Positions 1 through 23,978 of a DNA stretch of 23,978 bases are shown here, piece by piece (the stretch's first letter is position 1; each line of letters starts with the position of its first letter). The DNA comes from a virus. The notes below the pieces were generated by a model. The model saw nothing but the letters and a program-made list of their open reading frames with translations. It was not told the origin of the DNA and made no database searches. The position numbers were made by a program, and so were the translations under genes. The stretch covers positions 1 through 23,978 of the IMG/VR virus record IMGVR_UViG_3300010160_001778; one strand, given 5' to 3'.

Positions 1-74
1 CTGGAGAATGGTCAGCCCGTAAAGCACAACTACTTGCAGTTCAATACAAGAAAGCAGGCGGAGGTTACAAGTAA
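1..74 (+). CDS. C-terminal end of a small phage protein (partial)
   Basis: The window opens inside a gene. The frame whose first complete codon is at position 3 reads 23 residues ending in KKAGGGYK before TAA at 72-74. The tail is basic and ends in a short Gly/Tyr stretch. The stop shares its last A with the ATG of the next gene (TAATG), so the two are probably translationally coupled within the late operon. Too little is present to name a function; it may belong with the small basic proteins that follow. Confidence 0.55.
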   Translation, partial: GEWSARKAQLLAVQYKKAGGGYK

Positions 75-316
75 TGGCACTTGCTAAATCTCAACAATCA
101 CTTAAGAAGTGGACTGCTGAAAAATGGAAAACATCTGATGGTAAACCATCTAAAGGTAAGAAAAGATATTTACCTTCTGCAGCGTGGGATGCTTTAAGTC
201 CTGCAGAGAAGGCAGCAACCAATAAGGCTAAGGCCAAGGGTAATGCCAAAGGTAAACAGTTTGTTAAACAACCAAAGAACATAGCAAAGAAAACAGCAAA
301 GTATAGGGGCAAATAA
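74..316 (+). CDS. Small lysine-rich protein, DUF5872-like
   Basis: An 80-residue, very basic protein. The order KWKTSDGKPS, then KKRYLPSAAWDAL, then AATNKAKAKG and a K/G-rich C-terminus, resembles DUF5872, a family of small phage and large-DNA-virus proteins of unknown function (recognised from memory, not searched). It starts at ATG 74, overlapping the preceding stop, and its own stop overlaps the next ATG at 316 (TAATG). The charge suggests binding to DNA or to an acidic partner, perhaps as a minor packaged protein, but this is inference. The antisense ORF over the same bases is a low-complexity shadow. Confidence 0.8.
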   Translation: MALAKSQQSLKKWTAEKWKTSDGKPSKGKKRYLPSAAWDALSPAEKAATNKAKAKGNAKGKQFVKQPKNIAKKTAKYRGK

Positions 317-606
317 TGACAGCAGCGTGGACACGTAAAGAAGGCAAGAACCCTAAGGGCGGCCTAAATGCGAAGGGTAGAGCATCTTACAAGGGTGGAA
401 CCCTCAAGGCACCCGTAAAGAGCGGTGATAACCCCCGTAGAGCCTCATTCTTAGCCCGTATGGGCGGTATGCCAGGACCAGAACGTAAGCCTAATGGTGA
501 GCCAACAAGATTACTTCTATCCCTACAAGCCTGGGGCGCTAGTTCAAAGGCTGATGCAAAACGTAAAGCCAAGGCAATATCTGCCAGAAATAAAAAAACT
601 AAGTAG
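316..606 (+). CDS. Small basic protein, DUF6321-like
   Basis: A 96-residue basic protein whose N-terminal part reads AWTRKEGKNPKGGLNAKGRA, followed by a LKAPV motif and FLARMGGMPGP. This signature matches what I know of DUF6321, found in phages and giant viruses with no assigned function. The C-terminus (residues ~75-96) is almost entirely Lys/Arg/Ala. It is coupled to the upstream gene by a one-base overlap, and a third small basic ORF follows 12 nt later. A nucleic-acid-binding or capsid-associated role is possible but unproven. Confidence 0.8.
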   Translation: MTAAWTRKEGKNPKGGLNAKGRASYKGGTLKAPVKSGDNPRRASFLARMGGMPGPERKPNGEPTRLLLSLQAWGASSKADAKRKAKAISARNKKTK

Positions 607-618
607 AAGGATAAGCAA

Positions 619-765
619 ATGAAAAAAGCATCAATGGTTAAAAAAACAACTGCTAAGGCTAAGGCCAAAGGCAAGGCTAAGAGCAAGACTAATGTAGGTG
701 GATTTTCTTATGCAAAGAAAGTTAGCAACAAAAAAGATAGAGCATATAACGAAAAACAGATGTAA
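619..765 (+). CDS. Very small lysine-rich protein
   Basis: A 48-residue ORF starting with MKKASMVKKT, followed by a KAKAKGKAKSK run and ending NEKQM. AGAAGGATAAGCAA just upstream supplies an AAGG ribosome binding site at normal spacing from ATG 619. It sits between the DUF6321-like gene and the glycosyltransferase in the same direction. About a third of its residues are lysine, in keeping with the two preceding genes, so the three may form a group of basic, DNA-associated or virion proteins. No family is recognised. Confidence 0.6.
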   Translation: MKKASMVKKTTAKAKAKGKAKSKTNVGGFSYAKKVSNKKDRAYNEKQM

Positions 766-785
766 GTAAGGAAAAGGTGGGGACA

Positions 786-1523
786 ATGAAACAAGATACA
801 GTATCAATCGCTTGGTGTGACAATGGTATGGTTGACGGTAAGTTTATGCAAGGCGTTACAGATGTAATGCTTCATTCAGGAATTGAATTTGCTACTACCC
901 TGCGAAGTCAGGGTAATCAGATTGCTCGCCAACGCGATAAAGTAATTAACTATTGGTATAATAACAAGAAGTCTGACTGGCTATTCTGGGTAGATTCAGA
1001 TGTAGTAGTAAGTCCAGATACATTTAATATCCTCTGGGAAAGTAAAGATGCCGTAGAGCGTCCAATCGTTAGCGGTGTTTATTTCACCACTGACCAACCA
1101 GAAGAACCACTTATGACACCGCTACCAACATTATTTAATTTTGTAAATACAGAAGAATCAGTTGGTGTAGCACGTATCCATCCAATGCCTAAGAATCAAT
1201 TAATTAAAATTGGTGCAGCAGGTATGGGATTTGTTTTAATGCACCGTAGTGTTGTTGAACGTATTAAAGCAGTGGTTGCAGATGCTCCACTATTCTCAGA
1301 TATTGGACACGGAAATAATTTTCTAGGAGAAGACATTTACTTCTTTGCCCTGTGCGATAAGGCTGAGATTCCAGTCTATGCACATACAGCAGCAACTGCT
1401 CCACATATGAAACGATTCTCATTTGATGAACATTATTACAACGCATTTATGGGTTCTCCTAAAAAAGAAGAACCTAAGTCAAAACTTATCACTCCTGATA
1501 AGAAAATCATTACACCTAGATAG
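786..1523 (+). CDS. GT-A fold glycosyltransferase (GT2-like)
   Basis: A 245-residue protein. A FWVDSDVVV motif near residue 70 is the DXD-type metal and nucleotide-sugar site, GAAGMGFVLM (~residue 145) resembles the acceptor-side strand of GT-A enzymes, and GEDIYFF (~residue 183) is the usual catalytic ED element. It would transfer a sugar from a nucleotide-sugar donor, but the acceptor is unknown; a virion protein is plausible given its place among structural genes. The start is taken at ATG 786, because AGGTGG upstream is well spaced for it; an in-frame GTG at 777 overlaps that site. The C-terminus is a Lys/Pro-rich tail. Confidence 0.8.
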   Translation: MKQDTVSIAWCDNGMVDGKFMQGVTDVMLHSGIEFATTLRSQGNQIARQRDKVINYWYNNKKSDWLFWVDSDVVVSPDTFNILWESKDAVERPIVSGVYFTTDQPEEPLMTPLPTLFNFVNTEESVGVARIHPMPKNQLIKIGAAGMGFVLMHRSVVERIKAVVADAPLFSDIGHGNNFLGEDIYFFALCDKAEIPVYAHTAATAPHMKRFSFDEHYYNAFMGSPKKEEPKSKLITPDKKIITPR

Positions 1524-1531
1524 GATAAACA

Positions 1532-1807
1532 ATGCCAACAGGTACCGCAGGTAGCACTCTATGTGCTGAACTGAATCGCCTAGCCAATGGTGGAACCTAC
1601 CCAGCAAGGACAGCATTTCTTGATGAACAAGGTGCTGCTAATAAATGGGCTAGTACATCAGGACTTGGAATAATTGCAGCCTTAAACATTAAGGCAAGTG
1701 CTGGTAGAGCACCATCTGCTTATAAAGATTTAAATGGTATCTGTAATGAACTTGCTGGAACTACTGGCAAATCGGCAATTGATGCATTAAGGAGCATAGC
1801 CTCTTGA
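1532..1807 (+). CDS. Small phage protein of unknown function
   Basis: A 91-residue, Ala/Gly-rich, mostly helical-looking protein starting MPTGTAGSTLCAEL. AGGATAAACA upstream gives a fair ribosome binding site. It lies between the glycosyltransferase and the connector-like gene, and its stop (TGA 1805-1807) overlaps the TTG start of the next gene. The residues GGTYPARTAFLDEQGAANKW and a later AYKDLNGICNELAGTTG look like a conserved core, but I cannot assign a family. Position suggests a structural or assembly role. Confidence 0.7.
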   Translation: MPTGTAGSTLCAELNRLANGGTYPARTAFLDEQGAANKWASTSGLGIIAALNIKASAGRAPSAYKDLNGICNELAGTTGKSAIDALRSIAS

Positions 1808-2745
1808 CAACTACACTAACTGACTTAATCAATGAGGTTCAGATTAACCTTGCTGGATATACCTATCAACAGGATAGAGCAACACACTTAACTAGTGCTG
1901 TTAGTACAACAACATCATCATCTGCATCTCCTACTATCTTATCTTTAGGCTCAACTGAGAATCTAGGTAAAGGTGTAGTTGAGATTGATGAAGAGTTGCT
2001 ATGGGTAGATTCATTTGACCGTGTTGCTAACACGGCAACCGTATCTCCTTATGGTCGTGGCTATCTAGGTACTACTGCTGCTACACACGCATTAGACACT
2101 AAGGTTACTATCTCACCAACCTTCCCACGCTATGTAGTTAAGAAGGCTATTAATGATACTATCAATGCTGTTGGCTCTACTATCTATGCTGCTAAAGTAA
2201 CTACCTTTACATTTAATGCTGCTCAAACAACCTATGATTTTGATAACTTAAATATCCAAAACATTCTTACAATTATGTGGCAATCAGTTGGTCCATCTCA
2301 AGAGTGGATTCCTGTTCGTCGCTGGTCTTGGGATTCCAAGGCTGATGCTACTGCATTTGGTGCTACTGCTCAGACAGTAACAATTGGAGATTACATTACT
2401 CCTGGTAGAACCGTTAAAGTTGTATACTCTACGGACCCAACTTCGTTCTCAGAGTTAGCAACAGTTGCATTAACTAATGCCCAAGTTTTTGAAACAGTAT
2501 CAGGACTTCCAAGTTCTTGTAAAGATGTAATTGTTCTTGGCGCTTCTTATCGTTTGCTTACCTACCTTGACCCTGCACGTGCTGGCCAAGTTAGCCCACA
2601 AGCAGATGAGACAGATAGCAAACGTCCTTATGGTGCTTCACAAACTGCAACAAAACAACTATACGCACTATATACACAACGTCTTAATGAGGAAACTCAA
2701 AGACAGCAAAACCTGTATCCAATCCGCGTCCACTACAGCCGATAG
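1804..2745 (+). CDS. Probable head-tail connector/adaptor protein
   Basis: A 313-residue protein of the late operon. It begins at TTG 1804, which overlaps the previous stop as TTGA; AAGGAG at 1789-1794, nine bases upstream, supports this start. The N-terminus (LTDLINEVQINLAG) and the C-terminal helical part (VLGASYRLLTYLDPARAGQ, then a region ending NLYPIRVHYSR) resemble adaptor or tail-completion proteins. The central part is beta-rich, with VVEIDEELLWV and GRGYLGTTAATH segments like those of virion interface domains. The exact role is inferred from position before the tail fibre. A baseplate or neck protein would be the alternative. Confidence 0.55.
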   Translation: MTTTLTDLINEVQINLAGYTYQQDRATHLTSAVSTTTSSSASPTILSLGSTENLGKGVVEIDEELLWVDSFDRVANTATVSPYGRGYLGTTAATHALDTKVTISPTFPRYVVKKAINDTINAVGSTIYAAKVTTFTFNAAQTTYDFDNLNIQNILTIMWQSVGPSQEWIPVRRWSWDSKADATAFGATAQTVTIGDYITPGRTVKVVYSTDPTSFSELATVALTNAQVFETVSGLPSSCKDVIVLGASYRLLTYLDPARAGQVSPQADETDSKRPYGASQTATKQLYALYTQRLNEETQRQQNLYPIRVHYSR

Positions 2746-2753
2746 GTAAATAA

Positions 2754-5528
2754 ATGACAACACGCAAATACTCCTCACGCTCACAACAGACTACATTATC
2801 TGGAGCATTAACCTCTTCTGGTACCTCAGCAACTGTGGTATCTGGAACTTCATTACTAGGCGGAGTCACAATTTCCGCTGGTGAAATCTTTACGGTGGTG
2901 ATTGACCCTGATACAGCCCTTGAAGAAATTGTAGATGTATCTGCGGTATCAACCAACACACTTACTATTGTTCGTGGTCGAGATGGTTCATCTGGCGTAG
3001 CCCACTCTGCTGGTGCTGTAGTACGACATATGGCAATTGGTAGAGATTACCGAGAAGCCAATTTACATATTGAAGCGTCCTCTTCTTACAATGATGGCAC
3101 AGGAACTCATACAGTTCACGGTGTATCTGGTTCCGTAGTGGGAACTACGGATACACAGACTCTTACCAATAAGACAATTGATACTGCAAGCAATACAATT
3201 ACTGGAGCAGCAACTCTTACTGGAACTCAAACATTAACTAACAAGACTTTAACTAGCCCAACCATTACTGGTACTGGTGCTATTGCTGGAACCTTTACAG
3301 GTAACCTTACGGGTAATGTAACGGGTAACGTAACTGGTAACGTATCAGGCACATCTGGTTCTACAACTGGTAATGCAGCCACCGCTACAGCACTTGCTAC
3401 AGGCCGCACAATAGCCCTTACGGGTGATGTAAGTGGTACTTCTGCATCATTTGATGGAACTGGCAATGCAAGTATTACAACAGCAATTGGCGCTAATATA
3501 ATCGTAGATGCAGATATTAATGCTTCTGCTGCTATTACTAAAACTAAAATTTCTGGAACTGCTGTTACACTTGCAGATACTGGAACAGTTACAAGTGCTA
3601 TGATTGCTGATGGAACTATTGTAAATGCTGATATTAACGCATCTGCTGCAATTGATTGGACCAAGATTGCCCCATCATCAACAGTATCCGCAACAGAACT
3701 TGGATATGTAGATGGAGTCACTTCTTCTATTCAGACTCAATTAGATTCTAAATTGGCTACCACCACAGCATCAAGTACATACGCTCCTCTTGCTAGCCCA
3801 GCATTAACTGGTACACCAACAGCGCCTACTGCTACTGCTGGAACCAATACAACACAGGTTGCAACTACAGCATTTGTAGGAACTGCAGTATCCAACCTTG
3901 TGGCTGCAGCACCTGCTGCTCTTGATACTCTTAATGAGTTAGCAACTGCCCTTGGTAATGATGCTGCATTTTCTACAACAGTAACCAACTCTATTGCTAC
4001 TAAATTGCCACTTGCAGGCGGAACAATGTCTGGTGCTATAGCAATGGGTACTAACAAGATTACTGGATTGGGAACACCTACTGCGTCAACTGATGCGTCA
4101 ACAAAGGGTTACGCTGATACTATGCTTCCTCTTGCTGGTGGCACTATGTCTGGTGCTATTGCAATGGGTACTAATAAAATTACAGGACTAGGTACACCTA
4201 CAACATCTACAGATGCTGCAACAAAAGGTTATATTGATACAGTAGTACTTGCACCTAGCAACTTGACTGGCCCTATTACATCTGTTGGTGCTGCAACATC
4301 TATTGCATCTCAGACTGGTACTGGTACTAAGTTTGTAATGGATACTAGCCCAACCTTAGTAACCCCCAATATTGGCGTGGCTACTGCTACATCTATTAAC
4401 TCAACTACAATTCCAACAAGTAAGACTTTAGTTGCTACAGATTCAACTGCATATGTAGTACCTAGTCAGACTGGCAATAATGGTAAGTACTTAACCACAG
4501 ATGGAACTACCTCATCTTGGGGAACAGTTGCTGGTTATTCAGCACCAACACTTGGTTCAACATCTATTGCATCAGGTGCAACGGTAACTAATGTTAATGG
4601 TTTAACTGTTAACACAACTACTATTCCTACATCTAAAACTTTAGTGGTAACTACAGATAAATTATCCGTCCACGCTGCAACTACTTCTGCAGAACTTGCA
4701 GGAGTTATTTCTGATGAAACTGGTTCTGGTGCTCTTGTATTTGGTACTTCACCTACATTAGTAACTCCTGCGCTAGGAACCCCTGCATCTGGAGTGCTTA
4801 CTAACACAACTGGATTGCCTTTAACTACTGGAGTTACTGGCACACTGGGCGCAACAAACGGCGGAACAGCGCAATCAACTTATGCAACAGGCGATACCAT
4901 CTATGCTTCTGGTGCAAACACATTATCTAAGAGAGCCATTGGTTCAACTGGAGATGTATTAACTGTATCTGGTGGTGTTCCTACTTGGGCTGCACCTGCT
5001 GGCGGTAGCGGTATGACACTAATTGCTTCTGGTAATATTACTACTGGTACTAATAGCATTACAAGCATACCTGGTACTTATATTGATTTAATTCTTGAAT
5101 TAAGAGATTTTGGTCACTCAAGTGGTTATGGTGGTGGTCTTTATATGGGATTAAATAGTTATACTCCGCCTGCCTACAATCAGGCCTATGAATATAACAA
5201 CGGTTTTTGGTTTGATACCACTGGTTCAAAACCTTCTTATCAATATACCAATCAGAGCAATACTAGTTTTTTTATTGGAAGCGTAAGTTCTAGCACCGAC
5301 CAGCAACTAAGATTTACTTTCCCTTTATATACCCTATCTGCTGGAAAATTTAAAACTATAGAGTGGAGAGGCTGGACTCGTGGCTCAAGCGGTTTAAGTA
5401 GTCAAAGATGGACCGAAGGTCACGCAAGAACATTTTCTGCTGGACAAACTAACATTGGAGCAATTACATCTATTCAATTCTCTAACTTCTCAGCAAATGG
5501 AACATACAAACTATATGGAGTAAAATAA
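2754..5528 (+). CDS. Tail fibre / receptor-binding protein with internal repeats
   Basis: A 924-residue, Thr/Ser/Gly/Ala-rich protein. The N-terminal ~120 residues likely attach to the tail (VVEIVDVSAV-type beta strands and a GRDG turn). The middle has fibre repeats: QTLTNKT twice, a GNVTGNVTGNVSG run (DNA ~3301-3350), ADINASAAI repeats, and two 39-residue units starting LPLAGGTMSGAIAMGTNKIT that match at 36 of 39 positions (4005-4121 and 4125-4241). The last ~170 residues change to an aromatic-rich globular domain ending TYKLYGVK, probably the receptor-binding tip. Such Thr/Gly-rich shafts are typical of trimeric fibres. The stop overlaps the next ATG. Long antisense ORFs over it are shadows of the repeats. 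Confidence 0.85.
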   Translation: MTTRKYSSRSQQTTLSGALTSSGTSATVVSGTSLLGGVTISAGEIFTVVIDPDTALEEIVDVSAVSTNTLTIVRGRDGSSGVAHSAGAVVRHMAIGRDYREANLHIEASSSYNDGTGTHTVHGVSGSVVGTTDTQTLTNKTIDTASNTITGAATLTGTQTLTNKTLTSPTITGTGAIAGTFTGNLTGNVTGNVTGNVSGTSGSTTGNAATATALATGRTIALTGDVSGTSASFDGTGNASITTAIGANIIVDADINASAAITKTKISGTAVTLADTGTVTSAMIADGTIVNADINASAAIDWTKIAPSSTVSATELGYVDGVTSSIQTQLDSKLATTTASSTYAPLASPALTGTPTAPTATAGTNTTQVATTAFVGTAVSNLVAAAPAALDTLNELATALGNDAAFSTTVTNSIATKLPLAGGTMSGAIAMGTNKITGLGTPTASTDASTKGYADTMLPLAGGTMSGAIAMGTNKITGLGTPTTSTDAATKGYIDTVVLAPSNLTGPITSVGAATSIASQTGTGTKFVMDTSPTLVTPNIGVATATSINSTTIPTSKTLVATDSTAYVVPSQTGNNGKYLTTDGTTSSWGTVAGYSAPTLGSTSIASGATVTNVNGLTVNTTTIPTSKTLVVTTDKLSVHAATTSAELAGVISDETGSGALVFGTSPTLVTPALGTPASGVLTNTTGLPLTTGVTGTLGATNGGTAQSTYATGDTIYASGANTLSKRAIGSTGDVLTVSGGVPTWAAPAGGSGMTLIASGNITTGTNSITSIPGTYIDLILELRDFGHSSGYGGGLYMGLNSYTPPAYNQAYEYNNGFWFDTTGSKPSYQYTNQSNTSFFIGSVSSSTDQQLRFTFPLYTLSAGKFKTIEWRGWTRGSSGLSSQRWTEGHARTFSAGQTNIGAITSIQFSNFSANGTYKLYGVK
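4005..4241 (+). repeat. Tandem 117-bp repeat units in the tail fibre gene
   Basis: Two units, 4005-4121 and 4125-4241, have a 120-bp period. They encode nearly the same 39 residues beginning LPLAGGTMSG, with three amino-acid differences. Silent-site differences are numerous, so the duplication is old or under selection at the protein level. It belongs to the fibre shaft. Confidence 0.85.
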
Positions 5529-5758
5529 TGACTAATCAAGAAGAATGGTTTATTACAGAACATAATGTTACAACTGGTGAAATAACCAGTAGGCCAGCGA
5601 CAGAAGAAGAAAAACTTCAACACCTTGCTACCGAAAATGAATTTTTACAAAACCAATTAAATAGAGCAAAAGAACAAGAAGAATTAGAAAAACAAAAAGA
5701 AGAACTGTTAACCAAACTTGGTTTAACAAAAGAACAATTTGATTTGTTAATAAAATAA
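5528..5758 (+). CDS. Small coiled-coil protein next to the tail fibre
   Basis: A 76-residue acidic protein. Residues ~24-65 are dense in Glu, Lys, Gln and Leu with heptad spacing (for example LQNQLNRAKEQEELEKQKEE), typical of a coiled coil. It starts at ATG 5528, overlapping the stop of the fibre gene, with a GGAG ribosome binding site inside the fibre's last codons, so the two are co-translated. Fibre genes are often followed by a small chaperone or attachment protein; that role is likely here by position but not shown by sequence. Confidence 0.7.
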   Translation: MTNQEEWFITEHNVTTGEITSRPATEEEKLQHLATENEFLQNQLNRAKEQEELEKQKEELLTKLGLTKEQFDLLIK

Positions 5759-5763
5759 TCAAA

Positions 5764-6342
5764 ATGTATAATTTTGCACTTGATAAAAAAGCAGAAACAT
5801 TTACATATAAAAATCAAGGAAAATATAATGTAGATGCTATTGCAGAAAAATTAAAACAGTTTGGTGATGAGTGGTTTTTAGATACCACAAGGCAAAAAGA
5901 GTATGCTGTTCATACACTTACTAATTCATATTTTATCTATGAACACTCAAACAAGTGGACATACGGTTTACCATATAATGTAGAGTATCGTTGCGCAGAT
6001 GATAAACTATTTGCTTTGGTAGAACCAATCATTAAAGACCTTGAAAAAATCCACAATGGCAAAGTTGCTAAATGTCTTTTTATCAAACTACCTATTGGCA
6101 AAGTTGTTTATGAACATTCTGATGTTGGTGATTATTTTAATGCAGTTAGACGCCACCATATAGCAATTCAAACAAATCCAGATACCTTCTTTAGGATTGA
6201 TGGAGAAAAAAAGAATATGCTCGTTGGTGATTGTTGGGAAATAAACAATATGAAGTTACACTTTGTTGAAAACAATGGAGATACAGATAGAATACATCTA
6301 TTAATAGATATCTTTCCAAATGATATATTCGCCACAGCATAA
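5764..6342 (+). CDS. Aspartyl/asparaginyl beta-hydroxylase-like 2OG-Fe(II) dioxygenase
   Basis: A 192-residue protein. Residues ~100-185 match the Asp/Asn beta-hydroxylase family: EHSDVGDYF (H118, D120), RRHHIAIQTN (~129-138), GDCWEINNMKLHF (H166) and DRIHLLIDIFP (R176). In the family, two histidines hold iron and the Arg binds 2-oxoglutarate, and the enzymes hydroxylate Asp/Asn side chains of proteins. The N-terminal ~95 residues are not recognised. It starts at ATG 5764 with a weak ribosome binding site and overlaps the next gene by 23 nt. It is the first gene of a coupled set with the sulfotransferase and APS kinase. A tail or host-surface protein is the likely target, by inference. Confidence 0.75.
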   Translation: MYNFALDKKAETFTYKNQGKYNVDAIAEKLKQFGDEWFLDTTRQKEYAVHTLTNSYFIYEHSNKWTYGLPYNVEYRCADDKLFALVEPIIKDLEKIHNGKVAKCLFIKLPIGKVVYEHSDVGDYFNAVRRHHIAIQTNPDTFFRIDGEKKNMLVGDCWEINNMKLHFVENNGDTDRIHLLIDIFPNDIFATA

Positions 6343-6955
6343 ATTTCTTCTTGTTAAAAATTTTAAAGTTGGTGGAACCTCTCTTGAGATAGACTTAGAA
6401 AAAGTTTTGCCAGCCGATGCCATAATAACAACTCAAGAACCATCTATGCCAGATGATTATTTGCCTCGTAACTATAAAGAGTATGGTTTTGATAGTCATA
6501 CTCCATTTAATATATTTGAGTATAAATTGCCAGAGGCTACAAAAGATTTAACATCAGTAGTTTTTGTTCGTAATCCATTTGATACAGTCCTTTCTCATTT
6601 CTTTATGATGTTAAAGTTTTACAATGCTAATATAGAAGAATACAAAGATTATGTTTACGGCTACTTTAATGGAACAATATCTATGGGTATGCTAGGAAGT
6701 ACAAAAGACATTTACGCTAGCGGTGGTACTGTTCAGGTATCCAATGTTTTGCGCTATGAAGATGGTATTGAGAATCAGATTAACCCAATACTTACCCAGG
6801 TAGGAATACCTAACATAACCGTTACCGCAAAAGAAAAAGCGTGGCGACCAGCACACTTAACCCCTGAAGATGTATTTAATAAAGCACAATTAAATATAAT
6901 TAAAAAAGAGTGGGCCTGGGAAATTAAGAACTTCTATCCAGAGTTGGGACAATAA
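6320..6955 (+). CDS. Sulfotransferase (PAPS-dependent, Sulfotransfer family)
   Basis: A 211-residue protein. HKFLLVKNFKVGGTSLE (residues 7-23) is the 5'-phosphosulfate-binding loop (KVGGTS), and VVFVRNPFDTVLSHFF (80-95) is the 3'-phosphate-binding motif, RNPxxxxxSxF. SHTPF near residue 60 also fits the family. Such enzymes move a sulfuryl group from PAPS to a hydroxyl or amine of a glycan, protein or lipid. The gene starts at ATG 6320 inside the hydroxylase gene, without a clear ribosome binding site, so translational coupling is likely. Its stop overlaps the start of the APS kinase gene (TAATG), linking donor synthesis to transfer. The acceptor is unknown. Confidence 0.82.
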   Translation: MIYSPQHKFLLVKNFKVGGTSLEIDLEKVLPADAIITTQEPSMPDDYLPRNYKEYGFDSHTPFNIFEYKLPEATKDLTSVVFVRNPFDTVLSHFFMMLKFYNANIEEYKDYVYGYFNGTISMGMLGSTKDIYASGGTVQVSNVLRYEDGIENQINPILTQVGIPNITVTAKEKAWRPAHLTPEDVFNKAQLNIIKKEWAWEIKNFYPELGQ

Positions 6956-7710
6956 TGATTATTCAAATTATAGGATTACCAGGTAGTGGCAAAACAACCC
7001 TTGCCGTTGAACTAGCAGATAGAATTAACGCAGTCCATTTAAACGCAGATTATGTTCGTTCAACAATTAACTCTGACCTTGGCTTTACCCCAGAAGACCG
7101 TATTGAACATTCTCGCCGTATGGGTGAAATGGCTCTTATGCTTTCAGGTCAAGGGTTAAATGTAGTTGTAGATTTTATCTGCCCAACACCAGAAACTCGT
7201 AAAGCCTTTGGCAAGCCAGATATTCTTGTTTGGATGAATACAATTACTGAGGGACGCTTTGAAGATACAAACAAAATGTTTGTAAACCCAGATAAATTTG
7301 ATATTATATTTGATTCACACGATATGGACAAATATCAAAAAGCAATATGGATTATTCAGAAATTTAATTTATATGACTGGAAGTCACCAACCACATTACT
7401 TCTTGGCAGGTACCAACCTTGGCACGAGGGACACCAAGCACTTAAGGAGAAAGCAGATGAGCGCACAGGGCAAACAGTTATCGCGGTTAGGCACACTCAA
7501 GGAACTTCCGAGAAAGACCCGCTGTCTTATCAAGAAGTGGTGGAATTCATTTCTAGCAACGGAGTACCCAGACCATTTACTATAAAGGTACCTAACATTA
7601 CCAACATAGTTTACGGCAGGGATGTAGGGTACAAAATAGAACAGGTAGATTTGGGTGCAGATATACACGCTATTTCCGCTACTCAAAAAAGAAAAGAACT
7701 TGGTATATGA
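6955..7710 (+). CDS. APS kinase fused to an HxGH nucleotidyltransferase
   Basis: A 251-residue two-domain protein. Residues 1-145: Walker A GLPGSGKTT (7-15), NADYVRSTINSDLGF (30-44) and EDRIEHSRRMGE (47-58), which are the signature of adenylylsulfate kinases that phosphorylate APS to PAPS. Residues ~146-251: LLLGRYQPWHEGH (HxGH-type site, 157-160) and ISATQKRKEL (~240-249), typical of nucleotidylyltransferases of the cytidylyl/NMN-adenylyl superfamily. The kinase half is shorter than free-standing APS kinases (~200 aa). The second domain might make APS from ATP and sulfate, or act on another nucleotide; this cannot be decided here. It overlaps the sulfotransferase upstream and the DUF2061 gene downstream. 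Confidence 0.8.
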   Translation: MIIQIIGLPGSGKTTLAVELADRINAVHLNADYVRSTINSDLGFTPEDRIEHSRRMGEMALMLSGQGLNVVVDFICPTPETRKAFGKPDILVWMNTITEGRFEDTNKMFVNPDKFDIIFDSHDMDKYQKAIWIIQKFNLYDWKSPTTLLLGRYQPWHEGHQALKEKADERTGQTVIAVRHTQGTSEKDPLSYQEVVEFISSNGVPRPFTIKVPNITNIVYGRDVGYKIEQVDLGADIHAISATQKRKELGI

Positions 7711-7910
7711 AAGTAACCAAGGCTCGTTCGTTTACAAAATCTTTAAGTTATAGAGTATTTGGAACTTTAAGTTCTTTTGCTGTTGTTTATGCAATTACTC
7801 ATAAAGGAAGTTTATCCGCTTTAATTGCATTCTGGGAAACTATTGTAAAAGTAGGTATATACTACTGGCACGAAAGAATCTGGAATAAAATTACTTGGGG
7901 TAGAAAATAA
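7707..7910 (+). CDS. DUF2061 small membrane protein
   Basis: A 67-residue protein that fits the short DUF2061 family: RSFTKSLSYRVFGTLSSF at the N-terminus, two hydrophobic segments (~residues 17-31 and ~37-53), and the C-terminal YYWHERIWNKITWG signature. It overlaps the APS kinase gene by ATGA. From memory, DUF2061 domains are often found beside or fused to sulfate-activation genes, which would fit here; the biochemical role is unknown, and sulfate or sulfonucleotide handling at the membrane is only a guess. Confidence 0.78.
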   Translation: MKVTKARSFTKSLSYRVFGTLSSFAVVYAITHKGSLSALIAFWETIVKVGIYYWHERIWNKITWGRK

Positions 7911-7933
7911 TTAATCTTTAATTAAGGAGCACT

Positions 7934-10135
7934 GTGGCTGGTCGTGATATAACCGAAGGTCGTGCAGAACGTGCCATTGCTGTTGATGTTGGTATCGTAT
8001 CTACAAGTACCTACTGGCAGAATACATCTGATTCATACGATGTAGCAGTTGGAGGACAACCGTTCTTCTATGCCATTAATGATGCACGTCCATACATTAG
8101 ACAGACTGCTCCTTACAAGAAAGACCAGTTTGATAATGGTAAAGAGCCAGGTGAGCAATCACTTACTGGCTGGTGGTTACGTTCTCAGTCATCATTCCAT
8201 TCAGGTTCAGGTATAAAGTTCTATGACCCATCTGCTGGTGAGACTGTTGACTATAGATTTACAGATAGCAAGGGTGTTAATGTTTGGACTAAGGGACAAG
8301 TAACCTTACTTAAAGACACCGCTACTACACACTACACATCTGGTCCAATACAGAGTAATGGCAAACCATTTCAGGTTGCTCGTTCTATTGAGTACAATGG
8401 AACTGATGGCATCCTTCTATGGGATGAGTATGATGTAGACAAGATTGCAGCAGATGGAACAGTCACACACTTTATTGATTATGCAGCAGGAACTGATTAT
8501 GCAGTTAATGCCATATGTGATGACGGCACCTATGCCTATTGGATTACTAACGTCTTAAATACTGGAACTCCAAGATTACGTATATACAAAAAGTTATTAA
8601 CTGGTGATTCTGGAACTGGCAATACCCTTATGATTAGCGAAAACGGTATTACTGTAACTACTGCCACTATGGAATACGTTAAAGACCGCATTGTTATGGG
8701 TATCAATAATAAGATATATGAAATATCTTCATCTGCGTCTAGCCTTCCAAGCCCTGTATATACACACAGTGATACTGATATTGTGTTCTCAAGCATTACT
8801 GCTTCTGGTCCAGCCATCTACATAGCAGGTTACAGTGGTACCCAGTCAAGCATATTCAAGTTTACTCTTAATACCTCTGGTGTTATGCCAACTCTTACTA
8901 CTGCTATTACTGCAGCAGAGATGCCAGTTGGAGAGATTATCCATAAGATTTATTACTACCTAGGTTATATGATGATAGGTACTAACAAAGGAATCCGTGC
9001 AGCAGTTGTCTCAGACCAAGACGGCTCCATTAACTATGGTCCACTTATTGTGGAAACCACTCAGCCTTGCTATGACTTTGCTGCACGAGACAGATTCGTC
9101 TGGTGTGCAACTGGCGTAGATGGAGCAGCAGGAGTTATCCGTATTGACCTTGGTAATGAGATAGAGACTTTACGCTTTGCTTATGCTAATGACTTATATG
9201 TAAGCGGTACATCAGGATATAGCACAACAACTTGTGCATTTGCTGGCACAACAGACCGATTAGTATTTGCTACTACAGCAGTTAATGCTGGCTCAGTAAG
9301 CAACAAAGCACTCACATCTAACGTAGCAACCTTGACTACTTCTGCAGCACACGGCCTAGCCGTTGATGACCAGGTATGGGTAGAAGGTGTTGACGCTACA
9401 TTTAATGGCAAGTACACAGTTACTGGCGTACCAACTACCACAACATTTACCTATGCTAAGACTGCATCTAACGTGGCATCTACTGCCGTATCACCTGTTG
9501 GTAAGGTTAACAAGGTAGGTAGCATTAACATTGAAGCAAGTGCAACACTAGCATCTACTGGCTATATTACTAGCGGTTACATCCGCTATGGAACATTAGA
9601 GCCTAAGAACTTTAAGCGTTTACTTGCTCGTGGTAACTTTGATTATGGTTCATTAGTACTTGAGACTGTAGATAAAGATGGCATTGAGTATGACCATATC
9701 ACCTACGAAGCAGGAGTAACTGCCGTTGAGGTAGGTACATCTAATCCTGATACAGCACAAGAGTATGTAGCCTATAAGTTTATTCTTAATCGTGATGCTA
9801 CAACTACCAGCGCAGGTCCTATATTTAAGGGCTATCAAGCAAAGGCTACTATTGCTACGCCTCGTCAGAGAGTTATGAGATTCCCTGTTTACTGTTTTGA
9901 TATTGAAACAGATAGATACAATGTAGTATCTGGCTATGAAGGTAAAGCATTACAAAGATTACAATCACTTGAAAACGTAGAAGAAGGTGGCGATGTTGTT
10001 ACCTGGCAAGACCTTACTACAGGCGAAAGTCGCCAAGTAGTTATTGAGCAAATCTCATTTACTCGTATGACTCCACCAGACAAAAGGTTTGATGGCTTCG
10101 GAGGCGTAATTGAAATTACGATTAGGACCGTATGA
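7934..10135 (+). CDS. Large tail protein, beta-propeller-like
   Basis: A 733-residue protein starting at GTG 7934 behind AAGGAG. The N-terminus (MAGRDITEGRAERAIAVDVG) is followed by ~400 residues of repeated beta-strand blocks with WD/YY-type spacing (IYEISSSA, IYIAGYSG, MMIGTNKG, FVWCATGV), suggesting a propeller or beta-solenoid. Residues ~455-520 form an insert rich in Thr/Ala/Val (the AAHGLAVDDQVWVEG block, like a Ubi-alpha-type tail repeat). The last ~90 residues (RQRVMRFPVYCFDIE to the end) look like a separate beta domain that could dock to the tail. Its position before the lysis genes supports a minor tail or receptor-binding role. It overlaps the next gene by ATGATG. Confidence 0.7.
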   Translation: MAGRDITEGRAERAIAVDVGIVSTSTYWQNTSDSYDVAVGGQPFFYAINDARPYIRQTAPYKKDQFDNGKEPGEQSLTGWWLRSQSSFHSGSGIKFYDPSAGETVDYRFTDSKGVNVWTKGQVTLLKDTATTHYTSGPIQSNGKPFQVARSIEYNGTDGILLWDEYDVDKIAADGTVTHFIDYAAGTDYAVNAICDDGTYAYWITNVLNTGTPRLRIYKKLLTGDSGTGNTLMISENGITVTTATMEYVKDRIVMGINNKIYEISSSASSLPSPVYTHSDTDIVFSSITASGPAIYIAGYSGTQSSIFKFTLNTSGVMPTLTTAITAAEMPVGEIIHKIYYYLGYMMIGTNKGIRAAVVSDQDGSINYGPLIVETTQPCYDFAARDRFVWCATGVDGAAGVIRIDLGNEIETLRFAYANDLYVSGTSGYSTTTCAFAGTTDRLVFATTAVNAGSVSNKALTSNVATLTTSAAHGLAVDDQVWVEGVDATFNGKYTVTGVPTTTTFTYAKTASNVASTAVSPVGKVNKVGSINIEASATLASTGYITSGYIRYGTLEPKNFKRLLARGNFDYGSLVLETVDKDGIEYDHITYEAGVTAVEVGTSNPDTAQEYVAYKFILNRDATTTSAGPIFKGYQAKATIATPRQRVMRFPVYCFDIETDRYNVVSGYEGKALQRLQSLENVEEGGDVVTWQDLTTGESRQVVIEQISFTRMTPPDKRFDGFGGVIEITIRTV

Positions 10136-10338
10136 TGACACCAACTGATTGGGCTGGATTAGCCGTAGCATTAACCACACTTATTGGAGCACTTGCAGCA
10201 GGAGTTAGATGGATGGTTAAACATTATCTTGCTGAACTTAAACCCAATGGTGGCTCAAGCCTACGTGATAAAGTCAATCAGTTAGATGACAAAGTAGAGT
10301 TTTTAACAGAGTTAATAATACAATCACTAAAGAAGTAG
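10132..10338 (+). CDS. Small membrane protein, holin candidate
   Basis: A 68-residue protein with one transmembrane segment (DWAGLAVALTTLIGALAAGV, ~6-25) followed by an amphipathic, coiled-coil-prone tail (LRDKVNQLDDKVEFLTELI). This layout, directly upstream of the endolysin, is like the one-TM DUF2746-type proteins of actinophages and small holins. ATG 10132 overlaps the previous stop, and a second ATG at 10135 is equally possible. It could be a holin or a holin partner; the gene after the endolysin also fits. Confidence 0.65.
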   Translation: MMTPTDWAGLAVALTTLIGALAAGVRWMVKHYLAELKPNGGSSLRDKVNQLDDKVEFLTELIIQSLKK

Positions 10339-10345
10339 GGACATA

Positions 10346-10801
10346 ATGAGCGTAGTAGATATAGCCAAATCTCAGGTAGGATACAAAGAGGTTGGCAAGA
10401 ATAATGACAGTATGTACGGCAAGTGGTACGGATTAAACAATAACCCTTGGTGTGCAATGTTTGTATCTTGGTGCTTTGACCAAGCAGGACTAGCACCTAA
10501 GGTAGCAGCCCAAACTAAAAAGGGATTTGCTTCCTGTCAAGCAGGACTTAAATGGTTTACAAGTAAAGGCAAGATAGTTCCAGTCGGCAAAGCGCAGGCT
10601 GGAGACATAGTTTTCTTTCAATTCGATGCTGATGTAGAGGCTGACCACGTTGGTATCTGTGCCAGTAACGATGGAAAGAAATACCTTATGGTTTATGAGG
10701 GTAATACCTCAGGGGATAATAAGGGCAGTCAATCAAACGGAGATGGTGTGTTTCTAAAGAAGCGTGCTTACTCCCTAGTAATGGGCGTTGCTCGCCCTTA
10801 A
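10346..10801 (+). CDS. CHAP-domain endolysin
   Basis: A 151-residue peptidoglycan hydrolase, one CHAP domain without a separate cell-wall-binding domain. The catalytic Cys is C36 in NNPWCAMFVSWCF, the His is H101 in EADHVGICAS after the GDIVFFQFD strand, and MVYEGNT supplies the usual third polar residue. CHAP enzymes cut amide or peptide bonds in peptidoglycan. It lies between two small membrane proteins in the lysis cassette. The start at ATG 10346 has AGTAGGGACATA upstream. No signal peptide is present, so export would depend on a holin. Confidence 0.85.
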   Translation: MSVVDIAKSQVGYKEVGKNNDSMYGKWYGLNNNPWCAMFVSWCFDQAGLAPKVAAQTKKGFASCQAGLKWFTSKGKIVPVGKAQAGDIVFFQFDADVEADHVGICASNDGKKYLMVYEGNTSGDNKGSQSNGDGVFLKKRAYSLVMGVARP

Positions 10802-10809
10802 AGGACAAT

Positions 10810-11001
10810 ATGAATACAACTAAATTAAAAGCAATCGTATCAACTTATCTGCGTGCTGCAGTAGCAGCCGTGCTTGCTTTATACCTTACTGGTACAACTG
10901 ACCTAAAGGCATTAGCATTAGCAGGAGTTGCAGCCGTTGCAGGACCTATTCTAAAGGCAATAGACCCATCAGCCACAGAATTTGGTATTGGAAGCAAGTA
11001 A
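10810..11001 (+). CDS. Small two-TM membrane protein, probable holin
   Basis: A 63-residue protein. A basic N-terminus (MNTTKLKAIVSTYLR) is followed by two hydrophobic stretches (~residues 16-27 and ~35-48) separated by a short polar turn, and a polar tail ending FGIGSK. AAAGGACAAT before ATG 10810 is a good ribosome binding site. It is the last gene of the late operon, next to the endolysin and just before the terminator. Size and topology are those of a holin. Either this or the one-TM protein at 10132 may be the pore former. Confidence 0.7.
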   Translation: MNTTKLKAIVSTYLRAAVAAVLALYLTGTTDLKALALAGVAAVAGPILKAIDPSATEFGIGSK

Positions 11002-11047
11002 TTATATACCCCTAATCGGGCTTTAAACGCCCTTTAGAGACACTAAT

Positions 11048-11088
11048 GACCCCCAACCTAGTAGAGATACTGGGAAGGGGGTCTTTTT
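11048..11088 (+). terminator. Strong intrinsic terminator of the late operon
   Basis: GACCCCC (11048-11054) pairs with GGGGGTC (11077-11083). Inside it CCTAGTA pairs with TACTGGG (one G-U) around a GAGA tetraloop, with a symmetric AA/AA internal loop, and five T follow (11084-11088). It lies 46 nt after the last lysis gene. The reverse strand lacks a T tract, so it acts on the plus strand. The stop of the facing methyltransferase gene touches its T tract. Confidence 0.9.
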
Positions 11089-11089
11089 G

Positions 11090-11680
11090 TCATTTCTTTT
11101 GCACCCATAATTGCTGGTTGTCACCAATAATTTCAAGTTCTAACTGCTTGGCCCAACAAAAAAAGTTGATTGCTGACTTAGGTTCATACAGTGCTCCCTT
11201 GTCGTGGACCCAGGTGTAGTCATCAAATGCCATAATACCACCAGACTTCAGGTGCTGCCAAGCCATTACTGCATCATCTAGCACGGATGATGCCGTGTGA
11301 TCTGCATCTATATAAATGAAATCATACCACCAATTACCCTCGTCTTCGTGGACGTTTAGAAAATGGTTGGTAGATGTTCTATTAGGAAATACGTTATTGT
11401 AATCTTTTATTCTATGAAGGTAACTTTTCCACACACCCTCAAAGTTTATCTCGTTATGGACATCTTCTGTGGGTGAGCCAAGCCAAGTGTCAACATCGGT
11501 AAGTTCTGATGTCTCGTCAGTTAGTACATTATCTAACATCCATATACTTGCATCTCCATTAAACACCCCAAGTTGTAGGAACTGTAGGTCAGGCTTGCCC
11601 TTGAACTGAGATAAATGAAGTTCAAAGTTTCCTTTAGCGTGCTCATTAAACCAATTAGGATATGTAGTTGCATCTTCCAT
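11090..11680 (-). CDS. Class I SAM-dependent methyltransferase (Methyltransf_24-like)
   Basis: A 196-residue protein. FLQLGVFNGDASIWML (residues ~34-49) is the SAM-binding motif I, DFIYIDADHTASSVLDD (~120-136) holds the motif usual in Methyltransf_24/cephalosporin-hydroxylase-type enzymes, and LKSGGIMAFDDYTW (~144-157) is the following strand. The substrate is unknown; relatives act on sugars, peptides or small molecules. AGGAG seven bases upstream supports ATG 11680. The gene is alone on the minus strand between the late and replication operons. This isolation suggests its own promoter and perhaps a later acquisition, as in a moron gene. Confidence 0.82.
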   Translation of the reverse strand: MEDATTYPNWFNEHAKGNFELHLSQFKGKPDLQFLQLGVFNGDASIWMLDNVLTDETSELTDVDTWLGSPTEDVHNEINFEGVWKSYLHRIKDYNNVFPNRTSTNHFLNVHEDEGNWWYDFIYIDADHTASSVLDDAVMAWQHLKSGGIMAFDDYTWVHDKGALYEPKSAINFFCWAKQLELEIIGDNQQLWVQKK

Positions 11681-11704
11681 ATTTATACTCCTAGTATATA
11701 TTAT

Positions 11705-11721
11705 AGACCCCTACGGGGTCT
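11705..11721 (-). other. Short hairpin in the leader of the methyltransferase gene
   Basis: AGACCCC and GGGGTCT form a perfect 7-bp stem around a 3-nt loop, 25 nt upstream of the ATG. There is no T tract on either side, so a classical terminator is unlikely. It could shape translation of the methyltransferase or be a protein-binding site in the divergent region. Confidence 0.5.
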
Positions 11722-11768
11722 TATATAGTATTATATACCTAAGTATACACCTAGGAATACCGATTGAT

Positions 11769-11792
11769 GGTAGGCGCAAGATCCTGCCTACC
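11769..11792. promoter_or_regulatory. Inverted repeat in the divergent intergenic region (possible operator)
   Basis: GGTAGGC (11769-11775) and GCCTACC (11786-11792) form a perfect 7-bp inverted repeat with a 10-nt spacer. It lies ~15 bp upstream of the TATGAT/TATACT boxes that precede the replication operon. One half sits about where a -35 box would be, so a repressor or activator could bind here. It might instead be an RNA hairpin of the leftward transcript. Confidence 0.4.
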
Positions 11793-11808
11793 TACAATGC
11801 CTGTCCAT

Positions 11809-11819
11809 TATGATATACT
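11809..11819 (+). promoter_or_regulatory. -10 region of the replication operon promoter
   Basis: TATGAT (11809-11814) overlaps TATACT (11814-11819) by one base, 6-16 bp before the ATG at 11826. No good -35 box is seen 16-18 bp upstream. There is no Shine-Dalgarno sequence before ATG 11826, so the first transcript may be leaderless, which is common in actinobacteria. An activator or the phage's sigma-like factor might be needed. Confidence 0.4.
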
Positions 11820-11825
11820 ACTGCT

Positions 11826-12017
11826 ATGACTATTGAATTGGGTGAATACACCTTACCAGAACATATATCTTACTCCGCATTTACTACCTTTATCGACTGT
11901 GGCTACCAGTATTACCTAGGTCGACTGCTACAATTACCTGAGGCACCATCTGTATGGTCAGTAGGTGGCTCATCATTTCATACCGCTACCGAGATGTGGG
12001 ATTTGGAGAACTTATGA
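11826..12017 (+). CDS. N-terminal half of a Cas4/AddB-like Fe-S nuclease (split gene)
   Basis: A 63-residue ORF carrying only the N-terminal part of a PD-(D/E)XK exonuclease-type protein: ISYSAFTTFIDCGYQYYLGR, in which C25 fits the lone N-terminal cysteine of the 4Fe-4S cluster in Cas4/AddB-type nucleases, and GGSSFHTATEMWD (H52, E56), which is motif I. It stops at TGA 12015-12017. The remaining motifs lie in the ORF at 12234-12845, in the same frame but separated by several stops and by a 77-residue ORF. The next ATG overlaps this stop (ATGA). The halves may associate into a working nuclease; otherwise the gene is broken. Confidence 0.7.
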   Translation: MTIELGEYTLPEHISYSAFTTFIDCGYQYYLGRLLQLPEAPSVWSVGGSSFHTATEMWDLENL

Positions 12018-12247
12018 TTAGTATTGTTAATGAAGAGGGTGGTATCACCACTATGCAATGGGAGACTTACAACACTATTATGCGTGAGCGATACGAGGAT
12101 GGACTACAAGAAACAAAAGCAATGATAGTTGGTGCTATACAAAATGCTATTGACAAAACAGTTCATACCCAAGAACACCCAGAAAATTTAGCAGGACTAA
12201 GTATTGCCCTACGATTAGCAAAGCAGGTTACAATTGGTAACAAGTGA
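12014..12247 (+). CDS. Small ORF inserted in the nuclease gene, unknown function
   Basis: A 77-residue, mostly helical protein beginning MISIVNEEGGITTMQ, with ERYEDGLQETKAMIVGAIQN and a C-terminal HPENLAGLSIALRLAKQ. GGAGAA sits just before ATG 12014, and the start overlaps the nuclease-half stop by ATGA; its own stop overlaps the second nuclease half by 14 nt. It looks like an ordinary small early phage protein, not a homing endonuclease (no HNH, GIY-YIG or LAGLIDADG motif). Its place between the two halves of one nuclease suggests insertion by recombination. Confidence 0.7.
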   Translation: MISIVNEEGGITTMQWETYNTIMRERYEDGLQETKAMIVGAIQNAIDKTVHTQEHPENLAGLSIALRLAKQVTIGNK

Positions 12248-12845
12248 CACACTTGCTTTATGGGATAAGGCTTGGATTAAGGAAGCAGAAGGTGTTGACT
12301 TAACCTTTGCACGTGTAGGTGGTAGAACATCTAAAGCATTCCCTAACAGGGAGAACGTAGATTTCTGGCAACAGACAGGGCCTGAGTGGGTTCAGTCTTA
12401 TATTGATTGGCGTAAGGCTAATCATAACTGGAAGATTTGGTTCACTCCTGAAGGCGCACCCGCCATAGAGTTGGGGTTGACTCCTATTTTTGCTGGCGTG
12501 CCAGTGAAGATGGTTCTCGATAGAGTGTTTGAAGTCGATGGTGAGTTGGTCGTGGTTGACCTCAAGACTTCACAACAGACCCCAACTTCTACCTTACAAC
12601 TTGGCTTCTATAAACTAGGACTTAAGCAAGTCTTAGGTATAGATGTAAAGTATGGTGCATACTGGATGGCTAGGCAAGAAGGTACTTCTGCTATGGTTGA
12701 TCTAAGTGGCTACACTGAAGAGAAACTTGAGTACTTAGTTAGTAACTTTGATAAGGCTCGCAAGGCTAGTATATTTATTCCCAACACAAACAACTGCAAT
12801 CGTTGTGGACTAACAGAACACTGTCAGTTCACTTCGAAGAAATGA
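12234..12845 (+). CDS. C-terminal part of the Cas4/AddB-like Fe-S nuclease (split gene)
   Basis: A 203-residue ORF holding the catalytic part: GVPVKMVLDRVFEVDG (D96), VVVDLKTSQ (D109, K111, the (D/E)XK motif), QLGFY (Q122, Y126, the QxxxY motif), and NNCNRCGLTEHC (C188, C191, C197), three cysteines that would complete an Fe-S cluster with the cysteine in the separate N-terminal ORF. The apparent start is TTG 12234, overlapping the inserted ORF. No ribosome binding site is clear, so translation probably depends on the upstream ORFs. In phages such nucleases process DNA ends during recombination. Without the N-terminal half, the cluster and motif I would be missing. Confidence 0.75.
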   Translation: MVTSDTLALWDKAWIKEAEGVDLTFARVGGRTSKAFPNRENVDFWQQTGPEWVQSYIDWRKANHNWKIWFTPEGAPAIELGLTPIFAGVPVKMVLDRVFEVDGELVVVDLKTSQQTPTSTLQLGFYKLGLKQVLGIDVKYGAYWMARQEGTSAMVDLSGYTEEKLEYLVSNFDKARKASIFIPNTNNCNRCGLTEHCQFTSKK

Positions 12846-12853
12846 GAGAAACA

Positions 12854-13243
12854 ATGGCAAACGAAGACTGGAAACTACAAGTTTCCTACAAAACACCATC
12901 AGGTGATATGATAAACGTACGCGCTAATACTGCTGATGAACTATCAGTATTGTTAGAAGGCGTAGGAGATTACTCTCCACAAATTGCTGCTACTCAGCAA
13001 AAGATCGTAGGTTCATACGCTCTAAACCCGTCCTCGACATCGAGTTCCACTACAAGCACAAGGCCCTCGAGTTACTCCGCTCCAACCCCAGTCTCAGCAG
13101 CGTCAGGTACAGCGTCACCCGTATGCAAACACGGAGCCCGTATATGGCGAGAGGGAATCAGTAAAGCAAGCGGTAAACCATATGCATTCTGGTCTTGTCC
13201 TTCACCACAAGGAACACCTGACCAATGCAAACCAGTAAACTAA
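12854..13243 (+). CDS. Phage replication-associated protein with C-terminal zinc ribbon
   Basis: A 129-residue protein. The N-terminal ~55 residues (MANEDWKLQVSYKTPSGDMI) form a likely small alpha/beta domain. A Ser/Thr/Pro linker of ~40 residues follows, then CKHGARIWREGISKASGKP, FWSCP and DQC, a zinc-ribbon of the type seen at the C-terminus of some topoisomerases and single-strand-DNA-binding phage proteins. An in-frame ATG at 12842 overlaps the previous stop and is the alternative start. The gene lies between nuclease and helicase genes, so DNA binding is likely. Confidence 0.65.
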   Translation: MANEDWKLQVSYKTPSGDMINVRANTADELSVLLEGVGDYSPQIAATQQKIVGSYALNPSSTSSSTTSTRPSSYSAPTPVSAASGTASPVCKHGARIWREGISKASGKPYAFWSCPSPQGTPDQCKPVN

Positions 13244-13286
13244 AAGACTGGAACAAATCTTTTTTCGGAACTAGAAAGGAACTAGG

Positions 13287-14069
13287 ATGCGTACACTTGT
13301 CAGATCAGTTGGTCGTGCCAGTATTGGTGGGGAACCATTACCATCTTGCTTTAAGGCATTCGAATCAAACAAGATCATCATACGTCGGTCTGAAGTTTCT
13401 ATGTTCGCAGCAGCACCAGGAGTGGGAAAGTCTACACTAGCATTAGCGTTAGCGTTGAAGATGAAAGTGCCAACACTTTACATCTCAGCCGATACTAATG
13501 CACATACTATGGCTATGCGATTAGCGTCTATGATTTCGGGAAAAAACCAAACAGATGTAGAGGGGATGCTACATACTGATGTTGGTTGGACTAAGGCTAC
13601 TCTATCTAAGAGTAGCCATATAGTCTGGTCATTTGAATCAGCACCAACACTACAAGATATTGATGAGGAAGTTCAAGCCTTTGAAGAATTATGGGGTTGT
13701 TCACCTACACTTATTATAGTAGATAACTTAATGGATGTAGCCACAGATGGTGGCGAAGAGTTTGCTTCAATGCGTGCTATTATGAAGGAGTTAAAGTATC
13801 TTGCTCGTGCTACTAATTCGGCTGTTGTCGTTCTTCATCACACTAGTGAGGCTGTGCTTGGGTCACCGTGTCAGCCACGCTCTGCTATCCAAGGTAAAGT
13901 GGCACAACTTCCAGCGCTTATATGTACACTTGGTGTTGTCGGAACTTCAATGGGTGTTGCTCCAGTCAAGAATAGATATGGCAGAGCAGACGCAGGTGGA
14001 GGACTAATGACTTGGATTGCATTTAATCCTGAGTATATGTTTGTCGATGATATTCCAGAGAACCACTAA
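13287..14069 (+). CDS. DnaB/RecA-like ATPase (replicative helicase or RepA-like)
   Basis: A 260-residue P-loop ATPase. AAAPGVGKST (residues 41-50) is Walker A, TLIIVDNLMD (141-150) Walker B, and SAVVVLHHTSE (178-188) the strand with the sensor His; KNRYGRADAGG fits the arginine-finger/beta-hairpin region of the DnaB/RepA fold. It is smaller than full DnaB (no N-terminal helical domain). AAGGAACTAGG before ATG 13287 is a good ribosome binding site. It probably unwinds DNA with the primase ORFs downstream; a RecA-like recombinase is the other option. Its stop overlaps the next ATG. Confidence 0.8.
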   Translation: MRTLVRSVGRASIGGEPLPSCFKAFESNKIIIRRSEVSMFAAAPGVGKSTLALALALKMKVPTLYISADTNAHTMAMRLASMISGKNQTDVEGMLHTDVGWTKATLSKSSHIVWSFESAPTLQDIDEEVQAFEELWGCSPTLIIVDNLMDVATDGGEEFASMRAIMKELKYLARATNSAVVVLHHTSEAVLGSPCQPRSAIQGKVAQLPALICTLGVVGTSMGVAPVKNRYGRADAGGGLMTWIAFNPEYMFVDDIPENH

Positions 14070-14269
14070 TGCAAAAAGATATTAATAATTATACTATAAC
14101 TACAAGTAAGAATTCTCTGGACTGTTGGGGAATTGGAATGGAGTACTATGCACTATTTGAATTTACTAATGATAATGTTCCACGAGTTGACGCTAGGGTT
14201 GTTAGGTTTGATCTCATATTTTTCTCTGTTAACATAACTAAATATCCTAAGGTGGCGTGGCGTGAGTAA
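14069..14269 (+). CDS. Small protein of unknown function
   Basis: A 66-residue ORF starting at ATG 14069, which overlaps the helicase stop (TAATG). It begins MQKDINNYTITTSKNSLDCW and looks beta-rich in the second half (VRFDLIFFSVNIT). No family is recognised. The stop overlaps the start of the following zinc-ribbon ORF by 8 nt. The coupled context supports its being translated in the replication operon. Confidence 0.6.
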   Translation: MQKDINNYTITTSKNSLDCWGIGMEYYALFEFTNDNVPRVDARVVRFDLIFFSVNITKYPKVAWRE

Positions 14270-14411
14270 GAAACTAAGGATTAGGAATCCATTTTATTTT
14301 GTTGACAACACAACTGATTGGACATCTATTAATTGTTTTCATTGTGGTAGAAATTTTGTAATGTATATACCACATATTCGGACATCAAATTACTGTACGG
14401 AATGCGAATGA
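14262..14411 (+). CDS. Small zinc-ribbon protein
   Basis: A 49-residue ORF with GTG start at 14262, beginning MSKKLRIRNPFYFVDN. It has CFHC (residues 25-28) and CTEC (45-48), a CxxC-x16-CxxC zinc-ribbon with a basic N-terminus. AAGGTGGCGTGGC before the GTG provides a ribosome binding site. It overlaps the previous gene by 8 nt and the next by ATGA, filling a gap that would otherwise look non-coding. A nucleic-acid-binding role fits the operon, but nothing more can be said. Confidence 0.65.
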   Translation: MSKKLRIRNPFYFVDNTTDWTSINCFHCGRNFVMYIPHIRTSNYCTECE

Positions 14412-14761
14412 GTTCATATGGCAAGCGTAAAGGCGCTACCTTTGAGACTAGTGTAGTTAAGTGGCTACGCTCCAAGGATATACTAGCCGAGAGATTAACC
14501 AAGGCTGGTGCTAAAGATGAAGGTGATGTAGTTGCTTTCTTAGATGGAGCAGCAAACATACTAGAGTTAAAGGCAACAAAGAAGTTAGACTTACCGCAGT
14601 TCTGGCGTGAGGCTGAGGTTGAGGCAGAGAATTATGCTAAGGCTAGAGGATTAAAAGAAATACCATATAAGTTCGTAATAGTTAAACGTAGACAGGCAGG
14701 CATAGACAAGGCTTGGGTGGTGGAAGATTTTGAACAATGGACTAAGAGGGCAGGCAAATGA
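14408..14761 (+). CDS. Holliday-junction-resolvase-like PD-(D/E)XK nuclease
   Basis: A 117-residue protein. KRKGATFETSVVKWLR (E13), AKDEGDVVAF (D40) and ILELKATKKL (E53, K55) give the E-x(n)-D-x(n)-ExK order of archaeal-Hjc/phage resolvase-like nucleases. Length is right for this family. The ATG at 14408 overlaps the previous stop as ATGA; another in-frame ATG at 14402 is less likely. It would cut branched DNA during replication or packaging. Its end overlaps the start of the primase zinc-finger ORF. Confidence 0.78.
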   Translation: MSSYGKRKGATFETSVVKWLRSKDILAERLTKAGAKDEGDVVAFLDGAANILELKATKKLDLPQFWREAEVEAENYAKARGLKEIPYKFVIVKRRQAGIDKAWVVEDFEQWTKRAGK

Positions 14762-15119
14762 CTTACCAAGTATTAGAGAAATACTTATACACTACGGAGC
14801 ACAAGTCCGACAAGGACACGGGCAGGTTAATCTCAAATGCCCTTTCCACTCCGACACTCACCAATCAGGGAGTGCTAATCTCGACGATAACATATATATA
14901 TGCTTCGCCTGCGGAGTCCAAGGTAACAGTTTACAAATTGTCGCACAGCAAGAGAGGGTAGATATACGTGAAGCAAAGTCAATCGCAGAAAGAATTACTG
15001 GGACAGGCAGTTCAGAAGTACGCGGCAAACATCTATCAGGCAGAAGATTACCTGCGAAGCAGGGGTATATCAATGGAAGCAGCACGTCTGGCTCGATTCG
15101 GCGTAGTCGTGGAACCTGA
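14730..15119 (+). CDS. DNA primase, N-terminal CHC2 zinc-finger part (split primase)
   Basis: A 129-residue ORF starting at TTG 14730, the only usable start codon in this frame. CPFHSDTHQSGSANLD, then YICFACGVQGNSLQIV, give C37, H40, C58, C61: a DnaG CHC2 zinc finger. DIREAKSIAERIT (~78-90) is the usual helix after it. Beyond residue ~95 the sequence becomes Ser/Gly/Arg-rich and no longer looks like primase, while the second primase ORF has already begun in the +1 frame at 14968. So residues after ~95 may be a free tail, or a +1 frameshift may join the two parts. Confidence 0.78.
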   Translation: MNNGLRGQANDLPSIREILIHYGAQVRQGHGQVNLKCPFHSDTHQSGSANLDDNIYICFACGVQGNSLQIVAQQERVDIREAKSIAERITGTGSSEVRGKHLSGRRLPAKQGYINGSSTSGSIRRSRGT

Positions 15120-15591
15120 GATAGGACACGAATCATTTACTGGCAGGCTATCTATTCCTTATATTACGAAGAGTGGTGTAGTTGATTTAAGATTTAGATC
15201 TCTTAACCCAGCAGTTGAACCTAAGTATATGGGTATGACTGGGGCTGAGACCAAGATGTATAATGTATTAGATATAGAACGAGCAGGCGATTTTATAGGA
15301 GTGTGTGAAGGTGAATTGGATACAGTTACTTTGTCTAGTTGTGTTGGTATTCCTTGCGTCGGCGTACCTGGTGCTAACAGTTGGAAAAAACATTATACAA
15401 GATTACTCGCAGACTTTGAAAGAGTATATGTATTTGCAGATGGAGATCAACCAGGCAAAGAGTTTGCCAATAGTCTCGCAAGGGAGTTGCCCGTCACAGT
15501 CGTGCAATTGCCAGACGGAGAAGATGTAAACAGTGCATATGTAAAGTATGGTTCTGATTACATTAGAGAGAGGGCTGGATTAAATGGATAG
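14968..15591 (+). CDS. DNA primase, Toprim catalytic part (split primase)
   Basis: A 207-residue ORF. YLRSRGISMEAARLARFGVV (~28-47) is the DnaG RNA-polymerase-domain start, GVCEGELDTVTL (E114) and VYVFADGDQPGKE (D158, D160) are the Toprim motifs. It would synthesise RNA primers with the zinc-finger ORF. The start is GTG 14968, nine bases after GAGAGGG, giving a 152-nt overlap with the upstream ORF, from frame 0 to frame +1. Primases divided over two ORFs occur in other actinophages (from memory). The last codons overlap the next gene by 8 nt. Confidence 0.8.
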   Translation: MKQSQSQKELLGQAVQKYAANIYQAEDYLRSRGISMEAARLARFGVVVEPEIGHESFTGRLSIPYITKSGVVDLRFRSLNPAVEPKYMGMTGAETKMYNVLDIERAGDFIGVCEGELDTVTLSSCVGIPCVGVPGANSWKKHYTRLLADFERVYVFADGDQPGKEFANSLARELPVTVVQLPDGEDVNSAYVKYGSDYIRERAGLNG

Positions 15592-15922
15592 AAGTATACC
15601 GCCTTGCCCTGAATGTGGTGAACGATTTGCTAATGTGTTTGAGGCAACAGATCATTTGCTAGAAGATGATGATGAGTTTGATCCCGCATTAGTATTACCT
15701 AATGGGGCTAGGTTAATGATAGGTTCATTGCTTAGGTGCCTGTATAAATATGCAGACAAACCAGATCAGATAAAGACTATAACCCAGTCTACATATATGA
15801 CATTGTTTACGGCAGAGACACAGCCCGAAGCAATCAAAGATATAGTAGAGGAAATGATAATCGAATCGCAGATGATGGAAATAGATAATGAACTCAAGCA
15901 ATTACTGGAAGAGGGGAAGTGA
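15584..15922 (+). CDS. Small acidic protein with possible zinc-binding N-terminus
   Basis: A 112-residue acidic protein. The N-terminus, CPECGERFANVFEATDH, resembles a C2H(H) zinc finger or half zinc ribbon (C8, C11, H24). The rest is helical, with DIVEEMIIESQMMEIDNELK. It overlaps the primase stop by 8 nt, and its end has the GAGGGGAAG ribosome binding site of the next gene. Unknown function; DNA or primase contact is possible. Confidence 0.6.
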   Translation: MDRSIPPCPECGERFANVFEATDHLLEDDDEFDPALVLPNGARLMIGSLLRCLYKYADKPDQIKTITQSTYMTLFTAETQPEAIKDIVEEMIIESQMMEIDNELKQLLEEGK

Positions 15923-15925
15923 AGA

Positions 15926-16306
15926 ATGGCAGATTATAATCCACTTGGAGGAACAAGGTTTCCATATAAGTCAAGTACAGAAGATGGATGGGAGACTCGT
16001 AGTTACCCTGACAGTACCTCTTTTGAGTCAGCAGTTGGAGCAACATACCAAGAACTATTAGATCTATTGTTAACTAAACATAAGGATTACGGCCCAAAGA
16101 ATATTGCTGATGCACCTGGTGGTGCCATCAATGGACTGCGTGTGCGTATGCACGATAAGTTAGCACGGATAAATAATCTGTATGAATATATGGAAGACAC
16201 CAAGGGGTTTCAACCCCAGCACGAATCCATTGAAGATTCCTTCAAGGATATGGCAAACTATGCAATCATAGGGTTGCTAGTACTTAGAGGAAAGTGGGAC
16301 AAATGA
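15926..16306 (+). CDS. DUF1599 / nucleotide-modification-associated protein (Nmad1-like)
   Basis: A 126-residue protein. YQELLDLLLTKHKDYGPKN (~41-59), RMHDKLARINNLYE (~73-86) and the ESIEDSFKDMANYAIIG helix (~100-116) match DUF1599, a helical domain found in phages and proposed to act in modified-nucleotide metabolism, related in fold to MazG-type pyrophosphatases. It may control nucleotide pools or base use, but no modified-base enzyme is visible here. GAGGGGAAGTGAAGA before ATG 15926 is a strong ribosome binding site. The stop overlaps the next start by ATGA. Confidence 0.72.
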   Translation: MADYNPLGGTRFPYKSSTEDGWETRSYPDSTSFESAVGATYQELLDLLLTKHKDYGPKNIADAPGGAINGLRVRMHDKLARINNLYEYMEDTKGFQPQHESIEDSFKDMANYAIIGLLVLRGKWDK

Positions 16307-17043
16307 AGGTTATAGTCTGCGTGTCTGACTTACAGGTACCATACCACGATAGGAAGGCAGTCTCAGCACTGTCTAATTTCATAAAGAAATATAAACCTGA
16401 TGAGGTAGTATCTGTTGGGGATGAGATGGATATGCAGACTATCTCAAAGTGGAGTAAGGGTACCGATCTTGAACACGAGAAGTCTATTGCTAGAGATAGA
16501 GATGAGACTCATCGTGTGCTTGAATCATTAAAGATTAAACATATGATTAGAAGTAATCATACTGATAGATTATTTAATACAATTAGAATGAGAGCGCCAG
16601 GACTTGCTGGTTTACCTGAGTTAGAGTTAAAGAACTTCTTAAGACTTGATGACCTAGGTATTACATACCACGAAAAGCCGTATGAATTAGCACCTAACTG
16701 GTTGCTATTGCACGGCGACGAGGGTAATGTGCAACCTACTGCTGGTGCTACCGCACTTGGACTAGCCAAACGTGCTGGTATGTCTGTTGTGTGTGGTCAT
16801 ACGCACCGTGCTGGCTTGACACATTACACTCAGTCGTACTTTGGTGGCACACCTAAGACTGTATGGGGACTAGAGACTGGTTGCTTAATGGACTTTAAGT
16901 TTGCTAAGTATATTAGAGGTGGCTTGTTTACGTGGCACAAAGGTTTTGGTGTCTTATATGTAGATGGGAATAAGGTTACACCACAGTTGGTTCCAGTTAA
17001 TATGGATGGTTCATTCGTATTCGACAAGAAGGTGTGGAAGTAA
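16303..17043 (+). CDS. Calcineurin-like metallophosphoesterase
   Basis: A 246-residue protein with the five metallophosphoesterase blocks: VSDLQVPYHD (D9, H15), SVGDEMDMQ (D40), RSNHTDRL (N85, H86), LLLHGDEGN and VCGHTHRAG. In the family these hold two metals and hydrolyse phosphodiesters or phosphomonoesters; phage members may act on DNA ends, nucleotides or RNA. The start is ATG 16303, overlapping the previous stop; an in-frame GTG at 16294 is too close to the AGAGG box. Confidence 0.82.
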   Translation: MKVIVCVSDLQVPYHDRKAVSALSNFIKKYKPDEVVSVGDEMDMQTISKWSKGTDLEHEKSIARDRDETHRVLESLKIKHMIRSNHTDRLFNTIRMRAPGLAGLPELELKNFLRLDDLGITYHEKPYELAPNWLLLHGDEGNVQPTAGATALGLAKRAGMSVVCGHTHRAGLTHYTQSYFGGTPKTVWGLETGCLMDFKFAKYIRGGLFTWHKGFGVLYVDGNKVTPQLVPVNMDGSFVFDKKVWK

Positions 17044-17691
17044 TTGGACTGGGATAGTATTGAGAAGTGGGACTACATTGTAACAGCGGTTGCTTCTGAG
17101 TACCATAGAAAGTTTCCTATGGTAGAGTTAGAGGACATAAGACAATCGCTGTATCAATGGTTTACCGAGCACCCAAATAAACTTAAAGACTGGGAAGCAA
17201 TAGGTGAGAAGGATGCTAAGAATTTAATCTATCGTTCTCTTCGCAATGATGCATTAGATTATTGCCAACGATGGAAAGCAAAGTCTGTTGGCTATGATGT
17301 TACTGATATTCATTACTATGAATCTGAAATAGTTGAAGCATTGCTACCACCTGTGTTACGTGGTGAGTATGGTGTTACACATAAATTAAATCTTGGTAGA
17401 CCTGGCAGGCCGTCTGCTCCCGCCGAAGGTGGCAACCTAACTATAATGATGTTAGAAGTTGACTCAGGTTATTGGAAGTTAAACAAAGATGATAGAAGAA
17501 TTATCTTCTTACGCTTTGCTGAACATCTAGACTTCGGCGAGATAGCAAACTATTTGGAACTTGGTACTGATAGTGCTGCACGAATGAGACTTAAGCGTGC
17601 CATTAGTAGACTTATCAATAAGATAGGTGGGTACAAACCTTACAATGATATCGATACTGTTAGTTCTGAAGATCAAGAATCTGAAGAATAG
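17044..17691 (+). CDS. Sigma-70-like transcription factor
   Basis: A 215-residue protein. KDAKNLIYRSLRNDALDYCQRW (~59-80) resembles the sigma region 2 helix, and KDDRRIIFLRFAEHLDFGEI with ARMRLKRAISRLINKI (~150-195) resembles region 4, a helix-turn-helix that reads -35 boxes. The middle, with Gly/Pro-rich RPGRPSAPAEGG, is unlike standard sigma factors. It could direct host RNA polymerase to phage promoters, for example late ones or the poor -35 region at 11809. The start is TTG 17044, right after the metallophosphoesterase stop. The last 19 nt overlap a convergent gene on the other strand. Confidence 0.68.
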   Translation: MDWDSIEKWDYIVTAVASEYHRKFPMVELEDIRQSLYQWFTEHPNKLKDWEAIGEKDAKNLIYRSLRNDALDYCQRWKAKSVGYDVTDIHYYESEIVEALLPPVLRGEYGVTHKLNLGRPGRPSAPAEGGNLTIMMLEVDSGYWKLNKDDRRIIFLRFAEHLDFGEIANYLELGTDSAARMRLKRAISRLINKIGGYKPYNDIDTVSSEDQESEE

Positions 17692-18173
17692 TATCCGTCA
17701 TCAGGGTCGAACTCAATTTCCCCATCAGACCATAGATCACTATCGTTCATAGCAAAATCTTCTATCTCTTCGTCGTCATAGAACTCAGGAAATAATTTCT
17801 TACCCTTGGAAATGGGCAGGAAACCTACGGTTTTAACTACTTTTTCGATGTCTTCGAACTCGGTAGTCTTAGGTAGATTATCTTTATCTTCCCAAATAAC
17901 TTTGATAGTATCAAGGTTGAACTCCCATACACCATCAGGTGTTGAGCAAATATATACTGGTGTCTTGCCAGTTATGTTTGCTTGTTCTATTACTTTATCA
18001 TACTTATATTTTTCTATAAGCAAATCATCATAGTGTGTATGCCTACACTTTAATTCTATATATAAATCTTCACGCTCTGATACACAATCAAAGTTAGAAT
18101 ACTCATCGCTAACCATAGTTAGATCAGGATAGTATTCATCTTTAAGCATACTAAAGAGTTGTTCTTCGTTCAT
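17673..18173 (-). CDS. PD-(D/E)XK-like protein of unknown function
   Basis: A 166-residue acidic protein. NFDCVSEREDLYIELKCRH (~27-45) places D29 before E40-x-K42, the pattern of a restriction-endonuclease-like core, with KYKYDKVIEQANITGK as the following helix and CSTPDGVWEFNLD as strands. The C-terminus (~140-166) is Asp/Glu/Ser-rich, ending GYYSSDS. GGAGGA lies right before ATG 18173. It overlaps the FmdB-like gene's stop by one base, and its end overlaps the sigma-like gene on the opposite strand by 19 nt. Nuclease activity is a motif-based guess. Confidence 0.6.
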   Translation of the reverse strand: MNEEQLFSMLKDEYYPDLTMVSDEYSNFDCVSEREDLYIELKCRHTHYDDLLIEKYKYDKVIEQANITGKTPVYICSTPDGVWEFNLDTIKVIWEDKDNLPKTTEFEDIEKVVKTVGFLPISKGKKLFPEFYDDEEIEDFAMNDSDLWSDGEIEFDPDDGYYSSDS

Positions 18174-18349
18174 TATCCTCCTGTTGAATAGAACCCTGTC
18201 CCTTTGAAATGAACTGGGTTGGCTTGGTATTCTCTTGTCATCTCTCTCTTACATTGCGGACACTCAACCAAGTCATCTCGTTCATCAACGCTACGACTTA
18301 GTTCTACTAGTGTCTTATCGTCAAGACATCTGTATGAATAGGTTGGCAT
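18173..18349 (-). CDS. FmdB-type zinc-ribbon protein
   Basis: A 58-residue protein beginning MPTYSYRCLDDKTLVEL, with CPQCKREM (CxxC) and a C-terminal FKGTGFYSTGG. This matches the short FmdB/CxxC_CxxC_SSSS putative regulatory family, common in actinobacteria, phages and other bacteria. One cysteine pair is complete; the first pair has only one Cys (C8). GAGGAAC before ATG 18349 sets this start; an ATG 60 nt further upstream lies inside the preceding gene and is rejected. Its stop overlaps the next ATG. Confidence 0.75.
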   Translation of the reverse strand: MPTYSYRCLDDKTLVELSRSVDERDDLVECPQCKREMTREYQANPVHFKGTGFYSTGG

Positions 18350-18525
18350 TATAGTTCCTCGCTGTCTTCGGGTGTTGGTGCTGTTGCAAGAGTGCCACAT
18401 AAAGCACACTCCATATCTAAAAAGTACATATCTATATCACCAGTCTCATCATCGAACACAGTCTTTAAGTTCCATATATTACAACCACAAGGACAGACAG
18501 TAGTGGCTCTACCTCTGATATCCAT
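18349..18525 (-). CDS. Small zinc-ribbon protein, likely longer N-terminus
   Basis: From ATG 18525 it gives 58 residues: MDIRGRATTVCPCGCNIWNL, then a CALC motif (~40-43), a zinc ribbon with an acidic C-terminus ending PTPEDSEEL. This ATG has no ribosome binding site, and the frame stays open for 17 more codons that look coding. GAAGGG lies nine bases before an ATC at 18576, which overlaps the previous stop as TAATC. That arrangement mirrors the TAATG couplings elsewhere in the window, so a 75-residue product from an AUC start is possible. The stop overlaps the FmdB-like ATG. Confidence 0.6.
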   Translation of the reverse strand: MDIRGRATTVCPCGCNIWNLKTVFDDETGDIDMYFLDMECALCGTLATAPTPEDSEEL

Positions 18526-18575
18526 AGCGGATTTGTAATCAGGTTTAAGTTCTGTTATATGTTTGCGATCTTTGA

Positions 18576-18980
18576 TTAGTAGTATCCCTTCTTAGTAAAG
18601 AACTTCCACGCCTCGCAAGGGGTGTGATATCTGTTGTATATATAAGATAACCCACGATCTATTTGCTTTGGTGCTGGTGTTCTAGGGTCGAGCCCTAATA
18701 ATTGTGGAATACCTCCAGCATTTTTGCCCATAACTTTTACTTTGTTGTAAGCATTGGGTCTCCAATTACTTTCTTTAGTCCACAATTTATTAAGGCACAA
18801 CCATTGTTTGTATTGCCACTCATATAACTTATCCTGAGCGTATGCTTTGCTATCCATTACTGTCCAGCCTTCTTCAACAACTTCTCCTGTTGGATTAGGT
18901 TGGCTAGTAGGCGTAGCAAATCTTATACCTAGCATAAGCAGTAAGCCTATGATAAGTATGAATACAAATATTTTTCTCAT
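18576..18980 (-). CDS. Membrane-anchored lytic-transglycosylase-like protein
   Basis: A 134-residue protein with an N-terminal membrane anchor or signal (MRKIFVFILIIGLLLMLGIR). Residues ~58-134 resemble the transglycosylase/aggregation-promoting-factor C-terminal domain of actinobacterial cell-wall enzymes: LWTKESNWRPNAYN (catalytic Glu E70), GIPQLLG, a PAPKQIDRGLSYIYNRYHTP segment and AWKFFTKKGYY. It would cleave glycan strands outside the membrane. Unlike the CHAP endolysin it is in the early minus-strand operon, so it may act in superinfection exclusion or wall remodelling, not final lysis. The start at ATG 18980 overlaps the stop of the upstream ORF. Confidence 0.75.
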   Translation of the reverse strand: MRKIFVFILIIGLLLMLGIRFATPTSQPNPTGEVVEEGWTVMDSKAYAQDKLYEWQYKQWLCLNKLWTKESNWRPNAYNKVKVMGKNAGGIPQLLGLDPRTPAPKQIDRGLSYIYNRYHTPCEAWKFFTKKGYY

Positions 18981-19072
18981 ATTAAAGCACCTATAAAGTA
19001 TAGAACTAAAAGAAATACAAGGGTATATGGTATGGTAGTGCCACCCATTATTAGTAGCAAACTAACTACCAA
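18977..19072 (-). CDS. Tiny hydrophobic membrane peptide
   Basis: A 31-residue ORF from TTG 19072, beginning MVVSLLLIMGGTTIPYTLVF, nearly all hydrophobic and able to span the membrane once or twice. AGGA six bases upstream of the TTG supports this start. A stronger GAGAGGGG box lies further upstream, five bases before an in-frame ATA at 19096. The stop overlaps the ATG of the transglycosylase-like gene (ATATGAG), so the two are probably co-translated and may work together. Confidence 0.5.
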   Translation of the reverse strand: MVVSLLLIMGGTTIPYTLVFLLVLYFIGALI

Positions 19073-19109
19073 ATTAAATCCTATAAACTTTAGTATCTTT
19101 ACCCCTCTC

Positions 19110-19289
19110 TCAGATTTCCTCTGCTTCTACATCAGTTCCAAGTGGCATATCAAAATCATATACTTCCCACTCCTTAAATGGTGCTTCTATTGCTTGGTTA
19201 ATTGCCGCCTCGATATCATACTCTGATATATAATATACCAGCGTAGCACGAACCGCATTAACCTTAACTCTATACTGCTTCGCTTCCAC
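19110..19289 (-). CDS. Small protein of unknown function
   Basis: A 59-residue acidic ORF with GTG start at 19289, beginning MEAKQYRVKVNAVRATLVYY, with EYDIEAAINQAIEAPFKEWE and ending VEAEEI. GAGGGGA lies at correct spacing from the GTG. It begins inside the last 20 nt of the WhiB gene in another frame. The alternation of basic strand and acidic helix looks like a compact alpha/beta fold, but no family is recognised. Confidence 0.6.
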   Translation of the reverse strand: MEAKQYRVKVNAVRATLVYYISEYDIEAAINQAIEAPFKEWEVYDFDMPLGTDVEAEEI

Positions 19290-19683
19290 TTATTCCCCTC
19301 TCTTTCATAGCACGCCTAACCTTGCGAGCAAACATTAACTTCTGTTTGTTAGCAGAGTTCTTCATTGACCTACCTGCCGTAAGCAATCGTTCTCCTGCCA
19401 TAGTGCCACCATATATACCGAAGTATAACTGATGCCCACGCTTGCCTATCTCTAGGCAGTTATCTTTAGCAGGACAACCCTTACATACTGATAGAGCAAC
19501 GATAGCCTTATCTACTTCTGCTTGTACTGCCGTTGAATTTGTATTGACGCTACTGTTAGGGTCACTTAAATCAACCTCGCCTGCGAACCATAAGTCAGGG
19601 TCGTCGTGCTTAACACATAGACCATTACTTATATCTAAATCTTTATCGTTAGATAAATATAAATCTATCATACCTTTAGCCAT
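19270..19683 (-). CDS. WhiB-family transcriptional regulator
   Basis: A 137-residue protein. The four cysteines that hold the 4Fe-4S cluster are C23, C67, C70 and C76 (SVCKGCPAKDNCLEIG), followed by LYFGIYGGTMAGER (~87-99), the family's G[IV]WGG-like turn with Tyr in place of Trp, then a basic C-terminus that would contact DNA. WhiB proteins occur in actinobacteria and their phages, bind sigma-A and alter transcription, and some phage copies shut down host septation or exclude superinfection. ATG 19683 overlaps the upstream stop (TGATG). Confidence 0.88.
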   Translation of the reverse strand: MAKGMIDLYLSNDKDLDISNGLCVKHDDPDLWFAGEVDLSDPNSSVNTNSTAVQAEVDKAIVALSVCKGCPAKDNCLEIGKRGHQLYFGIYGGTMAGERLLTAGRSMKNSANKQKLMFARKVRRAMKERGISGSEAV

Positions 19684-19823
19684 CAGTTGTGTATCCCATA
19701 CTCAAAGCATATACGACTGACTGCTGAACTTAACTCTGTTGTCATCTGTTTAATCTCCTCATCTGACAGGTGTTCTGTATCTTGCTTCCTAATATATGAA
19801 GTCCAAGTATAATTCTCTAGCAT
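19683..19823 (-). CDS. Small acidic protein upstream of WhiB
   Basis: A 46-residue ORF from ATG 19823, beginning MLENYTWTSYIRKQDTEHLS and ending CFEYGIHN. GAGAGGA at good spacing sets this start; the longer in-frame ATG at 19871 would run through the hairpin at 19847-19866 and lacks a ribosome binding site. Its stop overlaps the WhiB ATG. It looks helical (DEEIKQMTTELSSAV). Function unknown; coupling to WhiB suggests a joint role. Confidence 0.6.
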   Translation of the reverse strand: MLENYTWTSYIRKQDTEHLSDEEIKQMTTELSSAVSRICFEYGIHN

Positions 19824-19846
19824 AGTGTCCTCTCTATGTTGGTGTA

Positions 19847-19866
19847 GGTGGGGCAATAACCCCACC
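19847..19866 (-). other. GC-rich hairpin between two minus-strand genes
   Basis: GGTGGGG (19847-19853) and CCCCACC (19860-19866) form a perfect 7-bp stem with a 6-nt loop. It follows the stop at 19884 and precedes the ribosome binding site of the 46-residue ORF. Neither strand has a T tract after it, so it is more likely an attenuator, an RNA-processing or stability element, or a weak terminator. Confidence 0.55.
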
Positions 19867-19883
19867 CACAATTAACTAGTTTA

Positions 19884-20171
19884 TTATGGGCGGAATACTA
19901 CTGAAGTATAACCTTCTAGGCGTGAGTGCTTGGCGATTAAGCCCTTCTCACCAGTCAAGTGTTGATACTTGCCATTACCTAGTGATACCCACATAGACTT
20001 AGGTTTGAACCTAGACTGTGTTGGTAGTGCTTTTAGGATAGTGCCTTTAGGTTCATACCCATTGACGCTATCTACATCAAACTGAACTGTAGCAAGTTCA
20101 TCTGCTAAGTCAGCAAGTGTTAGTGATATGCTAGCCAAGTAGTCCTCTACTTGTATAGTCGTGGTTGTCAT
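19884..20171 (-). CDS. Conserved-looking small protein of unknown function
   Basis: A 95-residue protein starting at ATG 20171 (MTTTTIQVEDYLASISLTLA); AAAGGTAAT upstream supports it over the ATG 15 nt earlier. The first half is an acidic helix region (DLADELATVQFDVDSV), the second half strands and loops with KPKSMWVSLGNGKYQHL and a final YTSVVFRP. No known family is recognised. It is transcribed from its own strong promoter with an operator-like palindrome and a hairpin leader, so its expression seems specially controlled. Confidence 0.65.
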   Translation of the reverse strand: MTTTTIQVEDYLASISLTLADLADELATVQFDVDSVNGYEPKGTILKALPTQSRFKPKSMWVSLGNGKYQHLTGEKGLIAKHSRLEGYTSVVFRP

Positions 20172-20192
20172 TGTATTACCTTTCATTGTTAT

Positions 20193-20215
20193 CCGCTTGG
20201 CAATTTACCAAGTGG
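20193..20215 (-). other. Leader hairpin upstream of the 95-residue gene
   Basis: CCGCTTGG (20193-20200) pairs with CCAAGTGG (20208-20215), 8 bp with one G-U, around a 7-nt loop. It lies between the transcription start predicted near 20230 and the ribosome binding site, so it would be part of the 5' untranslated leader and might stabilise the mRNA or affect its translation. Confidence 0.55.
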
Positions 20216-20231
20216 TATCTGTTGGTATCGA

Positions 20232-20248
20232 TAGTGATTATATCACTA
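20232..20248. promoter_or_regulatory. Palindromic operator over the -10 box
   Basis: TAGTGAT-TAT-ATCACTA is a perfect 17-bp palindrome with 7-bp arms. It covers the TATAAT box of the minus-strand promoter entirely, so a bound dimeric repressor would block RNA polymerase. A half-site TAGTGAT recurs at 22664-22670, downstream of another promoter of the same set. Confidence 0.6.
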
Positions 20249-20265
20249 CCAATTCTAGAAGTCAA
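20237..20265 (-). promoter_or_regulatory. Sigma-70-type promoter for the 95-residue gene and downstream genes
   Basis: On the minus strand TTGACT (20265-20260), 17-bp spacer, TATAAT (20242-20237): a near-perfect promoter. Its -35 half lies in the last codons of the glutamine amidotransferase gene. It should drive 19884-20171 and the genes after it. Confidence 0.8.
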
Positions 20266-21100
20266 GTGGCTCTTTACTATACCACTTGTTGTCAATAAAT
20301 CCATACTCATCTCTTATCATACCCTTAGCATTAGGGTTGTAGCATAGGCAGTCTAAGAACTGTGCGCTACAATCAAAGCAACACTCACACATCAAGCAGT
20401 AGAGTTCGCTATCCCATAAATCTATTAACGCATTACAATTAGGACACTCGAACTTGTTTTCCTCATACGCAGTAGGTTCGAAGTGCTTGTCTGCTACTAC
20501 TATATCATACACACTAGCCTCATACTTGTAAGTCGGGGTAGCCTTGTGTGAATTATTACTCCACCATATACCATTGTCGTCCCAACTACCAGCACTCTCG
20601 TTGATAATATACATCTTGTATTGTGCGCTAGGGTCATTGGTCATAACTGCTACCTTACTACCGCTAGCCCACGAACTCATCATATCATATAGATAGTCAT
20701 CATCTAACGCAGACACACCGCCTAGTCGTGGCAGTAATTCCTCTGCTAAGATACGAGTATCGCTACGCTTATCATCTTTAGGTATTAGAATATCTAACAC
20801 GCCATTGTGCGCTAAGTAAGTATCGTGCTCACCTGCTACCTTAAATGGGTGGCAGTTAAGTTCGTTCTTAACTCCGTGAGTAGCATACCTAGCGTGCCAC
20901 ATAGCATAGCCATTAGGATACTGCTCTCTAAGTTCTAAGAACCTAGCGATAGACTTCTTAGCAGACATACTGCGCTCAGATATAATACCCTCGCCAGTAT
21001 CTATCGCAAAGCCAAAGCCGTGTGGGTTCTTACACGCACCCTGCTTTAGTTCATCTTTACTCGGTGTGGAATTAGGATTACACACCACTAACAAACACAT
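20255..21100 (-). CDS. Class II glutamine amidotransferase with C-terminal Cys-rich domain
   Basis: A 281-residue Ntn-hydrolase. It starts MCLLVVC, so Cys2 becomes the N-terminal nucleophile after Met removal; WHARYATHGVKNELNCHPF (R71-H84) and YLAHNGVLD (N99, G100) are the glutamine-binding and oxyanion motifs, with D114 nearby. It would release ammonia from glutamine. Residues ~213-257 add four or five cysteine pairs (FECPNC, YCLMCECCFDC, LDCLC), probably zinc ribbons, unusual for this family. AAGGGGG precedes ATG 21100, 11 nt after the amidoligase stop, so the two are one unit; ammonia or a glutamyl group may pass to the ligase. Confidence 0.85.
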   Translation of the reverse strand: MCLLVVCNPNSTPSKDELKQGACKNPHGFGFAIDTGEGIISERSMSAKKSIARFLELREQYPNGYAMWHARYATHGVKNELNCHPFKVAGEHDTYLAHNGVLDILIPKDDKRSDTRILAEELLPRLGGVSALDDDYLYDMMSSWASGSKVAVMTNDPSAQYKMYIINESAGSWDDNGIWWSNNSHKATPTYKYEASVYDIVVADKHFEPTAYEENKFECPNCNALIDLWDSELYCLMCECCFDCSAQFLDCLCYNPNAKGMIRDEYGFIDNKWYSKEPLDF

Positions 21101-21111
21101 ACTTAACCCCC

Positions 21112-22305
21112 TTACGCATTGACTAACTCTTTACTATTTAGAACTAACTTATCCACTCTACTCATACGCATATAGAGTTCAGGATACCTGCCGTTGTTGG
21201 CTTGTATCCAGTCAGCGAACCACTCCCAACTTAACGCACCCATTTTAACATCAGATAGGGTCAAGTCCCTTGTGTATTCTACTGTTGCGTGTGCTAATTG
21301 TATAGCACTAAGAACACTACTAGGGTTCATAGTTCCTCTAAAGAACCTGAGTTCTAGCGTGTGTTCGTTCTGCGTATTTACCGCAGAATATCTCTCGGTC
21401 ATAGCCCTGCTAGGGTGTGCGACCTTGTTTGCTAATGTGAAGTATGGTCGGTCATACTCATCATACTGCCACACATCACTAAACTTAGCATAGGTAGAAC
21501 TTCTACCGCCTAACTTCATCATCTTATCTGAGTTCTTATAGATAAGGGATAAGAACCTATGCGTGTGTGCGCCACCCTTAAACCCTGCCCTGCTTATATG
21601 AATATGAAGTCCGCAACTCTTAGCGTCCCAACTCCTAGCCGTATGAACCCTGCGTAGATAGTCTAGCGTAGTCCATAAGTTCTTATGGTCAGCGAAGTAA
21701 TCTAATGTAGCAGGGTGAGATACCATTTCGAACCCACGATACCCGCCACTATTGATACTGCTATCCTCTTTAAGATATACGAACTCGCCTAACATCTCGC
21801 CAATATACTCGGCACTATCACTTAGGTTGTTATCCCTAATCTCCATTTCTAATTCTATACCGAAGTGTAGTTTATTCTTATCCTCACCATAGAATATAGG
21901 GTGTGGCTTGTAGGAATAATTATTGATTAACCTACCACCACTCTCACACTCACACTCATCTCGGTTATACTGTTCACAACTATCGCACCAAGTCGCACCA
22001 TTTTGGCAACAGTCCTCGCACCAATAGACACCAATATCTGCCACCTCATAACTAGAGTGGTTGTCCGAGTAAGTATCCTCGCACCTCTCACACCAGAAGG
22101 TATAGTTATCAGCGCATACCTCGCAATAAGTTCCACAACCCTGAACATATCTACTATTATCAGCGTAGTCATACTCCTCGCAACGCTCACACCATATACG
22201 ACAGTCAGCGCATATCTTATCGCCATTACGATTACTCTCTAGTTCATCAGGTCTATAATCACTAGAGCAACTAGAACACTCTACTAATTCTATATCCTCA
22301 GACAT
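21112..22305 (-). CDS. Amidoligase (COOH-NH2 ligase family) with N-terminal zinc fingers
   Basis: A 397-residue protein. Residues 1-120 have 18 cysteines in CxxC-like pairs (CSSC, CADCRIWCERC, YCEVC, WCERC, WCEDCC, WCDSC, CEC), probably several zinc ribbons. From ~146 on it matches the glutamine-synthetase-fold amidoligases: LHFGIELEMEI, LKEDSSI, GFEMVSHPATL, CGLHIHISR (~231-239), RYSAVN (~305-310) and ELRFFRGTMN (~318-327). These ATP-dependent enzymes join a carboxyl to an amine. The substrate, which may be peptidoglycan, a protein or a small molecule, is unknown; the fingers may bind it. AAGGAG before ATG 22305. The gene pairs with the glutamine amidotransferase. Confidence 0.85.
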   Translation of the reverse strand: MSEDIELVECSSCSSDYRPDELESNRNGDKICADCRIWCERCEEYDYADNSRYVQGCGTYCEVCADNYTFWCERCEDTYSDNHSSYEVADIGVYWCEDCCQNGATWCDSCEQYNRDECECESGGRLINNYSYKPHPIFYGEDKNKLHFGIELEMEIRDNNLSDSAEYIGEMLGEFVYLKEDSSINSGGYRGFEMVSHPATLDYFADHKNLWTTLDYLRRVHTARSWDAKSCGLHIHISRAGFKGGAHTHRFLSLIYKNSDKMMKLGGRSSTYAKFSDVWQYDEYDRPYFTLANKVAHPSRAMTERYSAVNTQNEHTLELRFFRGTMNPSSVLSAIQLAHATVEYTRDLTLSDVKMGALSWEWFADWIQANNGRYPELYMRMSRVDKLVLNSKELVNA

Positions 22306-22306
22306 A

Positions 22307-22486
22307 TTAACTCCTTACTTTACCCGATACTTCGATTATTATATCACTAATCTTATTCTTTAGCAAGTCAGCAGATATAGCCATACCCTTAAAGTCGCCT
22401 CTATCATACCAATTCGCTTGGGTTCTAAGAGATGTTCTAATAAGTTCTAGTTCATCTCTAGTTAATTCTATCACTATATTATCCAC
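22307..22486 (-). CDS. Small protein before the amidoligase
   Basis: A 59-residue ORF from GTG 22486, beginning MDNIVIELTRDELELIRTSL and ending IIIEVSGKVRS; a second GTG four codons later is also possible. It looks like a short helix-rich protein with DELELIRTSLRTQANWY as one long helix. The stop lies one base before the amidoligase ATG, and the last codons hold the AAGGAG of that gene, so expression is coupled. Only weak ribosome binding sequence precedes its own start. Function unknown. Confidence 0.6.
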   Translation of the reverse strand: MDNIVIELTRDELELIRTSLRTQANWYDRGDFKGMAISADLLKNKISDIIIEVSGKVRS

Positions 22487-22488
22487 GA

Positions 22489-22650
22489 TTACTTACGCTC
22501 TCGGAATAACTTGATACTTCTTAGGGTGATAGCAATTACTGCCATTAGAACAAGTGTTCTATGTGGTAGCCATATCTCACCGAAGTAAGTGCTTAGGTAG
22601 GTAGCAACGCTATCCACGCTAAACTCTCGGATTATCTCCATAGTTCTCAT
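22489..22650 (-). CDS. Small one-TM membrane protein
   Basis: A 53-residue ORF from ATG 22650, beginning MRTMEIIREFSVDSVATYLS, with one hydrophobic segment (TLVLMAVIAITL, ~33-44) and a basic end (RSIKLFRERK), so the C-terminus is likely in the cytoplasm. An in-frame ATG at 22641 is the alternative; AGGAGAG lies just upstream of the first. It is the first gene after the promoter at 22685-22713, and it ends two bases before the next ORF, putting it in one operon with the amidoligase pair. Confidence 0.6.
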   Translation of the reverse strand: MRTMEIIREFSVDSVATYLSTYFGEIWLPHRTLVLMAVIAITLRSIKLFRERK

Positions 22651-22684
22651 CTCTCCTAACCATTAGTGATTAGGCTACCCTCTA

Positions 22685-22713
22685 AGGATACCATACCCTT
22701 AAAGGATAGTCAA
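22685..22713 (-). promoter_or_regulatory. Promoter for the amidoligase/amidotransferase operon
   Basis: Minus-strand TTGACT (22713-22708), 17-bp spacer, TATCCT (22690-22685). Downstream, at 22655-22674, CCTAA and TTAGG arms form a 5-bp inverted repeat with a TAGTGAT half-site in its 10-nt loop (the half-site of the operator at 20232-20248). It should drive 22650 down to 20255. Confidence 0.7.
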
Positions 22714-22717
22714 GCCA

Positions 22718-22933
22718 CTACTTTAATCTATTAAATATCTTCTCAATAGTGCCGTCATAACTCTCAGCACCCTCGCCGTCAGCACCTTCTAGCCAAACAA
22801 TTTTCTTACCCACTCTAATCGTAGAACCTTCTCCGTGAAGGCTCATTAGTAATGGTGCGCCGTAATCATCTGAATTACACTTAGCAATTAAGCGACCTTC
22901 AGGGTCGTAAGCGTCTAAGGTTATCTTAGCCAT
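22718..22933 (-). CDS. Small beta-rich protein of unknown function
   Basis: A 71-residue protein starting MAKITLDAYDPEGRLIAKCN, with strand-rich IRVGKKIVWLEG and a helical end (DGTIEKIFNRLK). AGAAGGAG before ATG 22933 is a strong ribosome binding site. It is transcribed alone from the promoter at 22962-22990, and the next promoter follows its stop directly. No family is recognised. Confidence 0.65.
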   Translation of the reverse strand: MAKITLDAYDPEGRLIAKCNSDDYGAPLLMSLHGEGSTIRVGKKIVWLEGADGEGAESYDGTIEKIFNRLK

Positions 22934-22961
22934 TTATTCTCCTTCTATTAAGTTATACCTA

Positions 22962-22990
22962 AGTATAGCATACTCAGGGCTACAAGTCAA
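22962..22990 (-). promoter_or_regulatory. Promoter for the 71-residue gene
   Basis: Minus-strand TTGACT (22990-22985), 17-bp spacer, TATACT (22967-22962). It starts 17 nt beyond the end of the tRNA-like element, so that element would not be part of this transcript but of one from further upstream. Confidence 0.75.
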
Positions 22991-23006
22991 GTTCTGACTT
23001 ATGGCG

Positions 23007-23057
23007 TGTCCTAGTAGGGTATCGAACCCTAAGCATACCGAACCTATCGGCTAGGAC
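23007..23057 (-). ncRNA. 51-nt tRNA-like three-way junction
   Basis: On the minus strand GTCCTAG (5') and CTAGGAC (3') form a perfect 7-bp acceptor-like stem followed by A. The 3' half contains TAGGG-TTCGATA-CCCTA, a tRNA T-arm with 5-bp stem and a 7-nt TTCGATA loop, joined to the acceptor strand with no linker, just as in tRNA. The D- and anticodon-arm space is reduced to one small hairpin (CCGA-TAGGT-TCGG) and six nt. It begins 10 nt after the stop at 23068, on the same strand. It cannot be a decoding tRNA; it may be a degenerate tRNA, an RNase P/Z target, a 3'-end element or an attachment-site relic. Confidence 0.6.
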
Positions 23058-23067
23058 TATCTTACAA

Positions 23068-23385
23068 TTATAGGTAGTTCTCAGCAGGTCTAGCCAATAG
23101 ACTAGCCATTAGAGCCTTGCGCTCATCAAGCGCAATTCTACGCAACTCATCAGCACTTAAAGGTTTAGGGGTAGTGTCGGGCTTAGGTTTGGCGTTCTTA
23201 ATAGTTCGCCGTGCCAGTTTAACCGCTTGACTATCCTCGATAGCCACGATTAAATTGCCCTCTTTATCACGCACCTCTAGGTTGCTGAACCGCTTACTGC
23301 GCGAACCTAGCCACGCAGGGGCAGAACGAACATCTCTAGGGGGTGTGATAATGCTACCGCTAACCCCATAGGGGTTATACGACAC
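23068..23385 (-). CDS. Small basic protein of unknown function
   Basis: A 105-residue protein from GTG 23385 (MSYNPYGVSGSIITPPRDVR); GAGAGGA six bases upstream supports the start. An N-terminal Gly/Pro stretch is followed by a basic, helical region (AVKLARRTIKNAKPKPD) and a C-terminal helix with ADELRRIALDERKALMASLL. It is preceded by two tandem promoters and a highly structured leader, and is followed by the tRNA-like element, so it is likely a highly expressed early gene. No family is recognised. Confidence 0.65.
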   Translation of the reverse strand: MSYNPYGVSGSIITPPRDVRSAPAWLGSRSKRFSNLEVRDKEGNLIVAIEDSQAVKLARRTIKNAKPKPDTTPKPLSADELRRIALDERKALMASLLARPAENYL

Positions 23386-23401
23386 TATCTATCCTCTCAC
23401 T

Positions 23402-23511
23402 AGGGGCTAGATTACTTAGTGAGTAAGTGGCTAAGAGCCCTCGGTCAGCGCACCCGCCGACACTACTAGGAAGGCAAACCCACCCACCTACTTACTAAGT
23501 AATCTAACCTT
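23402..23511 (-). ncRNA. Long structured RNA element (leader or small RNA)
   Basis: A 23-bp near-perfect stem joins 23408-23430 and 23484-23506 (two G-U/A-type differences); beyond a 1x1 mismatch, four more pairs extend it. Inside, minus-strand GCCTTC pairs with GAGGGC, and GTCGGCG pairs with CGCTGAC around a GGTG loop, so the whole element is one extended hairpin. Transcription from the promoter with -10 at 23521-23526 would start about 23514, almost exactly at its base. The ribosome binding site of the next gene lies just after it. It could be a riboregulator in the leader, a processed small RNA, or a DNA structure used at an origin. Confidence 0.6.
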
Positions 23512-23520
23512 GTAGAACTT

Positions 23521-23549
23521 ACTCTACACTATCCCTCACCGCTTGTCAA
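23521..23549 (-). promoter_or_regulatory. Promoter proximal to the structured leader
   Basis: Minus-strand TTGACA (23549-23544), 17-bp spacer, TAGAGT (23526-23521). Upstream of the -35 lies CGACACGCCG (plus-strand 23553-23562), a 10-mer repeated beside the next promoter. Confidence 0.75.
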
Positions 23550-23552
23550 GTT

Positions 23553-23562
23553 CGACACGCCG
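23553..23562. promoter_or_regulatory. Repeated 10-mer CGACACGCCG, copy 1
   Basis: CGACACGCCG lies three bases upstream of the -35 box of the proximal promoter, on the plus strand as written. The same 10-mer stands one base upstream of the -35 box of the distal promoter at 23660-23669. A shared activator or repressor site is likely. Confidence 0.5.
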
Positions 23563-23629
23563 TAAGTTCTAAATATATTTTAAGTTCTTTATTTAGTTAT
23601 ATCGGGCTATTACTAACCTGATAAAGAGA

Positions 23630-23658
23630 ATACTACCACGCTTAAATTGTAAAGTCAA
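23630..23658 (-). promoter_or_regulatory. Distal tandem promoter
   Basis: Minus-strand TTGACT (23658-23653), 17-bp spacer, TAGTAT (23635-23630). It is 109 bp upstream of the proximal promoter and points the same way, so both would transcribe the structured element and the gene at 23385. Confidence 0.7.
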
Positions 23659-23659
23659 G

Positions 23660-23669
23660 CGACACGCCG
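23660..23669. promoter_or_regulatory. Repeated 10-mer CGACACGCCG, copy 2
   Basis: An exact second copy of the 10-mer, one base upstream of the distal -35 box. The core GACACGCC also occurs once on the other strand at 23003-23010, overlapping the 3' end of the tRNA-like element. Confidence 0.5.
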
Positions 23670-23743
23670 ACCCTATTATGTTATCTACATCACACAAACA
23701 TCTGTTCGATTACTGGCGGGTAATATATGGTCGGGGAGATAGT

Positions 23744-23759
23744 TCGAACAAGTGTTCGA
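23744..23759. promoter_or_regulatory. SOS (LexA)-like box
   Basis: TCGAAC-AAGT-GTTCGA is a perfect 16-bp palindrome that fits the LexA consensus of actinobacteria (TCGAAC-N4-GTTCGA) and the Gram-positive form CGAAC-N4-GTTCG. It lies ~85 bp upstream of the distal minus-strand promoter and near the start of whatever lies to the right. It may link phage expression to host DNA damage, or be the site of a phage repressor with similar specificity. Confidence 0.65.
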
Positions 23760-23978
23760 GTATTTCAGTATTTTAATTACACTCAGGTAGTTCTAAGGTA
23801 TCTCTCAGGAAACTATCAGGTAATTCCTACTGGTTGGTAAGTAAATAAGTCTATAAATCGATAAGTCGACAATTCTTTGACCCAGAGTGCTTAACTTTTA
23901 CTGCGGTAATATATATATGTCTTAGGTAATAACTTTATGTTAGGTGGCCTAATATGTATACAAATAGGACATTATAAA

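Follow-up and report, generated by a model that had tools for sequence, protein, structure and literature searches.

A predicted PAPS-supplied sulfation module with exchangeable sulfotransferases in phages

A cassette of four overlapping genes in an IMG/VR virus contig of 23,978 bases, analysed here over its whole length and called the window, is probably a phage sulfation module, with the neighbouring tail fibre, or some other part of the virion surface, as its most probable target and a host-surface glycan in second place. In this reading, the enzyme families, catalytic motifs, linkage and swapping come from sequence, structure prediction and gene order, and from these we infer the reactions, the source of adenylyl sulfate (APS), the acceptor and the benefit. 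A preliminary description of the same DNA had proposed that the phage sulfates a target, and the sulfation module as such is supported by its enzyme families, intact motifs and conserved linkage.

The cassette and its setting

All four open reading frames that had been described at 5764-7910 are found there on the + strand. Successive frames share 23, 1 and 4 nt, which makes the genes a single, closely packed unit. The features of the window used below are:

2754-5528, + strand: tail fibre, 924 aa (PHROG tail-fibre families, best E = 3.1e-28)
5528-5758, + strand: small fibre-associated open reading frame, 76 aa, between the fibre and the cassette
5764-6342, + strand: ABH, Asp/Asn beta-hydroxylase-like Fe(II)/2OG dioxygenase, 192 aa (PF05118)
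6320-6955, + strand: ST, predicted PAPS-dependent sulfotransferase of class A, 211 aa (motifs, family alignment and predicted fold)
6955-7710, + strand: KNT, APS-kinase-like domain with an NMNAT-like nucleotidyltransferase domain, 251 aa (PF01583)
7707-7910, + strand: DUF2061 small membrane protein, 67 aa (PF09834)
12803-13243, + strand: relative of mycobacteriophage L5 gene 49
19270-19683, - strand: WhiB-like gene

The cassette had been placed between a tail fibre and a second large tail protein. PHROG matches uphold the fibre; a tail role for the second protein was not confirmed, the 733-aa gene downstream having as its sole match phrog_11667, a family without assigned function. The 76-aa frame, which overlaps the fibre gene by 1 nt, had no significant match in family and PHROG profile searches, and a DNA comparison of the whole window gave a single short match, in the fibre. 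The WhiB-like gene and the relative of L5 gene 49 point to an actinobacterial host, at the level of phylum and no finer.

Two other regions of the window may also concern modification. A glycosyltransferase-like gene (777-1523, + strand; phrog_34859) lies upstream of the fibre, and its relatives also occur near KNT or ST at loci L016, L020, L162 and L163. On the - strand, at 20255-22305, a class-II glutamine amidotransferase-like gene adjoins a putative amidoligase, possibly a second modification system.

A predicted sulfotransferase of a divergent type

The assignment of ST as a PAPS-dependent sulfotransferase was borne out by invariant motifs, family profiles and predicted fold. As a single sequence, the window's ST has no significant family match in profile searches; among 32 aligned relatives, 18 match Sulfotransfer_2 (PF03567), the best at E = 3.2e-9. 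The 5′-PSB motif KVGGTS and the 3′-PB motif RNPFDTVLS are both present, with Arg84 and Ser92 of the latter eight residues apart, and K16, S21, R84, P86, S92 and E147 are invariant across the 32 relatives. The predicted structure (AF2; pLDDT 94.7, pTM 0.90) retrieved PAPS sulfotransferases as all of its top Foldseek matches (best E = 2.2e-5), on which it overlays loosely, at a TM of about 0.5. Motifs and model together support a PAPS-dependent sulfotransferase, predicted to transfer sulfate from PAPS.

A single-sequence search with ST found no relative among phage records or viral contigs. With a five-sequence alignment as the query, 51 loci were recovered, several of them near-duplicate contigs; four of the five query sequences had been drawn from KNT loci, which leaves this search not fully independent of KNT. 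Because Pfam sulfotransferase profiles detect phage STs poorly, we used class-specific alignments instead, and distinguish class A, that of the window; class B, of PRSGN type and Sulfotransfer_1/3-like; and class C, of HIPKTAG type and Sulfotransfer_2-like. An invariant Arg and Ser eight residues apart occur in all three. At locus L136, a 205-aa gene before KNT (6413-7030) keeps VRNPLD and has no obvious 5′-phosphosulfate loop, and is possibly a decayed sulfotransferase.

KNT joins an APS-kinase-like domain to a nucleotidyltransferase-like domain

KNT had been read as an APS kinase/nucleotidyltransferase, and its two halves hold up unequally: residues 2-84 match PF01583 (E = 1.5e-15), and the C terminus matches PF01467 weakly (E = 0.008). 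We place the APS kinase domain at about residues 1-140 and an NMNAT-like domain, with GRYQPWHEGH and ISATQKR, at about 145-251. Profile matches agree, the kinase domain matching APS kinases (7e-15) and the C-terminal domain the NMNAT 2qjt (5e-5). With the predicted structure (AF2; pLDDT 82.8, residues 225-243 poor), Foldseek returned APS kinases first, led by the APS kinase of human PAPSS1 (2ofw, E = 7.5e-9). Compared with bacterial CysC and NodQ, the kinase motifs are present (P-loop, D-x-x-R, N, LGF, DR, RR and F-x-P). The lid is shortened relative to known APS kinases, lacking the segment RDPKGLYKKARAGEI and retaining the Phe aligned with FTGI. By fold and motifs, the N-terminal domain is thus classed as APS-kinase-like.

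The preliminary description had the phage making its own sulfate donor. The step towards PAPS is supported; production of PAPS from sulfate unaided is not, the C-terminal domain resembling NMN adenylyltransferases and not ATP sulfurylase. The ATP sulfurylase profile PF01747 has no match in this domain, which is matched weakly by PF01467 and by NMNAT models, and no ordinary PF01747 ATP sulfurylase occurs elsewhere in 16 related phage records. APS may come from the host, or from the C-terminal domain acting as an unusual ATP sulfurylase. Kinase-only forms of KNT (139 aa) persist in some ST-ABH loci, which suggests that the kinase is the part that ST needs.

IMG/VR holds at least 597 relatives of KNT; a search with the Stenotrophomonas KNT as the query gave no matches. 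Relatives in cultured phages of Stenotrophomonas, Xanthomonas and Clavibacter (L084, L085 and L086) have no detected DUF2061, and in that of Stenotrophomonas phage Bhz60 the kinase motif is less APS-kinase-like.

DUF2061 ties KNT to sulfate activation

The last gene of the cassette is the DUF2061 membrane protein that it had been taken for (PF09834; E = 1.2e-15, 58.1 bits against a cut-off of 23.1). Of 81 phage loci with KNT, 77 have DUF2061 close by, usually directly after KNT; Casjensviridae isolates carry KNT without a detected DUF2061. The papers found, which mention this family in passing, describe no function for it. In bacteria it keeps telling company: 12 of 16 Bacteroidota genomes with DUF2061 have it beside cysH, cysD, cysN or cysC, in a flavobacterium it is flanked by an Rrf2 regulator on one side and cysH-cysD-cysN-sulfite reductase on the other, and in the nod cluster on symbiosis plasmids of Mesorhizobium its neighbours are a sulfotransferase and cysD-cysN. 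This setting is absent around the bacterial and archaeal copies on plasmids of Natronococcus, Bradyrhizobium and Halomicrobium. Because DUF2061 occurs in bacterial sulfate-activation operons, KNT is best read as serving sulfate activation, and service to a sulfotransferase has a precedent. Among the Bacteroidota loci, L114 and L115 have DUF2061 immediately ahead of cysC, as a doubled copy of 139 aa and as a protein of 240 aa.

A probable supply unit and exchangeable sulfotransferases

The gene set recurs as a unit in other phages, absence of which had been named as grounds for rejecting the proposal. KNT is present in the fetched DNA of 38 of the 51 ST loci, with one further record carrying it elsewhere, and the order ABH-ST-KNT is found in 11 of the 51, followed by DUF2061 unless the contig ends. 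The genes also occur as KNT-DUF2061-ST, as KNT-ST-ABH-DUF2061, and as ST-ABH with a KNT that consists of the kinase alone.

At the site that the cassette occupies in the window, the sulfotransferase is replaced. Loci L002, L004 and L008 have KNT-DUF2061 flanked, as in the window, by the fibre upstream and the 733-aa protein downstream; where the window has ABH-ST, these loci have other sulfotransferase-like genes, which overlap KNT or directly adjoin it. Pairwise comparison of these STs with that of the window gave no significant similarity, and each has an Arg and a Ser eight residues apart. Unrelated STs at one site indicate that KNT-DUF2061 is the constant part and that the sulfotransferase is swapped. 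At the loci measured, STs are more AT-rich than the neighbouring KNT, in keeping with exchange. The ST of L004, L007 and L018 is fused to a phrog_7759 domain that is otherwise free-standing in fibre operons.

An ST does not accompany every KNT: it lies immediately upstream of KNT (or upstream of ABH) in 12 of 81 loci and within 5 kb in 28 of 81, a tally from which extra matches to the fibre-operon domain alone, without sulfotransferase, were discounted. As a control, loci were chosen by a fibre-operon gene, and none of the 57 lacking KNT has an ST. Among all 60 such loci (at least 10 kb), three have KNT and two have ST, both with KNT; one of these two contigs was already in our set (L266 is L018), which makes the control small. 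An ST of some class is found in 13 of 20 large KNT records, and each of the six longer than 100 kb has at least one, both being counts within KNT records, with no size-matched KNT-free set. Large genes resembling NodU-type carbamoyltransferases, tryptophan halogenases and glycosyltransferases (neighbour clusters 20, 23 and 27, named by eye) recur near KNT, which gives the impression of a region where enzymes that modify surfaces or metabolites collect.

The hydroxylase is linked to the module

ABH proved to be the Asp/Asn beta-hydroxylase-like dioxygenase that had been proposed (PF05118, E = 3.2e-14 in a Pfam profile search). The iron triad HxD...H and the 2OG-binding Arg are both intact, and H118, D120, H166 and R176 are invariant in an alignment of 22 phage relatives. 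The predicted activity, from sequence, is hydroxylation of Asp/Asn side chains; LpxO is a weak match, and PF05118 also takes in such other substrates.

A separate scan with ABH gave 80 loci, reduced to 46 on removal of ST-derived contigs and near-identical proteins. In these 46, ABH is directly beside ST in 17 (other genes of the same loci, 2.5%), directly beside KNT in 22 (other genes, 0.8%), and beside any of ST, KNT or DUF2061 in 36; background adjacency to DUF2061 for other genes is 7.6%. Overlapping ABH-ST or ST-ABH pairs occur with three unrelated ST classes, and L082 and L083, found through ABH alone, show the overlap again, with class C STs. These observations support a genuine link between the hydroxylase and the sulfation module. 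At locus L009, several distinct Fe(II)/2OG oxygenase-like genes stand in tandem upstream of KNT.

Proposed mechanism and alternative readings

In the mechanism that we propose, the KNT kinase domain would phosphorylate adenylyl sulfate to PAPS, the nucleotidyltransferase domain would probably supply or handle adenylyl sulfate, and DUF2061, a small membrane protein that accompanies sulfate activation, may help in sulfate or nucleotide handling. ST would pass sulfate from PAPS to a hydroxyl of the target, on which ABH may make or prepare acceptor groups. KNT-DUF2061 would thereby form a constant supply unit alongside which varied sulfotransferases are plugged in.

Each enzyme could be assigned otherwise. 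A role for KNT in NAD salvage or as some other nucleotide enzyme, a kinase with an NMN adenylyltransferase and no tie to sulfation, accords with the nearest solved relatives of its C-terminal domain, which are NMN adenylyltransferases, and with its place after a NADAR gene in phage Bhz60. We consider this improbable: the kinase domain is clearly closest to APS kinases in sequence and fold, its partners are DUF2061 and STs with no NAD gene noticed among the common neighbours, and the kinase alone is retained beside ST-ABH. More improbable still is that KNT is a viral cysC, an auxiliary gene of sulfur assimilation that feeds host cysteine synthesis, with ST and ABH incidental. Viral cysC is usually catalogued under sulfur assimilation (PMC12713726, PMC9611531), and cysH is often next to bacterial DUF2061; against this, linkage to ST and ABH far exceeds background, and in the common KNT neighbour clusters, taken without a family-model search, no PAPS or sulfite reductase was recognised. 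Assimilatory sulfate reduction is also missing from many streamlined freshwater bacteria (PMC11561045); if the host here, placed no finer than phylum, is one of them, a self-contained supply would be useful. Given the swapping of STs beside a constant KNT-DUF2061 and the place of DUF2061 in bacterial sulfate-activation and nod operons, a PAPS-supplied sulfation module, not sulfur assimilation, is the best reading. Within that module, ABH might have a target of its own and merely travel with the sulfation genes in a common hot spot. It does adjoin KNT or DUF2061 without ST, a few loci have none of these, and the window's nearest relatives carry ST without ABH; the overlapping pairs that keep recurring with three unrelated ST classes make an independent role somewhat unlikely.

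The same chemistry could act on a host-surface glycan, a lipid or a small molecule, as a means, for instance, of preventing superinfection or later adsorption, and of the alternatives this deserves serious weight, though we hold it clearly less likely than a virion target. Some phage STs match carbohydrate families such as Gal-3-O-sulfotransferase, DUF2061 is a membrane protein, and the rhizobial parallel sulfates glycans (PMC6192434). Complete cassettes also occur away from fibre genes: in L062 and similar loci, its neighbours are an IMPDH-like gene on one side and a nuclease gene on the other, which rules out the notion that it is always in the tail region. Such cassettes, with the carbohydrate-type class C STs, keep a host-glycan target in play. 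Conversely, ST is located at a fibre gene in the window and in L002, L004, L007, L008, L012 and L018, six loci in which ST directly precedes KNT beside fibre-like genes; and three STs are fused to the fibre-operon domain. This adjacency and these fusions favour a virion target, with the tail fibre at 2754-5528 as the candidate acceptor. Of the earlier suggestion that the virion itself is modified, the fibre-side position counts in favour, and the several complete cassettes outside tail regions count against; the window's nearest relatives lack the hydroxylase.

Relation to known systems and significance

Dedicated supply of PAPS to a sulfotransferase has bacterial precedents, NodH with NodPQ in rhizobia for sulfation of glycans, namely Nod factors and surface polysaccharides (PMC6192434), and RaxST with RaxP/RaxQ for protein tyrosine sulfation in Xanthomonas (PMC4216712). 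In the rhizobial clusters, as in the phage cassette with its sulfotransferase and predicted APS kinase step, the sulfotransferase adjoins PAPS-forming genes, and in Mesorhizobium DUF2061 lies between them; unlike the phages, rhizobia use a CysD/CysN-type ATP sulfurylase, have no hydroxylase and modify a known glycan. RaxST is likewise a bacterial sulfotransferase with its own ATP sulfurylase and APS kinase, but these are separate enzymes, the proposed substrate is a secreted peptide, and no DUF2061 or hydroxylase is described (PMC4216712). Animal PAPSS1/2 share with KNT an N-terminal APS kinase, PAPSS1 giving the best structural match, and a C-terminal domain of nucleotidyltransferase fold; KNT is far smaller (251 aa, against about 620), and its C-terminal domain is NMNAT-like, without PF01747.

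Phage sulfotransferases and viral cysC, whose superfamilies the cassette shares, have been catalogued as auxiliary genes; in the parts of these reports that were available, they are listed as single genes, with no module, DUF2061 link or ST swapping (PMC10580990, PMC8290583, PMC9611531), and one of them calls the role of phage sulfotransferases unclear (PMC10580990). A literature search that left most subscription papers and all preprints uncovered found no published description of a phage sulfation module. The new element would be a sulfation module of phages, supplied with PAPS, that combines a compact donor enzyme and a hydroxylase with sulfotransferases that can be exchanged.

A bolder proposal makes KNT a PAPS synthetase in one chain of 250 residues, with an ATP sulfurylase domain of a new type, and has actinophages hydroxylating their own fibres and afterwards sulfating them, with STs swapped to alter surface chemistry, in a new class of phage post-translational modification. 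We regard this full version as unlikely.

The module reading joins viral cysC and sulfotransferase genes, so far listed singly, and gives them a testable role, the formation of sulfate esters during infection. It ties DUF2061, an uncharacterised family, to sulfate activation in bacteria and phages, and suggests that KNT could be a PAPS synthetase in miniature. Sulfation of the virion, if it occurs, would represent a novel type of phage surface modification, and one belonging to highly abundant freshwater viruses.
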